A stretch of 64,000 nt of DNA, from contig NZ_CP079946.1 of NCBI RefSeq assembly GCF_019968905.1, positions 5,394,001 to 5,458,000 of the forward strand, written 5' to 3'. Positions within the stretch are counted from its first letter, which is position 1; each line of letters starts with the position of its first letter. Made by a program: the position numbers and the translations under genes. Under the pieces are notes generated by a model. That model had not been told where the DNA came from, did not search any database, and saw only the letters and a program-made list of their open reading frames with translations. This document shows, one piece after another, positions 1 through 64,000 of this stretch. The DNA is from Corallococcus sp. EGB (lineage in GTDB: Bacteria > Myxococcota > Myxococcia > Myxococcales > Myxococcaceae).

Positions 1-1
1 C

Positions 2-229
2 GCGTACGGCGCGCTGTTCCGCTTCTACAGCAAGACGGTGATGCCGGCGATTGGCGGCCTGCTCACGGGCAACCGCGCGGCGTACCAGTACCTGCCCCGC
101 ACCGCCGCGGCCTTCCCCGCCGGTGACCGCTTCCTCGCCCTGATGGACCAGGCCGGCGCCTACAGCGAGCGCGCCGCCCACCCCCTGCTGTTCGGAACCG
201 CCTACGTCTATGTCGGCATCGTCCGTTGA
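2..229 (+). CDS. ubiE: UbiE/MenG-type quinone methyltransferase, C-terminal part
   Basis: Only the last 75 codons are in the window; the gene begins upstream. The reading frame opens at base 2 and stops with TGA at 227-229. The tail reads FRFYSKTVMP, then AYQYLPRTAAAFP, then LLFGTAYVYVGI, which matches the C-terminal end of the UbiE/MenG/COQ5 family (the YLP...FP stretch and a final hydrophobic strand). That family methylates demethylmenaquinone or a ubiquinone precursor using S-adenosylmethionine; menaquinone would be the expected product in a myxobacterium. The SAM-binding half is not visible, so the assignment rests on the tail. The next gene starts 20 bases before this stop, so the two are probably co-transcribed and translationally coupled. 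Confidence 0.75.
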   Translation, partial: AYGALFRFYSKTVMPAIGGLLTGNRAAYQYLPRTAAAFPAGDRFLALMDQAGAYSERAAHPLLFGTAYVYVGIVR

Positions 230-809
230 GGCCCGGCGCGTCCTCGTCTCCCAAGTCGTCGCGTCGGTAGACCCCAGACTCCAGCAGGCGCTCCAGGGGG
301 CATTGTCGTCCCCGGGGCCCTGCCCCCGCCCGACGGGCGCGCAGACCGTCGTCATCGCGGGACACCGCGCCGCGGGCAAGACACGCCTGTTGCCGCTCGT
401 CTCGCGGTTGCTCGGCAGGCCCGGGCTGGACCTGGACGCGGAGCTGGAGCGCCGGCACGGGCGCCCGCTCCGCACCTGGGTCGCGGAGTCCCCCACCACC
501 TTCCGCGCCGCCGAGCGCGAGACGCTGGGCCTGCTGCCCCGGGGCAGCGTGGTGGCGGTGGGCGGCGGCTTCCTGTCGCATCATCCGGAAGCGCTCGCGG
601 AGCACTTCACGCTCGTCGTCCCCGTCACCTTCGACACGTACCGCGAGCGGCTGATGGCGGACACCACGCGCCCGCGGCTGCGCACGGACGTGTCGCTGGA
701 GGAGGAGCTCCACTCGCTGTTCCATGAGCGCGAGGCGCTGCACGCCCGCGTCCCCACCATCTCCCTGGCGGACTTCCTCCGGGGCTGTCTTGCCCAGGAG
801 CCTGCCTGA
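210..809 (+). CDS. aroK: Shikimate kinase (AroK-like) with N-terminal extension
   Basis: 199 aa. Phosphorylates shikimate with ATP in the chorismate pathway. A Walker A loop GHRAAGKT lies near residues 50-57, followed by LDLDAELERRHG (the family's D-x-D region), a Gly-Gly-Gly turn in AVGGGFL, and a TTRPRLR segment like the mobile lid. Typical AroK starts about ten residues before the P-loop; this one carries roughly 40 extra residues, including a helical LVSQVVASVDPRLQQAL stretch of unknown role. The ATG at 210 lies inside the preceding gene and has no good Shine-Dalgarno, so a later start is possible. Its stop overlaps the next start as TGATG. First of five consecutive shikimate-pathway genes. 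Confidence 0.85.
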   Translation: MSASSVEARRVLVSQVVASVDPRLQQALQGALSSPGPCPRPTGAQTVVIAGHRAAGKTRLLPLVSRLLGRPGLDLDAELERRHGRPLRTWVAESPTTFRAAERETLGLLPRGSVVAVGGGFLSHHPEALAEHFTLVVPVTFDTYRERLMADTTRPRLRTDVSLEEELHSLFHEREALHARVPTISLADFLRGCLAQEPA

Positions 810-2056
810 TGGCCACCCGGCGCATCATCACCCTGCCCCCCACGCTCACCGGCGCGGACGCCGTGGCCTTCGCGCGCGACGGGCTGAAGCGCGGCGCGGA
901 TGTCATCGAGGTGCGGACGGACCTGCACGCGCCCGGCGACATCGACCCGGAGGCGCTCGCCCGCGTGATGCCGCTGCTCGTCTCCGAGCGGGGCAAGCCG
1001 CTGCCCGCCCCTTGGGTGCGGGCCGCGTGGCGCGTGGACCGCGACGTGGAGCGCGCGCAGGACATGGACGCGCCGCCTGGGAAGCTGCTCGCGTCGCATC
1101 ACGCGGAAGGACCGCTGACGACGGCGGAGGCGCTGAGGCGCTGGTCCCGCCCCCTCCCCGCGGATGCGCTGGTGAAGCACGTGGAGCCCATGGACGGGCC
1201 CGCGCATCTGGAGGTGCTGCTGGAGACGCAGGCGCGGTTGTCCCAGCGCTTCGGCGCCGGGCGCGTCACCGTGCTGGGCATGGGGCCTGTCGCCATCCCG
1301 GCGCGCGCGGTGCTCTCGCGCCGGAACGGTCTGGAGTACGTGGCCATGGGCGGCCCGTGGACGGCGGCCCCGGGACAGCGATTGCTGGACGACGTGGTGC
1401 GCGAGCACCGCAGGGCGAAGGATCTGGACGCGCTCCGCCTGGGCATCCTGGGCACGGCGATTGCGCACTCACGCTCGCCGCGCATCCACCGTCAGCCGTT
1501 CGACCGCATCGACCTGGCGGAGGACGCGCCGGTGGAGGCGGTGGTGGACGCGCTGCTTCCGCACTACGCGGGCTTCGCGGTGACGAGCCCGTTCAAGATG
1601 CGGCTCGCGAAGCACACGGGTTCTTCGCTGGACGCCATCAACACGCTGGTGCGCCGGGGCTCGCGGTGGGAGTCCTTCAACACCGATACGGAAGGTGCCC
1701 GCGCGGTGCTGGAGCGCCTGGGCGCGAAGGATGTCTCGGTGCTGGGCGACGGCGGCTCCACGCAGGCGCTGCGGCTGGTGGCCGCCGAACATGGACTCGC
1801 CCTGCGGGTCGTGAAGCGCGCGGAGATTCAAGCCCCGCTGTCCGGGGATTGGGTCTGGACGTGGCCGGACCGCGTGGCGGCCCCTGAAAACCTGCGATTC
1901 CAGGGGGCACGCGTGGCGGTGATCGCATACGGTGCGCCGGGCCGGCGCGTCGCCGCGGAGATCGTTCGCCGCGGGGGCACCCCTCTCCTGCTCGGTGCGG
2001 CGTGGTTCGTCGCCCAGGCCCGGCGGCAGCGACAACTCTGGGAAACGGCGACATGA
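809..2056 (+). CDS. aroDE: Fused type I 3-dehydroquinate dehydratase / shikimate dehydrogenase-like protein
   Basis: 415 aa with two domains. Residues 1-200 resemble type I dehydroquinase: the E-x-R-x-D strand (E34, R36), a histidine after LLAS (H97/H98) and the Schiff-base lysine in LVKHVEPM (K123). Residues 210-410 resemble AroE: LGILGTAIAHSRSP for shikimate binding (S-R-S), VTSPFK with the catalytic lysine (K263), INTL (N278) and NTD (D293), then GDGGSTQAL where AroE has its dinucleotide loop. Together they would turn 3-dehydroquinate into shikimate. The AroE half is shorter and more divergent than a stand-alone enzyme and its cofactor loop lacks the usual GAGG form, so dehydrogenase activity is less certain than dehydratase activity. 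Overlaps aroC by ATGA. Confidence 0.85.
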   Translation: MATRRIITLPPTLTGADAVAFARDGLKRGADVIEVRTDLHAPGDIDPEALARVMPLLVSERGKPLPAPWVRAAWRVDRDVERAQDMDAPPGKLLASHHAEGPLTTAEALRRWSRPLPADALVKHVEPMDGPAHLEVLLETQARLSQRFGAGRVTVLGMGPVAIPARAVLSRRNGLEYVAMGGPWTAAPGQRLLDDVVREHRRAKDLDALRLGILGTAIAHSRSPRIHRQPFDRIDLAEDAPVEAVVDALLPHYAGFAVTSPFKMRLAKHTGSSLDAINTLVRRGSRWESFNTDTEGARAVLERLGAKDVSVLGDGGSTQALRLVAAEHGLALRVVKRAEIQAPLSGDWVWTWPDRVAAPENLRFQGARVAVIAYGAPGRRVAAEIVRRGGTPLLLGAAWFVAQARRQRQLWETAT

Positions 2057-3072
2057 ATACCTTCGGCACCCTCTTCCGGCTGACCACCTTTGGTGAAAGC
2101 CATGGCCCCGCGCTGGGCTCCGTCATCGACGGCTGCCCCGCGGGCGTCCCGCTCACGCGCGACATGCTCCAGGCGGCGTTGGACCGCCGGCGGCCCGGGC
2201 AGTCCGCCCTGGTGACCCCGCGCAACGAGCCCGACACCGTGGAGATCCTCTCCGGCGTCTTCGAGGACAAGACGCTGGGCACGCCCATCGCGGCCATCGT
2301 GCGCAACACGAACCAGCGCTCGCAGGACTACAACCAGCTGGCCAGCGTGGACCGGCCAGGCCACGCGGACGCCGTGTGGCGTGAACGTTACAAACACCGC
2401 GACCACCGGGGCGGCGGCCGCACCAGCGGGCGCGAGACGCTCTGCCGCGTCATCGGCGGCACCATCGCGGAGGCGTACCTCGCGCGAGACATGCCCTCCC
2501 TGAGCACCGTCGCCTATGTCTCCCAGGTGGGTGAGCTCGTCGCCCCCGTGCCGCCGCCGGGCCTCACCCGCGCCATGGTGGACGCACACCCCACGCGCTG
2601 CCCGGACGCCGCCGTGCGCGAGGAGATGGCCCGTCAGATTCTGGCCGCGAAGGAAGCCGGAGACAGCCTCGGTGGCTCCATCGACGTGCGCGTGGAGGGC
2701 CTGCCCGTGGGGCTGGGCGAGCCCATCTTCGGCAAGCTGAAGGCGCTCATCGCGCAGGCGCTGGGCAGCATCGGCGCCGTCACGGGTGTCGTGTGGGGCC
2801 CGCCGGATCTGCTCCAGCGCATCGGCCAGCCGGGCACGAAGTTCCACTCCGTGAAGGACGCTTACGGCGGCATCCAGGGGGGCCTCGCCAACGGTGAGCC
2901 CATGCAGGTGCGCGCCTACTTCAAGCCTCCCGCGACGCTCGCGGATCACGCCAAGGGCGGCCGTCACGACCCGTGCATCATGCCCCGCGCCGTCCCGGTG
3001 CTGGAGGCCATGGTGTCGCTCGTCATCGCCGACCTCGTCCAGCAACTCAACGCCCGTCCCCACTCCGCATGA
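2053..3072 (+). CDS. aroC: Chorismate synthase
   Basis: 339 aa. Converts EPSP to chorismate with reduced FMN. The protein opens with MNTFGTLFRLTTFGESHG, the classic AroC N-terminus, and contains RDHRGGGRTSGRET, GGIQGGLANG and the C-terminal KGGRHDPCIMPRAVPV signature. An in-frame start 51 bases upstream would add 17 residues with no family resemblance, so the ATG at 2053 is chosen; it overlaps the preceding stop as ATGA, as do most junctions in this operon. Length is slightly below the usual 350-360 residues but no motif is missing. Confidence 0.96.
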   Translation: MNTFGTLFRLTTFGESHGPALGSVIDGCPAGVPLTRDMLQAALDRRRPGQSALVTPRNEPDTVEILSGVFEDKTLGTPIAAIVRNTNQRSQDYNQLASVDRPGHADAVWRERYKHRDHRGGGRTSGRETLCRVIGGTIAEAYLARDMPSLSTVAYVSQVGELVAPVPPPGLTRAMVDAHPTRCPDAAVREEMARQILAAKEAGDSLGGSIDVRVEGLPVGLGEPIFGKLKALIAQALGSIGAVTGVVWGPPDLLQRIGQPGTKFHSVKDAYGGIQGGLANGEPMQVRAYFKPPATLADHAKGGRHDPCIMPRAVPVLEAMVSLVIADLVQQLNARPHSA

Positions 3073-4139
3073 GCCCGCTTCCTCCCGGTTCCTACCGTCC
3101 CCCGAACGACCGCTGGGGTTCCTTCACGAAGCTCGCCGCGAAGCTGCCCGAAGGCTGCGTCGCCGTCGTGGACCGCACCGTCGCGCGCTTCCACCCCACG
3201 CTCATCCCCGCGCTGGAGGCCCGCAAGCCGCGCGCCATCATCCAGCTGGTGGGCGGTGAGCGCGCCAAGAGCCTCGCGTCGCTGCAGAAGGTGCTCGCGG
3301 GCGGCATCACGCTGCCGCGCTCCGGCACGCTCGTCGCCGTGGGCGGCGGCACCGTGGGCGACGTGGCCACGGTGGCCGCGCACCTGCTCAAGCGGGGCGT
3401 GCGGCTCTTGCAGGTGCCCAGCACGCTGCTCGCGGCGGTGGACAGCAGCCTGGGCGGCAAGGGCGCGGTGGACCTGGTGGTGCGCGGCCGCGTGGTGAAG
3501 AACCCCGCGGGCGTCTTCCACTACGCGGACGAGACGTGGCTGTGCCCGGAGCTGTACGCCACGCTGTCCGACGCCCAGATTCGCGAGGGCTCCATTGAAG
3601 CGTGGAAGATGGTCGCGTCGCTGGATGCGTCCCTCTTCAAGCGCTACGTGCGCACGCCGCCGTCGCTGGAGAAGCTGGTGAAGGACGCGCGCCGCCTGAA
3701 GGAAGACGTCTGCGCGAAGGACCCCTACGAGCACCAGGGCCTGCGCCGCGTGCTCAACTTCGGGCACACCTTCGGCCACGTGCTGGAGAGCCTGTCGCGC
3801 TTCAAGCTGTCGCACGGCGACGCGGTGGGCCTGGGCATCCTCTGGGCCCTGGACGTGGGCCGGCACCTGGGCATCACCCCGGAGCCCGTGGCGCACGAGG
3901 TGGAGCGCGCGCTGGCGCGTGGCCCGGGCGTGCTGGGCCGCGACCGCGCGGCGGAGATTGGAAGCCGCGCGTCGCTGAAGGACGTGGCCGCGCTCCTGGA
4001 CGCCGACAAGAAGGCCGGCGCCAACGGCGAGCTGCGCATGGTGCTGCTCACCGCCGTGGGCGCCGCGGACGTCGTGGATGTGATGCCGAAGACATGGCGG
4101 GCCCTGTGGCCCGCCTGGACCCGTGGAGCCCGCCCTTGA
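3069..4139 (+). CDS. aroB: 3-dehydroquinate synthase
   Basis: 356 aa. Cyclises DAHP to 3-dehydroquinate using NAD+ and a divalent metal. Visible family features: LVAVGGGTVGDVATVAA (nucleotide loop), QVPSTLLAAVDSSLGGK, KNPAGVFH, an E in REGSIEAWKM (metal ligand region), LNFGHTFGHVLE and LSHGDAVGLG (metal histidines). The start at 3069 gives MSPLPPGSYRPPNDRW and an ATGA overlap with aroC. The N-terminal nucleotide domain is shorter than in typical AroB, and the enzyme looks like a divergent branch, but all active-site blocks are present. Confidence 0.93.
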   Translation: MSPLPPGSYRPPNDRWGSFTKLAAKLPEGCVAVVDRTVARFHPTLIPALEARKPRAIIQLVGGERAKSLASLQKVLAGGITLPRSGTLVAVGGGTVGDVATVAAHLLKRGVRLLQVPSTLLAAVDSSLGGKGAVDLVVRGRVVKNPAGVFHYADETWLCPELYATLSDAQIREGSIEAWKMVASLDASLFKRYVRTPPSLEKLVKDARRLKEDVCAKDPYEHQGLRRVLNFGHTFGHVLESLSRFKLSHGDAVGLGILWALDVGRHLGITPEPVAHEVERALARGPGVLGRDRAAEIGSRASLKDVAALLDADKKAGANGELRMVLLTAVGAADVVDVMPKTWRALWPAWTRGARP

Positions 4140-5431
4140 GCCACGCCTCGCCGAGCCGCCTCACCGTCGACCCGAGCGCCTTGAGCGCCTCACCGCTCAC
4201 CCCGCCCGTGTCGAAGTCGGACGCCCAGCGAGCCCTGGTGTTGGGACACCTCACGGGCTCCTGGCCGCTGCCGTCGGTGCAGGAGGAATCGGACGAGGAC
4301 CTCCCCGCCGACGTGCGCGTGCTGCGCCGGGGCGTGGAGGCCCTGCGCCTTCCCCCAGGCCCCGTGCGCGACGTGGACTGCGCGGACGGTGGCGCCCCCT
4401 TCCGCATCCTCGTCACGCAGGCCGCGGTGACGCCCGGCGCGCGCGTGCGCATCACCGGCACGCCCCGCCTGGGCGAGCGCCCGCACGGCCCGCTCTTCAC
4501 GTCCTTGAAGCAGGCCCTGGGCTCCGCGGGCTTGACCATCACCGAAGGGACCCCGTGGCCGGTGGAGCTGCACGCCCCCCGGGACACCTCGAAGGTGGCG
4601 CCGGTGTTCCGCGTGCCGGGCGCGCAGAGCAGCCAGTACGCCTCCAGCCTGCTGTTGGGCTGCGCGGAGCGGTTCCTGCGCGAGAAGCGCGCGTGGAGCG
4701 TGGAGATCGAAGGCACGCTCACCAGCGCGGGCTACATGGACCTCACGGTGGCGTGGCTGCGCCGCTTCGGCTTCACCGTGAAACAGTCCGAAGGTCACTG
4801 CTCCGTCACGGATTATCAGGCGCCCGAATCCGTCCCATCACTGCCAGGCGACTGGTCGTCGCTGGGCTATCTGGTGCTCATCGCCTGGCGCACGGGTGGC
4901 ACGGTGGAGCGCGCCGAGCCCGAGAGCGCGCACCCGGACCAGGCGATCCTCCGGCTGGTCGCCGACGTGGGGCTGAAAAGGGTCCCCGCGGGCGCGCCCC
5001 ACACCTGGCGCTTCGAGGGTGAGGCCACGGGGGAGCTGCGCGCGACGGGCAAGGAATGCCCGGACCTCCTGCCCACGCTGGCGGCGCTCGCGTGCGTGCT
5101 GCCGCGCCCCACCACGCTCAGCGACGTGGGCATCCTGCGGGTCAAGGAGAGCGACCGGCTGGAGGGAATCCGCGCGCTGGTGGCGGCCTACGGCGGCACC
5201 ACGGAGCTGTCGGCCGGAGCCGACAGCGAGACGCTGCGCATCGTCCCTCCGAAGGCGAAGCCCGCGCGCTTCGCCATGGACAGCCGGGGTGACCACCGCC
5301 TGGCGATGTCAGCGGCCACCCTGTGTGTGCTGTCCGGCGTGCCTCTGGATCTGACGGGGCCGGAGTGCGTGGAGAAGAGCTTCCCGGGCTTCTGGCGGCA
5401 GCTCACGCGCGCCGGCGTCCGCTATTCCTGA
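4136..5431 (+). CDS. aroA: 3-phosphoshikimate 1-carboxyvinyltransferase (EPSP synthase)
   Basis: 431 aa from a TTG start that overlaps the aroB stop as TTGA and has TGGAG seven bases upstream. An in-frame ATG at 4094 would add 14 residues. EPSP synthase joins shikimate 3-phosphate and phosphoenolpyruvate. Motifs: PVSKSDAQRALVLGHL (S-K-S and R of the binding site), the GGAPFRIL block in place of the usual S-G-T-x-x-R, GTPRLGERPHGPL, SSQYASSLLL, ESDRLEGIRALVAAYGG, GDHRLAMS and ECVEKSFPGFW. The sequence is divergent from the E. coli type in the first PEP loop (ADGGAPFR). Last gene of the aro operon. Confidence 0.92.
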   Translation: MSHASPSRLTVDPSALSASPLTPPVSKSDAQRALVLGHLTGSWPLPSVQEESDEDLPADVRVLRRGVEALRLPPGPVRDVDCADGGAPFRILVTQAAVTPGARVRITGTPRLGERPHGPLFTSLKQALGSAGLTITEGTPWPVELHAPRDTSKVAPVFRVPGAQSSQYASSLLLGCAERFLREKRAWSVEIEGTLTSAGYMDLTVAWLRRFGFTVKQSEGHCSVTDYQAPESVPSLPGDWSSLGYLVLIAWRTGGTVERAEPESAHPDQAILRLVADVGLKRVPAGAPHTWRFEGEATGELRATGKECPDLLPTLAALACVLPRPTTLSDVGILRVKESDRLEGIRALVAAYGGTTELSAGADSETLRIVPPKAKPARFAMDSRGDHRLAMSAATLCVLSGVPLDLTGPECVEKSFPGFWRQLTRAGVRYS

Positions 5432-5517
5432 GCGGGGAGCCGACCCGGAAACTTCGCCTCTAAGACTTATCGTTCTTTTTTGTTGAAAGCGTCCGCCGCC
5501 CTGTGAAATCTCCGCCC

Positions 5518-6819
5518 ATGCCCAAGGACACGCTGACCGTCACCGACAATCGGACCGGGAAGACGTACGAGATCCCGATCGAGAACGGCTGTATCCGCAC
5601 CCCCGACCTGCGCCAGATCAAGACCGGCAGCGATGACTTCGGTCTGATGGGTTACGACCCCGCGTTCCTGAACACGGCGAACTGTAAGAGCGCCATCACG
5701 TTCATCGACGGCGACAAGGGCATCCTGGAGTACCGCGGCTACCCCATCGAGCAGCTCGCGGAGAAGTCCACCTTCCTGGAGGTGGCCTACCTGCTGCTCA
5801 AGGGCCAGCTGCCCACGCAGGCGGAGCTGGACAACTTCACGCACAACGTGACGCACCACACGCTGGTGCATGAGAACATCAAGTCCTTCATGGACGGGTT
5901 CCGCTACGACGCGCACCCCATGTCCATGCTGGGCTCCACGGTGGCGGCGCTGTCCGGCTTCTACCCGGACGCGAAGAACATCCGCGACGCGCGCAGCCGT
6001 GAGATCCAGATCACGCGCCTCATCGCGAAGATGCCCACCATCGCCGCGTTCTCCTACCGGCACTCGATGGGCCTGCCGTACGTCTATCCGGACAACGACC
6101 TGTCCTACGTCGCCAACTTCCTGGCGATGATCAAGCGCATCGGCACCACGACGTACAAGGTGCACCCGACGCTGGAGAAGGCGCTGGACGTCCTCTTCAT
6201 CCTGCACGCGGACCACGAGCAGAACTGCTCCACCACGTCCGTGCGCACGGTGGGCTCGTCGCAGGTGGACCCCTACTCCGCGGTCGCCGCGGGCGTGGGC
6301 GCGCTCTACGGCCCGCTGCACGGCGGCGCCAACGAGGCGGTGCTCCGCATGCTCCGCGAGATCGGCACCAAGTCCGCCATCCCGGAGTTCATCAAGCAGG
6401 TGAAGGGCGGCGAGGGCGAGAAGAAGCTGATGGGCTTCGGCCACCGCGTCTACAAGTCCTACGACCCGCGCGCCAAGGTCATCAAGCGCGTGGCGGACGA
6501 GGTCTTCGAGGTGACGGGCAAGAACCCGCTGCTGGAGATCGCGCTCGAGCTGGAGCGCATCGCGCTCGAGGACGAGTACTTCGTGAAGCGCAAGCTGTAT
6601 CCGAACGTCGACTTCTACTCGGGCCTCATCTACGAGGCGATGGGCTTCCAGGCGGAGATGTTCCCCGTCCTGTTCGCCATCCCCCGCACGGTGGGCTGGT
6701 GCGCGCAGTGGGAGGAGATGGTCACGGACAACGAGCAGAAGATCGCCCGTCCCCGTCAGGTCTACACGGGCTCCGCGCGCCGCGACTACGTGGCCCGCGA
6801 GGCGCGCACGGGCAAGTAG
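5518..6819 (+). CDS. gltA: Citrate synthase (type II)
   Basis: 433 aa. Condenses oxaloacetate and acetyl-CoA at the entry of the citric acid cycle. Clear family blocks: the beta-rich N-terminal domain of hexameric type II enzymes (residues 1-60), GILEYRGYPIEQLAE, MSMLGSTVAAL, AFSYRHSMGLP, HADHEQNCSTTSVRTVGSS (catalytic H), GALYGPLHGGANEAVL (catalytic H) and MGFGHRVYKSYDPRAK. PNVDFYSG near the end holds the catalytic Asp. A GTG at 5503 could add five residues, but MPKDTLTVTDN at 5518 is the more natural start. Stands alone: 86 bases after aroA, ending at a strong hairpin shared with the convergent acyl-CoA ligase gene. Confidence 0.97.
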   Translation: MPKDTLTVTDNRTGKTYEIPIENGCIRTPDLRQIKTGSDDFGLMGYDPAFLNTANCKSAITFIDGDKGILEYRGYPIEQLAEKSTFLEVAYLLLKGQLPTQAELDNFTHNVTHHTLVHENIKSFMDGFRYDAHPMSMLGSTVAALSGFYPDAKNIRDARSREIQITRLIAKMPTIAAFSYRHSMGLPYVYPDNDLSYVANFLAMIKRIGTTTYKVHPTLEKALDVLFILHADHEQNCSTTSVRTVGSSQVDPYSAVAAGVGALYGPLHGGANEAVLRMLREIGTKSAIPEFIKQVKGGEGEKKLMGFGHRVYKSYDPRAKVIKRVADEVFEVTGKNPLLEIALELERIALEDEYFVKRKLYPNVDFYSGLIYEAMGFQAEMFPVLFAIPRTVGWCAQWEEMVTDNEQKIARPRQVYTGSARRDYVAREARTGK

Positions 6820-6850
6820 TCACCGGCTTCGACAGCCGCTGAAGCACGAA

Positions 6851-6884
6851 GGGGCGCGGGACTCCGGTTCGAGTCCCCCGCCCC
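6851..6884. terminator. Bidirectional terminator between gltA and fadD
   Basis: Two 14-base arms (6851-6864 and 6871-6884) pair with one mismatch around a six-base loop, followed on the plus strand by a T-rich run (TTTCGCTTT). It lies between two convergent stops (6819 and 6903) and can serve both transcripts. Confidence 0.8.
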
Positions 6885-6900
6885 TTTCGCTTTGCGTCCC

Positions 6901-8724
6901 CTACCCGTGGGCCGCGACGCCGGGTGCGGCGGGCTCGCGGTAGAGCGCGTCGATGACGTCCGCGTACTTCTGCTCCACCACCTTGCGGCGCATCTTCATG
7001 CTGGGCGTGAGCTCGCCGCCGTCGATGGTGAACTCCCCCGGCAGCACGCGGAAGCGCTTGATGGTCTCGAAGCGCGACAGCTTCGGGTTCACGTCGCGCT
7101 CGATTGCCTCCAGCAGGTGCTGCTGGAGCTGCGGATCCTCCACCAGCGCGGCCACGTCCTCCGGCCAGCCCTTCTCCCTTGCCAGCTTCCGCGCCCGGTC
7201 CGGCTCCAGCGTCACCAGCGCCACCAGGTAGTTGCGCCGGTCGCCCACCACCAGCGCGTGCCCCACGGGCGAGACGGCCTTGAGCATCTCCTCGATGTTC
7301 GCGGGCGACGTCTTCTTGCCGCCGGAGGTGACGATGATCTCCTTCTTGCGCCCGGTGATGCGCAGGAAGCCCTCCGCGTCCAACTGCCCCACGTCGCCCG
7401 AGTGCAGCCACCCGTCCGCCAGCAGGTCCTGCGTGGCCTCCGGGTTGCGGTGATAGCCCAGGCATACGTTGCCACCCTTCACGAGGATCTCCCCGTCCTC
7501 GGCGATGCGCACCTCCACGCCCAGCATGGGGCGGCCCACCGTGCCCAGCCGCGCGCACTCTGTGGTGCTCACCGTGGCGGGGCCGGACAACTCCGTCATG
7601 CCCCAGACCTCCAGCAGCACCACGTCGATGGAGGCGAAGAAGTCCAGCACGTCCCGCCCAATGGGCGCCGCGGAGGTGGAGAACAGCTTCGCCTTCTCCA
7701 GGCCGATGCGCGTCTTCAGCGGCTCGAACACCAGGCGCCGGGCCAGCGCGAACTTGGCCTCCATGAGCGACGGCACGCGCTCCTGGTTGAGCATGCGCGT
7801 GTTGCGCTCCAGCGCCGCGGCGCGGGCCCACTCCACCAGCCGGCGCTTCATGGGCGGCTGCGCGGCCAGGCCCTCCTCCGCCTTCGTCTTGAACTTCTCC
7901 CAGACGCGCGGCACCGCGAAGAAGATGGTGGGGCGCACCTGCGTGAGGTTCTTGCCCAGCGCGTCCAGCGAGTCCGCGAAGTACACCTGCGTGCCCATGA
8001 GCAGCGGGCTGTGCAGGGAGACGATCTGCTCCGCGATATGGGACAGCGGCAGGTACGACACCAGCCGCTCGTCCTCCATGTCCTTGAAGCCCAGGGTGTC
8101 GCACAGCTGCTTCGACGTCCACGCGAGGTTGCGGTGGCTCAAGGCCACGCCCTTGGGCTGGCCGGTGGTGCCAGAGGTGTAGATGAGCGTGGCCAGCGCG
8201 TCCGGGTGGAGCGCGTGGACGGCATCCCAGTACGGGGCTTCGTCCGCCTTCGCGCCGGAGGCCAGCATGTCCGTGTAGCGCAGGACACCCGCCGGCAGGG
8301 GCATGGGCGCGTCCACGACGATGAGGTGCTTGAGCGCTGGCAGCCGCTTCTGGACCTCCAGGGCGGTGGCCAGGTGCTTCGCGTTCTCCACCAGGAGGAA
8401 GCGCGCCTCGCAGTGGCCCAGGATGTAGACGAGCTGATCCACGCTGCTGGTGGTGTAGAGCCCCACCGGCACGCCCCCCATGGCCATGGCCCCCAGGTCC
8501 GCGACGTGCCAGGCCTCGCGGTTGAAGCTCAGGATGCCGAGCGGGTCGCCCTCCTGGAACCCCAGCGCGTGCAATCCCAGGGCGAAGCGCTTGACGCGCT
8601 GGGCATAGTCGAACCACGAGGTGGGGACATAGGCGCTTCCATGGCGGGACCAGAGTGCCGGGCGGTGTTCCAGCCGCGCGGCCTGGTCGTGGAGCGCATG
8701 CAGCATCGTCTTGGGCAGGTCCAT
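6901..8724 (-). CDS. fadD: Long-chain acyl-CoA ligase (AMP-forming)
   Basis: 607 aa. Activates fatty acids to acyl-CoA through an acyl-adenylate. Family blocks: LIYTSGTTGQPKGVALSH (P-loop of the adenylate-forming superfamily), YLPLSHIAEQ, LEVWGMTE, LHSGDVGQLD and ITGRKKEIIVTSGGKKTSP with the C-terminal catalytic lysine region. Size and the NI-type ending (VNPKLSRFETIKRFRVL) match the long-chain FadD15-like branch common in actinobacteria and myxobacteria. An upstream in-frame ATG at 8769 would add 15 residues; the start at 8724 gives MDLPKTMLHALHDQAARL. Transcribed divergently from the zinc-ribbon gene at 8820. Confidence 0.93.
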   Translation of the reverse strand: MDLPKTMLHALHDQAARLEHRPALWSRHGSAYVPTSWFDYAQRVKRFALGLHALGFQEGDPLGILSFNREAWHVADLGAMAMGGVPVGLYTTSSVDQLVYILGHCEARFLLVENAKHLATALEVQKRLPALKHLIVVDAPMPLPAGVLRYTDMLASGAKADEAPYWDAVHALHPDALATLIYTSGTTGQPKGVALSHRNLAWTSKQLCDTLGFKDMEDERLVSYLPLSHIAEQIVSLHSPLLMGTQVYFADSLDALGKNLTQVRPTIFFAVPRVWEKFKTKAEEGLAAQPPMKRRLVEWARAAALERNTRMLNQERVPSLMEAKFALARRLVFEPLKTRIGLEKAKLFSTSAAPIGRDVLDFFASIDVVLLEVWGMTELSGPATVSTTECARLGTVGRPMLGVEVRIAEDGEILVKGGNVCLGYHRNPEATQDLLADGWLHSGDVGQLDAEGFLRITGRKKEIIVTSGGKKTSPANIEEMLKAVSPVGHALVVGDRRNYLVALVTLEPDRARKLAREKGWPEDVAALVEDPQLQQHLLEAIERDVNPKLSRFETIKRFRVLPGEFTIDGGELTPSMKMRRKVVEQKYADVIDALYREPAAPGVAAHG

Positions 8725-8779
8725 CCGCCGGAACGTAATGGAAGCGTCCCGGCCGTTCCACGCCCCCACGTCTCAGGCG

Positions 8780-8809
8780 TTGACAGCATGTTCACCGGCT
8801 TTGTATGCC
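8780..8809 (+). promoter_or_regulatory. Possible sigma-70 promoter for the zinc-ribbon gene
   Basis: A perfect TTGACA at 8780-8785 is followed after 18 bases by TATGCC (8804-8809), a weak -10. If used, transcription would start just before the ATG at 8820, giving a very short leader. Based on sequence match only. Confidence 0.35.
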
Positions 8810-8819
8810 GCGCCCGACC

Positions 8820-9179
8820 ATGAGCATCGACTTCACCTGTCAGAAGTGCGAGGCCAGCTTCGAGTTGGAAGCCCAGGACCTCATCGAGGGGACGGAGAAG
8901 ATTGTCTGCCCCCACTGCGACGCGAAGGCGCCCGCCAACCTCACCGAGGACTTCGTCGCCGCGCTCACGGAGATGCGCGCGCAGATCGCCACCCTGAGCA
9001 AGAAGTTCGCGGTGACGATGACGCTCGAAGCCGAGGAGCTGGAGGACGAGCTCGACGAGGAGGACGAGGACGAGGAGGAGTCCGACGAGGACGAGGACCT
9101 CGACGAGGACGAGGACGACGAGGAGTCCGAGGACGACGAGGACTACGACGACGAAGAGTCCGAGGACGACGACCGCTAG
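8820..9179 (+). CDS. Small zinc-ribbon protein with a poly-acidic tail
   Basis: 119 aa. Residues 1-40 hold two CxxC knuckles (FTCQKCEASFEL and IVCPHCDAKAP), a zinc-ribbon of the MJ0042/FmdB-like sort. Residues 45-70 are a short amphipathic helix, and the last 50 residues are almost only Asp and Glu with a few Ser and Tyr. No enzyme signature is present; a nucleic-acid or protein-binding role with a charged, disordered tail is inferred. An ATG at 8805 in the same frame would add five residues. The codons of the tail alternate GAG and GAC, giving a low-complexity stretch at 9040-9175 that may be slippage-prone. Function unknown. Confidence 0.8.
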   Translation: MSIDFTCQKCEASFELEAQDLIEGTEKIVCPHCDAKAPANLTEDFVAALTEMRAQIATLSKKFAVTMTLEAEELEDELDEEDEDEEESDEDEDLDEDEDDEESEDDEDYDDEESEDDDR

Positions 9180-9308
9180 CCGCCTCGCGCCCTTTCTTCC
9201 CGCCTGCCCGCCCGCCCTCCTACCGGGTGGGTCAGGGCCCGGGGGCTGCTCGCGACAGCGATGGGGCGGTGCCCTCCCGGTGAAGGGAGAGGTGCGTAGC
9301 TTAGGGAT

Positions 9309-10109
9309 GTGAAAACGTCCGACCGCGCCAATTTCTTCGTCGCTCCGTTCACGGCCGTGGTGCTGGCGCTGGGGGGAGCCTTGTTCCTTCCCGCGTTCGG
9401 GATCCCCGGCGCCATCGCCGCGGGTGAGCCGGCGGAAGGCAGCAAAGAGAAGCCCTGCATCACCGAGAAGGGCAGCGACCCCAGGGCCTGCACGGAGCTG
9501 GTGGAGCTGGAGGTGAAGGACGTGGTCCCCTTGGAGGAGGCGCAGACGCACGCCGTCGTGCTGACCACCAAGGACGGGGAGACGGTGCTCCCCCTCTTCG
9601 TGGACGAGGGCGCGGCGGTCTCCATCGCCTTCCGCCTCGCGGAGCGTCCGCCGCCCCAGCCGCTGTCGCAGGACCTGCTGGACGACGTGGTGTCCAAGCT
9701 GGGCGGCAAGGTGACAGAGGTGCGCATCGATGACCTGCGCGACAACGTCTACTCCGGCCGCGTCTTCCTCCAGCAGGGCAAGAAGGAGATGGCGCTGGAC
9801 GCGAGGCCCTCGGACTCCATCGCCATGGCCATGCACAGCCAGGCCCGCATCCGCGTGACGCGCAAGGTGCTGGCCAAGGCGGGCATCACCCGCGAGGAGA
9901 TCGAGTCCCTCAAGAAGCAGCAGGACCTGGGCGTGGGCGGCAGCGGCGGCCTGGGGGATGGCGAGGACATGGGTCCCCTGCCCCCGCCGCCTCCCATGGG
10001 CCCCTCCGGCCAACCGAAGCCGCCGTCCGAGGACATCGGCATGGATCACTCCTCCCGGCGGCACCCGCTGCTGGCGCCCATGGGCAAGGGCCAGGAGATT
10101 GATCTCTAG
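9309..10109 (+). CDS. Exported bifunctional nuclease-like (BFN/DUF151) domain protein
   Basis: 266 aa from GTG. Residues 1-40 contain a long hydrophobic segment (FFVAPFTAVVLALGGALFL) ending near AIAAGEPA, read as a signal peptide or anchor. Residues 60-190 match the BFN domain: ELEVKDVV, AVVLTTKDGETVLPLFVDEGAA, PLSQDLLDDVVSKLGGKVTEVRID and ALDARPSDSIAMAM. The C-terminus (215-266) is a Gly/Pro-rich linker with a PPPPPMGP run. BFN proteins elsewhere are cytoplasmic; here the domain appears to be exported, so a nuclease role should not be assumed. It ends 24 bases before a strong terminator. Confidence 0.8.
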   Translation: MKTSDRANFFVAPFTAVVLALGGALFLPAFGIPGAIAAGEPAEGSKEKPCITEKGSDPRACTELVELEVKDVVPLEEAQTHAVVLTTKDGETVLPLFVDEGAAVSIAFRLAERPPPQPLSQDLLDDVVSKLGGKVTEVRIDDLRDNVYSGRVFLQQGKKEMALDARPSDSIAMAMHSQARIRVTRKVLAKAGITREEIESLKKQQDLGVGGSGGLGDGEDMGPLPPPPPMGPSGQPKPPSEDIGMDHSSRRHPLLAPMGKGQEIDL

Positions 10110-10133
10110 CGGTCCGAAGAGGCCTGCCCCGGA

Positions 10134-10181
10134 ACGATGAAAGCCCGGCCCCCCCTCCCAGGGTAGCCGGGCTTTCGTCGT
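10134..10181 (+). terminator. Rho-independent-type terminator after the BFN gene
   Basis: Sixteen-base arms at 10134-10149 and 10166-10181 are complementary with a single G-U type mismatch, around a 16-base loop. The right arm contains GGGCTTTCGTCGT. It separates the BFN gene from pyk. Confidence 0.75.
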
Positions 10182-10319
10182 CTCAAGCGTCTGAGAAGGC
10201 CACGAATGACGTGCGCTGGCCTGCGGTAACTTTCCGTCCAGCGCGTGAGGTCAAGAGTTAGTCCGTTGGCCGCAAGGCTGTCAAGCCAGCCACGCCCCGA
10301 GGCTAGGATGGGCGGTCTT

Positions 10320-11720
10320 ATGCGCAAAGCGAAGATCATCTGCACGCTCGGTCCGGCATCGGACTCGAAGGAAGTCATCGAGGCGCTGGTGAAGGCGGGC
10401 ATGAACGTGGCCCGGCTCAACTTCTCCCACGGGACGCACGATGAGCACCGCGAGCGGGTCCAGCGCATCCGCGCGGTGTCGAAGAAGCTGGGCGTGCCGG
10501 TGGCCATCCTCCAGGACGTGCAGGGCCCCAAGGTGCGCCTGGGGCGCTTCGAGGGCGGCCAGCTGATGGTGACCACCGGCGACACCGTGACGGTCACGAC
10601 CCGGGCGGTGCTGGGACAGGGGCGCATCATCCCCACCCCGGTGCGCACGCTGCCCCGGGACGTGGAGAAGGGCCACGAGGTGCTGCTGGACGACGGCCGC
10701 GTGCGCCTGCGCGTGCTGAAGGTGAATGGCCAGGACGTCACGTGCCGCGTGGAGGTGGGTGGGCTGCTCAAGGATCACAAGGGGCTCAACCTGCCCGGCA
10801 CGGCGATGTCGGTGCCCACGCTGACGGAGAAGGACAAGGTGGACCTGGCGTTCGGTCAGGAGCTGGGCGTGGACTACGTGGCGCTGTCCTTCGTGCGAAG
10901 CGCGCAGGACGTGCGCCAGGCGCGCGCGCTGGTGGCGAAGCGCAAGACGCCGCTCATCTCCAAGATTGAAAAGCCCCAGGCGGTGGAGAACCTGGAGGCC
11001 ATCGCCGCGGAGTCGGATGGGGTGATGGTGGCCCGCGGCGATCTGGGCGTGGAGATGCCGCTGGAGCAGCTGCCCGCCATCCAGAAGCGCGCCGTGCGCG
11101 AGGTGAACCGCATGGGCGGCATCGTCATCGTCGCCACGGAGATGCTGGAGAGCATGGTGCTCAACGCCCGGCCCACGCGCGCGGAGGTGTCGGACGTGGC
11201 CAACGCCATCCTCGACGGCGCGGACGCGGTGATGCTGTCCGGCGAGACGGCCGCGGGCCGCTACCCCGTGGACGCGGTGTCCACCATGGCGCGCATCGTG
11301 GAGGAGACGGAGCGCAGCAGCGTCATCACCCTGGCCCACTCGCCCTTCGAGCGCTCCGAGGACCTGGGCACCGGCGTCGCCGCGGCGGCGGTGGCCGCGT
11401 CCCGGCAGCTCAACATCGCGACCATCGTCGCGTACACGGAGAGCGGCCACTCCGCGCGCCTCATCTCCGAGTTCCGCCCCGGCGCGCGCATCATCGGCCT
11501 GACGCCCAACGCGGACACGGTGAACCGGATGGGGCTGTACTGGGGGGTGACGGGCCGCCAGGTGAAGCGCATTGCGTCCACGGACGCCATGCTCAAGCAG
11601 GTGCGCCGGCTCTGCCAGGAGGAGCACCTCTGCAAGGTCGGCGAGCCCTTCATCCTGGTGGCCGGCGTACCGCTCAACGTGCCGGGCAATACCAACCTGA
11701 TGAGCATCCACCGCGCCTGA
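10320..11720 (+). CDS. pyk: Pyruvate kinase
   Basis: 466 aa. Transfers phosphate from PEP to ADP in the last step of glycolysis. Family blocks: KIICTLGPAS, NVARLNFSHGTH (substrate R, N, S), LQDVQGPKVRLG, LISKIEKPQAVENL (catalytic K), VMVARGDLGVEMP (metal-binding region) and IVATEMLESM. The C-terminal effector domain (from about 360) is complete. Starts considered: an upstream frame start at 10245, ATG 10308 (MGGLMRKAK) and ATG 10320 (MRKAKIICTLG); the last fits the family N-terminus best. Confidence 0.96.
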   Translation: MRKAKIICTLGPASDSKEVIEALVKAGMNVARLNFSHGTHDEHRERVQRIRAVSKKLGVPVAILQDVQGPKVRLGRFEGGQLMVTTGDTVTVTTRAVLGQGRIIPTPVRTLPRDVEKGHEVLLDDGRVRLRVLKVNGQDVTCRVEVGGLLKDHKGLNLPGTAMSVPTLTEKDKVDLAFGQELGVDYVALSFVRSAQDVRQARALVAKRKTPLISKIEKPQAVENLEAIAAESDGVMVARGDLGVEMPLEQLPAIQKRAVREVNRMGGIVIVATEMLESMVLNARPTRAEVSDVANAILDGADAVMLSGETAAGRYPVDAVSTMARIVEETERSSVITLAHSPFERSEDLGTGVAAAAVAASRQLNIATIVAYTESGHSARLISEFRPGARIIGLTPNADTVNRMGLYWGVTGRQVKRIASTDAMLKQVRRLCQEEHLCKVGEPFILVAGVPLNVPGNTNLMSIHRA

Positions 11721-11756
11721 AGTCAGCGCGCGGCGGCGGCACGGGAGCGGAAGGCC

Positions 11757-12422
11757 CTACAGGACCTTCTGCTCGAAGTCGTAGAGCTTCTCCACGGACA
11801 GCTGGCGGTAACGCTCCACGTTGAGGGCCCGGCGGGCGCACTCCCACACGAGCTCCTTCGCGGGGCGCTCCGGCTCCTTCTTCTTGCGGCGCTTCACCTC
11901 GGCCTTGATGGCCTTGAGCGCCATGGCCGGGTGGTAGCAGAAGGCCGCGGAGAACAGCAGGTGGCCGCCGAAGGGCACCAGCCGCGCCTCCAGCACGTCC
12001 CCCACCGCCAGGCCCGCGACGTGGCGGCGCTCCGTCACGTCGAAGTCCTTGCCGGAGAAGAGCTCGCGCAGGCGCACCATGCCCTTGCCCAGCTTGCGGA
12101 CCTCGAAGAGGCCGTGGACCGTCTCCGTGAAGCTGCGGAAGGCGTTGGCCTCTTCCGGCGCCGAGGACTGCAGGCGCTGCTCGTACAGCTCCGCGGCCGG
12201 CGTCTTGCCGGTGAGCGGCGAGACGCGGTCGTAGAGGTAGTAGTCCAGGAACGACGCCATCCGCAGCTCGAAGAACTTGTCGTCCTCGAAGACCTCGCCG
12301 GTGAGGCGGAAGTACTCCGCCTTGGCGTCCAGGAGGTCCGGCTTGCGCGCCTCCGAGCTGCCGAAGGCGATGAGCTGGTCCAGGTACGGCTGGTACGACA
12401 ACGGGGTCAGCGCGGTGTCCAT
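11757..12422 (-). CDS. Unknown protein at the end of the pyr operon
   Basis: 221 aa, not recognised. Sequence is compatible with a soluble cytoplasmic protein: MDTALTPLSYQPYLDQLIAFG, then a FDDKFFELRMASFLDYYLYD-like aromatic region around residues 45-70, a central beta-rich part (GDVLEARLVPFGGHLLFSAAF) and a very basic AIKAEVKRRKKKEPERP segment near 165-185. No signal peptide, membrane segment or catalytic motif is apparent. It begins 19 bases after carA on the same strand, so it is probably co-transcribed with pyrB-pyrC-carA, but nothing in the sequence ties it to pyrimidine synthesis. Confidence 0.75.
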   Translation of the reverse strand: MDTALTPLSYQPYLDQLIAFGSSEARKPDLLDAKAEYFRLTGEVFEDDKFFELRMASFLDYYLYDRVSPLTGKTPAAELYEQRLQSSAPEEANAFRSFTETVHGLFEVRKLGKGMVRLRELFSGKDFDVTERRHVAGLAVGDVLEARLVPFGGHLLFSAAFCYHPAMALKAIKAEVKRRKKKEPERPAKELVWECARRALNVERYRQLSVEKLYDFEQKVL

Positions 12423-12441
12423 GGCCGTTGCGAGCCTCTTC

Positions 12442-13569
12442 CTACGAACCCGCCATCAGCGTCGCGAAGCGGCTGAACAGGTAGCGCGCGTCGTGAGGGC
12501 CGGGCGAAGCCTCGGGGTGGTACTGCACGCTGAAGGCCCGCGCGTCCGGAACGGCCAGGCCCTCCACCGTGCCGTCGTTGAGGTTGATGTGCGTGACGAC
12601 GGCCTTGCCCTTGAGGCTGGCGTCGTCCACCGCGAAGCCGTGGTTCTGCGCGGTGATCTCCACCTTGCCCGTGGTGAGGTCCTTCACGGGCTGGTTGCCG
12701 CCGCGGTGGCCGAACTTCATCTTGTACGTCCGGCCGCCCAGCGCGAGCGCCATGATCTGATGCCCCAGGCAGATGCCGAACACCGGCACCTTGCCCAGGA
12801 GCGCCGCCACCGTGCGGTCCGCGCCCTTCACCGCGGCCGGGTCGCCGGGGCCGTTGGCAAGGAAGACGCCGTGCGGCTTCTTCGCCAGCACCTGCTCCGC
12901 CGTGAAGTGGGACGGCACCACCGTCACGCGGCAGCCCACGTCCACCAGGTACTGGAGCATGGAGCGCTTGAGGCCGTAGTCGTACGCGATGACGTCGTAC
13001 TTCAGCTCCGGCTCCGGGCGCTTGTCACCGGTGCCCAGGAACACGTCCGGCGACGGCGTGGTGAAGACGTAGGGCTCCTTGGTGGACACGCCCGTGGCCA
13101 GGTCCAGGCCCTCCATGCCGGCGGCGGTGCGCGCGCGCTCGGACAGGGCGGCGGCGGACACGTTCTCCGTGGAGATGATGCCCGTCTGCGCGCCGTGCGT
13201 GCGCAGGTGGCGCACCAGCCGGCGGGTGTCCACGCCCTCGATGCCCACGCGGCCGTGGCGCGCGAGGTACGCGTCCAGCGTCTCCTGCGAGCGCCAGTTG
13301 GAGGGCGTCCTCGTCAGCGAGCGCACCACCATGCCCACCGCGTGCGGCAGCCCCGCCTCTTCGTCCTCCGCGTTCGCCCCGATGTTGCCCATCTCCGGGT
13401 ACGCCATCGTGACGATCTGCCCCACGTACGAGGGGTCCGTGAGGATCTCCTGGTAGCCGTACATGGACGTGTTGAACACCACCTCGCCCACCGTCTCGCC
13501 GGTCGCGCCAAAGGCCCGACCCTCGAACGTGGTGCCATCCGCCAGTGCGAGCACCGCCCGCTTCGTCAT
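12442..13569 (-). CDS. carA: Carbamoyl-phosphate synthase small subunit
   Basis: 375 aa. Glutamine amidotransferase subunit that feeds ammonia to CarB for carbamoyl phosphate, used by pyrimidine and arginine synthesis. N-terminal domain starts [20 protein letters not shown] and includes [18 protein letters not shown]. The class I amidotransferase domain shows [16 protein letters not shown] with the nucleophilic Cys, [10 protein letters not shown], and [10 protein letters not shown] with the catalytic His and Glu. The start at 13569 overlaps the pyrC stop as ATGA; the frame is open 141 bases further but without family resemblance. carB is not in the window. Confidence 0.96.
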
Positions 13570-14870
13570 CACCGCGACTCCTTGAGCTGACCGTCCTCGA
13601 ACACACACCGGCCGCCCACCCACGTCTGCGTCACGCGACCCTTCAGCGTGCGCCCGTGGAAGGGCGTGTTGCGACTGCGGGAATAGAACCGGTGGGCATC
13701 CACCGTCCACTCCTCCGAAGGTGACACCAACGTGATGTCCGCCGGGGCACCAGGCGCCAGGTGACCGCCCGGCAGGCCGAATACCCTCGCCGGCCCGTCC
13801 GACAGCAGCTCCACCGCCCGGCGCGGGGTGAGCACGCCCTCGTGCACCAGCGCCAGGGTGAGCCCCAGGGCCGTCTCCAGCCCGACGATGCCGTTGATGC
13901 CCTTCTCGAACTCCACCAGCTTGTCGGATACGCCGTGCGGCGCGTGGTCCGTGGCGATGGCGTCCACCGTGCCGTCCACCAGCGCCTCGCGCAGCGCCCT
14001 CACGTCCACGTCGCTCCGGAGCGGCGGCGCCATCTTCGCGTGGGTGTCGTAGTCCCCCACCGCCCGGTCATCCAGGGTGAAGTGGTGCGGCGCCACCTCG
14101 CAGGTGACGCGCAGGCCGCGCTTCTTGGCCTCGCGGATGAGCCGCACGCTGCCCTCGCACGACACGTGCGCCACGTGCAGGCGACCCTTCGTCTCCTCCA
14201 GGAGCACCAGGTCGCGCGCCACCATGGCCACCTCCGCGGAGGACGGAATGCCGCGCAGGCCCAGCCGCGTGGACGTGGCGCCCTCGTGCATCGCGCCGCC
14301 GGCGGACAGCGTGAGGTCCTCCTCGTGGACCATCACCGGCACGTCGAACTGGGTGGCGTACTGGAGCACCCGGCGCATCAGCCCCGCGTTCATCACCGGG
14401 CGGCCGTCGTCGGTGAGCGCCACGCAGCCGGCGCCAATCAGCTCGCCCGCCTCCGACAGCTCCTCGCCCTTGAGCCCCTTGGTGATGGCGCCCGCCGGGT
14501 ACACGTGGCACAGGGCCGCGTCCCGCGCGCGCGACAGCACCAGCTCCGTGACGAGCGCGCTGTCGTTCACCACCTTCGTGTTGGGCATGGCGACGACGCC
14601 GGTGAAGCCGCCCGCCACCGCCGCGCGGCAGCCGGTGAGGACCGTCTCCTTGCCCTCTTCTCCCGGCTCGCGCAGGTGCACGTGCAGGTCGATGAAGCCC
14701 GGCACCAGCCACTGGTCGGTGGCGTCCACCACGCGCGCGTCCTTCGGCGCGGGCAAGGGGCCTTCCGACACCTGGGCCACGCGGCCGTCCATCACGAGCA
14801 CGTCACGAACGCCGTCCACGCCATTGCGCGGGTCGATGACACGCGCCCGCTGGAAGAGCACCGGGGTCAT
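13569..14870 (-). CDS. pyrC: Dihydroorotase (class I, multifunctional-complex type)
   Basis: 433 aa. Cyclises carbamoyl-aspartate to dihydroorotate. Metal-binding motif [15 protein letters not shown] sits near residue 60, then [43 protein letters not shown] and [10 protein letters not shown] with the catalytic Asp. The length and the LREPG form match the long class I enzymes that act beside aspartate transcarbamoylase. Start and stop overlap its neighbours by ATGA on both sides, giving tight coupling with pyrB and carA. Confidence 0.96.
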
Positions 14871-15760
14871 GATGCGCACGCCTCCAGGATGGCCCGGCGC
14901 ACCGCGACGCCGTTGGCCACCTGCTCCAGGATGACGCTGCGAGGCCCGTCCGCCACCACCGGCGACAACTCCACGCCTCGGTTGATGGGGCCGGGGTGCA
15001 GCACGAGGGCGTCCGGCTTCATCCGCTCCGCGCGGGCGGGCGTGACACCGAACAGCCGCGAGTACTCCCGCTGGGACGGCAGGAAGGCTTCCGACATGCG
15101 CTCCGTCTGCAGCCTCAGGCACATCACCGCGTCCGCCTGGGGAAGCACGGCGTCCAGGTGGTGCGAAACCTCTCCGCCCATCTCCTCCAGCCCTGGCGGC
15201 AGGAGGGTGGGCGGTCCGCAGAGCACGACGCGCGCCCCCAGCGCCTTGAGGCACAAGAGGTTGGAGCGCGCCACGCGGCTGTGCAGCACGTCGCCGACAA
15301 TCAGCACCGTGCGCCCGTCCAGCCGGCCCCAGCGCTGGCGCAGGGTGAAGGCGTCCAGCAGGGCCTGGGACGGATGCTCATGGGCGCCATCACCCGCGTT
15401 GACCACCGCGCACTTCACGTGACGGGCCACGAGCCCCGGCGCGCCGGAGGAGCGGTGGCGGATGACGATGGCCGCGGGGCCCATGGCCTCGATGTTGCGC
15501 GCGGTGTCCAGGAGCGTCTCCCCCTTGGACACGGAGGAGCCCGCGTAGCTCCAGTTGAGGACGTCCGCGCCCAGCCTCCGCGCGGCCACCTCGAAGGAGG
15601 AGCGCGTCCGGGTGGAGTCCTCGAAGAAGAGGTTCGCCACGACGCGGCCGCGCAGCACGTGCGAGGCATCCGGTCCGCCGGGCAGGTGCGTCTGGGCACG
15701 GTCGAGCAGCGCTTCCAGCTCGTCCCGCCGCCAGCCTGCGATTCCGAGAAGATGTCTCAT
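14867..15760 (-). CDS. pyrB: Aspartate carbamoyltransferase catalytic subunit
   Basis: 297 aa. Joins carbamoyl phosphate and aspartate. Motifs: FFEDSTRTRSSFEVAARRLG (carbamoyl phosphate S-T-R-T-R), SVSKGETLLDT (the S-x-x-K of the neighbouring subunit), HPSQALLDAFTL and VLHPGPINRGVE. No regulatory subunit gene (pyrI) is adjacent, in keeping with the pyrB-pyrC class I arrangement. Start at 15760 gives MRHLLGIAGWRRDEL. It lies 80 bases after lepB on the same strand; a promoter could lie in that gap but none is recognisable. Confidence 0.96.
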   Translation of the reverse strand: MRHLLGIAGWRRDELEALLDRAQTHLPGGPDASHVLRGRVVANLFFEDSTRTRSSFEVAARRLGADVLNWSYAGSSVSKGETLLDTARNIEAMGPAAIVIRHRSSGAPGLVARHVKCAVVNAGDGAHEHPSQALLDAFTLRQRWGRLDGRTVLIVGDVLHSRVARSNLLCLKALGARVVLCGPPTLLPPGLEEMGGEVSHHLDAVLPQADAVMCLRLQTERMSEAFLPSQREYSRLFGVTPARAERMKPDALVLHPGPINRGVELSPVVADGPRSVILEQVANGVAVRRAILEACAS

Positions 15761-15840
15761 GGGCCGGGGCCGCCGCGTACCGCGCGCCGCACGTTGCGTC
15801 AAGCACGGCGCGTGGCGGTCCCCTGTCAGGCGTCCGTTCT

Positions 15841-17088
15841 TCAGCGCACCGGTTCGAAGAAGCGGTCCACCCTGAGGCCCGTGCCGCCGAACAGGTTGCC
15901 CAGCAGGCCGCCCCAGCCGAGCGACAGCCACACCACCATGGCCTTGCCCTTGATGTGGCCGTAGGGCACGTAGGCGACCTCGGCGCCGCCCGGGCCGCCC
16001 AGGTTGTAGCGGCTGTCCGCGCTGTTGTCCCGGTTGTCGCCCATGACGAAGACGCTGTCGGGGGGCACCGTGTAGGGGCCCTCGTGCTCGCGGCCCGGCA
16101 GGCGCATGGGGTGCTGGAGCGCCGAGTGCACCACGCCGCCCAGGTCCTCGCGATAGAGCACCTCTTCCTGGTCGAACCAGCGGCCCGTCGTGTCGTCCTG
16201 GTTGTGCACCACGTAGTCCGGCGTCACCAGCGTGCGCGGCTGCACCTCGCCGTTGATGCGCACCACCCCGTCGACGATCTCCACCGTGTCGCCAGGGATG
16301 CCGATGACGCGCTTGATGAAGTCCTTGGACTCGTCCACCGGGTTGTTGAAGACGATGACGTCCCCGCGCTCGGGCGCGCGCACGATGCGGAACGGCACCT
16401 TGTTGATGAACGGGATGCGCACGCCGTAGATGAACTTGTTGACGAAGACCTGATCGCCAATCTGCAGCGTGGGCAGCATGGAGCCGGAGGGGATGCGGTA
16501 CGGCTCCACCAGCACCGTGCGGATGACCAGGGCGATGAGCAGCGCCTTGCCGAAGCCGCCGAGGAAGTCCCACACGGACTGCTTGCGGAACGCGCCCAGC
16601 TGCTCCTGGGTGAGCTTCTCCAGCGCCTGGGTCTCCGTGCGCAGCAGCTCCGCGTTGCCCGCGATGGAGGCCGCCTCCACGCGCAGGGCCTGCTCGGTGA
16701 TGCGATCCGCCGCGGCCGGGGACACCTTGCCGCCCACGCGCGCGAGGATGCGCTCGTCCTCGGAGATGAGCTCGCGCGCCTCGTGGCGCAGCGTGCGCAG
16801 CTGCGACTCCTTCTTGGAGGCGGTGCGCCAGACGATCAGGCCCGCGAAGGCCAGCACCATCAGGAGGCCGAAGCCCTTCATCAGGGGCTGGGCCCAGGAC
16901 GCCGTGCCGGGCGCCATCTCGATGAGCGTGACGTAGGGGATGAACGCCAGGCCCACGCCGCACAGCGGGGCCCAGAGGCTGGTGAGCAGCTCGCGCCACA
17001 TCAACTGGCGGCGGGCCTTGAGCTGCTCCGGGGTGCGTCGCGCGGCCATGGCCGCTCCCAGCTTGGCGGAAGGACTGGCCGTGCTCAT
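15841..17088 (-). CDS. lepB: Signal peptidase I
   Basis: 415 aa, longer than usual. Residues 30-105 contain two hydrophobic segments (LWAPLCGVGLAFIPYVTLIEM and FGLLMVLAFAGLIVW), then a charged helix of about 70 residues before the catalytic domain. That domain is complete: RIPSGSMLPTL with the nucleophilic Ser, GDVIVFNNP, KDFIKRVIGIPGD with the general-base Lys, and VFVMGDNRDNSADSR. It removes signal peptides from exported proteins at the cytoplasmic membrane. The start (17088) is five bases after the lepA stop; a far upstream frame start is rejected because it lies inside lepA. Confidence 0.95.
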   Translation of the reverse strand: MSTASPSAKLGAAMAARRTPEQLKARRQLMWRELLTSLWAPLCGVGLAFIPYVTLIEMAPGTASWAQPLMKGFGLLMVLAFAGLIVWRTASKKESQLRTLRHEARELISEDERILARVGGKVSPAAADRITEQALRVEAASIAGNAELLRTETQALEKLTQEQLGAFRKQSVWDFLGGFGKALLIALVIRTVLVEPYRIPSGSMLPTLQIGDQVFVNKFIYGVRIPFINKVPFRIVRAPERGDVIVFNNPVDESKDFIKRVIGIPGDTVEIVDGVVRINGEVQPRTLVTPDYVVHNQDDTTGRWFDQEEVLYREDLGGVVHSALQHPMRLPGREHEGPYTVPPDSVFVMGDNRDNSADSRYNLGGPGGAEVAYVPYGHIKGKAMVVWLSLGWGGLLGNLFGGTGLRVDRFFEPVR

Positions 17089-17093
17089 AGGCG

Positions 17094-18905
17094 TTACTGC
17101 TCCGTCTTGAGGACCGCGAGGAAGGCTTCCTGCGGGATCTCCACCGTGCCCACCTGCTTCATGCGCTTCTTGCCCTCCTTCTGCTTCTCCAGGAGCTTGC
17201 GCTTGCGGCTGATATCGCCGCCGTAGCACTTGGCGAGCACGTTCTTGCGCATCGCGGAGATCGTCTCACGGGAGATGATCTTCGCGCCGATGGCGGCCTG
17301 GATGGCCACCTCGTACATCTGCTTCGGAATCACTTCCTTGAGCTTCTCGCAGACCTCGCGGCCGCGCTGGTACGCGCGCTCGCGGTGCACGATGACGCTG
17401 AGCGCGTCCACCGGCTCGCCGTTGATGAGGATGTCCAGCTTCGCGAGGTCCGACTCCTGGTAGGACGACAGCTCGTAGTCCAGGCTCGCGTAGCCGCGCG
17501 ACACGCTCTTCAGCCGGTCGAAGAAGTCGAAGACGACCTCCGCCATGGGCATCTCGTACGTCACCTGCACGCGGGTGCCGCTGGAGCCCAGGTACTTCAT
17601 GTCCTTCTGCACGCCGCGCCGGTCCTGGCACAGCTTCAGGATGGCGCCCAGGTGCTCGTTGGGCACGTGGATGTGGCAGGTGAGGATGGGCTCCTCGAAC
17701 TTCTCGATGTTCTGCGTGGGCGGCAGCTTCGCCGGGTTGTCCACCAGCATCGTCTCACCCTTGCTGGTGGTGATGCGGTAGACCACCGACGGCGCCGTGG
17801 TGATCAGGTCGAGGTTGTACTCGCGCTCCAGGCGCTCCTGGACGATCTCCATGTGGAGCAGGCCCAGGTAGCCGCAGCGGAAGCCGAACCCCAGCGCCGT
17901 GGACGACTCCGGCTCGTAGGTGAAGGCGGAGTCGTTGAGCGTCAGCTTCGCCAGCGCGTCGCGCAGGTTCTCGTAGTCGGCGGAGTCCACCGGGAAGATG
18001 CCGGAGAACACCATGGGCTTCACTTCCTTGAAGCCCGGGAAGGGAGCCTCCGTGGGCCGCGCCTCCTCCGTCACGGTGTCGCCGACCTTCGCGTCCTGCA
18101 GCTCCTTCACGTTGGCGACGAGGACGCCCACCTCGCCGGCCATGAGCTGCGGCACCGGGCGCGAGAACGGGCTGAACACGCCCAGCTCCTGCACCTCGAA
18201 GACCTTGTTGTTGCTGAACATCTTGATCTTCTGCTTGAGCTTCAGCGTGCCTTCCAGCACGCGCACCAGCGTCACCACGCCCCGGTAGTTGTCGTACCAG
18301 GAGTCGAAGATGAGCGCCTTGAGCGGCGCGCTCGGCGACCCCTGCGGCGGCGGCACGCGCTGCACCACCGACTCCAGGATGTCGTGGATGCCGAGGCCCT
18401 CCTTCGCGGAGGCCGGCACCGCGATGGACGCGTCGATGCCGATGACGTCCTCGATCTCCCCGCGCGTGCGGTCCACGTCCGCGCTCGGAAGGTCGATCTT
18501 GTTGATGACCGGGATGATCTCCAGGTTGTGGTCCAGCGCCATGTAGACGTTGGCGAGCGTCTGCGCCTCCACGCCCTGGGTCGCGTCCACGACGAGCAGC
18601 GCGCCCTCGCACGCGGCCAGGCTGCGGCTCACCTCATAGGCGAAGTCCACGTGTCCCGGCGTGTCGATGAGGTTGAGGACGTAGTTCTGGCCGTCCTTCG
18701 CGGTGTACGTCATCCGCACGGACTGGGCCTTGATGGTGATGCCCCGCTCTCGCTCGATGTCCATGTTGTCGAGGAACTGGGCCTGCGCCTCACGCTTGGT
18801 CAGCGTGCCTGTCTTCTCCAGGAGGCGGTCGGCCAGCGTCGACTTTCCATGGTCGATGTGGGCGATGATGCAGAAGTTGCGGATGTGCGCGTTTTCAGCC
18901 GGCAT
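17094..18905 (-). CDS. lepA: Elongation factor 4 (back-translocase LepA)
   Basis: 603 aa, normal length. A ribosome-bound GTPase. G motifs: [11 protein letters not shown] (G1), RGITIKAQ (G2), [10 protein letters not shown] (G3), VINKIDLP (G4) and SAKEGLG (G5). The C-terminal LepA-specific domain includes ECYGG-equivalent [26 protein letters not shown], here broken into the diagnostic [18 protein letters not shown] stretch. An in-frame start 90 bases upstream is rejected; [20 protein letters not shown] at 18905 is the family start. Heads the lepA-lepB unit and possibly the downstream pyr genes. Confidence 0.97.
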
Positions 18906-19061
18906 GGTCAGGGCGCTCGTCGGTCGCGAAGCGGGCGTAGGTAACACCGAACCCGCTGAAAATCCACGACCGGCGCACTCCTGCCCGCCGGGCACTCCAC
19001 CCGCCTGACGCCTCGTGCACCCCCCGGCATCCGGGCCGGAGGGGCACCACGGCGAAGGGAC

Positions 19062-20006
19062 CTAACCCCGGGCGCGGACGGGCCCGGCGGCCTGGTCGCG
19101 GAAGAACTGCAGCGTGCGGCGCAGGCCCTCCGCCAGTTGCACGGACGGCTCCCAGCCCAGCACCTTCTTCGCGAGGGACGCGTCGATGCACGAGCGCATC
19201 TGCTCGCCCGGCTTGCCCGGCGCGTGCGCGGCCTTCAGCGAGCTGCCGCCGGCCTCCGCGATGAGCTCGTAGAGCCGGTTGATGTCCGTCTCCACGCCGG
19301 TGCCGATGTTCGCGGCGCCCACGTAGTCGCTCTGGAAGGCCAGGTAGTTGGCGCGGGCCACGTCCGGACCGAAGACGAAGTCACGCGTCTGCTTGCCCTC
19401 GCCGAAGATGGTGCAGCCCTGCCCCGAGATGGTGCGCTGGCAGAAGATGGCCACCACGCCCGCCTCGCCGTGCGGGTTCTGCCGCGGGCCGTACACGTTG
19501 GCGTACCGCAGGGCGACGTACGGCAGGCCGTACTGCGCCCGGTAGTAGCCCAGGTACAGCTCGCCCGCCGCCTTGGAGACGCCGTAGGGCGACACGGGCC
19601 GCGTGGGGTGGTCCTCGCGGGCGGGGAAGGTGTCCTGCTCGCCATAGATGGCGCCGCCGGTGGAGCTGAAGATGACCTTCTTCACGCCGGACTGGCGCGC
19701 GGCCTCCAGCAGGTTCGTCATGCCGCGGATGTTCACGTCCGCGTCGAAGCCGGGGTCCTCCACGCTCTTGCGCACGTCCATCTGGGCGGCCAGGTGGCAG
19801 AGCACCTGCGGCTTCTCCGTGCGGATGAGCTCCGCGGCCTCCGGGCTCCGGATGTCGTGCACGGCCAGCCGCACGCGCGGATCCAGGTTCTCCTTCTTGC
19901 CGCTCGACAGGTTGTCCAGCGCGATGACCTCATGGCCATTGCGCAGGAACTCATCACACACGTGCGAGCCGATGAAGCCCGCGCCGCCCGTTACCAGGAC
20001 TTTCAC
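19062..20006 (-). CDS. NAD-dependent sugar epimerase (GalE-like extended SDR)
   Basis: 314 aa. Starts MKVLVTGGAGFIGSHVCDE, the GxxGxxG NAD-binding loop. Catalytic S/T...YxxxK: FSSTGGAIYGE and PYGVSKAAGELYL. VALRYANVYGPRQNPHGEAGVVAIF is typical of bacterial UDP-glucose 4-epimerase relatives. Probable role: epimerisation of a UDP-sugar for exopolysaccharide or LPS. Lies 71 bases after the UXS-like gene on the same strand, suggesting a shared nucleotide-sugar job. The exact substrate cannot be told from the sequence. Confidence 0.88.
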   Translation of the reverse strand: MKVLVTGGAGFIGSHVCDEFLRNGHEVIALDNLSSGKKENLDPRVRLAVHDIRSPEAAELIRTEKPQVLCHLAAQMDVRKSVEDPGFDADVNIRGMTNLLEAARQSGVKKVIFSSTGGAIYGEQDTFPAREDHPTRPVSPYGVSKAAGELYLGYYRAQYGLPYVALRYANVYGPRQNPHGEAGVVAIFCQRTISGQGCTIFGEGKQTRDFVFGPDVARANYLAFQSDYVGAANIGTGVETDINRLYELIAEAGGSSLKAAHAPGKPGEQMRSCIDASLAKKVLGWEPSVQLAEGLRRTLQFFRDQAAGPVRARG

Positions 20007-20077
20007 GCCGTTCTCCCCAGGCCCCGGCCGCCAGGGGGCCGGGCCGACTGCCTCGCGTTCACTCGCGCGCGGCCAAC

Positions 20078-21046
<969 letters not shown>

Positions 21047-21061
21047 GTCACGCCTCGTTCG

Positions 21062-21244
21062 TCAGGAGAGTTCGTCGAAGGTCGCTTGGCCCGGCAGCTG
21101 CGCCTTGTACTTCTCCAGCACCAGGTCGATGCCCTGCCGGATGTATTCGGCCACGGGCACCTTGGTCTTCTGGTTCAGCGCCTTGAGCAGTTCGTTCTGC
21201 TCCGGAGTGATGTAGATGGTGGTGCTGACTTTCTTTCGGGCCAT
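21062..21244 (-). CDS. Ribbon-helix-helix DNA-binding protein
   Basis: 60 aa. The sequence MARKKVSTTIYITPEQNELL followed by KALNQKTKVPVAEYIRQGID fits the RHH/CopG fold: a short basic beta strand (STTIYIT) that dimerises into the DNA-reading ribbon, then two helices with the VPVAEYIR turn. No toxin gene is adjacent, so it is not clearly an antitoxin. First gene of the UXS-epimerase unit, so it may autoregulate or simply be co-expressed. A longer frame start exists at 21355 but lacks similarity and runs through the neighbouring promoter region. Confidence 0.82.
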   Translation of the reverse strand: MARKKVSTTIYITPEQNELLKALNQKTKVPVAEYIRQGIDLVLEKYKAQLPGQATFDELS

Positions 21245-21337
21245 GGCGATACGTGAAAATATATGGAATGACGTGGCCTGCGAAAGCACGGAGTGGTGAT
21301 GCCACAAAGTTGGCGTCCCACCGACCCGAGAGGCACC

Positions 21338-21937
21338 ATGGCTTCTAGCAACCACTTGATCTTCCTGGGTTTCATGGCGGCAGGCGCGCTCGCTGGCTGC
21401 GCGGCGTCAAAGCCGGCGGAGGCCCCGGACCAGGTGCGCAAGCGCCCGGAGGCGGAGGCCATCCGCGGGCAGCAGCAGCCCGGGGAGACCGTCACGGAGC
21501 TGGACGCCAACGGCGACGGCCGGACGGACGTCTGGGAGTACCGGGTGAAGGACGTGCTGGTGCGCAAGGAGCTGGATCTGAACTGGGACGGCCGCGTGGA
21601 CGTCACCCAGTACCTGGATCCGCAGGGCGCGAAGGTCCGCGAGGTGATGGACCTGGACTACGACGGCAAGGTGGACGCCACGTACTTCTACGCGGAGGGC
21701 AAGCGCACGAAGGGTGAGCGCGACCTGGACGGCGATGGGCGCATGGACTCGTGGCTCTACTACGAGAACGACACGCTCGTGCGGAAGGAGCGTGACGCGA
21801 ACCACGACGGCCGCGTGGACTACTGGGAGTACTGGGAGAACGGCCAGGTGGCCCGCATTGGCGAGGACCTGGACGGCGACGGCACCGTGGACCAGTGGAC
21901 GCGCAACCCGGGCGCGGCGGCGAAGTCCAAGGAGTGA
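21338..21937 (+). CDS. Lipoprotein with six EF-hand-like Asp-rich repeats
   Basis: 199 aa. Signal: MASSNHLIFLGFMAAGALAGC with lipobox ALAGC. After a 40-residue linker come six repeats about 20-25 residues apart with the pattern D-x-[ND]-x-D-G-x-x-D followed by aromatic residues: LDANGDGRTDVWEY, LDLNWDGRVDVTQY, MDLDYDGKVDATYF, RDLDGDGRMDSWLYY, RDANHDGRVDYWEYW, EDLDGDGTVDQW. Each loop could bind calcium, as in dockerin or thrombospondin type 3 repeats. Start supported by GAGAGGCACC just upstream. An outer-membrane, Ca-binding envelope protein is inferred; the function is unknown. Divergent from the RHH gene. Confidence 0.85.
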   Translation: MASSNHLIFLGFMAAGALAGCAASKPAEAPDQVRKRPEAEAIRGQQQPGETVTELDANGDGRTDVWEYRVKDVLVRKELDLNWDGRVDVTQYLDPQGAKVREVMDLDYDGKVDATYFYAEGKRTKGERDLDGDGRMDSWLYYENDTLVRKERDANHDGRVDYWEYWENGQVARIGEDLDGDGTVDQWTRNPGAAAKSKE

Positions 21938-21997
21938 CGCCGGGAGCCCGCGCCGGCGCTCCTTCCGGTCGCGCCAGCGTGCGGGATGCGGCGAAGG

Positions 21998-22360
21998 CTA
22001 CGGCGCGCTGGTGCCCGTGCGCCCGTAGGAGTCCTCCAGGCGCACCACGTCGTCCAGTTCGGGGGTGCTGACCTCGAGGATGTCGCAGTCGGTGATGGCG
22101 ACCATGCGGTGCTTCATCAGCGGCTTGATGTGGTAGCTCTCACCGGGGTTCATCTCCTTCTCGATGAGGCCCTGGCCCTCGTCGACGACGAAGAGGAGCT
22201 TGCCGCTCTGGACGTGGATGGTCTCGTCCTTGCGGTTGTGGAACTGGAGGCTCAGCTTGTGGCCCTGCTTCACGTGCAGGAGCTTGCCCACGTAGCGCTC
22301 CGTGTGGGCCCAGATGAGCTCGTGACCCCAGGGCTTCTCCACCCGCTTCGTCGTCATCAT
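21998..22360 (-). CDS. Cupin, mannose-6-phosphate isomerase type II-like
   Basis: 120 aa, a single cupin barrel. TTKRVEKPWGHELIW, GKLLHVKQGHKLSLQFHNRKDE (metal-binding H...E), VVDEGQGLIEKEMNPGESYHI and PLMKHRMVAITDCDILEVSTPELDD are close to the C-terminal isomerase half of bifunctional ManC/AlgA proteins and to stand-alone cupins. Likely handles a phosphosugar, but could be a non-enzymatic relative. Follows the SPOR gene by 27 bases on the same strand. Two ATG codons (22360 and 22357) begin it. Confidence 0.85.
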   Translation of the reverse strand: MMTTKRVEKPWGHELIWAHTERYVGKLLHVKQGHKLSLQFHNRKDETIHVQSGKLLFVVDEGQGLIEKEMNPGESYHIKPLMKHRMVAITDCDILEVSTPELDDVVRLEDSYGRTGTSAP

Positions 22361-22387
22361 GTTGCTTCGTCTCTTCCTTGCCAGGCG

Positions 22388-23329
22388 CTAGTTCGTGCCG
22401 GCCACGTACGCGTCGAGCTGGGTCTCGCGCTTGAAGTCCGTCAGGTACCGGCCCGCGGCCTCCTTCGAGGGGAAGCTGCCCATCCGGACGCGGTACCAGG
22501 TGCCCTTTCCAGGCACCTCGGCTGCAAGGATATAGGGGGCATAGCCCCGGTCACGCAACCGGGCCGCGAAACGGTCGGCGTCCTGACGGCTCTGGAAGGC
22601 GGAGAGCTGGAGCGTGAACGCCCCACCCTTCACGGCCTCCGAGGGGCGCGGCGGCTCGGGCGGCAGCGCCTGGGCCCGAGCGATGGCTTCCTTCATGCCC
22701 CCGTCGCGCACGGCGGTGCGGGTGGCCACCGGGGTCTCCTCCACCTTTCCCTTCACCGGCTCCGCCTTGACGGGCTCCGGCTTCGCGACGGCGGCGACGA
22801 CCTTGGCGGGCTCCGAGGGCTTCGGCTCGGGCTTCGCGAGCGGCTTGCCGTTGGCGATGGCGTCCTCCTCGGCGGCGTCCATCGCGGGCAGCTCGCCCGT
22901 GTCGGGGTCCGGCGTGGGGGCGGGGGCGGCGGGCTTCGCGGCGACGGCCTTGGGGGCCTCCGCGGGCTTGGGGGCTTCCGGCTTCGGCTCGGGCTTCGCG
23001 GCGGCGGCCTTGGGGGCCTCCGGCTTCGCGGCGGGCTTGGTGGGCAGCGGCGGCAGCGGCTCCGAGCCCGTCTTGCGGGTGAGCTCGTCCGGGAAGGTGA
23101 GCGGCGGATCCTGGCGCGCGTCGTTGAGGACCTGCGCGTTGGCGTCCAGCGCGGAGAGCAGGTCCGGGGCGGCGGCCGTCTGCGCGTCGCTCGCCAGCTT
23201 CTTGCCCACCACCACGCCCAGCACGAACACGGCGCCCATCACGACGATGCCGGCGATCAACAGGCTGACGATCTGCCGGTTGTCCAGCGAGACGTCGAAC
23301 TTCTCCTTCATCCGGTGGGCGTCACGCAT
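22388..23329 (-). CDS. SPOR-domain membrane protein
   Basis: 313 aa. N-terminal cytoplasmic part, one membrane helix (IVSLLIAGIVVMGAVFVLGVVVG, residues about 20-42), a long Lys/Pro/Ala/Glu-rich linker (90-220) and a C-terminal SPOR domain from about 235: FTLQLSAFQSRQDADRFAARL, then YRVRMGSFPSKEAAGRYLTDF. SPOR domains bind denuded septal peptidoglycan, so a role at division sites is expected. An internal ATG (23311, MKEKFDVSL) is an alternative start; both keep the same topology. Sits between mnmA and the cupin gene. Confidence 0.88.
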   Translation of the reverse strand: MRDAHRMKEKFDVSLDNRQIVSLLIAGIVVMGAVFVLGVVVGKKLASDAQTAAAPDLLSALDANAQVLNDARQDPPLTFPDELTRKTGSEPLPPLPTKPAAKPEAPKAAAAKPEPKPEAPKPAEAPKAVAAKPAAPAPTPDPDTGELPAMDAAEEDAIANGKPLAKPEPKPSEPAKVVAAVAKPEPVKAEPVKGKVEETPVATRTAVRDGGMKEAIARAQALPPEPPRPSEAVKGGAFTLQLSAFQSRQDADRFAARLRDRGYAPYILAAEVPGKGTWYRVRMGSFPSKEAAGRYLTDFKRETQLDAYVAGTN

Positions 23330-23501
23330 GGCGGGGCAGACCTCAAAGTGCGCGCTCGCGGCCGTGTAACGGCCTGTAGCGACAACGTGCGCGCAAGCTA
23401 CGCCCCACCCCCAGGCGGGTCAAATTCACGGAGGCGGTGAAGCCCCTGTGCGCGGGAGGCAGGAAGTCGGCCCCGGCGGCGTCAGGACCCGCCGGGTTGG
23501 C

Positions 23502-24548
<1,047 letters not shown>

Positions 24549-24640
24549 GGGGCTCCTTCCTACACGCCCCCGGGCCGGGACGCACGGCCCGTCGCGCTCG
24601 AGGTCCCCTCCCCTGCCCTCCGGCCGGGTGGAAGCCCCCT

Positions 24641-25906
24641 TCAGGGAGCGCGCGCCGCCCAGGCCGTGAGCCGCTCGCGGAGCGTGTCCGCGGTGTTGAG
24701 CGACGGGTCGTCGAGCACGCTCTCCAGGAGGTACCGGGTCGCCTCGCCCACCTTCGGCGACGGGCCGATGCCCAGCGTCTTCATGATGTCACCGCCGGTG
24801 AGCGCCAGCTCCTTGGCGGACAGGGGGGGCTTCGCGGCGGCCAGCGCCTCCAGCCGCGAGACCAGCGTCTGAAGCGCGGGCATCCGCTCCGGCGCCCGGA
24901 CCTGGACGCGGGCCTTCGCGACGTCGATGAGCGCGGGCAGGTTCGCCAGGCCCACCCGGGCGAGCATCCGGCGCAGCGCGGGGTCCGCGTCGTCCACGCG
25001 CGTCTCCAGCTTCGCGTGCTCGACGAGCAGGCCGATGAGGTCGGCGGACTTGTTGGGGAACTTCAGGCGCACGCACAGCTCCTTCGCCTGCGTCGCGGTG
25101 TCGATGTCCGCGAGCAGCGTGGCCATGCGCAGGTCCGCGTCCAGCGGCGCGGCCTGCACGGCGGCGCGGGCGAGCCGGGCGGACTCCGCGTCCACGCGGG
25201 CGACCTCCGGCAGGAAGCACTCCATCAGCCCCGTGTCCGCGAGCAGGTGGAGGCCCGTCTCCGCGCGCGGGGACAGGAGCAGCTTGAGGAGCTCCTCGCG
25301 CACGCGCTCCAGCGCGACCTTGCGGAACACGGCGAGGGTGGCGGGGATGGCGTCGCGCGTTTCGGGGTCCAGGGTGAAGCCCAGCACGGCGGCGAAGCGC
25401 ACGGCGCGCAGGGGGCGCAGGCCGTCCTCGGAGAAGCGCTCCAGCGCGGAGCCCACGCAGCGGATCAGCTTCGCGGGCAGGTCCACCTGGCCACCGAACG
25501 GATCCACCAGCTCGCGGTCGAGCGGGTTGTACGCCATGGCGTTGATGGTGAAATCGCGCCGCGACAGGTCCTTCACGATGTCGCGCTCGAAGGACACGGA
25601 GCTGGGGCGCCGGCCGTCCAGGTAGTCCCCCTCTGAACGGAACGTCGTCACCTCCACGTGGTTGCCGCCGGTGACGACCGTGACGGTGCCGTGCTGGATG
25701 CCCGTGGGGATGACCTTGCGGAAGGCGCGCTGCACCTCTTCCGGCAGCGCGCTGGTGGCGACGTCGAAGTCCTTGGGGTGGACCTTGCGGACCATGTCCC
25801 GCACGCAGCCGCCCACGAGGTACGTGGGATGGCCCAGCTCGCGCAGGCGGGTGATGACTTCGAGCACGGGCTTCGGAATGTCGGCGTCGTGGAGGTTGGC
25901 GATCAT
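24641..25906 (-). CDS. cca: CCA tRNA nucleotidyltransferase / poly(A) polymerase family protein
   Basis: 421 aa. Class II nucleotidyltransferase: TYLVGGCVRDMVRKVHPKDFDVATSA has the GG and D-x-D motifs, then GTVTVVTGGNHVEVTTFR, RRDFTINAMAYN, LIRCVGSALERFSEDGLRPLRAVRFA, which match the tRNA-NT/PcnB head domain. The C-terminal half lacks the HD phosphohydrolase signature. Adds CCA to tRNA 3' ends or A-tails to RNA; the two activities are hard to separate by sequence. Start at 25906 (MIANLHDADIPKPV); 48 upstream in-frame residues have no similarity. Confidence 0.92.
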   Translation of the reverse strand: MIANLHDADIPKPVLEVITRLRELGHPTYLVGGCVRDMVRKVHPKDFDVATSALPEEVQRAFRKVIPTGIQHGTVTVVTGGNHVEVTTFRSEGDYLDGRRPSSVSFERDIVKDLSRRDFTINAMAYNPLDRELVDPFGGQVDLPAKLIRCVGSALERFSEDGLRPLRAVRFAAVLGFTLDPETRDAIPATLAVFRKVALERVREELLKLLLSPRAETGLHLLADTGLMECFLPEVARVDAESARLARAAVQAAPLDADLRMATLLADIDTATQAKELCVRLKFPNKSADLIGLLVEHAKLETRVDDADPALRRMLARVGLANLPALIDVAKARVQVRAPERMPALQTLVSRLEALAAAKPPLSAKELALTGGDIMKTLGIGPSPKVGEATRYLLESVLDDPSLNTADTLRERLTAWAARAP

Positions 25907-26123
25907 GTCCGCAAGGGTGGGAAGAGGCGGGCGCGTACGTTGCCGTCTTCCGGCGAGCCCTGCCACTGCGGCGGCCGCCCCGAAGCCCGGCATACGACAG
26001 ATGACGTATACGTGAGTGAATGAGAGTTCAAAGGAAACTCCCGCCCACACATGCCGACAATCATTTCAAACGCAGCACACACCGCGGGCGGGGCCACGGG
26101 CCGCCGCTCCAGCGAGGCAAACC

Positions 26124-26513
26124 ATGCTCAAGTCCATCAGCAACTACGTCTTCCAGAACCCCTCCCGCCAGCAGGTTGACCGGACGTCGGACGGCTCGAA
26201 GAGCGTCTACGGACAGCAGGTCAACGGCATGAACTACTTCCTGGACAAGCGGAACGTCGGCATCTCCGACCGGTCGCGGGACAGCGTCATCGACAACGTC
26301 ATCAAGGTGGAGAGCGGGGAGCGCAGCGAGATCAACGCGCACCAGCGCGAGGTCGTGGGCTTCGCCCGGGACGCCTTCGAGAGCTTCCGCAAGGGCGATG
26401 TCCGGCAGGGGACCGTGGAGGCTGCCGGCTCGGTGCTCAACGCGGCGGGCTCGGTGTTCAAGTCCACGTACACGGAGACGCCGAGCGAGAAGAAGGGCAT
26501 CGGCCCCTGGTGA
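26124..26513 (+). CDS. Unknown small protein
   Basis: 129 aa, not recognised. MLKSISNYVFQNPSRQQVDR starts a polar N-terminus with no signal peptide. The middle (residues 45-85) is charged and helical, and residues 90-115 (GTVEAAGSVLNAAGSVFKSTY) form a small Ala/Gly/Val amphipathic helix. The start has GAGG seven bases upstream. The 217-base gap before it contains a 10-bp palindrome ACGTATACGT at 26004-26013. Codon bias matches its neighbours, so it is probably a real gene, but no function can be given. Confidence 0.65.
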   Translation: MLKSISNYVFQNPSRQQVDRTSDGSKSVYGQQVNGMNYFLDKRNVGISDRSRDSVIDNVIKVESGERSEINAHQREVVGFARDAFESFRKGDVRQGTVEAAGSVLNAAGSVFKSTYTETPSEKKGIGPW

Positions 26514-26553
26514 CCCCTGCCTGCTGACAGGCCGGGCATCACGCACGGCGTGA

Positions 26554-26584
26554 GGCGGGTGCGTCTGTTAACGATGCACCCGCC
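26554..26584 (+). promoter_or_regulatory. Hairpin abutting the DUF4326 start codon
   Basis: A perfect nine-base inverted repeat (26554-26562 and 26576-26584) encloses a 13-base loop with TTAAC and ends one base before the ATG at 26585. No Shine-Dalgarno is seen outside it. It may occlude ribosome access or act as a repressor site. Confidence 0.5.
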
Positions 26585-27025
26585 ATGTCCGAATCCCAAA
26601 CCACCGCGGTGCATGTCCACGACGCCTGTGAGGTGTACGTGGGCCGAGCCTTCCGCGCCTGGGCGAAGCCCGGGCCGCTCAACCCCGTGCCGGGCCGCTT
26701 CGGCAATCCCTTCAAGCCCGGGGGTGTGAAGACCTGGAAGGCGATGATCCGCACGTACTTCGAACCGTGGCTGGCGAAGCTGCCGCCAGAAGAAGCAGCG
26801 CGGATCCGCGATGAAGCCCAGCAGCGCATGGCGCCCGGCCCGGACGCGTTCGAATCCTTCGGCTGGTACCTGGAGCTGCGCACCCGACACGACCCGGACT
26901 TCCTGCGCGACGTGAAGACCCTGCGCGGCAAGCGGCTGGGCTGCTGGTGCAAGCCGGGCCCATGCCATGCGGATGTGTTGGCCGCCTGGCTGGACGCGTC
27001 CCCACGCACCTCAGGTCGCAATTGA
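26585..27025 (+). CDS. DUF4326 domain protein
   Basis: 146 aa. The family pattern is plain: EVYVGRAFRAW, GRFGNPFKPGGVKTWKAMIRTYFEPWL and, near the C-terminus, LRGKRLGCWCKPGPCHADVLAAWL. The Y-V-G-R, F-G-N-P-F and C-W-C-x-P-x-x-C-H-A-D blocks define DUF4326, a small domain seen in bacteria and phages with nucleotide- or DNA-related contexts but no settled function. The Cys/His cluster could bind metal or be redox-active. A hairpin touches the start codon. Confidence 0.85.
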   Translation: MSESQTTAVHVHDACEVYVGRAFRAWAKPGPLNPVPGRFGNPFKPGGVKTWKAMIRTYFEPWLAKLPPEEAARIRDEAQQRMAPGPDAFESFGWYLELRTRHDPDFLRDVKTLRGKRLGCWCKPGPCHADVLAAWLDASPRTSGRN

Positions 27026-27134
27026 AGCCAACACGCGGAGAGCCGCGAATGCCCTGGTGTTGCCCACCGGCCCTGAAGCTGCGAACCGCGCGAGCTCGCT
27101 GAAACGACTGCGGCGGGGCTGCTAGGACGGGCCC

Positions 27135-27755
27135 ATGGGACTTGATGCGAGCTACCAGGCCCTCCCCGGCGGCTCCCCGTTGCTTGAGCTGGCGAGGCGG
27201 AACACCGGTGTGGGCGAATGGCTGTGGTGCGTCACCAGGCTTCTCCGGGAGCCGCGCGAGGAGACCCTGTCACCCGGCGGTCCGGATCCCGCGGAGCTCC
27301 AGCTCCTTGAAGCCGTGAGGGATCTGCTGCGCACCCGCCCCGATCTGGCGACGCAAAAGGTGGATCTCGATCGGCGGTGGGATCACATGCACTTCGTCCT
27401 GTCCGAGCGCCGCCGGAACGCTCCGGGAACCGAGGACGACTCCCTGGCCGGCATCGCCATTGAGGGTGAGGCGAAGATCGCCCCGCATGTGGCTGCGGGC
27501 CAGGGCGTGCCCCTGCGCTTCACTCGGCCGGAGACGGTCGAGCGGATCGCCCGGATGCTGGAAGCCGTGCGGTTCGACGCCCTTCGCGAACACTTCACCT
27601 TCGAAAACCTGAGCCAGGGGGCTGTGTACAAGTGTCCGCGCGAGGAGAACATCGACCATGCCTGGCAGTGGCTGCGCGAGCGCTTCGAACTCTTCCGCGC
27701 CTTCTACGTCACGGCCGCGCAGCACGGGGACGGAGTCCTGGTCTGCGTGAACTGA
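27135..27755 (+). CDS. DUF1877 (YfbM-like) family protein
   Basis: 206 aa, soluble. Starts MGLDASYQALP; core features KVDLDRRWDHMHFVLSERR, SLAGIAIEGEAKIAP, GVPLRFTRPETVERIARMLEAVRFDALREHF match the DUF1877 fold (LDKxWxxLHxLL, G-G-x-x, PxxV). No catalytic role is known for the family, members of which often sit in polymorphic toxin or defence neighbourhoods; none is seen here. The next gene starts two bases after its stop. Confidence 0.75.
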   Translation: MGLDASYQALPGGSPLLELARRNTGVGEWLWCVTRLLREPREETLSPGGPDPAELQLLEAVRDLLRTRPDLATQKVDLDRRWDHMHFVLSERRRNAPGTEDDSLAGIAIEGEAKIAPHVAAGQGVPLRFTRPETVERIARMLEAVRFDALREHFTFENLSQGAVYKCPREENIDHAWQWLRERFELFRAFYVTAAQHGDGVLVCVN

Positions 27756-27756
27756 A

Positions 27757-28068
27757 ATGAAATACACGTTCGTCTTCGTCACCGCCGCGGCGCTCCTCAC
27801 GTTCCTCGCGCAGCGGATTCACGGTCTCGGATGGCTGTTACTGTGGACCGCGTTGAGCTTCGTTGTTCTCGCGCTCCTGCCCTCCCTGCTGCCCACGTGG
27901 GGCACCTACGTCCACTGCGCGCAGGGACATGGGCGCACGGGGATGAGCGCCGCCGCGCTCCTCGTGGCCCGAGGAGACCCGCCCGATGCGAAGGCGGCGC
28001 TCACGCGGGTGCGGCAGGCGCGAGCACTCAAAGCATCGGCGGAGGCGCTTCGGCCTTCACGTGATTGA
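27757..28068 (+). pseudogene. Membrane dual-specificity phosphatase with apparent internal deletion
   Basis: 103 aa. Residues 1-46 are two hydrophobic stretches (FVFVTAAALLTFLAQ and LLLWTALSFVVLALLPSLL). They run straight into the phosphatase P-loop YVHCAQGHGRTGMSAAALLVARG, i.e. HCxxGxxR(T), and its usual following helix. In the PTP/DSP fold about 60-100 residues, including the general-acid Asp strand, precede this loop; here they are missing. The simplest reading is an in-frame internal deletion near base 27895, leaving a protein unlikely to be active. It might still be expressed since the frame is open. Ends at a strong terminator. Confidence 0.6.
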
Positions 28069-28070
28069 AA

Positions 28071-28104
28071 CCACGAGGCCCGGACGCGGTGCCGGGCCTC
28101 GTGG
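28071..28104. terminator. Bidirectional terminator
   Basis: Perfect 13-base arms (28071-28083 and 28092-28104) with an eight-base loop lie between the convergent phosphatase-like gene and the Cys-rich gene, with GAAA and TTTC flanks. Suited to both directions. Confidence 0.8.
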
Positions 28105-28118
28105 ACTTTCAAAACCGC

Positions 28119-28409
28119 TCAGCCCTCTGCCTGCTCCGTGCCCGGATGGTCGGCGTCGCAGACCGGCGCGGTGTCGTCACTGCGCTGACTCTGCTCCGAG
28201 GAGACAGAGGCAGTCTCCTCCGAAGGCTGCGCGAACTCGAAGCAGTAGCCCGCGTCCCCACAGGTGGTCCGGAAGGTGCCCTCGTAACAGGGCTGGGTGC
28301 AGATCCCCGTGCAGACATCCCAGCACTGCGGCGGATAGGCAAAGGCGGACGCAGGGGCCACGGCGAGGACGGCGGCGACGGACAGAAGGGACTTCTTCAG
28401 CGCGTTCAT
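28119..28409 (-). CDS. Small secreted cysteine-rich protein
   Basis: 96 aa. Signal peptide MNALKKSLLSVAAVLAVAPASAFA, then a mature part with six cysteines (CWDVCTGICTQPC, CGDAGYC) and an acidic Ser/Glu/Gln-rich tail with a last Cys. The CxxxCxxxCxxxC spacing suggests disulfide bonds. Start ATG 28409 has AGGAG five to six bases upstream; an upstream in-frame ATG at 28487 is rejected. Not recognised as any named family. Confidence 0.7.
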   Translation of the reverse strand: MNALKKSLLSVAAVLAVAPASAFAYPPQCWDVCTGICTQPCYEGTFRTTCGDAGYCFEFAQPSEETASVSSEQSQRSDDTAPVCDADHPGTEQAEG

Positions 28410-29702
<1,293 letters not shown>

Positions 29703-29710
29703 GGTCCTCG

Positions 29711-30616
29711 TCACACCCCCTTGGCCGCCAGCTCCCGCGCCGCTTCGACGAAGAGCCGCAGCGGCGTGGATCGCTGCGCACGGCTGGGATGGTAGAGAAA
29801 GAAGCCAGGGACCGTGGGCGCATAGGCTTCCAGCACCCGCACGAGCTTCCCGGTGCGCAGCCGCTCCTCCACCGCGGGCTCGAAGGCGTACGCCAGCCCC
29901 ACATCCGCTTCCGCCAGGGCGGCCGGCAGATGGATGTCATTGGTGACGACGCCTCCGCGCACGGGCACGCGCCAGCTCTTGCGTCCCCGCTCCAGCTCCC
30001 ACGGGTACAGCGTCCCGGTCGTCTGCGAACGGAAGGTGATGCACTCATGCTTCAACAGGTCCTCGGGACGCTGGGGCGTGCCATGGCGCGCGAGGTAGCC
30101 GGGTGAGCCCACCACCACGAAGCGGAACGCGTCGGTGAGCCGCACCTGCACCATGTCGCGCTGGATGGACTCGCTCAGCCGCACGCCCGCGTCGTAGCCC
30201 TCAGCCACGATGTCCACGAAGCGGTCCTCGACGGCGACCTCCACCTCGATCCTGGGATGGCGCGCACGGAACGTGGGGACCACCGGCGTGATGACGTAGG
30301 GCACCGCCGCCGTCAGCACCGTCAGGCGCACCTGGCCCACCGCCTCTCCCGGCTGCGCGGACACCTCGCGGAGCGTGGCGAGCGTCTGGCCCACCGCCGG
30401 GCCCGCTCCCTCCAGGAGCCGCCGGCCCGTGTCCGTCAGCGACACGCTGCGGGTCGTTCGCGTGAGCAGCACCACGTGCAGCTGTTCCTCCAGCTGCCGC
30501 ACCGCCTGACTCACCGCGGCCGTGGACACGCCCAGCTCGCGCGCCGCGCCGCTGAAGCTGCGCAGCCGGGCCACGACGAGGAACACCTGCAACTGCGTGA
30601 AGGGCGCCGTTGTCAT
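29711..30616 (-). CDS. LysR-family transcriptional regulator
   Basis: 301 aa. N-terminal winged HTH: FLVVARLRSFSGAARELG and VSTAAVSQAVRQLEEQLHV, then the substrate-binding domain from about 90 (VRLTVLTAAVPYVITPVVPTF; HECITFRSQTTG). The RLSES, GSPGYLARHG and PEDLLKHECI blocks are typical of the CrgA/DmlR-like subgroup. Divergent from the zinc alcohol dehydrogenase at 30762, with a T-N11-A box in the gap, so it probably controls that gene and itself. Confidence 0.94.
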   Translation of the reverse strand: MTTAPFTQLQVFLVVARLRSFSGAARELGVSTAAVSQAVRQLEEQLHVVLLTRTTRSVSLTDTGRRLLEGAGPAVGQTLATLREVSAQPGEAVGQVRLTVLTAAVPYVITPVVPTFRARHPRIEVEVAVEDRFVDIVAEGYDAGVRLSESIQRDMVQVRLTDAFRFVVVGSPGYLARHGTPQRPEDLLKHECITFRSQTTGTLYPWELERGRKSWRVPVRGGVVTNDIHLPAALAEADVGLAYAFEPAVEERLRTGKLVRVLEAYAPTVPGFFLYHPSRAQRSTPLRLFVEAARELAAKGV

Positions 30617-30643
30617 TCGCGAGGACCGCCTTCGGACCCATTG

Positions 30644-30658
30644 TTAACTCCGCGTTAA
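30644..30658. promoter_or_regulatory. LysR-type operator (T-N11-A box)
   Basis: TTAAC-N5-GTTAA, a perfect five-base inverted repeat containing the T-N11-A pattern of LysR regulators, 28 bases upstream of the LysR start and 104 before the alcohol dehydrogenase ATG. Confidence 0.6.
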
Positions 30659-30761
30659 GAGCCTATTGGCTCCTTCGCGCGTAGTCATCCGCGGGTCCGT
30701 CGCGTATCTCTCTTCGCGTGAACGGGGCTCGACGGCCCCCTTGCTCCTGGAAAGAGGACTC

Positions 30762-31805
30762 ATGCCTACCGTCAACGCCTACGCCGCCACATCCGCGACG
30801 TCTCCGCTCGGTCCCCTGGCCATCCAGCGCCGTGAGCTGGGCCCGAACGACGTGCTCATCGAGATCAAGTTCTGCGGCATCTGCCACTCCGACATCCACA
30901 CCGTCCGCGGCGAGTGGGGCGAGTCCGCCTACCCGCTCGTCCCCGGCCATGAGATCGCCGGCATCGTCACGGGGGTCGGCGCCAAGGTCACGAAGCACGC
31001 CGTCGGCGACCGCGTGGGCGTGGGCTGCATGGTGGATTCGTGCGGCGACTGCTCGTCCTGCCGCAAGGGTGAGGAGCAGCACTGCCTCAAGGGCATGATC
31101 GGGACCTACGGCGCAACCGGGAAGGACGGCCAGCTCACCCAGGGCGGCTACTCCACGCACATCGTGGTGACCGAGGACTTCGTCCTGAAGATTCCGGAGG
31201 GCATCCCGCTCGACGCCGCCGCGCCGCTCCTGTGCGCCGGCATCACCACGTACTCGCCGCTGCGCCGCTGGGGCGCGGGCCCCGGCAAGAAGGTGGCCAT
31301 CGTGGGTCTGGGCGGCCTGGGGCACATGGCCGTGAAGCTGGCTCGCGCGATGGGCGCGGAGGTGACGGTCCTGTCGCAGTCGCTGAGCAAGAAGGAGGAC
31401 GGCCTGCGGCTGGGGGCGCACCACTACTACGCCACCAAGGACGCGGAGACGTTCCAGAAGCTCGCCGGCACGTTCGACCTCATCGTGAACACCGTGAGCG
31501 CGAAGATCGACCTGGACGCGTACCTCTCGCTGCTGGCGCTGGATGGCGCGCTCGTCACCGTGGGTGCTCCGCCGGAGCCGCTCTCCCTCAACGCGTTCTC
31601 GCTCTTCATGCCCCGCCGCACCTTCACGGGGTCGCTCATCGGCGGCATCCCGCAGACGCAGGAGATGTTGGACTTCTGCGCGAAGCACCACATCGGCGCG
31701 GACATCGAGGTCATCCCCGCCAGCAAGATCAACGACGCCTACGAGCGCGTGCTCGCCTCCGACGTCCGGTACCGGTTCGTCATCGACACGTCGACGTTGA
31801 AGTAA
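30762..31805 (+). CDS. Zinc-dependent alcohol/aldehyde dehydrogenase (YahK/CAD-like)
   Basis: 347 aa. Medium-chain dehydrogenase. Catalytic zinc: [11 protein letters not shown] and GHEIAGIV; structural zinc: [15 protein letters not shown] (four Cys). NADP loop [30 protein letters not shown]. Closest in pattern to YahK/Adh6-type NADPH-dependent aldehyde reductases ([17 protein letters not shown]). Complete. ATG 30762 has AGAGGA just upstream; an earlier frame start at 30666 overlaps the operator region and is rejected. Likely regulated by the divergent LysR gene. Confidence 0.95.
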
Positions 31806-31879
31806 CGCTGGAGAACAACACCCGGGCAGTGAAACACCGGCTGCCCTGGTTGAAACAATGCACCTCCAGATACCTGCAC

Positions 31880-31915
31880 GCACCCGGGGCGCCTTGAGGC
31901 GCACCCGGGCGCCTT
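31880..31915 (+). repeat. Tandem 21-bp unit upstream of the OmpA gene
   Basis: GCACCCGGGGCGCCTT (31880-31895) recurs 21 bases later as GCACCCGGGCGCCTT (31901-31915). A GCGCC-TTGA-GGCGC palindrome bridges them. Possible double operator or a small duplication. Confidence 0.45.
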
Positions 31916-31957
31916 CACTAGCGTGGCCTCCGTCGATTCCACCCCGGAGGTCGCGAC

Positions 31958-32842
31958 ATGGAAGAGGAACGTGGAAGGGCCTGGGTGCCCTGGCTGGTGA
32001 CGACGCTGGTGACGGTGCTCGCGGGGCTGGTGCTTTATTTGTCGCATCGCAGCACCACGCGCGCGGACGCGGAGGCGGCCTCGGCGTCTGCCCGGGCCAG
32101 TGAGGCGGAGGCCGCGAAGCAACAGCTGGAGGCGAAGCTCGCCGCGCTGGAGGCGGACCGCGCGAAGCTGACGACGGAGAAGGATCAGCTCAGCACCGAG
32201 AAGGAGCAGCTCAGCCAGACGGTGCAGGAGCAGGAGGCGGAGCTGGCGCGGCTCAAGGCCACCTACGAGGACCTCCAGGACAAGCTGAAGAAGGAGATCG
32301 CCGAGGGCGCCATCCGCCTGTCCCAGGACGGCGGCCGGCTCCAGGTGGACCTGGTCGACAAGGTCCTCTTCGATTCGGGCGACGCGAGCATCAGCGCTCG
32401 CGGCCAGGAGGTCCTCACGCGGCTGGGCGGCGTGCTGGCCAAGGTGGATGACAAGCTCATCCAGGTGTCGGGCCACACGGACGACTCGCCGCCCACGCAG
32501 AAGCTCCAGGCCACCTTCCCCACCAACTGGGAGCTGTCCGTCGCTCGCGCCGTCAACGTGGTGCGCTTCCTCCAGGAGAAGGCCGGCGTGCCCGCGAAGC
32601 GCATGCTCGCGGCGGGCTACGGCGACACACGGCCGCTGGCGGCCAATGCCTCGCCACAGGGCCGCGCGCGCAACCGCCGCATCGAGCTGCTGTTGATCCC
32701 CGAGCTGGCCGCCAGGCGGAACCCCACCCTCGCGAAGGCGGCCCCCGCCAAGGTGGTGCCCGCGAAGGCGACGCCCGTGAAGGGCTCCCCCACGAAGGCG
32801 TCCGCCGTGAAGCCCGCCGTCGGGAAGAAGTCGGTCCGGTAG
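31958..32842 (+). CDS. OmpA/MotB-domain membrane protein
   Basis: 294 aa. One N-terminal membrane helix (WLVTTLVTVLAGLVLYL, residues 11-27), a coiled coil of about 85 residues rich in A/E/K/L/Q, then an OmpA-like peptidoglycan-binding domain (about 115-240): VDKVLFDSGDASISARGQEVL, VSGHTDDSP, LSVARAVNVVRFL, GYGDTRPLA and NRRIELLL. The tail repeats A-K-A-x-P-[TV]-K, a basic low-complexity segment. Domain order fits MotB-like or envelope-tethering proteins; without MotA nearby a motor role is not supported. Anchors the cytoplasmic membrane to peptidoglycan. Confidence 0.88.
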   Translation: MEEERGRAWVPWLVTTLVTVLAGLVLYLSHRSTTRADAEAASASARASEAEAAKQQLEAKLAALEADRAKLTTEKDQLSTEKEQLSQTVQEQEAELARLKATYEDLQDKLKKEIAEGAIRLSQDGGRLQVDLVDKVLFDSGDASISARGQEVLTRLGGVLAKVDDKLIQVSGHTDDSPPTQKLQATFPTNWELSVARAVNVVRFLQEKAGVPAKRMLAAGYGDTRPLAANASPQGRARNRRIELLLIPELAARRNPTLAKAAPAKVVPAKATPVKGSPTKASAVKPAVGKKSVR

Positions 32843-32854
32843 GCGAGAGGCCTC

Positions 32855-33217
32855 CTATTCAGGGAAGTGGCTGGACATCCGCCACTTCCTTGCGTTGAAC
32901 AGGTAGACCCGGGTGGCGTTGCCCTCGCCCCAGTCCACCAGTCCCTGCCGCGCGGTCTTGGGCTCGCCGTAGGGGCCCGGCTTCGAGCGCGGCGGGTAGA
33001 GCTGGAGGCAGCGCACCTCGCGCGGGAGGGCGAGCACCTCCCGGACCTTCCCACTCCTGGTGAAGAGCACCGCACGGAGCCGTTGCACGAATAGCCCTTG
33101 CCGGGGGACGCGTAATCCGGCGGGCCATCCTTGTCGAAGTCGCCCTGCACGCAAGGCCGTCCGGCGGAGCTGGCGGCCTGTCTGGAGGGGACATGCCAGG
33201 ACTCTGGCAGGAACAGT
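32855..33217 (-). pseudogene. Frameshifted, 5'-truncated remnant of a small secreted protein gene
   Basis: Two minus-strand frames must be joined to obtain a sensible protein. The upstream part reads ESWHVPSRQAASSAG, then RPCVQGDFDKDGPPDYASPG and KGYSCNGSV. A one-base loss near 33068-33072 then shifts to VLFTRSGKVREVLALP, REVRCLQLYPPRS, QGLVDWGEGNATRVYLFNA and RKWRMSSHFPE, stop at 32855. The GDFDKDG piece resembles an FG-GAP/VCBS-type loop. No start codon remains in the first frame, which is closed by a TGA at its 5' side. Read as a decayed gene with low residual function. Confidence 0.6.
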
Positions 33218-33351
33218 CATCCCCGACTGGCGTCAGGAAGGCCGGGACAGCCGACGCCCGTCCCATCGTCCGTTGAGCGGCCTGGCGTCCCTTCTCACTC
33301 CAGGTGCGCCCGCACTGCGTCATCCCCATCCCTCCCTCCGAAGGAGGCGCC

Positions 33352-34368
33352 ATGGCCAGGAAGATGAAAGCAGCGCAGGTGCAGAAGGCGGGCGGGCCGC
33401 TCGAGGTGGTCGAGCGTGAGGTCCCCGAGCCCGGCCCCGGGCAGGTCCGGCTCGCGGTCGAGGCCTGTGGCGTCTGCCACAGTGATGCCATCACCAAGGA
33501 AGGCTGGATGCCCATCCAGTACCCGCGGGTACCGGGCCACGAGGTGGTGGGCCGCATCGACCGCGTGGGCCCCGGCGTGACGGCCTGGAAGGAAGGACAA
33601 CACGTCGGCGTGGGCTGGCACGGAGGACACTGCGGCCAGTGTGTCGCGTGCCGCAGCGGGGACTTCATCACCTGTGAGAAGCAGCAGATCTGCGGCATCA
33701 GCTACGACGGCGGCTACGCGGAGTACCTCGTCGCGCCCCAGGAGGCGCTGGCCCGGGTCCCGGAGGGGATGAGCTCCGAGGATGCCGCGCCCCTGCTCTG
33801 CGCGGGCGTCACCACGTACAACTCCCTGCGCAACATGGGGGCGCGGCCGGGCGACCTGGTCGCGGTGCAAGGCATTGGTGGCCTGGGCCACCTGGCCATC
33901 CAATATGCCCGCAAGTTCGGCTACCGCACCGCCGCCATCTCGCGCGGCGCGGACAAGCGGGCCCTCGCGATGGAGCTGGGCGCGCACGAGTACATCGATA
34001 CAGAGAAGGGCTCTCCAGCCGAGGCACTCCAGAAGCTCGGGGGCGCGCGCGTCATCATGATGACCGCGTCGAGCAGCAGCCTCGCGGGCGAGCTGCTCGG
34101 AGGCCTGGGACGCAATGGAACCCTGCTGCTTCTGGGCGCGGGCTCGGAACCCATCCCCGTCAGCAGTCTGTCCATGATCTCGAAGCGCACGCGCATCCAG
34201 GGCTGGCCCAGCGGGGTTCCGCAGGACTCGCAGGAGACCATGGCCTTCAGTGCGCTCGCGGGGGTGCGTTCGCGCAACGAGGTGTTCCCGCTGGACCGCG
34301 CCGCGGAGGCCTATGCGCGGATGATGAGCAACAAGGCCCGCTTCCGCGTGGTGCTCAAGATGCGCTGA
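33352..34368 (+). CDS. Zinc-dependent alcohol dehydrogenase (AdhA type)
   Basis: 338 aa. Catalytic zinc: CGVCHSDAIT and GHEVVG; structural zinc: CGQCVACRSGDFITC. NAD loop VAVQGIGGLGHLAIQYARKFG. The short form with WHGGHCGQC is typical of bacterial AdhA/AdhT ethanol-type dehydrogenases. ATG 33352 is preceded by a near-perfect AAGGAGG six bases away, suggesting strong translation; the in-frame start at 33304 is rejected. Second medium-chain dehydrogenase within 3 kb; no regulator is adjacent. Confidence 0.94.
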   Translation: MARKMKAAQVQKAGGPLEVVEREVPEPGPGQVRLAVEACGVCHSDAITKEGWMPIQYPRVPGHEVVGRIDRVGPGVTAWKEGQHVGVGWHGGHCGQCVACRSGDFITCEKQQICGISYDGGYAEYLVAPQEALARVPEGMSSEDAAPLLCAGVTTYNSLRNMGARPGDLVAVQGIGGLGHLAIQYARKFGYRTAAISRGADKRALAMELGAHEYIDTEKGSPAEALQKLGGARVIMMTASSSSLAGELLGGLGRNGTLLLLGAGSEPIPVSSLSMISKRTRIQGWPSGVPQDSQETMAFSALAGVRSRNEVFPLDRAAEAYARMMSNKARFRVVLKMR

Positions 34369-34492
34369 GGCCCTGGAACAGCTCGCCGCGGATCCGACGG
34401 GCCTGAGGTTTCCTGAAGCAGGGACTCTCGCTTGCCGGGGTGTGGCTGGGACGGGAATGCTTGCACCGTCCTCCGCCCCCGGTGAGCCCCGC

Positions 34493-36022
34493 ATGTCCCC
34501 TGCCCGTCCGCTGATCCGCCTCGCGGCGCTGTCCCTCGCGCTGACCCTTCCGGCACCCTCCAGGGCCCAGGAGGCGCCTCCTTCCGCGAGCGAGCGCGAG
34601 GCCGCGCTGCTCGTGGGGACCGTGCTCGGAGGCACGCCCATGCTCGAAGACCTGCGCTCGCTGGTGGACGAGGTGGGCGGGAGGCCCACGGGCTCCGAGG
34701 CCAACCAGCGCGCCGTGGAGTGGGCGCTGGAGCGCTTCCGCGCCGCGGGCGTGACGGCGCGCACGGAGGCCTTCCCCATGCCCGCGCTGTGGCTGGAGCG
34801 TGGCGCCACCGCGTCCGTGCAGGGCCCGGGCGTACGCTTCGCCCCGCGCGTGGCCGCGATGCCCTTCTCCACCGCCACGCCCAAGGGCGGCCTCACCGCG
34901 CCGCTGCTGGACGCCGGCCGCGGCACCCCGGCGGACTTCCAGCGCCTGGGGCCGAAGGCCCGGGGCGCCTTCATGCTGGTGGAGACGGACGAGCTCAAGG
35001 ACGTCGACGGGCTCTTCCGCGAGTACGACGTGGCGACGGAGATCGAATCCCGCGCGTTCGCCGCGGGCGTGGCCGGCGTCGTCTACATGGGCAGCCGTCC
35101 CGGCAACCAGCTCTACCGGCACAGCGTCTCCGTGGGCCCCCGGAACACCCGCCCCATGCTGGTGATGGAGCGCGACGGCGCGAAGCGCGCGCTGCGGCTG
35201 CTGCGCGCCGGCAAGGCCCTCACGCTCACCGCCGCGCTGGACCTGAGGACGGGCGGCCCCTACGAGTCACGCAACGTCATCGGTGAGATTCGCGGCACCA
35301 CGCATCCGGAGCAGGTCATCGTGCTGGGCGCGCACCTGGACAGCTGGGACCTGGGCGGCGGTGCGCTGGACAACGGCGCCAACGTCGCGATGCTCCTCGA
35401 CCTCGCGCGGCAGATGCAGCGCCTGGGCCTGAAGCCCGCGCGCACGGTGCGCTTCGCGCTGTGGAGCGGCGAGGAGCAGGGCATGTATGGCTCGGCCGGC
35501 TACACGCGCACGCACGCGGCGGAGCTGGACCGGCACACCCTGGCGCTGTCGGTGGACATCGGCTGCGGGCGCATCACCGGCTTCTACACCAATGGCCGGC
35601 CAGCGCTGGTGCCGCTGGTGGACCGGGCGCTGAAGCCGGTGGCGGGGATGGGGCCCTTCACCCAGGTGGACGTGCCGGTGGTGGGCACGGACAACTTCGA
35701 CTTCATGATGCACGGCGTGGCCAACCTCATCGCCAACCAGGAGCCGGCCACCTATGGGCCCAACTACCACGCGCGCTCGGACGAGTTCGAACAGTGCGAC
35801 GCGCGCACGCTGCGCGCCAACGCGGCCGTGGTGGGCGCGCTCGCGTGGGGCTTCGCCACCATGGAGGAGACCCTGCCCCGCCAGAGCCGTGCGGAGGTGG
35901 AGGCGCTCATCCGCGACACCGACCTGGGCGCGCAGATGAAGTCGTTCAATGTCTGGGAGGAGTGGACCGCCGGCACCCGGGGGCACGCCATCGAGGGCAA
36001 GCCCGCGCCGGTTCCGCGCTGA
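34493..36022 (+). CDS. Secreted M28-family metallopeptidase
   Basis: 509 aa. Signal peptide MSPARPLIRLAALSLALTLPAPSRAQ. A PA-like insert spans about 120-250; the peptidase domain follows from about 265. Zinc ligands: LGAHLDSWDLG (H, then the catalytic D), GALDNGANVAM (bridging D), SGEEQGMYGS (catalytic and metal Glu), VVGTDNFDF (D) and NYHARSDEFE (H). All five ligands of the co-catalytic dizinc site are present. Resembles carboxypeptidase Q-like aminopeptidases. A start at 34442 in the same frame would lengthen it by 17 residues and spoil the signal peptide. Confidence 0.92.
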   Translation: MSPARPLIRLAALSLALTLPAPSRAQEAPPSASEREAALLVGTVLGGTPMLEDLRSLVDEVGGRPTGSEANQRAVEWALERFRAAGVTARTEAFPMPALWLERGATASVQGPGVRFAPRVAAMPFSTATPKGGLTAPLLDAGRGTPADFQRLGPKARGAFMLVETDELKDVDGLFREYDVATEIESRAFAAGVAGVVYMGSRPGNQLYRHSVSVGPRNTRPMLVMERDGAKRALRLLRAGKALTLTAALDLRTGGPYESRNVIGEIRGTTHPEQVIVLGAHLDSWDLGGGALDNGANVAMLLDLARQMQRLGLKPARTVRFALWSGEEQGMYGSAGYTRTHAAELDRHTLALSVDIGCGRITGFYTNGRPALVPLVDRALKPVAGMGPFTQVDVPVVGTDNFDFMMHGVANLIANQEPATYGPNYHARSDEFEQCDARTLRANAAVVGALAWGFATMEETLPRQSRAEVEALIRDTDLGAQMKSFNVWEEWTAGTRGHAIEGKPAPVPR

Positions 36023-36034
36023 CGGCCCCGGCCT

Positions 36035-36051
36035 CCAGGCTGCCCGCCTGG
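36035..36051. terminator. Small hairpin after the peptidase gene
   Basis: Six-base arms CCAGGC and GCCTGG with a five-base loop, 12 bases after the M28 stop and before the convergent small gene. Weak, without a T-run. Confidence 0.35.
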
Positions 36052-36070
36052 GGACCGGAAAGGCCCTGGC

Positions 36071-36268
36071 TCAGAAGGCCGGCTGCTCCGCGAACATCCC
36101 GGCTTCCACCTGACGTTGCAGGCCCAGCAGCCGGTCGAGCTTGAGCTTCAACTCTTCACGCAACTCGCGCTTGTCGGTGTGGACGATCTCGTCCCGCAGC
36201 GCATCGATGCTTTCAGCCAGGGAAGCGTGGAGGAGATGGATCTGCTGCGGGGACAGCTCCAGGAACAT
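36071..36268 (-). CDS. Small helical protein, unknown
   Basis: 65 aa. MFLELSPQQIHLLHASLAES is followed by IDALRDEIVHTDKRELREELK, making two amphipathic helices with a Leu-rich heptad pattern ending QRQVEAGMFAEQPAF. Likely a small helical hairpin or coiled-coil protein. The ATG at 36268 has GAGGG six bases upstream, which supports it over the far upstream start at 36433. It lies downstream of hppA on the same strand behind a hairpin. Function unknown. Confidence 0.65.
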   Translation of the reverse strand: MFLELSPQQIHLLHASLAESIDALRDEIVHTDKRELREELKLKLDRLLGLQRQVEAGMFAEQPAF

Positions 36269-36390
36269 GGGACCCTCACTGGCAGAAGAACGAAGGTGAT
36301 GCTTCTGCTGGAAGGGTAAGCACGCGCTCGCCCACTGCCCTTGATCCAGCCCGACAGCGCCCGGCCGGATGCCTGCCCTGCGACACCCGC

Positions 36391-36422
36391 GGTGCGGCGC
36401 CTGACCCATCGGGCGCCGCACC
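36391..36422. terminator. Hairpin at the end of hppA
   Basis: Perfect 11-base arms (36391-36401 and 36412-36422), ten-base loop, 12 bases past the hppA stop. No T-run, as is common in high-GC genomes. Confidence 0.55.
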
Positions 36423-36434
36423 CCGGGGCTCAAC

Positions 36435-38513
<2,079 letters not shown>

Positions 38514-38845
38514 CCGTTCCTCCAGAGCAGTCCCGGGGGCCACTGACCGCTCGCCCTGCGGGGCGCTCGCGTGCCGCGCGAAATGTGCGGAGGGCCTATA
38601 CGTGATTTCAGGGCAAGCGGGGAGCCTCCTCGGGCGGATCCTCGGGAGGGAGGGCCCACCCGGGGGTTCCCGCATGGGAGGGGCTCAAAGGAGCCGACCA
38701 GGACCTACGGGGCCCCTCGAGTGGATTGAAGTGCCTGGATTCACTGATGATTCAGCGCGGCGCGGGGACGGTTTTGCCGCCACTCCGGGGGGTGGGACGC
38801 CCCCCTTCCGCCATGCCGGGGGCCCTGTCCTTTCAGCCGCCGGGT
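38514..38845. other. Gene-free stretch between hppA and a small lipoprotein gene
   Basis: 332 bases upstream of two divergent genes; it should hold the hppA promoter. Locally less GC-rich around 38585-38600. No convincing promoter, repeat or small ORF was found. Confidence 0.45.
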
Positions 38846-39094
38846 ATGTCAGAAGCCGCCTCCAGGTTCTTGCGTTGGGGGCTCCTGGGGCTTGCGTTGG
38901 CGCTGTTGACGGGCTGCAGCCGGGTGACCCGGGCATCCTGCACACGCAGGCGGCGCTGGACTTCCATCTGGGACGTGGCCATGGGGAAGCGTTCGCGCGA
39001 CATGCTCCACGAATTGGCCTCGGAAGAGCTGCGCCAGGAGTTCCAGCGGATGCTCCGCGTGTTTGAAACGAAGTGCGTCCCGCCCCGGCCGTGA
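38846..39094 (+). CDS. Small putative lipoprotein
   Basis: 82 aa. MSEAASRFLRWGLLGLALALLTGC gives a lipoprotein signal (lipobox LLTGC). The mature part is basic (RVTRASCTRRRRW) and ends in a helix SRDMLHELASEELRQEFQRM followed by LRVFETKC. The start lacks a clear ribosome site and other ATGs exist upstream (38726). An overlapping frame is open too, so the assignment is moderate. Function unknown. Confidence 0.5.
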   Translation: MSEAASRFLRWGLLGLALALLTGCSRVTRASCTRRRRWTSIWDVAMGKRSRDMLHELASEELRQEFQRMLRVFETKCVPPRP

Positions 39095-39125
39095 CACCGG
39101 CGACGGCCAGGGAGTCCCGGCGGCC

Positions 39126-40820
39126 TCAACGCGTGAGGAGGAGGTTTCGGAGCCGGGCCGTCTGATCCGCGCTCCAGCCCTCGGGTCGCAGCAGCGCGAC
39201 CCATCCGTCCACGTGCTCGGCGGTGTAGACGTGGCCGTGGCCGGCGGGCACCTCCATCCCCAGGGGCAGGTCCGCCGTCACCTGCCAGAAGGTCACGAAG
39301 GGGATCCACACCATCTGGCCCAGGACGTCCTCGCCTCGCGGCTCGCGCAGCCAGTCCGGCCGCTGCACCAGGAGCCGGGGACTCCACCAGATGATGGGGT
39401 CGGACGGGTGGATCAGGTACAGCACGCGGGAGCCGCCCCACGGCGCGTCCGAGGGCGGGATGTCGCTCCCCGGCCGGCGGCTGAAGCGGACGATGCGGCC
39501 ATTTCTGTAGATGGGCTCCACCTCTGGGCTGCCCGGGTCCCGGTGGTCGGTGAACAGGCGATACAGCGTGTTGAAGTTCGGCGGCCCCACGAAGAGCACT
39601 CCGTCTGTGCGGTTGGCCAGGTCCCGCTCGCCGCTGAACGCGCTCTCGCCGCCGTAGGAGCCCAGGCTCTCACCGAACACGAGCAACTTCGGGCGCTGGC
39701 CGGGAGGACGCCGCGACCAGCGCTCATAGACTTCGTCGAACAGCGCCCGGCCTGACTCGCGGGCCCGCTCTTGATCCACCAGGACGGAGAGCCAGGACCA
39801 CAGATGCGAGTACTGCATGGCGACGATCGCGGAGTCGCCACGCGTGATGTACTCGAAGGCGTCCACGGCCTCCGGCACCACCCAGCCACTGCCCGTGGTC
39901 GTCACCACCAACAGGTACGCGCGGTCGAAGCCACCGGCCCGCTCCAGGTCGTCGACGGCGAGCGCGGCGCGGCCCTCCGCATCCTTCGCGGAGTCGAAGC
40001 CCGCGTACGCGCGGATCGGCTCCTGCACCGCCGTGCCGTGGAACCGGGAGAGTTCTTGGACCGAGGGCCCCCGTCCGATGAAGTTGCGCCCCTCCCGTCC
40101 CAGGGACTCCCAGGGGATCATCGAGCCCGGGCCACCGGAGCGCAGCGCGGTACGGGGTGCGACCACGCCCTCATCCGTCATCCGGTCCTGCACCTCCAGC
40201 GTGCGGTCCGCGGAGCGGATGAGCCCGTTCCACAGCACCCCGCTGGCCACCAGCGCGGTGAGCACCACGACGGCCAGTCCGCTCATCGCCCGGGCCGCGC
40301 GGGGGCCCATGTACTTCGCGAGCCCCCGGGCCAGCGCGCGCGTCATCACCCGCAGGCCGCGTCCCGCGGCGACGAGCAGGACGAAGACGATTGCCGCGAC
40401 GAAGGGAGCCACCAGGTATCCCGCGCGACCTGGCGAGGGCATGCCCATGAGCTCCCGGAGGCGGTGCTGCCAATGCCAGCCGAGCAGCAGCGATACGAGC
40501 ATCGCCACGCACGCCGTCACGGCGAAGGCTTGCCACGCGCGCCGGCGGGGTGCCCTGGCGGGCCGGTCCGCGAACTCCCGCCAGAGCCAGGCGCCCAGGC
40601 ATCCCAGCCCATAGCCCATGGCCGCGCTGACTCCGCTGACGAATCCCTGGAAGGGTCCGCTGCGCGGCAGCAGGGACGGCGTGAATGCCAGACAGGCGAA
40701 GAGCAGCGCGACCCAGGCCCCTGGCAGGGTGTAGCGGATGCCGTGGGGCCAGGTCCGGCTTACACGCCAGGCAGGGTGCGCTGCCGCAGGCTGTTCGGCG
40801 TGGGTGAGGAGGTGCTCCAT
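39126..40820 (-). CDS. Integral-membrane alpha/beta-hydrolase family protein
   Basis: 564 aa. The N-terminal 190 residues have four or five hydrophobic segments (TLPGAWVALLFACLAFTPSLL; GLGCLGAWLW; FAVTACVAMLVSLLLGW; LVAPFVAAIVFVLLVAAG; AMSGLAVVVLTALVASGVLW). The C-terminal half carries LVFGESLGSYGGESAF, a G-x-S-x-G nucleophile elbow, plus AYLLVVTTTGSGWVVPEA, matching the pair of domains known as alpha/beta-hydrolase family (Abhydrolase_9 with its membrane N-terminus). Substrate unknown; a lipid or cell-wall ester is a guess. ATG 40820 has GGGAG six bases upstream; 102 further in-frame residues upstream lack similarity. Confidence 0.85.
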   Translation of the reverse strand: MEHLLTHAEQPAAAHPAWRVSRTWPHGIRYTLPGAWVALLFACLAFTPSLLPRSGPFQGFVSGVSAAMGYGLGCLGAWLWREFADRPARAPRRRAWQAFAVTACVAMLVSLLLGWHWQHRLRELMGMPSPGRAGYLVAPFVAAIVFVLLVAAGRGLRVMTRALARGLAKYMGPRAARAMSGLAVVVLTALVASGVLWNGLIRSADRTLEVQDRMTDEGVVAPRTALRSGGPGSMIPWESLGREGRNFIGRGPSVQELSRFHGTAVQEPIRAYAGFDSAKDAEGRAALAVDDLERAGGFDRAYLLVVTTTGSGWVVPEAVDAFEYITRGDSAIVAMQYSHLWSWLSVLVDQERARESGRALFDEVYERWSRRPPGQRPKLLVFGESLGSYGGESAFSGERDLANRTDGVLFVGPPNFNTLYRLFTDHRDPGSPEVEPIYRNGRIVRFSRRPGSDIPPSDAPWGGSRVLYLIHPSDPIIWWSPRLLVQRPDWLREPRGEDVLGQMVWIPFVTFWQVTADLPLGMEVPAGHGHVYTAEHVDGWVALLRPEGWSADQTARLRNLLLTR

Positions 40821-41041
40821 GCGAACTCCCGGGCAGGCGCTCGACGCAGGGGGCGCCGAAGCTCGCTGTCTCTCCAGGGCGTACTCCAGAGGGTAGGCCC
40901 TGAGTCGGCCTCCCAGCAGCGTGCGCATGGTGGGCCCGGTTCCGAGACGACCCCTGGGCCTGGCCACCCCCTGCCCCCCCGCACACTTTGAATAAAGAAT
41001 CCGGGGCCACGTCCTGGGGACGTTTCGTCGAAAGGAGCCCC

Positions 41042-41761
41042 ATGCGCAGGACGTTCGCCGCCCTCCTCCCGCTGTGTCTGCTGGCCTTTGGCTGTGAGAA
41101 CCCGCAGCACGCGCAACGGGCGACACGGCGCGACGCCATCCGCGAGGCGTACCAGCGGAGTCTGCGCACCGCCGCGACAGGCTTCGAGGAGACCCGCTGG
41201 AGCATGAGCCCCGACGAGGTGCGCGCGCAGTATCCCGGGGCGGTCCCCGTGGAGGGCGGCGGGCTCGAAGTCCAGTCGATGCGCTGGGGCATGCCTGCGG
41301 TGATCCGCTTCTCCTTCGCCCAGGAGGAGCTCGCGGCGGTGACCCTCCACCTGGGCGCCCCTGGAGATCTCCGCGAGGCCTACCGTGATCTCGCGAGCAC
41401 GCTCCAGGCGCAGTTTGGCGCGCCGCAGGAGGCGCACGACTCGGCGGCGGAAGCGGCCCATCGGCAGGCCGTGGCGAGCACGCTGACGGCGCTTGCCTTC
41501 ACCCTCGAGACCATCCAGGCCGTGCAGGAGCGGCGTCCTCCGGACGACGCGTACCTGGCGCAGTTGAACGACCAGGCATGGATGGGTGTCGAGGGCGCGC
41601 ACCGGGACGCCTGGCAGTACACCCTGCTCACCCAATGGCATCTGTCCGCGACCGAGGTCCGCCTGCACGGGAGCCGGGAAGGTGGCCGGCAGGCCTTGTC
41701 CCTCTCCTACGCGAGCGTGACCGCGCGGTCCGGCTCCAACTCGGAGGCCCATCCGTACTAG
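41042..41761 (+). CDS. Lipoprotein of unknown function
   Basis: 239 aa. MRRTFAALLPLCLLAFGC is a lipoprotein signal. The mature part has TRWSMSPDEVRAQYPGAVPVEGG, then a beta strand pair (VIRFSFAQEELAAVTLHLG) and a helical YRDLASTLQAQFGAPQE. The W-x-M-x-x-x-E-V motif followed by a 'tracks substrate by beta strands' layout is common in exported proteins with no known function. AAGGAG lies six bases before the start. Divergent from the alpha/beta-hydrolase gene. Confidence 0.75.
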   Translation: MRRTFAALLPLCLLAFGCENPQHAQRATRRDAIREAYQRSLRTAATGFEETRWSMSPDEVRAQYPGAVPVEGGGLEVQSMRWGMPAVIRFSFAQEELAAVTLHLGAPGDLREAYRDLASTLQAQFGAPQEAHDSAAEAAHRQAVASTLTALAFTLETIQAVQERRPPDDAYLAQLNDQAWMGVEGAHRDAWQYTLLTQWHLSATEVRLHGSREGGRQALSLSYASVTARSGSNSEAHPY

Positions 41762-41815
41762 CTTGCGCGCGATCCGCGTGGGCCTGCGCCCGCGGGAAAG
41801 GCACGGCGCTGGAGC

Positions 41816-42481
41816 ATGCGGAACGTCATCGTCGTTGGAGGCACGGGCGACATCGGGAGCGCCGTCACCCGGAAGCTGCGCGCGGAGGGCCTGCGCGTGG
41901 TGTGCTCCGCGAATGACGTGACGCTGGAGACGCCCGACACCCTGCACGTGGATGTCACCCGCGAGGACTCCGTGCTGTCGATGTTCGACAAGGCGGAGGC
42001 AGCGCTGGGGCCCGTCTCCGTGCTGATCAACTGCACGGGCGTCGGGGTCTTCACGCCCCTGCACGAGACGTCGCTGGAGGACTGGAGCCGGACGCTCGAT
42101 GTGAATCTCACGGGCACCTTCCTGTGCGCGCGCGAGGCCTTCCGGCGGATGAAGTCCCGGGGCGGTGGCCGGCTCATCCACATCGGCTCCGTGAGCGACC
42201 ATCTCACGCTGCCCATGAACGGGGCGTACGCCGCGAGCAAGCATGGGGTCCGGGGGCTGACGGGCGTGCTGAACGAGGAAGGCAAGGCGTTCGGAATCCG
42301 CGCCACCCTGCTGTCCCTGGGGGCCGTCTACACGTCCTTCTGGAAGTCCCGGCCGGAGTTCAGTCCCGCGGACATGCTCTCCGTGGAGGACGTGGCCCAA
42401 TGCATCTGGGAGGTCGCCATCAAGCCGCTGAACGTGCGCGTCGACGAGGTGCGCCTCGTGCCGCCCCAGGGGGTGCTCTGA
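41816..42481 (+). CDS. Short-chain dehydrogenase/reductase
   Basis: 221 aa. NAD(P) loop VVGGTGDIGSAVTRKLRAEG, then NCTGVG (the N-A-G block, altered to N-C-T-G), SVSDH with catalytic Ser and AYAASKHGVRG with Y-x-x-x-K. Shorter than a standard SDR in the substrate-binding C-terminus. Its stop overlaps the next SDR start as TGATG, so the two are co-translated and may form a hetero-oligomer or act in sequence. Substrate unknown. Confidence 0.88.
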   Translation: MRNVIVVGGTGDIGSAVTRKLRAEGLRVVCSANDVTLETPDTLHVDVTREDSVLSMFDKAEAALGPVSVLINCTGVGVFTPLHETSLEDWSRTLDVNLTGTFLCAREAFRRMKSRGGGRLIHIGSVSDHLTLPMNGAYAASKHGVRGLTGVLNEEGKAFGIRATLLSLGAVYTSFWKSRPEFSPADMLSVEDVAQCIWEVAIKPLNVRVDEVRLVPPQGVL

Positions 42482-43257
42482 TGCAAACGCAGACGAAGCG
42501 TCCCGTCGCCGTCGTCACCGGAGCCAGCCGGGGCATTGGTGCCGCCATCGCCACGGAGCTGGCCCGGAACGGGTTCGAGGTGGCGCTGCTGTCCCGCGAC
42601 GCGGCGGCGCTGGAGCGGCTCCGCAAGCAGGTGGTCGACGCCGGAGGCCGTGCCTGGCCCCGGGTCTGCGACGTCACGAAGCGCGACGATGTGACGTCCG
42701 CGCTGGACCAGCTCGAGGCGGAGGTCTGCGCGCCACGGGTGCTCGTGAACAACGCGGGCATGGGGGGGCCGTTCCACCGCGCGGACGAGGTGAGCGTCGC
42801 CGAGTGGGATCAGCTGTTCGGCGTGAACGTGGAGGGCGTGCGCAACCTGTGTCAGTGGGCGCTGCCCCGGATGAAGACGCAAGCCCATGGGCGCATCGTG
42901 AACATCGCGTCCATCATGGGGCTCTTCGGCGGAGCCCAATCGTCCACCTACGCGGCCACCAAGCACGCGCTGGTGGGCTATTCGAAGGCCATCGCCGCGG
43001 AGTGGGGAGCGTATGGCATCACCTGCAACGCGCTCTGTCCCGGCTACATCGAGACCGAGATGCTGGCGAATGCGCCCGCCGCGTCACGCCAGCGGCTGCT
43101 GGAGCGCATCCCCGTGAAGCGCTTCGGCACGCCGGAGGAGGTTGCGGGCATGGTCTCCTTCCTCGTCGGGCCCCTCGGCGGCTACGTCAACGGAAGCGCG
43201 CTGGTGATGGACGGGGGGCTGTCGTCCCATCTGGCTTCGGACCTGCCGTCGTTCTGA
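42481..43257 (+). CDS. Short-chain dehydrogenase/reductase (FabG-like)
   Basis: 258 aa. Classical SDR: VVTGASRGIGAAIATELARNG, NNAGMGG, NIASIMG with catalytic Ser, TYAATKHALVGYSKAIAAEWG with Y-x-x-x-K, NALCPGYIETEM and GSALVMDGGLSSH. Resembles FabG/PhaB-type 3-oxoacyl reductases. Starts on the TGATG overlap with the first SDR; a longer frame start inside that gene is rejected. Ends four bases before the convergent MopE-type gene. Confidence 0.92.
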   Translation: MQTQTKRPVAVVTGASRGIGAAIATELARNGFEVALLSRDAAALERLRKQVVDAGGRAWPRVCDVTKRDDVTSALDQLEAEVCAPRVLVNNAGMGGPFHRADEVSVAEWDQLFGVNVEGVRNLCQWALPRMKTQAHGRIVNIASIMGLFGGAQSSTYAATKHALVGYSKAIAAEWGAYGITCNALCPGYIETEMLANAPAASRQRLLERIPVKRFGTPEEVAGMVSFLVGPLGGYVNGSALVMDGGLSSHLASDLPSF

Positions 43258-43261
43258 CAGC

Positions 43262-44722
43262 TCACGGAGCCCAGGGCCCCCAGTAGAACCCGGTTCCATC
43301 GATGGCCGCGCTCCACAGCTCGTCCGACGTCAGCGCGTCGAGGCTCGTGAAGCCCTGGGTGCCGAAGCGGAAGTCCTGCCACGCCGCGCCGTCGAAGCGC
43401 ACGATGTCATCCGACTCCAAGCGCGCGAAGACGATGCCCTGCCCGAAGGCCACCACGTCGAGGACACCCGGTGCGACGCCACCGTCCTCGAAGATGGGAT
43501 ACGACGGCTTCGTCCTCCAGGTGCCTCGCGCGCGCTCCAGGAACAGCCCCCGGTCACCCGCGGCATAGGCCAGGCCCGGCGACACGACGTGCACGGTCTG
43601 CAGAGCCACCTGCCCCTGGGACGCTTGCGGCAGCGTCTCCCGCAGCCACGGGCCTCCGTCCGCGTTGAAGCGGTACGCGACGGGCTGGTCGCCCGTGGTA
43701 CCCACGGCGATCAACGTCGTCGGGTCAAGGCCATGGATGGAGCGGAGATCCGCGTCCACGTGCTCCACCCGCCGAGGCTCCGCTGGATGGTCCCAACGGA
43801 GGATGTCGCCCGCCTCGCTCACCGCGTAGAGCGTCGTGCCGCCATCCACGTCGAAGCCCACGATGTCCAGGATGGCCGCGCCGCCTCCATCGAAGGACGT
43901 CACCGTGCAGGGCTCCCATGTGGCCAGCGTCCGTGTGGCGAGCTGCCCCTCCCACGAGCCCATGAACACACGCCCATCACCTGGCCGTGCCCACGCGGCG
44001 GACCACGCGCCGTGGCAGTCGGTGAACACCTGCGTGTCGAAGCCACCGTCGGCCTCGTGCCGGACGTGGGCGATGACGTCGTTGCTGTCGCCCACCATCC
44101 AGGCCTGACCTCGCGCATGGGGCGCCACGGCCTGGAAGCGTGCGCGCGGGACCGTCCCGGTCGTCCGCCAATCGACGCCGTCACAGACGGGCACCGGATC
44201 CGCGCGGCCGTCACAGTTGTTGTCCAGGAAGTCGCAGCGCTCCTCCACGCCCGGGGAGATGGAGACGGAGTGGTCATCACAATCCGTGCCCCGCGTGGCG
44301 GTGCTCACGTAGCCATCCCCGTCTTCATCCAGTGCGCTCAACGTCAGCCCGACGCTGGCGGTGTCCTCATCGAGGAGCTTCACCTGCGCGGACGCGGTGG
44401 CCACCTCCTGGCCCGTGCAGGAGCGCTCGCGCGCGGAGGCTGTCACCTTCACCGCCTCGCTCCAGCCGGCCCGGCGGATGAAGCCCACCTCCCCTGCTCC
44501 CTTGGGCACCGGAAGCTCGAAGGTCCGGGAGGCGTCCTCCGCGTCCACCACCCGCAGCGTGACGCACCCCGGATGGAAGCCGTCGTAGGTCAGCCTCACC
44601 TCGACATCGCACGGGTGGCTTGCATCACAACCACTGGGGCGCTCCGCCTCGAGCTCTTCGATGTCGGGCACCGTGCACGTGATGCTGAGCAGTCCGAACC
44701 CCACGACCCAGGCGCGCTTCAT
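43262..44722 (-). CDS. Secreted MopE-motif protein with propeller-like domain
   Basis: 486 aa. N-terminus MKRAWVVGFGLLSITC resembles a lipoprotein signal, with a poor -1 residue. Residues 30-120 are a beta-sandwich-like part. At about 125-185 is the MopE metal-binding repeat: DEDGDGYVSTATRGTDCDDH, SISPGVEERCDFLDNNCDGRADP, once only. The rest (about 195-486) has regular GDSNDVIAHV-, WSAAWARPGDGRVFMGS- and GTTLYAVSEAGDILRWD-like blades, read as a beta-propeller. MopE repeats are abundant in myxobacteria. Its start overlaps the stop of the upstream gene (ATGA). Confidence 0.8.
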   Translation of the reverse strand: MKRAWVVGFGLLSITCTVPDIEELEAERPSGCDASHPCDVEVRLTYDGFHPGCVTLRVVDAEDASRTFELPVPKGAGEVGFIRRAGWSEAVKVTASARERSCTGQEVATASAQVKLLDEDTASVGLTLSALDEDGDGYVSTATRGTDCDDHSVSISPGVEERCDFLDNNCDGRADPVPVCDGVDWRTTGTVPRARFQAVAPHARGQAWMVGDSNDVIAHVRHEADGGFDTQVFTDCHGAWSAAWARPGDGRVFMGSWEGQLATRTLATWEPCTVTSFDGGGAAILDIVGFDVDGGTTLYAVSEAGDILRWDHPAEPRRVEHVDADLRSIHGLDPTTLIAVGTTGDQPVAYRFNADGGPWLRETLPQASQGQVALQTVHVVSPGLAYAAGDRGLFLERARGTWRTKPSYPIFEDGGVAPGVLDVVAFGQGIVFARLESDDIVRFDGAAWQDFRFGTQGFTSLDALTSDELWSAAIDGTGFYWGPWAP

Positions 44723-45477
44723 GGAGAGACCTCCGTCCTCGTCGACGCCGGGTCACCCGAAAGGAACCAGGTGACAACGGCTCCAGTCGCGGCAGTGACG
44801 GCCGCGCCGAACAGGATGTTGGCCGCGACCGCCTGTCCCCGCGCGGTGTCCAGGTGATCACCCCTATCGCTGTGGAACGCATCATCACGCGCGGCGTTCA
44901 CGTTGCTCCGAGACTGGAGGCCCACGACGCTCCCAATGCCTCCGAGCACCACGCCGCCTCCCAATAACGCCAGCGGCAGCACCGGCACCGAACGCGTCGT
45001 GCGCACCTCCTCCCGTGCCGGGACCGGAACGAAATCAGGAGCCGCCTCGGGCCGGGCCTCCGTCATCGCCACCGGCGCGTCCTGCGGCGGCCGGGGACTG
45101 CGCGCCAGTTCCCGCTGCACGTTGCGGCGCACGTCCTCGAAGTCGCGCGACACCTTGGGGGACACCTTCACCGGAAGCGTCGCGTCGGGCGCGAGCGACA
45201 GCCCCTCCTTGAAGGCAGACAACGACTCCCGCCGGCGTCCCAGGTCCGCGAGCACGATGCCCCGGAGGACGGCCACCCGGCTCCGCTCCCCGTCATCGCG
45301 AGCCACGGCCTTCGCCGCGCCGAGCTGTTCGAGCGCGTGTTCGTAGTCGAGGTCCTCATAGGACTGGGATGCGGCGGACATCCGGGCCTGGAAGTCCGGC
45401 GCGGGTGCAACCGCCGGCTGGCTCCAGGCCGGCGACACCAGCATCAGCGCGACGCCGAGCACGATTCGCAGGTCCAT
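44719..45477 (-). CDS. Exported protein with tetratricopeptide-like N-terminus and C-terminal membrane helices
   Basis: 252 aa. Signal peptide MDLRIVLGVALMLVSPAWSQ. Residues 35-100 look like one or two TPR-type helical pairs (SYEDLDYEHALEQLGAAKAV; VLRGIVLADLGRRRESLSAF). A Pro-rich linker leads to two hydrophobic helices (LPLALLGGGVVLGGIGSVVG and AANILFGAAVTAATGAVVTWFL). The arrangement is common in myxobacterial envelope proteins of unknown role. Overlaps the MopE gene by ATGA, so the two are likely made together. A 22-residue longer start exists. Confidence 0.75.
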   Translation of the reverse strand: MDLRIVLGVALMLVSPAWSQPAVAPAPDFQARMSAASQSYEDLDYEHALEQLGAAKAVARDDGERSRVAVLRGIVLADLGRRRESLSAFKEGLSLAPDATLPVKVSPKVSRDFEDVRRNVQRELARSPRPPQDAPVAMTEARPEAAPDFVPVPAREEVRTTRSVPVLPLALLGGGVVLGGIGSVVGLQSRSNVNAARDDAFHSDRGDHLDTARGQAVAANILFGAAVTAATGAVVTWFLSGDPASTRTEVSP

Positions 45478-45790
45478 GGACGCGCAGGATACCACCCGGC
45501 TTCCGCGCTCCACGGCGCAGTCCTGAACCGTCATCCGCTCCACACTTCCTCAGCAGAATCCCCGCGTCCCCTTCCCACCTTGCAAGGCGCTTGGGGCGGC
45601 GCAGAGGGGGAGGCCGTCATGACGGATGTGAATGCGCATGAAGGACACACCAGCGAGGCTTGGGCTCGTGGTGCGACGCAAGGAGTTGAGCGTGGATGCG
45701 GCCGACCCGGATGCCGGACGGACCGGCGGCTTCCCAGCTTCCGCATGGAAAGCCACTCGGGAACTCAGGCACAGAGGCCTGGCCCAACAG
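45478..45790. other. Gene-free stretch
   Basis: 313 bases. Short open frames occur on both strands but none has a ribosome site or a recognisable product; base use at 45520-45600 departs from coding bias. Seen as non-coding or decayed sequence. Confidence 0.4.
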
Positions 45791-46057
45791 CTAGCACGAG
45801 GCGTTGAAGTCGATGTACTGCGATGACTTGATGCCCCAGTTGTACAGACCACCGGAGCAGCAGCCGAACTGGCCGATCAGGTTCGTGTGGCCGGGGTCGC
45901 TGTAGTAGTTGCGCAGGTTGTCCGGGCTGATCGAACAGTCCGGAAGTGGCGCCTTCTGCGTGCCCAGGTCCAGGGACTCCTCCTGCTCCACCGGACCACC
46001 ACAGCCCACCGCCATCAACGCCGCCGACAACAGACCACCGAGTACCAGCGTTCGCAT
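45791..46057 (-). CDS. Small lipoprotein
   Basis: 88 aa. MRTLVLGGLLSAALMAVGC with lipobox AVGC, then a 60-residue mature part with five Cys (PDCSISPD, GQFGCCSGGLYNWG, DFNASC) and many Tyr/Asn. Paired Cys suggest disulfides. GGAGG precedes the ATG by five bases. Resembles the tiny secreted Cys/Tyr-rich proteins found in multiple copies in myxobacteria; no function known. Confidence 0.75.
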   Translation of the reverse strand: MRTLVLGGLLSAALMAVGCGGPVEQEESLDLGTQKAPLPDCSISPDNLRNYYSDPGHTNLIGQFGCCSGGLYNWGIKSSQYIDFNASC

Positions 46058-46231
46058 GTTTCCTCCGTGAGGGGGGTACCGCACCCGAAGTGTACCCGGC
46101 TCACATCGACAACCCCGGAAGCGCTGCTCCGCGAGCGAGCGCCACGGTCTGAACCTCATTGAGGAGGTCGCGCCCCCATTCCGACGAAATCCCTTGTCGG
46201 AACAGGTGGTTATGGAGCGCCCCGGAGACGC

Positions 46232-46522
46232 TCACGCCTCTTGGGCGCCCTCCATCAGGAAGTCGATGACGGCGCGCACGGCGGGCAGCTGGCCCCTGCG
46301 GTGTGGCGTCAGAATCGTCGTCGTCACCGCGCCCGCGGTCCAGGCGGGAAGCACGCGCACCAGCCTCCCGGCCTCCACGTCCACGCGGGTGAACGTCTCC
46401 GGCAGACAGACAACGCCCAGCCCGGCCGCGGCCGCCCTCAAGAGCACCCGCGACTCGTCGGCGGACATGCGTGCCCGCGGCGTCACGGAGATCGTCTCCC
46501 CCGCCCGCCCGCGCAGCCGCCA
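46232..46522 (-). pseudogene. LysR-type regulator, 3' remnant
   Basis: Only the last about 97 codons remain. Reading from 46522: PWRLRGRAGETISVTPRARM, SADESRVLLRAAAAGLGVVC, LPETFTRVDVEAGRLVRVLP, AWTAGAVTTTILTPHRRGQL, PAVRAVIDFLMEG, stop at 46232. This is the second lobe of a LysR effector domain (LLRAAAAGLGV...LP, AGRLVRVLP, P-A-V-R-A-F-I-D-F-L). The HTH and first lobe are missing. Upstream of 46522 the frame runs antisense into the GST remnant. Confidence 0.8.
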
Positions 46523-46526
46523 GGGA

Positions 46527-46982
46527 GTGGCCGTGGCGCTCATCAAGGACTTCGACCGGTTGAACCAGATGCTCGCGTACCTGAACACCACCTTCTTCAG
46601 CGCCTTCTCGCCGCTCTGGTACGCGCTCGAGCACGCCGGGCTGCCGGAGTCCGAAAGACAGGCGCTGCGCAACCTCGGGGCCCGCAAGGTGGTCTCCGCA
46701 CATGCGAACCTGGAGGCATTGATGGGCGACACACCATGGCTTCTGTGCGACCATCGCACGCTGGCGGACGCCTACTTCATCGGCATCGCCCGGTGGACCC
46801 GGTACCACGAGGTGCTGGACCGCCGCGACTACCCCAAGCTCCAGGGCCTCTTCGAACGGCTGGAGGCGGACGCCGGCGTGCGCTTCGCCCACGCCATTGA
46901 AAACGGCGAGACGCCTCAGGGCGGCGGCGCATTCCAGGGGCACATCCGCCTCGCGGAGGCCCTGCAACGGCTGCCCCTGTGA
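46527..46982 (+). pseudogene. Glutathione S-transferase, C-terminal domain remnant
   Basis: About 151 codons. VAVALIKDFDRLNQMLAYLN, TTFFSAFSPLWYALEHAGLP, LEALMGDTPWLLCDHRTLAD and AYFIGIARWTRYHEVLDRRD match the all-helical C-terminal GST domain (the G-D-x-x-x-x-A-D-A-Y-x-x-x-x-x-R-W block). The thioredoxin-like glutathione-binding half is absent. GTG codons at 46527/46533 could start translation, but a catalytic enzyme is not expected. It begins within five bases of where the LysR remnant ends. Confidence 0.8.
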
Positions 46983-47035
46983 AGGCTTCGTTCGCCCGCT
47001 CCTTAAGGACAGAGCGGGCGGTAAAGCCATCGACG

Positions 47036-47272
47036 TCAGGGGTTCAGGGCGCGGAACACCGCGTCCACCACCTCCTGCTCGGTGGGGAACGCCAGGCCGG
47101 TCTTCTTGATGACGACCTTCCCGTCCACCGCTACTTCAAAGACCCCCGACCCGCCCTTCTTCAGTTCCACATCCACTTCCAACTCATCCTTCAGTACGGC
47201 CGCCGCACGGGTGGCCCTGGGCAGGTAGCCTCAAGCGGTACAGTAGGTGATGGAGACCTTCGCGTCGGCCAT
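47036..47272 (-). CDS. SelW/Rdx-family selenoprotein candidate (in-frame UGA)
   Basis: 78 residues if the TGA at 47231-47233 is read as selenocysteine. Start ATG 47272 has AGGAGG seven bases upstream. The protein reads MADAKVSITYC-T-A-U-GYLP, then RATRAAAVLKDELEVDVELK, KGGSGVFEVAVDGKVVIKKT, GLAFPTEQEVVDAVFRALNP, stop TGA at 47036-47038. It is a complete thioredoxin-like SelT/SelW/SelH domain with C-x-x-U (C11, U14), the G-Y after it, the G-x-F-E-V strand and the K-x-G-x-x-F-P turn. A hairpin at 47198-47216 sits where bacterial SECIS elements lie. The selenocysteine machinery is not in the window. The alternative is a nonsense mutation of a Cys codon (TGC/TGT to TGA). Confidence 0.75.
47198..47216 (-). 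promoter_or_regulatory. Candidate bacterial SECIS hairpin
   Basis: Downstream of the in-frame UGA (14 bases after it), GGCC (47213-47216) can pair with GGCC (47198-47201), with CC/GG pairing inside and an apical GUGC loop starting 23 bases after the UGA with G first. This agrees with the published spacing and apical-G rule for bSECIS elements. Drawn by eye, not folded. Confidence 0.5.
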
Positions 47273-47425
47273 GGTGTGCCTCCTGACGGAATGGGACACC
47301 GCGCGAGGATGCGCGGCCCCTGCACCATCGTGACGCCCCGCCCCCCTCCGCGCCAGCTCTCCGGAGCCGGAATTCGCGAGCTCACAGCAACTGTGCTCCA
47401 GTGGGGTCCCCTCTCGCTTCCATCC

Positions 47426-48742
47426 ATGACCACCGGACCCCATTCGCCACCACATGAGCCGGGCATGCGGCGCGCGGTATCGCGCTGGGAAATCGTCGGG
47501 TTCTCCATCAACGATGTGATTGGCAGCGGTGTCTACCTGCTACCCGCGGCGGCCGCGGCGAACCTGGGCTCGGCCAGCACAGGCGCCGTCGTGCTCGCGG
47601 GGTTGGCGGTGCTGCTGCTCGTGCTCTGCTTCGCGGAGGCAGCCAGCTACTTCGACAAGCCCGGCAGCGCCTATCTCTATACGCGCGAAGCCTTTGGGGA
47701 ACGGGTGGGGTTCCAGGTCGGATGGATGACGTGGCTGGCCCGCGTCTCGTCCGTGGCCTCGTTGTCCGTTGGCTTCTCCCGCGCGCTGGGCTTCCTGTGG
47801 CCAGCGGCGAACTCGGGCCTGGGACAGGGATTGGCCATCGCCGTGCCCCTGCTCGCGCTCACCGCCATCAATGTCGTGGGCGTGAAGGGCGGCGCTCGCA
47901 CCGCGGTGTTCCTCGCCGTCACCAAGACGGTGCCACTGCTGGTGTTCATCGCCGTGGGCCTCTTCTCCGTGTCCGTGCCACTGGCGATGTCGGTGGCTCC
48001 CAAGGAGGGAGGCAACCTGGGATCCGCGGTGCTGCTGCTGCTGTTCGCCTATGCCGGCTTCGAGAACACGGCGGCTCCGGCGGGCGAGTTCAAGAACCCA
48101 CGCCGCGATGTGCCCTTCGCTCTCATCATGCAGATAGGCATTGTCACGGTCATCTACACGGCGGTGCAGTGGGTGGCGCTGGGCACGTTGCCCGGGGTCG
48201 CGGACGCGCAGACGCCGCTCGCCAACGCCGCGGCGCGGTTCCTCGGGGCTTGGGGTGGGCTCCTCATGACCGTGGGCGGGGTGCTGTCCATCCTGGGGAC
48301 CAACAGCAACACCGTGCTCGCAGGACCGCGCTACCTGTACGCGCTTGCGCAGGATGGCTTTGGCCCCGCTGCGCTCGCCACCCTGCATCCGCGCTACCGC
48401 ACGCCAACGGTCACCATCCTCACGCAGACGGCCATCGCGCTGCCCCTGGCGTTCTCCGGCTCGTTCGAGGTGCTCGCCACGCTCTCCGTGGTGGCCCGGC
48501 TCGCCACGTACTTCGGCACGGCCCTGTCGGTGCCCGTGCTGCGAAGGAAACTCCAGGCGCCCGCGAACGCGTTCCGCATCCCGGGCGGGCCGGTGATTCC
48601 CCTCGCCGCCGCCGCGCTGTGCGTCGTCTTCGGGCTGAGTGCGGAGCGCGAGAACCTCATCGCCGGTGCCATCGCGCTCGCGGTGGGATTCGTGCTCTAT
48701 CGATTTCAGCGCAAGCCAGATGGGAAGGCGGCGCTCGGATAG
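47426..48742 (+). CDS. APC-family amino acid permease
   Basis: 438 aa, 12 predicted membrane helices. Starts SRWEIVGFSINDVIGSGVYL, the APC substrate loop G-S-G-x-Y; then FAEAASYFDKPGSAYLYTREA, LLLLFAYAGFENTAAPAGEFKNPRRDVP and a conserved GTNSNTVLAGPRYLYALAQDG. Transports an amino acid or polyamine across the cytoplasmic membrane. A second ATG (47465, MRRAVSRWE) is an alternative start. Divergent from the SelW-like gene. Confidence 0.92.
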   Translation: MTTGPHSPPHEPGMRRAVSRWEIVGFSINDVIGSGVYLLPAAAAANLGSASTGAVVLAGLAVLLLVLCFAEAASYFDKPGSAYLYTREAFGERVGFQVGWMTWLARVSSVASLSVGFSRALGFLWPAANSGLGQGLAIAVPLLALTAINVVGVKGGARTAVFLAVTKTVPLLVFIAVGLFSVSVPLAMSVAPKEGGNLGSAVLLLLFAYAGFENTAAPAGEFKNPRRDVPFALIMQIGIVTVIYTAVQWVALGTLPGVADAQTPLANAAARFLGAWGGLLMTVGGVLSILGTNSNTVLAGPRYLYALAQDGFGPAALATLHPRYRTPTVTILTQTAIALPLAFSGSFEVLATLSVVARLATYFGTALSVPVLRRKLQAPANAFRIPGGPVIPLAAAALCVVFGLSAERENLIAGAIALAVGFVLYRFQRKPDGKAALG

Positions 48743-48758
48743 TGAGAGGGACCGACCT

Positions 48759-49343
48759 ATGTGGAGTCTCATAGCGACGCTGCTCATCGCGGCAGCCCCA
48801 GAAAGCAATGGGCCCCAGTTGCCGTTCACGACGGCGAATGTCTTTGACGGGGAGTGCTCCACGTACGGCTACAAATGGGTGGCGCGCGAGCGCCTCGTCG
48901 TCAGGACGGAGCCCACCGAGACGGCTCCCATGGCATTCGAGATTCAGCCCCGACAGGCGTTCGTCGCCAAAACGGGCAACGTCGTCACGGTTCAAGCCGG
49001 AGTCGTCCGAGTCACCGCGCCGACAGAGTTTCGCGAAGGCCGTGGGTATCAGAAGTACGGACCGATTCAACGCGCACGAAAGGGCGAGCGGATCTATCTG
49101 CTCCGATTCAACGGAGAGACGGGCTTCGACATCTGGTTCAAGGGGAAGGTCTTCCGCGACGTGGAGCCGTTCTGGCGAGTGGAGACGAAGAGCTCGCACA
49201 TGGAGCCCAGCGGCGCCGAAACAGGCGTTGCGGTGTCCTACCCGAAGACCATCTGGTACGTGCATGTGAAGAATCGCCAGGGCCAGATGGGCTGGCTCGA
49301 CATGACAGGGGCGAAGATTGCCGGCGTCGACGGCTGCGGCTGA
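48759..49343 (+). CDS. Exported protein of unknown function
   Basis: 194 aa. A short hydrophobic N-terminus (MWSLIATLLIAAAPES) is a probable signal peptide. The mature part contains two beta-rich halves, ERLVVRTEPTETAPMAFEIQ and YVHVKNRQGQMGWLDMTGAK, the latter like a bacterial SH3 repeat, with GERIYLLRFNGETGFDIWF between. Starts 16 bases after the permease stop with GAGAGGG upstream, so the two may be co-transcribed. Confidence 0.72.
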   Translation: MWSLIATLLIAAAPESNGPQLPFTTANVFDGECSTYGYKWVARERLVVRTEPTETAPMAFEIQPRQAFVAKTGNVVTVQAGVVRVTAPTEFREGRGYQKYGPIQRARKGERIYLLRFNGETGFDIWFKGKVFRDVEPFWRVETKSSHMEPSGAETGVAVSYPKTIWYVHVKNRQGQMGWLDMTGAKIAGVDGCG

Positions 49344-49384
49344 CTTCGCTGCCTCCGTCACACCACGCCAGGGGCTTTCCGCCC

Positions 49385-49545
49385 CGGTCCTTCGTGCTTT
49401 TCGCCGATGCCACGGACGTGGTTGCCGACAGGAACTAGGACAACACCATCGGCATCGTCGCGGCGGATCTCGCCGCCACCAGCGCGTTGGCGGGCAAGAA
49501 CGCGCAGGCGGAGACCTCCCGGCGGCACCAGCTCATGCGAATTAG
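49385..49545 (+). pseudogene. Possible decayed gene fragment
   Basis: One frame reads VLFADATDVVADRN, a TAG at 49436-49438, then DNTIGIVAADLAATSALAGK and NAQAETSRRHQL, with coding-like base use, but no start or family. It looks like the C-terminal part of a lost gene. Low confidence. Confidence 0.3.
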
Positions 49546-49562
49546 GGCTACAGTCGCGGGCG

Positions 49563-50060
49563 ATGTCCGAACCCACTTCTCGACGCTCCCAGTCAAGCAG
49601 TCGTCTCCAGCGGGTGCTTCTATGCCTGGCCTCAATTCTGACGATTGTCTGGTTTCTCAGCCCCTGGTACGCCCTCTCTGTGGGAAGGACCACCACTGAA
49701 CCGCGGCCGCCGTCTCCGCTCTTGTACCGTCATGCATGGTGGTTTGGCTGGACCGACACGCAGTTTGTCCAGCTTCACATCGCTGACGCTCCCTTGATTG
49801 CGCCCAGGCAACCCGCGCCGTCCTCGGAGTGGGCCGTGGAGTTCTTCACGCTTCGCCCCGACAGCTCCTGGACAGGCTCGTTGCTCTTCAAGAGACAGTC
49901 GATCTTCTCCTCGGAAACCGAGGGCAGGAGCGACAGTTTCGCCGGGACGCGGACCACCATGAAGGTTCCGGGACTGCTGCTGGTGGTGCTCGCGTGGGTC
50001 GCGTTCCGCCACGTCAGCAAGCAAGCCGACGCGCAGGACTCCCTGGAGCCCGAAGCTTAG
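49563..50060 (+). CDS. Unknown membrane protein
   Basis: 165 aa. One N-terminal helix (VLLCLASILTIVWFLSPWYAL), a polar periplasmic loop rich in Trp (RHAWWFGWTDTQF; SSEWAVEFFTLRPDSSWTG), and a C-terminal helix (MKVPGLLLVVLAWVAF). Both ends cytoplasmic by charge. Nothing recognised. Codon use is slightly less GC-biased than neighbours. Confidence 0.6.
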   Translation: MSEPTSRRSQSSSRLQRVLLCLASILTIVWFLSPWYALSVGRTTTEPRPPSPLLYRHAWWFGWTDTQFVQLHIADAPLIAPRQPAPSSEWAVEFFTLRPDSSWTGSLLFKRQSIFSSETEGRSDSFAGTRTTMKVPGLLLVVLAWVAFRHVSKQADAQDSLEPEA

Positions 50061-50109
50061 TGGTGCGACCGAGTCTCTCGACCCTCGGGAGGAGAGCGCG
50101 CCTCCAGTC

Positions 50110-50853
50110 CTAGCCAAACCGCTCGCGCAGGGCCGCCGCGTGGCTTCGGCTGAGGGGCAGCGGCTCCGGGAGTCCGCGCAGGTACACGTCTCCCCCGCCG
50201 CCCAGGCTCCGGTCCACGCGCTCGACGAAGGCCAGGTTGACGAGCGCGGAGCGATGGATGCGAGCGAATGTCCGCTCCGGGAGCCGCTGCTCCCAGTCCT
50301 TCAGGGGGCGCGGCGAGAGGGTCTGCCCGCCATCCGCCGCGAAGACCTCCGAGTAGTCGCCCGCGCCACGGACGCAGACAATCTGCTCCACCCGCACGAA
50401 GCGGGACTTCGCGCCGTTCTCCAGCAGCAGCAGATCCCCCTCAGTGAGCTTCTGCCGGCCCGGGCCCCGAGCAGGCTCGGCCCCTCCTGGCTCCTCCCCC
50501 GCGAGCCGTGACAGCGTCCGCGCGAGCCGGTCCGGGTGCACCGGCTTGAGCAGGTAATCCAGCGCGTTGACCTCGAATGCGCGCAGCGCGTGCGCGTCAT
50601 GGGCCGTCACGAAGATGACGTCGAAAGGGCACGCCGGCAGCCGGGCAAGGAGGTCGAAGCCGCTCTCCCCCGGCATCTGCACGTCCAGGAAGAGGAGGGA
50701 CGGCTGGAGCTCCTCGATGCGCGCGAGCGCGGAGGTGACGCCGTCCGCCTCGCCCACCACCTTCACCCAGGGGTAGGGCCGCAGCAGCTCGCGCAACTCC
50801 GCGCGGGCCAGCCGCTCGTCATCCACCAACAAGGCGCGCTGCGGGGGCGTCAT
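50110..50853 (-). CDS. LytTR-type response regulator
   Basis: 247 aa. Receiver domain 1-120: RALLVDDERLARAELRELL (acidic pair), LLFLDVQMPGESGFDLL (phospho-Asp), VIFVTAHD and DYLLKPVHPDRL (Lys). LytTR DNA-binding domain 140-245: LLLLENGAKSRFVRVEQIVC, FARIHRSALVNLAFVERVDR. Binds DNA through an all-beta fold. Overlaps the histidine kinase gene by 35 bases, so kinase and regulator are translated together. Target genes unknown. Confidence 0.95.
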   Translation of the reverse strand: MTPPQRALLVDDERLARAELRELLRPYPWVKVVGEADGVTSALARIEELQPSLLFLDVQMPGESGFDLLARLPACPFDVIFVTAHDAHALRAFEVNALDYLLKPVHPDRLARTLSRLAGEEPGGAEPARGPGRQKLTEGDLLLLENGAKSRFVRVEQIVCVRGAGDYSEVFAADGGQTLSPRPLKDWEQRLPERTFARIHRSALVNLAFVERVDRSLGGGGDVYLRGLPEPLPLSRSHAAALRERFG

Positions 50854-51934
50854 GCGACTCCTCGGCAAGGGTGGGGGTCCATTCGATGGCGGGCAGTTCG
50901 AGGGTGACGTGGACCCAACCCCCCGCCTCGGATTGCTCCAGCCGGGCGCGCTCCGGGAAGAGCTGCGCCAGGCGCTCGCGCACGTTGCGCAGTCCCGTGC
51001 CCGTTCCCCGGGGCCCCGGCTCACGGTCCAGGGGCGCCCAGTGGCCCGTGTTGGCCACGTGAATGCGCAGCACGTCCTGCTCCCGGCGGACCTGGAGGCA
51101 CATCCGCACCGGGAGCACGCCGGACGCCATGCCGTGCTTCACCGCGTTGTCCACCACCGGCTGGATGAGGAAGGCCGGGACGGCGAGCCGCTCGGTGCCC
51201 GGCATCACGTCCAGGGTCACGTCCAGCTTCTCCTCGAAGCGCACCGACTCGATGCTCAGGTAGCTGCGCACCATGGAGAGTTCCTCCTCCAGGGGCACGT
51301 GGGCGGCGTCGCCCTTCTGGAGCGCGAAGCGCAGGAAGTCCGCCATCTCCGTCACCATCCGCCGGGCGCGGGCGGGGTCCTCCCCAATCAGGGCGCGCAC
51401 GGAGGTGAGGGCATTGAAGAGGAAGTGGGGGTGCACCTGGTGGCGGAGCGAGGCGAGCCGGGCCTCCTGCGCGAGCGCGTCCGCCCGAAGCGCCCGCTCC
51501 CGCTCCTCCTGCCACGCGCGGCCGTGCTTGATGCCGAAGTAGAGCCCGCTCCAGCACAGGAGCGTGACGGCGTACTCGAACGAGAAGCGCGGCAGCAGCT
51601 GCGCCGCCCACTTGTAGGTGGCCGGGTAGAACCAGGCCGCCCACAGCTCCCCCAGCGCCGCCCATATCGCGCCAAACACGGCGCTGCCCATGATGGCCCA
51701 CGCCGCCTGGCGCGAGAACGAGCCCGGGGCGACGCGCCGGTAGCCCAGCCGCAGCACACTGGAGAGGACGAGCCCGAACACGGCGCGCACGCCCTTGGCC
51801 ATCACCAGCCGCAGCTCGCCGCCCTCCGCCGCGACGATGGGCAGGAACGTGATGATGAGCAGGACGGCGTACAGCCCCCAGCCCCCGAACTGCAGGGGCC
51901 AGAAGGAGGGTGCCAGGGCCAGCCGATGCTTCAT
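50819..51934 (-). CDS. LytS/YehU-type sensor histidine kinase
   Basis: 371 aa. Four membrane helices in residues 10-135 (FGGWGLYAVLLIITFLPIVA; AAWAIMGSAVFGAIWAALGEL; FEYAVTLLCWSGLYFG and one near 48-62). Cytoplasmic part: SLRHQVHPHFLFNALTSVRA with the phospho-His, FLIQPVVDNAVKHGM (N box) and GTGTGLRNVRERL (G box). This is the His_kinase family that pairs with LytTR regulators, here the overlapping gene downstream. Start ATG 51934 (MKHRLALAP); a longer frame exists inside the next gene. Confidence 0.95.
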   Translation of the reverse strand: MKHRLALAPSFWPLQFGGWGLYAVLLIITFLPIVAAEGGELRLVMAKGVRAVFGLVLSSVLRLGYRRVAPGSFSRQAAWAIMGSAVFGAIWAALGELWAAWFYPATYKWAAQLLPRFSFEYAVTLLCWSGLYFGIKHGRAWQEERERALRADALAQEARLASLRHQVHPHFLFNALTSVRALIGEDPARARRMVTEMADFLRFALQKGDAAHVPLEEELSMVRSYLSIESVRFEEKLDVTLDVMPGTERLAVPAFLIQPVVDNAVKHGMASGVLPVRMCLQVRREQDVLRIHVANTGHWAPLDREPGPRGTGTGLRNVRERLAQLFPERARLEQSEAGGWVHVTLELPAIEWTPTLAEESHDAPAARLVGG

Positions 51935-51984
51935 GGCGGGCAACCTACCAGAGCGCGGGCGGGACAAGGCTGCGTCCAGGCGGC

Positions 51985-53124
51985 TCAGCCACGGCCCTTC
52001 AGCGTCGCGCGCAGCGCGGTGCCGAACGCGCGCATCTCCTCCACCGTGCCGAGCGTGAGCCGCAGGGCGGAGATGTCCGAGGGGATGGGGGTGCTCGGGA
52101 CGGTCGTGACGTGGAAGCCGTGGGGCGCGAGCCGCGCGGGCAGGTCGAGCTGGTCGGCGCTCAGGGAGATCCACATGAAGTTGGCATGGCCCGCCACGTA
52201 CTTCAGCCCCAGCTCGTCCAGCACGCTGGCGGTGACCTTGCGCGACTCCGCGTTGAGCTTGCGCATGCGCGAGACGAACTGCGCGTCCTGGAGGCTCGCC
52301 TGGGCCGCCGCGACGGAGAGCGGGTTGGGGAGCGCCATCTTCCACTCGGTGAGCCGCTTGACGACGTCAGGCTGGGCGATGGCGTAGCCCACGCGCATGC
52401 CGGCGAGCCCATAAATCTTGGAGAAGGAGCGCGCGACGATGACCTTCTTCCCGGCGCGCACCAGGTCCACCATGGACTGGCCAGGGGCGGGCTCAAGGTA
52501 GTGGATGTAGACCTCGTCCACCAGCACGGTGGCGCGGGTGGACACCGCCTCGCAGAAGGCGCGCAGGCGCGACGGGTCGACGATGGTGCCCGTGGGGTTG
52601 CTGGGGTTGCACACGGAGACCAGCCGGGTGTCCGGGCTCACATGGGCCTCCATGGCGTCCAGGTCATGGGCCAGGTTCGCGTCGAGCGGAACGCGCGTCA
52701 CCTTGCCGCCGACGTGTTCAGCGAACGAGGGAAGCGCGGGAAAGGTCAGCTGCGCGCAGACGACGCCGCCGCCTCCCGAGGCGTACTCGCCCGCGACGGC
52801 GCACAAGGCCTCGAGGGAGCCGGCCGTGAGGAGGATGTGCTCCGGTGACACGTCCTCATGCTCCGCGATGAGGCGCCTCAGCGATTGGACGGCGTCGAGC
52901 GCGGCGTAGCGGCTGCTGAGATGGAGGGAGTCGCGGATGGCGCGCATGGCGCCCTCGCAAGGGCCGTAGCGGTTCTCGTTGGAGAAGAGTCGGACCGGGT
53001 CGGAGCCGGGCCGCGGCCGGGGGCCCGGTGCGGCCCGTACGAGTCCAGGCCCCAGGGCGAGGCCCGCGGTGGTCGCGGCGGCTCCAGCGAGAAGGGCTCT
53101 GCGGGTGGAAATGAAGTCGGACAC
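51985..53124 (-). CDS. Tat-exported PLP-dependent aminotransferase (HisC-like)
   Basis: 379 aa from GTG at 53124, with GGGAGA seven bases upstream. Residues 6-30, STRRALLAGAAATTAGLALG, form a twin-arginine signal (S-T-R-R-x-L). The rest is fold-type I aminotransferase: FSNENRYGPCEGAMRAI, NPSNPTGTIVD, LVDEVYIHYL (Asp for pyridine N), ARSFSKIYGLAGMRVGYAI with the Schiff-base Lys, and LRLTLGTVEEM with the carboxylate Arg. Resembles histidinol-phosphate aminotransferases, but export by Tat would put it in the periplasm, loaded with PLP. Biological role unclear. Confidence 0.85.
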   Translation of the reverse strand: MSDFISTRRALLAGAAATTAGLALGPGLVRAAPGPRPRPGSDPVRLFSNENRYGPCEGAMRAIRDSLHLSSRYAALDAVQSLRRLIAEHEDVSPEHILLTAGSLEALCAVAGEYASGGGGVVCAQLTFPALPSFAEHVGGKVTRVPLDANLAHDLDAMEAHVSPDTRLVSVCNPSNPTGTIVDPSRLRAFCEAVSTRATVLVDEVYIHYLEPAPGQSMVDLVRAGKKVIVARSFSKIYGLAGMRVGYAIAQPDVVKRLTEWKMALPNPLSVAAAQASLQDAQFVSRMRKLNAESRKVTASVLDELGLKYVAGHANFMWISLSADQLDLPARLAPHGFHVTTVPSTPIPSDISALRLTLGTVEEMRAFGTALRATLKGRG

Positions 53125-53345
53125 GGCGGTTCTCCCCGCGCTGGAGGAGTGGGAGGGCCCAGCGCGAGGAGCAGGGTATGGGGCTCCCTTCACCGGGGTG
53201 GGCCCGCATCTGTGAAGAGGAGGCGGGCGTCGGTGAGCGGCGCGGGTCATCGGTGAATGACGGGGCGGGACGCGGACTCCACGGGAATGGGCCCGTGGAA
53301 CGTTCGCGTTGGACGTCTCGAAGGACCGTCCCGACGAGAGGCGGC

Positions 53346-53560
53346 ATGACCGCACAGATCAGCCACAGCTTCATCTTTCAAGATCAGGTGTTCGATCTCG
53401 CGGCCGTTCAGGGCAAGGGCCTTTTCAAGCCTGCGCAGCACGGCCTTTCTCCGCGGAAGATTTCGACGGGGAGCAACCTGCCTGCCCCCATCTCATTCAC
53501 AGGAGGACTCCTCATCGCATCTGACTTCATCCAGGAACTCTACCTCGCGCTCCGTCGAGA
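53346..53560 (+). pseudogene. Degraded gene A sharing a 72-bp segment with a second copy
   Basis: From ATG 53346 (with GAGAGGCGGC upstream): MTAQISHSFIFQDQVFDLAA, VQGKGLFKPAQHGLSPRKIS, then TGSNLPAPISFTGGLLIASD and FIQELYLAL, after which the frame drifts into low-quality sequence to 53900. The SNLPAPISFTGG...DFIQELY part recurs at 55655-55726. Joining of the N-terminal part straight to this segment suggests an internal deletion. Family unknown. Confidence 0.5.
53472..53543 (+). repeat. 72-bp direct repeat, copy A
   Basis: Begins AGCAACCTGCCTGCCCCCAT and ends GAACTCTAC; matches 55655-55726 with about three mismatches. Same strand, 2.18 kb apart. Confidence 0.85.
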
Positions 53561-53875
53561 GCTTCCCCTCACGGAGGAGGATTCCCTGGGCACTGCATCA
53601 GGTGAGCTGTCGGCTTCAGCCACTGCTGCTGCGCCGCCTCGGCCATTGTCCGCTGGGCCTTCGCAGACTCGGCGCTCGCGCTCCTGCTCGAGGACCATCA
53701 CGCATCAGAGCAAGTGGTACTACGCCGCCGCCGCCTGTCTGGAGACCCGCGTCGAAGACTCCGGCGGGGCCCGGGTGGATGAACCATCCATGCGAGTCGC
53801 GCTTCTCGCGCCAGGACAGACATGTCCCGGGAGCCGCGCTCCACCGGAGGGATGGGCGCGGCTCGAGACGGTGAA
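53544..53875. other. Stretch with no credible gene
   Basis: 332 bases after the repeat copy A. The plus frame stays open to 53900 but encodes low-complexity Ser/Arg/Ala text with no similarity. Probably decayed sequence. Confidence 0.4.
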
Positions 53876-54352
53876 TCAGAAGCAGCTGTTGCCTGGGTAG
53901 GCCGGGCCGAAGCCGTTGTTCATGCTCGCGACGATGTAGTACGTCACCGCGCCGTAATAGCTCGTGTCGCCGTAGCAGGTCTTGATGTGAGCGCTGTAGT
54001 AGGGGCTGCCCGAGCGGTACAGCACGCCGTCGAGGTAGACGGTGAGCCCGCTACTGAACGTGCTCACCGCGCCACTCACCTCCGAATAGCCATCGAAGAT
54101 GTTGTTGCACACGGCCTTGATGCCGGAGCCATTGTAACACTTGAAATACTGCCTGACGACCGCCGAGCCGAAGCCGGCACGCTGATAGACCTGCTTGCCA
54201 TTGACGTAGATTTGGGTCGTGGCGCCGTTGGTGTTTTGCGCCATCCAGTAGGTCACCAGCGCGTCCGTTGTGGCGAACGGCCCCTCCTCCTGGGCCAGGG
54301 CAGGGGTTGCAACGGCCATCGAAAGCACAATCGCGGCGAGGAACGACTTCAT
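53876..54352 (-). CDS. Secreted Tyr/Gly-rich protein of unknown function
   Basis: 158 aa. Signal peptide MKSFLAAIVLSMAVATPALA (cleaved before QEEG). Mature part rich in Tyr, Gly, Ser, Asn with four Cys: FKCYNGSGIKAVCNNIFDGY, KTCYGDTSYYGAVTYYIVAS and a final PGNSCF. ATG 54352 has AGGAG seven bases upstream; the ATG at 54358 is too close to it. Looks like a small disulfide-bonded extracellular protein. Confidence 0.75.
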   Translation of the reverse strand: MKSFLAAIVLSMAVATPALAQEEGPFATTDALVTYWMAQNTNGATTQIYVNGKQVYQRAGFGSAVVRQYFKCYNGSGIKAVCNNIFDGYSEVSGAVSTFSSGLTVYLDGVLYRSGSPYYSAHIKTCYGDTSYYGAVTYYIVASMNNGFGPAYPGNSCF

Positions 54353-54521
54353 GAACATTCTCCTGGAGAGAAACCGAGCGACATCAGCGTCGCCCTGATG
54401 AGGGTATAGGGGGGAGGGCGGTGAGGGGGCTCGGCTGGCAGCGCACAGGAATTCGGCCCGGGGCGCTGGACTGGTTGCCTGGGTGTCGCGAGAATGTGTG
54501 CGTCTTCACCCGAGGGGGCCC

Positions 54522-55490
54522 ATGCGCACAGTCTTCTCCACGGACGCGGTCGCTGAGCAGGAGCGGCACGAGTACTGGCAGGAATTGGCGAGCAAGGTAT
54601 TTTTGGGGCTGCGGACGGAGCGCAAGAAGCCTGGGCCCTTCTTCGGACGGCTTGATCACCGTGACGCCGGGCCGTTGGGGGTGACGTATCTCCATTCCTC
54701 GGCCCAGAGCGTTCACCGGGGGGAGACGGAGATCGCCCGAGCGCCCCGGGAGTGCTACTTCCTCTGTATGCAGGTGGCCGGGGTCTGCCGACTGCGTCAG
54801 GGACGCGAGGAGCGATTCTCTCACCCCGGAGATGTGGAACTCTTTGACGGAACCCGGCCAGGAGAAATCTCGTTCGACGCGGACTACCGCCGCATCGTCA
54901 TCGTGGCGCCCTATTCCACGCTGCGGCCACGACTTTCACATCCAGATGAGATGGTGGGCAGTGTGCTCCATACCCGGGAGGGCGTGGGGGCCCTGGTGGC
55001 CGCCTACCTGCGCGCCTTCGCGGAGAACCAGGTCGCTGAACCCGTGGCGGGCTCTGTCTCGGAGAATCTGCTGGACCTCCTCGCGCTGGCCTTCAACACC
55101 CAGGGCCGCAATATCCAGACGAACACCGCGAGCGTGCGAGAGGCCCGGCGGCACGCCCTCCGCGTCTACGTCGAGCAGCACCTCGCGGAGCCATCGCTCA
55201 GCCCAGCGACAGCCGCCGCCCATTTCCACATGTCCACGCGCTACTTGCATGGGCTGTTCGCGGAAGCGGGTGAGAGCTTCATGCGGTGGGTCCTCTCGCG
55301 TCGCCTGGCTCGCTGCCGAAAAGCCCTCGAGGACCCAGACATGGGCGTGCGGAGCATCGCGGACATCGCTTTCAGCTGGGGCTTCCAGGACCTCACTCAC
55401 TTCGGCCGCGCCTTCAAGAAGGCATACGGCATGACTCCCCGAGACTGGCGCCAAGAGCGAGCCCTACAGCGGACCTACCGACGCCCTTGA
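54522..55490 (+). CDS. AraC-family transcriptional regulator
   Basis: 322 aa. N-terminal ligand/dimer domain of the AraC-binding-like type (residues 20-180; ECYFLCMQVAGVCRLRQG, HPGDVELFDGTRP). C-terminal double HTH: YVEQHLAEPSLSPATAAAHF and HMSTRYLHGLFAEAGESFM, then SIADIAFSWGFQDLTHFGRA followed by FKKAYGMTPRDWR, the AraC signature. GAGGGGG precedes the ATG. Its stop overlaps an ATG (TGATG at 55488-55492) that opens the degraded gene B. Confidence 0.94.
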   Translation: MRTVFSTDAVAEQERHEYWQELASKVFLGLRTERKKPGPFFGRLDHRDAGPLGVTYLHSSAQSVHRGETEIARAPRECYFLCMQVAGVCRLRQGREERFSHPGDVELFDGTRPGEISFDADYRRIVIVAPYSTLRPRLSHPDEMVGSVLHTREGVGALVAAYLRAFAENQVAEPVAGSVSENLLDLLALAFNTQGRNIQTNTASVREARRHALRVYVEQHLAEPSLSPATAAAHFHMSTRYLHGLFAEAGESFMRWVLSRRLARCRKALEDPDMGVRSIADIAFSWGFQDLTHFGRAFKKAYGMTPRDWRQERALQRTYRRP

Positions 55491-55921
55491 TGTTCCATCG
55501 CTTGACGGCGGGGCCGAGTACCGAGTGGCGCGTGGCCACAGTTGGGAACCGGGAAGCCCTGGCCGGGCCACGACATCTTCGACCTGGGCCACGGGGGGCC
55601 GCCAGCGGGTATTGCTGCACCTACGCAGCAGAGATGGGGCGCAGTTTCACCGATAGCAACCTGCCTGCCCCCATCTCCTTCACAGGAGGACTCCCCATCG
55701 CAGCTGACTTCATCCAGGAACTCTACGTGCACTTGGGCTTTCACCCTGCCTGGAAGTTCCGAGAGGTGCACGGGATCATCCTCGATCCAGTCGAGAAGTA
55801 CCGGTTCCGGGGGATTTGTTTCATCCTGTCGGTGCAGTGACTGGAACTCAAGGCGCGCGGCACGAGCGACGCCGACTCCATCCTGTCCATCATGAACCCG
55901 GCCAGGTTCTCTGCTCAGTAG
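55490..55921 (+). pseudogene. Degraded gene B, second copy with in-frame stop
   Basis: ATG 55490 overlaps the AraC stop. The first 40 codons are poor; then SGYCCTYAAEMGRSFTDSNL, PAPISFTGGLPIAADFIQEL, YVHLGFHPAWKFREVHGII, LDPVEKYRFRGICFILSVQ, TGA at 55838. After this stop the same frame continues LELKARGTSDADSILSIMNP-ARFSAQ to a TAG at 55919-55921, which still looks coding. So a nonsense mutation seems to split the gene. Shares 72 bp with copy A. Confidence 0.5.
55655..55726 (+). repeat. 72-bp direct repeat, copy B
   Basis: Counterpart of 53472-53543 with about three substitutions; here the coding frame continues well beyond it, so B is the less altered copy. Confidence 0.85.
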
Positions 55922-56148
55922 CCGGTACCGCCGCAGTGATTGTTCATGCCGTCCTCAGTGCCGTACGGGATGCCGTCCTCGCAGACCTGGTGGCTGGGCG
56001 CGTAGATGTCCTGCCAGATCATGCCTCCGGGCGAGGGAACAAGGCTGAAGGCGGAACCACCGAAGTTTGACGTCCAGAAGCCCACGACGTCGGGGCTGCC
56101 CTGCACGGTATCGAGCAGCTCGGAGATGTTCTTGCGCGTGTAACGCAT
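55915..56148 (-). CDS. Small 77-residue protein, unknown
   Basis: MRYTRKNISELLDTVQGSPD begins a basic helix-like N-terminus without a signal peptide. The rest is Gly/Ser/Asn/His-rich (VVGFWTSNFGGSAFSLVPSP; GTEDGMNNHCGGTGY) with two Cys. AAGGAG lies eight bases before the ATG. The leader-like start and Gly/Cys-rich end recall peptide precursors, but no modifying enzyme is nearby. The stop overlaps the end of pseudogene B by seven bases. Confidence 0.55.
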   Translation of the reverse strand: MRYTRKNISELLDTVQGSPDVVGFWTSNFGGSAFSLVPSPGGMIWQDIYAPSHQVCEDGIPYGTEDGMNNHCGGTGY

Positions 56149-56331
56149 GGTGAGGCTCCTTGCGACGAAGGGAGGCCGCGAAGGTCGAAATCCTAGGAAG
56201 CAGCGAGGATGGGCGCAATCGAGGTGGCGTCCGGAGGGCGCGCACGGGCCTCGGTGCAGCCCCTGACTGCTCGGGAGTGCTCCACGCGTGACCGGGACAG
56301 CCCGTCACGGATCGTCACCGGACAGAAAAAC

Positions 56332-56362
56332 GCCCTGCTTCCGCGGACTTGGGAAGCAGGGC
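56332..56362 (-). terminator. Terminator of the tRNA-Arg gene
   Basis: Perfect 11-base arms (56332-56342 and 56352-56362) with a nine-base loop. On the minus strand the hairpin is followed by GTTTTTC, just downstream of the tRNA 3' end. Confidence 0.85.
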
Positions 56363-56365
56363 AAT

Positions 56366-56438
56366 GACCCCGACAGGAATCGAACCTGTGGCCTGCGGTT
56401 TAGGAAACCGCCGCTCTATCCAACTGAGCTACGGGGTC
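56366..56438 (-). tRNA. tRNA-Arg (anticodon CCU)
   Basis: 73 bases. Acceptor GACCCCG pairs with CGGGGTC; D arm GCTC...GAGC; anticodon stem GCGGT/ACCGC with loop TTCCTAA (anticodon CCT at its centre, reading AGG); T arm ACAGG-TTCGATT-CCTGT. The 3' CCA is not encoded. No introns. All stems pair perfectly. Confidence 0.97.
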
Positions 56439-56768
56439 GAACAGCGCCGGGCGTTATAGCAGGCGACCCGGTGTGCGCAACGGGTCTGACGCAATACCCC
56501 GCGCTCTCTGTCCACCGCGCCGGCCTCCGCTTCCCCGGGCGCGCACCCGGCAAGCGGGCATGGCCCAGCCCTCGCGGTGCTCACGGTACGTGCGTCTTGC
56601 GCTCTTCCAGAATCTGGTTCACGCCATCCAGATTCTGGAGGAATCACCCGCGGCATCTGTCTGGAATTGGCGTGCCTTCAGGACCCGCTACGTCTGTCCA
56701 TGAGAGACAAGCACCCAGGCGTCGACTGTCCGTGACTGCGGGGCACGGCCCTTGCTCTGGCACGGGCC
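56439..56768. other. Gene-free stretch upstream of the pilus cluster
   Basis: 330 bases between the tRNA-Arg gene and pilX. It holds the tRNA promoter (minus) and presumably the pilus operon promoter. The clearest structure is a pair of palindromes at 56607-56638. A TGGCAC at 56758-56763 was considered and not called. Confidence 0.5.
56607..56638. promoter_or_regulatory. Twin 11-bp palindromes upstream of pilX
   Basis: CCAGAATCTGG (56607-56617) and CCAGATTCTGG (56628-56638) are each CCAGA-N-TCTGG, 21 bases apart centre to centre, i.e. two helical turns. Together they also form a 12-bp inverted repeat (56606-56639). This is the layout of a double operator for a dimeric regulator. Confidence 0.55.
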
Positions 56769-57512
56769 ATGGCCCCTCCTCCCCCGGAGTCCTGGTCGCG
56801 ATACGCACGACGTCCCACCCCTCCCCTCAGAAAGCGACGTGAGCGCGGCTTCGCGCTGCTGGCGGCCCTGGGTGTCACGCTCGCGCTCACCGTGACGGTG
56901 GCCTTGACGGTTCGCGGCATCACCCGCGAGGCCAACATCCAGGGTGACCTGCGCCGTCAGAAGGAGGCGTTCTTCGCCGCAGAGGCGGGACTCGCGGAGG
57001 GACGCGAAGCGATGCGCCTCCTGCTCGGGGACTCGGAGACCTACAACACCGCGCTCGCCCAACTCGGCTCCCCCGTGAGCGAACCCGGGCTCGGGTCCGC
57101 CAGCCAGCCCTGGTACGAGGTCCTTCCGTCGGGTTCCTCCGACGGCTGGAACACGTACTCGCTCACGCCGGAGGTCATGACTCCCGGCGAACTCTCGAAC
57201 GCGAAGGGCGAGGCCTACGCGGACTACCCGAAGCAGTCCAACGTCCGCTACCGCGTCTTCGTCCACGACGACGCGGACGATGCCGACTTCACCACCGACA
57301 GCAACCGTCAGGTCTGGCTCGTCGCCGTGGGCGAAGTGGTGGGCAGCAGCGGGCGCCCCACCCGCTCCGTCGTCCAGGCCCTCATCACCAATGACAATGC
57401 CTTGCAGCTCACCGGCCCGGGCTGCGTGAACCGCGGCTGCGGCCCCAACAACACCTTCAACAACACCCTGGACCGCCAGGCCCCGTCCACCCAGACCGTC
57501 CGCTTCTTCTGA
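56769..57512 (+). CDS. pilX: Type IV pilus minor protein PilX-like
   Basis: 247 aa. After a 25-residue basic leader comes RERGFALLAALGVTLALTVT, a hydrophobic PilX-type N-terminus (G-F...LLAAL) followed by ALTVRGITREANIQGDLRRQ and EAFFAAEAGLAEGREAMRLL, the conserved A-A-E-A-G-L-x-x-x helix of PilX_N proteins. The rest is a beta-rich extracellular head. It would be part of the pilus tip or priming complex. The start is uncertain: no ribosome site at ATG 56769. First gene of the cluster. Confidence 0.85.
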   Translation: MAPPPPESWSRYARRPTPPLRKRRERGFALLAALGVTLALTVTVALTVRGITREANIQGDLRRQKEAFFAAEAGLAEGREAMRLLLGDSETYNTALAQLGSPVSEPGLGSASQPWYEVLPSGSSDGWNTYSLTPEVMTPGELSNAKGEAYADYPKQSNVRYRVFVHDDADDADFTTDSNRQVWLVAVGEVVGSSGRPTRSVVQALITNDNALQLTGPGCVNRGCGPNNTFNNTLDRQAPSTQTVRFF

Positions 57513-57536
57513 AGCACGCAAGTCCTCGAGGCGTCC

Positions 57537-57947
57537 ATGCGTGTCCACCTGCTCCCCGCGCTGCTCCTCCTCGCCCCGCTCGCTTCCGCGGAGGACCGCG
57601 GCGAGGTCCTCTTCAATCAGGCCTGCTCCCGCTGTCACGTCGCCCGCGTGCCGACGAAGGCCGAGCCCACCTCCGGCCTCATCGCCGCGTCCAGGGGCAA
57701 CGGCCCCAACCTGGGTGAGCTGATGCAACGCCGCACCTACGCCCAGGTCCGCACGTGGATCCAGGGCCCGCATCGCATCCGGCCCGACACGGGCTGTGAC
57801 ACGCGCATGCTCGCGCCCTCCGACCTGGACACGCTCATGTCCTTCCTCGCCACTGCCTCCCAGCCCCCCGAACCTCCACGCAAGGAGCGGTTGCGCCAGG
57901 AGCTGGAGCAGCAGCTGGCCGAGCGCCGCGCGAAGGAGACGCGATGA
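57537..57947 (+). CDS. tfcP: Cytochrome c-like protein of the pilus cluster (TfcP-like)
   Basis: 136 aa. Signal peptide MRVHLLPALLLLAPLASA, then GEVLFNQACSRCHVARVPTK with a CxxCH heme site (C30, C33, H34). The segment where class I cytochromes carry the distal Met reads RPDTGCDTRMLAPSDLDTLM (C87, M91), followed by a charged C-terminal helix. In M. xanthus a non-canonical cytochrome c, TfcP, encoded in a pilX/pilY1 cluster assists calcium loading of PilY1; place and features here match. Overlaps pilY1 by ATGA. Confidence 0.8.
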   Translation: MRVHLLPALLLLAPLASAEDRGEVLFNQACSRCHVARVPTKAEPTSGLIAASRGNGPNLGELMQRRTYAQVRTWIQGPHRIRPDTGCDTRMLAPSDLDTLMSFLATASQPPEPPRKERLRQELEQQLAERRAKETR

Positions 57948-60900
57948 AGCCCGCCCTCCGTTACGCCGCCGTCTCCGCGCTCCTGCTGGTGCCCCTGCTC
58001 ACCCAGGCCCAGGGGCTCAGCCAGCTCTGCCAGGACGTGCTCAACCAGGACAAGCAGCCCAACTTCCAGGCCAGCGGGTTCGACACGAACCAGTCCGTCA
58101 ACATCACCACGGAGAACCCGCCCCGGCTCCAGCTCAACACCAACCTCACGGTGCTGGACCCCGAGCACATCTACTTCCCGTTCGATCAACACGTCACCAT
58201 CAGCTACGTCTACGAGTCGGCCGGTGCGTCGCACGCGCTCGGCTACATGTACCTGGACGATGTGAAGGCGCGCGGCTACGCGGACGCCAACGGGAACCTC
58301 GTCGACAGCAACGGCAATGGCATCCTCGACTTGCACGAGGACCTCTTCAACCTGGCGCCCACCAGCGGCGCCAAGGCCCGTCCCTATATCGGGCCGTACA
58401 CCTCGGCGGGCGTGCCCAACCGCCGCTGCAACGTCTCCTTCACCTCCGGCGGCTTCACCTACAACCAGCCCGAACTGGCGATGAACGGCAGCTGCGCGTC
58501 CACCTTCAGCTCGCAGCAGTCCGTGAAGGACGCGCGGCCGGGACAGACGGGCAACACCATCAAGGTGGACCTCGTGGGCACCACCATGGGCGGCGCCCCC
58601 ACCTCGCCCGCGTTCTCCGACCGCGGCGTCTTCGACTACATCCCCAACCTGTTGGAGCCCGCGGATCCCCGCAACAACAAGATGGGCCTGGGGAAGATGG
58701 TCTTCCTCCTGTCCGATGACGACACGGACCTGACCGTCTTCAACAACCTCGCCCCGGTCGCGGACTCGAGCGCCACCGCCGACGGCGTCCCCGACTACGA
58801 CGTCTCCAAGTACGACGCCAACGGCCTGCAGCGCGCCACCAACCCGGATCCGGGCATCACCACCTACGACCGCACCGTGGACCTGGGACAGATTGAAGGC
58901 GGCAAGGAGGTCGTCTTCTTCCTCGTCGTCTTCTACGACGCGACCCACAACCCGACGTCCACGAGCGGCGGCACCGTCTACCCGTGCCTGCGCAAGGACT
59001 CGGACGACAAGTGCTCGCTCCACCTGCGCACGTCCATCTCCGTCTTCTTCTCCAAGTCGGCGTGGAACCTGGACCAGAACTCCGTGGGCGGCACCATGAC
59101 GGCCGAGCGCAACATCGGGTGCAGCTACAACGCGAACTGCAACCCGAGCAGCCCCACCACGGCCAACGGCGCCTGCGCCGTGTCCGGCAGCAAGGAGCTG
59201 CTGTGCGGCTGGCTGGAGGGCCCCAAGACCAACGTCAACTCCACGCTGGGCCGGTTGAACACGGCGGCCTACGGCAACCTCGACATGCCCATGGAGAAGG
59301 AGTCCATCCCCCGGCCCGCCAACAACCGCATGGCCCACGTCATCATGGGCGCGCCGAGCACCGACCCGTTCCGATGGATCTTGGGGTTCGAGGACCTCAA
59401 CGGCGGCGGTGACCGCGACTTCAACGACGTCGTGTTCATGATCAACAAGGAGAATGGCGGTGGCGTCCGCTCGGGCACCGTGTCCGGCGACATCTCCCCG
59501 AGCGTCGCCGAGGACTTCACCATCACCAAGGTCCGCTTCCGCCGGCAGGATGACAGCGCGCCCGCGCCGCGGACGTGCAGCGGCGGCGCCCCGTGCTGGT
59601 CGGAGGAGATCCCCGGCGCGTGCCGGCCCGCCGGCGGACCGCTGCCCACCATCCGCTACGCCGTGGCGGTGGACTGCCGCATCTGCAGCAACGGAACCTG
59701 CACGCGCAACCCCACCCCCACCTGGTACCCCGTGGAGTTCCCCAACACCTCGCCTCCGACGCAGGAGGTGGAGCTGGACATGCTGGCGCTGGGCTTCACC
59801 GGCTCGCAGCTGTGCTGGAAGGCGGACATCACCAGCCCGAACGAGCGGTGCCGTCCCATCATCGACAACGTCGACGTGGGCTACCAGGCCGTGCGCGCCG
59901 GCACCTACGCGCGCGCGTCTCCGTCCACGGTGGGCAACGCCATCGTCTGGGGCGCGAACGAGACGCCGGGACGTGGCTGGGGCCAGGGCTGGACCGCGCC
60001 CAGCTACACCGGCATGCCCCCAGCCACCACGCGCGCGTATGACGGCACCACGGACCTGTCCGTGCGCGGGCACATCTACTTCCGCTCGCTTTACGACCCG
60101 GAGGCCCCCAACAAGACGAACGTCGTCGAGCGCTGGAACGCAGGCCGCGTCATGGCGGTCGCGCTGACCAGGGGCCGCGACCCCAGCACCCGCAGCCTCT
60201 TCACGATGGACAGCGCGGGTGCACGCACGGACATCGGGACGGCCGCCGCCAACAGCGCGTCCACCAGCCCGCTCTTCCCCGACTCGCTCTGCGACACGGT
60301 GGTCAACGGCCGCTACGTCTTCGACCTGAACAACGACGGCATCTGCGGCACGCCCACGCACCCGTTCAAGCAGATCACGGACGACACCAACGACCGCGCC
60401 TTCCTGCGCGACTGGCTGTATGGCTGGGAGAACCGGAACGCGCCCGGCCGGTCGAGCGTGCGGCGCGCCTGGCCCGTGGGCGGCATCAACCTGTCCACCG
60501 TGGCACTGGCCGTGCCGCCGTTCCTCGACGGCTGGTACCAGAACGCCCGCGTCGTCGAGCGCGACCAGTACCGCAAGAACTTCATGGAGCCGCTGAAGGA
60601 CCGCCGCACCCTCGCCTACGTCGGCACGGTGAGCGGTTACCTGCACGCGTTCGACGCGGGGGCGTACCGCACCGGCGCGAAGGATGGCTGCCTCGCCCAG
60701 GACCAGCAGCGCGGCTACTTCGCGCCCAAGTCGTGCACGGGAAACCCGGCGCCGCGCGACTACGGCACCGGCGAGGAGCAGTTCGCCTACCTGCCGAAGC
60801 TCCTGCTGGACCGCTACGTCAACCGCTACGCGCGCTTCCTCGGGTCGGGCAACCTGCCCCGCCCGCAGGTGGATGCGTCGCCCACCATCGCGAACGTGGA

Positions 60901-62170
60901 CTTCGGCGTACCCGGCAAGCCCGCGTGGACGTTGTCCAGCACGGCCTCGAAGACGCAGGGCGCGAAGACGGTCCTCGTGTCCGCCACGGGCAAGGGAAGC
61001 CCGGCGGTGTTCGCGCTCGACATCACCCGGCCGGACCTGCCCGCGCAGTTCCCCCTGCCCCTCTGGGAGTTCAGCCTGGGGGACAGCGCCGTGCAGCAGG
61101 CCTTCACGGACGCGCGCAACGCGGACAAGTCCACGCCCAAGAAGGTGAAGCTGCCGGATGACTCCGGCTCGCGCCACGCGCCCAGCGTGGTGCGGCTGGC
61201 GTGGGGCTCCAAGAGCAACGCCGTCTGGACCGCCGTCGTCGGCACGGACTACGTCCCCAGCTCGGGCCGGGCGGGCACGCTCTACCTGCTGGACATGAAG
61301 ACGGGCCGTCCGCTGGACCTGGGCACCACCACCGCGGGCCGCATGGCGGGCGTCATCACCCTGGATGACGGCTCGGGCATCGCCGGCGAGTCCGCGCTGG
61401 TGGACCTGGATCAGGACGGCACCTACGAGGTCCTCTACGTCCCCACCACCTCCGGCCGCGTCTACCGCATCAACCTGGAGCAGGTGGACACGAGCTCCCC
61501 GCTGGGCGCCAAGGTGAGCCGGTGCCGCGTGGCGGACGCGCCGGTGGACGTGTCGTTGAGCAGCAGCGCGGCGAAGGGACAGGACCAGAGCTACCAGCAG
61601 CTCTACTCCAACCTGGCGGTGAAGGTGGCGGACGCCTCCACCGGCCCGGTGGTGCGCTTCTACTTCGGCACGGCGGACAACCCGGACGAGACCTCCGACG
61701 GGCCGGCGGACAACACCAGCTACCGCTACCACCTGCTCGGCTACGAGGATCCGGATCCCACGGGCAGCAAGGGCTGCGCGGCGCTGACGCCGCTCTGGGT
61801 GAAGCCGCTGGACGCGGGCCAGGCGGTGTGGGGCGGCGTCTCGCTGTCGCAGGACCAGGTCTACGCCACCACGGCGGTGGGCAAGGCCGCGGACATCTGC
61901 GGCCTGAGCAGCACGGTGAGCGGGCGCTTCTACGCCGTGGGCCAGCTCAACACCGGAACGGCGGCGCCCACGATGAAGAGCGCGGCCCTCCAGGGCCAGG
62001 GCGTCAGCGCGCCGGTGGTGCATGACGAGCACCTCTTCGTGCTCACCGCGGACGGAAAGATGCTGATGGTGGGCAACGACAGCTGGAACAACGACACCGG
62101 AAGCACCGCGGCCACGCGCTCGCGGGTCCTCTTCTGGGAGCCCGTGCCGGAAGGGCGGTTGCCGAAATGA
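57944..62170 (+). CDS. pilY1: PilY1-type pilus tip / priming protein
   Basis: 1408 aa. Signal peptide MKPALRYAAVSALLLVPLLTQA. The N-terminal half includes an EF-hand-like loop DSNGNGILD (residues 121-129) and a DUF4114-like block EDLNGGGDRDFNDVVF (483-498). The C-terminal half (from about 850) is the PilY1 beta-propeller: RRTLAYVGTVSGYLHAFDAG, TLYLLDMKTGRPLDLG, and the calcium loop DLDQDGTYE (1154-1162), the family hallmark. Sits at the pilus tip with the minor pilins and primes pilus assembly. About 1400 residues is normal for myxobacterial PilY1. Overlaps tfcP and pilV by ATGA. Confidence 0.94.
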   Translation: MKPALRYAAVSALLLVPLLTQAQGLSQLCQDVLNQDKQPNFQASGFDTNQSVNITTENPPRLQLNTNLTVLDPEHIYFPFDQHVTISYVYESAGASHALGYMYLDDVKARGYADANGNLVDSNGNGILDLHEDLFNLAPTSGAKARPYIGPYTSAGVPNRRCNVSFTSGGFTYNQPELAMNGSCASTFSSQQSVKDARPGQTGNTIKVDLVGTTMGGAPTSPAFSDRGVFDYIPNLLEPADPRNNKMGLGKMVFLLSDDDTDLTVFNNLAPVADSSATADGVPDYDVSKYDANGLQRATNPDPGITTYDRTVDLGQIEGGKEVVFFLVVFYDATHNPTSTSGGTVYPCLRKDSDDKCSLHLRTSISVFFSKSAWNLDQNSVGGTMTAERNIGCSYNANCNPSSPTTANGACAVSGSKELLCGWLEGPKTNVNSTLGRLNTAAYGNLDMPMEKESIPRPANNRMAHVIMGAPSTDPFRWILGFEDLNGGGDRDFNDVVFMINKENGGGVRSGTVSGDISPSVAEDFTITKVRFRRQDDSAPAPRTCSGGAPCWSEEIPGACRPAGGPLPTIRYAVAVDCRICSNGTCTRNPTPTWYPVEFPNTSPPTQEVELDMLALGFTGSQLCWKADITSPNERCRPIIDNVDVGYQAVRAGTYARASPSTVGNAIVWGANETPGRGWGQGWTAPSYTGMPPATTRAYDGTTDLSVRGHIYFRSLYDPEAPNKTNVVERWNAGRVMAVALTRGRDPSTRSLFTMDSAGARTDIGTAAANSASTSPLFPDSLCDTVVNGRYVFDLNNDGICGTPTHPFKQITDDTNDRAFLRDWLYGWENRNAPGRSSVRRAWPVGGINLSTVALAVPPFLDGWYQNARVVERDQYRKNFMEPLKDRRTLAYVGTVSGYLHAFDAGAYRTGAKDGCLAQDQQRGYFAPKSCTGNPAPRDYGTGEEQFAYLPKLLLDRYVNRYARFLGSGNLPRPQVDASPTIANVDFGVPGKPAWTLSSTASKTQGAKTVLVSATGKGSPAVFALDITRPDLPAQFPLPLWEFSLGDSAVQQAFTDARNADKSTPKKVKLPDDSGSRHAPSVVRLAWGSKSNAVWTAVVGTDYVPSSGRAGTLYLLDMKTGRPLDLGTTTAGRMAGVITLDDGSGIAGESALVDLDQDGTYEVLYVPTTSGRVYRINLEQVDTSSPLGAKVSRCRVADAPVDVSLSSSAAKGQDQSYQQLYSNLAVKVADASTGPVVRFYFGTADNPDETSDGPADNTSYRYHLLGYEDPDPTGSKGCAALTPLWVKPLDAGQAVWGGVSLSQDQVYATTAVGKAADICGLSSTVSGRFYAVGQLNTGTAAPTMKSAALQGQGVSAPVVHDEHLFVLTADGKMLMVGNDSWNNDTGSTAATRSRVLFWEPVPEGRLPK

Positions 62171-62688
62171 AGACCCGAACGCTCGCGGCCCGCCGCGGTG
62201 TCGCGCTGCTGGAAGCGATGGTCGCGTCGGTGGTGCTCGTCCTCGGGCTGATGGCGGCCATGGCGATGATCCTGCAGACGAACCGCGCCAACCGCCGGAC
62301 CCTCACCGACACGCAGGCGCAGACGCTCGCGGAGCAGTCGCTGGAGAACATCGTCTCCATGGGCTGCACGCGCTCACCGCCGTGCGGCAACATCGCCGCG
62401 CTGGACGGCACGCGCTCCACGGTGTGGCAGACCGCCGCCGGGGCGGTGCTGACGTCGAAGCCCGTGGCGCCCGTCGTCGCGCGCGAATACGAAGTCTCGG
62501 TGGACGTGGACGGCTCCGTGCAGGCGAGCCTCAACGAGAACGGCGCCGTCGGGGTGCCGGCCGTGAACCGCTCCCTCCGGGGGAAGGGCCCCGGGAACCT
62601 CGTCAACGTGAGGGTCAGCGTCAGCTGGGCGGATCCCGCCCGGACCGGACGCCAGGTGGTGGTCCTCCAGACGCGGATGGCGCCATGA
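62167..62688 (+). CDS. pilV: Minor pilin PilV-like
   Basis: 173 aa. Class III prepilin signal: ARRGVALLEAMVASVVLVLG, with the G|x...E processing site (E at mature position 5), then a 20-residue hydrophobic helix and the usual NRRTLTDTQAQTLAEQSLE. Head domain short, with a Cys pair (GCTRSPPCGN). Part of the priming complex with PilW, PilX and FimU. Overlaps pilY1 and pilW. Confidence 0.9.
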   Translation: MKTRTLAARRGVALLEAMVASVVLVLGLMAAMAMILQTNRANRRTLTDTQAQTLAEQSLENIVSMGCTRSPPCGNIAALDGTRSTVWQTAAGAVLTSKPVAPVVAREYEVSVDVDGSVQASLNENGAVGVPAVNRSLRGKGPGNLVNVRVSVSWADPARTGRQVVVLQTRMAP

Positions 62689-63875
62689 GACGCAGGACTT
62701 CACTCCAGCGGGGCTTCACGTTGGTGGAGCTGATGGTCGGCGCCGCGGTGTCCCTGGCGCTGATCGCCTTGGCCCTGGGCGCCAGCGTGCAGTTGCAGCA
62801 GCGCTCGGCGCAGGAACAGCAGACGATGCTGGCGCAGGCCAACGGGCGCGCCCTCAAGGAGTTCCTCGTCTCCGAACTGCTCCGCGTCGGCGCGGGCATG
62901 GGGAACGCGACGATGGTCTTCTCCCAGGGAGACACGCGCCAGGGCCTCACCGTGTGGACGGCGCCGGATTTGTCGGTGGGCCGGCCGCCCCTCCTCGCCG
63001 CGGATCCGGGCTTCAAGCTTCCGCCCGCGAGCGGCCCCTACGCGGGCATGGCCTCGGACGCGCTCCAGCTGTGGTGGGGCGACAGCCGGGGCCTCATCGA
63101 GTTGGATGACTGCCCGGGCGGCAAGGCCTACCGGGTGCGCGAGGGCGGCGCGGAGCGCTTCTGCACGGCGCCCTCGCCTCCCACGGAGCTGCAGCCTGTC
63201 GCGGGGCAGACCACGCCCGCGTTCCTGGTCAACGCCAGCCAGGCGCTGGCCTGCCACGTGGAGCTGCGGCAGGTGCAGGCCGGGGCCAGGGAGGTCTCCG
63301 CCTTCGCGGGCACGGGGACGCTGCGAACCCAGACCGGTCCCTGCGTGGACGCGCAGGACGCCGTGTGGGAACGCACGGGGTGGCTGCTGATGCGGGCCCA
63401 GGGCTCGGCATACCGGGTGAACTGGGCCTCGGGCGATCCCGTCCTCGAATACCTCGCTCCGGGGGCCACGACGTGGACCCCGGTGAGCCGCGACGTGGAG
63501 CGGCTGAAGGTCCGTCAGGGGCTCATCGACCTGTCCCAGCCGCAGCTGCCCCTGCGCTGGTTCCCGGACGCGGCGGCCGGCAGGCCCGGGCTGGATGCCT
63601 GCACGCGAGGCCAGGCGCCGTGCGCGGTGGACGCCGGGCCCGCGGACGCTCCCGAGGCGGCCCCTACGTCCGACGCGGAGCTGCTGCGGCTCCTCCAGGA
63701 GCGAGTCCGGTCCGTCGAGGTGACGCTCGTGGTGCGTTCGCCCCGGCGCGATCAGGCCTCCGTCCAGGCGGGCGAGACCGATGAAGACGGCTTTCCGCGG
63801 GATGGCTATCGCCGTCGCACCCTCACCTTCCGGGTCAGCCTCCGCAACCCGGCCATCGCGGGACGGGTGCCATGA
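62685..63875 (+). CDS. pilW: Minor pilin PilW-like
   Basis: 396 aa. Prepilin signal LQRGFTLVELMVGAAVSLAL (G|FTLVE). PilW blocks include FLVSELLRVGAGMG and several Cys in the head (DDCPGGKAY, RFCTAPS, ALACHVELR). The head is large for a minor pilin, with a Pro/Ala-rich insertion near 330-350. Starts on an ATGA overlap with pilV; a longer frame inside pilV is rejected. Confidence 0.9.
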   Translation: MRRRTSLQRGFTLVELMVGAAVSLALIALALGASVQLQQRSAQEQQTMLAQANGRALKEFLVSELLRVGAGMGNATMVFSQGDTRQGLTVWTAPDLSVGRPPLLAADPGFKLPPASGPYAGMASDALQLWWGDSRGLIELDDCPGGKAYRVREGGAERFCTAPSPPTELQPVAGQTTPAFLVNASQALACHVELRQVQAGAREVSAFAGTGTLRTQTGPCVDAQDAVWERTGWLLMRAQGSAYRVNWASGDPVLEYLAPGATTWTPVSRDVERLKVRQGLIDLSQPQLPLRWFPDAAAGRPGLDACTRGQAPCAVDAGPADAPEAAPTSDAELLRLLQERVRSVEVTLVVRSPRRDQASVQAGETDEDGFPRDGYRRRTLTFRVSLRNPAIAGRVP

Positions 63876-64000
63876 AGGGGCCCCGTGACTCGCACGAGGC
63901 TCCGATGAACGGCGCGCGCGGGATGACGTTGCTGGAGTTGATGGCGGTGCTGGCCGTGTTCGCCCTGATGACGACGCTGTCGGTGGCGGGCATGCGCGGC
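63872..64000 (+). CDS. fimU: Minor pilin FimU/GspH-like, 5' end
   Basis: First 43 codons only; the gene runs off the window. MKGPRDSHEAPMNGARGMTL is followed by LELMAVLAVFALMTTLSVAG, a class III prepilin signal (G|MTLLE). Overlaps pilW by ATGA. Position in the cluster points to FimU/GspH, but the head domain is not visible. Confidence 0.75.
   Translation, partial: MKGPRDSHEAPMNGARGMTLLELMAVLAVFALMTTLSVAGMRG

Follow-up and report, generated by a model that had tools for sequence, protein, structure and literature searches.

The window analysed here, 64,000 nucleotides of the Corallococcus sp. EGB genome, carries a putative selW-like selenoprotein gene at positions 47036 to 47272 of the minus strand, recognized by its frame, its family, and its predicted fold. 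The frame opens with an ATG at 47272, runs for 13 codons to a TGA at 47233-47231, and continues for another 64 codons to a second TGA at 47038-47036, which is counted in the gene. A ribosome-binding site, AGGAGG (47279 to 47284, minus strand), can be read six bases upstream of the ATG, and the same pattern precedes the start at several homologous loci. All of these elements, from the strong ribosome-binding site to the second TGA, lie as the initial annotation described them. It had also placed the first TGA at the Sec site of the SelW motif C-x-x-U-G-Y, and this codon does supply the U of a CxxU redox motif (C11-T-A-U14-G-Y). If the first TGA is translated as U, the product has 78 residues: MADAKVSITYCTAUGYLPRATRAAAVLKDELEVDVELKKGGSGVFEVAVDGKVVIKKTGLAFPTEQEVVDAVFRALNP.

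The product scores 51.1 bits against the Pfam Rdx family (PF10262; cut-off, 22.6) and 47.5 bits against TIGR02174 (cut-off, 34.2), but it stays below the cut-off of NF041051, the equivalog model for Campylobacter-type SelW (70.4 versus 88 bits). Solved Rdx proteins match it by sequence too. A structural model predicted with Sec entered as Cys (mean pLDDT, 82.8) has the element order E-H-E-E-E-H and is thioredoxin-like, with the CxxU motif (C11-T-A-U14) following the first strand (residues 5 to 11) and preceding a helix (residues 17 to 31). The 23 PDB matches with E values of ≤0.001 reach TM-scores of 0.72 to 0.86, normalized by the model; they bear SelW-related or Se-binding titles, are mouse SelW or MIEN1, or are the untitled entries 3dex, 2oka, and 2ojl, which also match the product by sequence, and thioredoxins come next. 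The Rdx structures 3dex, 2fa8, 2oka, 2obk, and 2p0g and the mouse SelW structure 2npb share the fold of the model, and 3dex has Cys at the aligned position where the window protein would have Sec. Given the CxxU motif, the family, and the thioredoxin-like fold, the protein is most likely a thiol/selenol redox protein.

The host genome (9,431,171 bases, or 9.43 Mb, in one contig) encodes the machinery for selenocysteine. The absence of selA, selB, or selC had been named beforehand as grounds for rejecting a selenoprotein, and all of these genes, together with selD, are present: selA at 565.2 bits (cut-off, 267.9), selB at 318.7 bits (cut-off, 242.25), selD at 388.3 bits (cut-off, 125), and the tRNA-Sec gene selC at 70.5 bits (RF01852), which is also called by ARAGORN with the anticodon tca. 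A second RF01852 match above the cut-off (47.6 bits) is a tRNA-Ser. The SelD frame is uninterrupted by stop codons and has cysteines near its start (HCAGCAAKL), so SelD itself is not a selenoprotein. The searches for tRNA-Sec and selD covered the host genome, that for selA covered 145 genomes of the order, and that for selB covered 17. The formate dehydrogenase family TIGR01591 was searched in 12 genomes, and TGA-bearing matches occurred in seven (G000, G058, G063, G069, G070, G074, and G075). The frame in the host (L127:1403-4552, from G000:C1:9357902 onward, outside the window) has one in-frame TGA, at L127:1859, in the setting ARI-U-HASTV, with a predicted hairpin 3' of the UGA. This formate dehydrogenase is likely a second selenoprotein, and at least two genes of the host very probably contain a UGA that is decoded as Sec.

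Within the order, 87 of the 145 genomes contain SelW. All 87 loci were read at the CxxU codon; they hold 88 copies, since one locus is a tandem pair, and the codon is TGA in 86 copies and TGC in two, always at the same CxxU position; an in-frame UGA is conserved and is aligned with Cys in homologues. The initial annotation had proposed that close relatives all bearing Cys codons would point to a nonsense mutation, and this is not the pattern observed. The genomes are related, and the codon counts are therefore not independent events. Protein identity ranges from 96% down to 34%, and the TGA retained across this range is therefore not a recent nonsense mutation. Matches to selA exceed the cut-off in 128 of the 145 genomes; SelW occurs in 84 of these and in three of the other 17. 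Among the genomes with a TGA copy, 84 of 86 have selA above the cut-off. The two others are the drafts G050 (80% complete) and G124 (87% complete), and selB exceeds its cut-off in G050 but not in G124. At the scale of the phylum, 98 of 195 genomes match SelW, and the 11 loci outside the order all have TGA at the CxxU codon, with a hairpin in the same register and the same loop G as those described next.

A hairpin of the SECIS type lies just 3' of the UGA, at 47198 to 47216 on the minus strand, with its stem formed by 47216-47210 and 47204-47198 and its loop, CGUGC, at 47209-47205. It starts 14 bases after the UGA and reaches its loop after 21, so that the apical G (47208) is base 23, where it had been reported from the first reading of the sequence; a U follows at 47207. 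The SECIS of Escherichia coli fdhF is likewise a short hairpin after the UGA with G and U in its apical loop; compared with it, the hairpin of the window gene has the loop CGUGC and lies one codon further from the UGA. Six of the seven pairs form in the window copy, and the exception is an A-C mismatch (residue 21, Thr). Under synonymous codon shuffling of this copy, the pairing alone has a P value of 0.084, and the pairing together with a GU loop has one of 0.0025. Thus, it is conservation across genomes, and not the pairing of the window copy alone, that places the hairpin beyond chance.

In the copies of the order, the hairpin takes the form GGCCGCC-CGUGC-GGCGGCC or a variant of it. The 86 Sec copies of the order yield 75 unique downstream sequences, of which 71 (without the four most divergent) make up alignment A1, with 69 distinct rows counted for pairs; a second alignment, A2, holds 30 of the copies. 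In the 69 rows of A1, 96.9% of the 483 cells are standard pairs, whereas sliding the stem out of register gives 24 to 72%. Both sides are changed in 20 cells, whereas shuffles give 4.9; neither the count of pairs showing a both-side change (two) nor that of further pair types (six) rises above shuffles (453 of 500 were as high). With the 11 Sec copies from the phylum outside the order included, loop base 2 is G in all 97 copies and base 3 is U (84 copies) or G (13 copies), and five to seven of the seven stem pairs form in 94 copies and two or three in the remaining three.

The hairpin might instead be a by-product of the GC-rich Ala codons of helix 1, with the true SECIS located elsewhere or not needed. 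As this explanation would have it, the region behind the UGA has the same free energy as its synonymous shuffles (mean z, 0.03), and we therefore set free energy aside as evidence for a SECIS; likewise, shuffling a single Sec sequence, or the Cys copy of genome G038 discussed below, reproduces the observed pair count in about 2 to 10% of cases. In RNAfold predictions, the designated stem is not drawn in every copy. Because the gene is protein coding, codon choice is the better test of the hairpin, and it speaks against a by-product. In 82 copies (the four most divergent left out), third-base entropy is 0 to 0.78 bits in codons 20 to 25, versus 0.62 to 1.56 bits in the tested codons from 35 on, so these codons are constrained; codon 27 likewise has a low value (0.40), although it lies outside the stem. 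Among the 71 unique sequences with Arg at residue 22, the codon is CGT in 60, CGG in 11, and CGC in none, against a background in neighbouring frames of 6.6% CGT, 24.7% CGG, and 48.8% CGC. A simple SECIS criterion of our own making is satisfied by 61 of the 75 unique sequences, versus 28.9 from synonymous shuffles, and 14 of the 75 fail it. Together with the both-side changes, and with the distant copies, whose hairpins differ in sequence but keep the register, these biases make a by-product very unlikely.

Two other explanations would do away with selenocysteine, and both are extremely improbable. In the first, the gene is a pseudogene, a Cys codon having mutated to a stop that is never read as Sec. 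The losses within the genus lend this some colour: 4 of 16 genomes have no SelW match though they keep selA, and SelW is therefore dispensable there. In one of these the gene is truncated. In genome G065 (L152, 996-1052), selW is cut off a few codons past the UGA, with selA and selB kept, and in G070 other sequence sits between matched flanks where selW would be expected. However, a dead gene would hardly keep TGA in 86 of the order's 88 copies and in all 11 from the rest of the phylum; moreover, the reading frame continues past the TGA, and the Sec machinery is present. In the second explanation, the UGA is suppressed by a near-cognate tRNA (e.g., as Trp) or the 13-residue peptide is itself the functional product. 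We found no point in its favour; the homologues encountered have Cys in place of the UGA (11 of 11 loci in a scan of named genomes that sought Cys codons only and is therefore biased toward Cys and blind to Sec copies), codons and hairpin behind the UGA are constrained, and the downstream protein is conserved.

We therefore interpret the locus as a gene for a SelW-type (Rdx) selenoprotein whose UGA at codon 14 (47231 to 47233, minus strand) would be decoded as Sec by means of SelB and the downstream hairpin, a reading to which we assign a probability of roughly 95%. Sec insertion was the proposal of the initial annotation, and we infer it likewise, from sequence, because of the anatomy of the locus: the frame, the family, the conserved UGA (86 of the 88 copies from the order) and constrained hairpin, and the machinery in the genome. 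Once ribosomes arrive at the UGA of codon 14, SelB with its Sec-tRNA(UCA) would bind the hairpin, which starts 14 bases further on and presents G and U in its loop. The UGA would be decoded as selenocysteine and translation would proceed to the second UGA. That this is a real stop follows from the final codons of the 88 copies, which are TGA in 50, TAG in 31, and TAA in seven, i.e., something other than TGA in 38. The folded protein would be a small domain of the thioredoxin-like type in which the first strand ends with Cys11-x-x-Sec14.

The two TGC copies differ in their setting. One belongs to the tandem selW pair of G086 (L084), where it adjoins a Sec copy; the Sec copy has the hairpin, but the Cys copy does not (three of seven pairs). 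The other, in G038 (L102; 98% complete), is the sole stand-alone Cys copy, in a genome where selA is unmatched and nothing scores above the cut-off for selB. Behind its TGC, all seven pairs can form, three of them G-U, around the loop GGUCU, but RNAfold prefers another fold. In shuffles of this copy, the pairing alone has a P value of 0.10 and the pairing with a GU loop has one of 0.0034, the latter a post hoc figure for a single case. It is possible that this hairpin is a relic SECIS; such relics have been described, in passages of a bacterial survey, for Cys genes derived from selenoproteins (PMC1794560). The 11 Cys genes from the scan of named genomes form one to five pairs, and none has GU or GG at loop bases 2 and 3; that scan treated U as C and gives no frequency of Cys forms. 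A tree of 75 columns and 67 rows (reduced from 99 by dropping near-identical rows, with L151 left out) has many open forks, is unrooted as to the family, and does not show the order of Sec and Cys. In it, G038 groups weakly with Cys rows of other phyla (87/63), and transfer from a Cys lineage is therefore also a possibility.

Tentatively, and with more doubt than confidence, we suggest that SelW in this order follows a rule of selenium or nothing, with lineages losing the gene rather than exchanging the UGA for a Cys codon; in G038, the one lineage that has a Cys copy alone and neither selA nor selB above the cut-off, the hairpin behind the TGC may be a relic. If the rule were true, Sec would do something in SelW that is not easily done by Cys, and the order would offer a natural series for selenocysteine loss. 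In any case, the order holds intact, duplicated, truncated, missing, and Cys-bearing forms of SelW, so that why Sec is kept becomes testable. Although selA and selB are present in G078 and G065, these two genomes have neither a full SelW nor a TGA-bearing formate dehydrogenase match; therefore, other selenoproteins should exist there.

SelW-like selenoproteins have already been reported in bacteria (passages of PMC1794560, PMC1088965, and PMC1242214), and the window selW is a new example within this known family. The forms described there from Geobacter sulfurreducens, Desulfotalea, Symbiobacterium, and others are SelW/Rdx proteins with CXXU and with a SECIS directly downstream whose small apical loop contains a G, as is the case here. 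The insertion of Sec at UGA by SelB acting on a downstream hairpin is established in bacteria (PMC1088965 and PMC4607533). In Campylobacter jejuni, SelW (CJnc60) is a protein of about 80 amino acids with a Sec UGA that annotation had missed, similar in size and UGA to the window gene, and its full-length translation has been proven by Ribo-seq and mass spectrometry (PMC11955535 and PMC4607533). For Anaeromyxobacter dehalogenans, 11 selenoproteins are given in PMC1794560, and SelW is not among them; the main text of that paper contains no word beginning with "myxococc", and nor do the passages of the surveys PMC5029168 and PMC13188914. Judged by title or opening abstract, no paper concerned SelW in myxobacteria, in a literature that covered few subscription journals and whose scope ended short of survey supplements, which may list SelW. 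What the locus adds is a well-supported selenoprotein gene, widespread in one order (87 of 145 genomes) and easily missed by gene callers.

In the list of open reading frames of at least 60 amino acids, the sole entry in the selW frame is one of 74 amino acids that starts far upstream, at 47455, and ends at the Sec TGA; this fits the expectation that gene finders likely cut selW short or miss it. On the opposite strand, the list has a frame of 587 amino acids (46979 to 48742, plus strand) that spans the whole gene. It begins with a GTG at 46979, runs antisense to all of selW, and then passes into a transporter-like frame; this far GTG start, if picked by a gene caller, would hide selW.

The neighbourhood was considered as a guide to function and set aside, as neighbours vary between groups and give no functional hint: when neighbouring frames are clustered, the top cluster spans 39 of the 87 loci and each further one at most 18, and some of the chosen frames appear to be wrong. 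Phages gave no SelW match, and plasmids gave one distant Rdx protein, from Thermomicrobium roseum. The promoter and terminator scan found nothing at selW. A hairpin of another kind, with ten pairs and a loop of eight, lies 15 bases 3' of the final TGA (about 47020 to 46990, minus strand); it has no T run and hence is not listed in the terminator scan, and it probably marks the transcript's 3' end.
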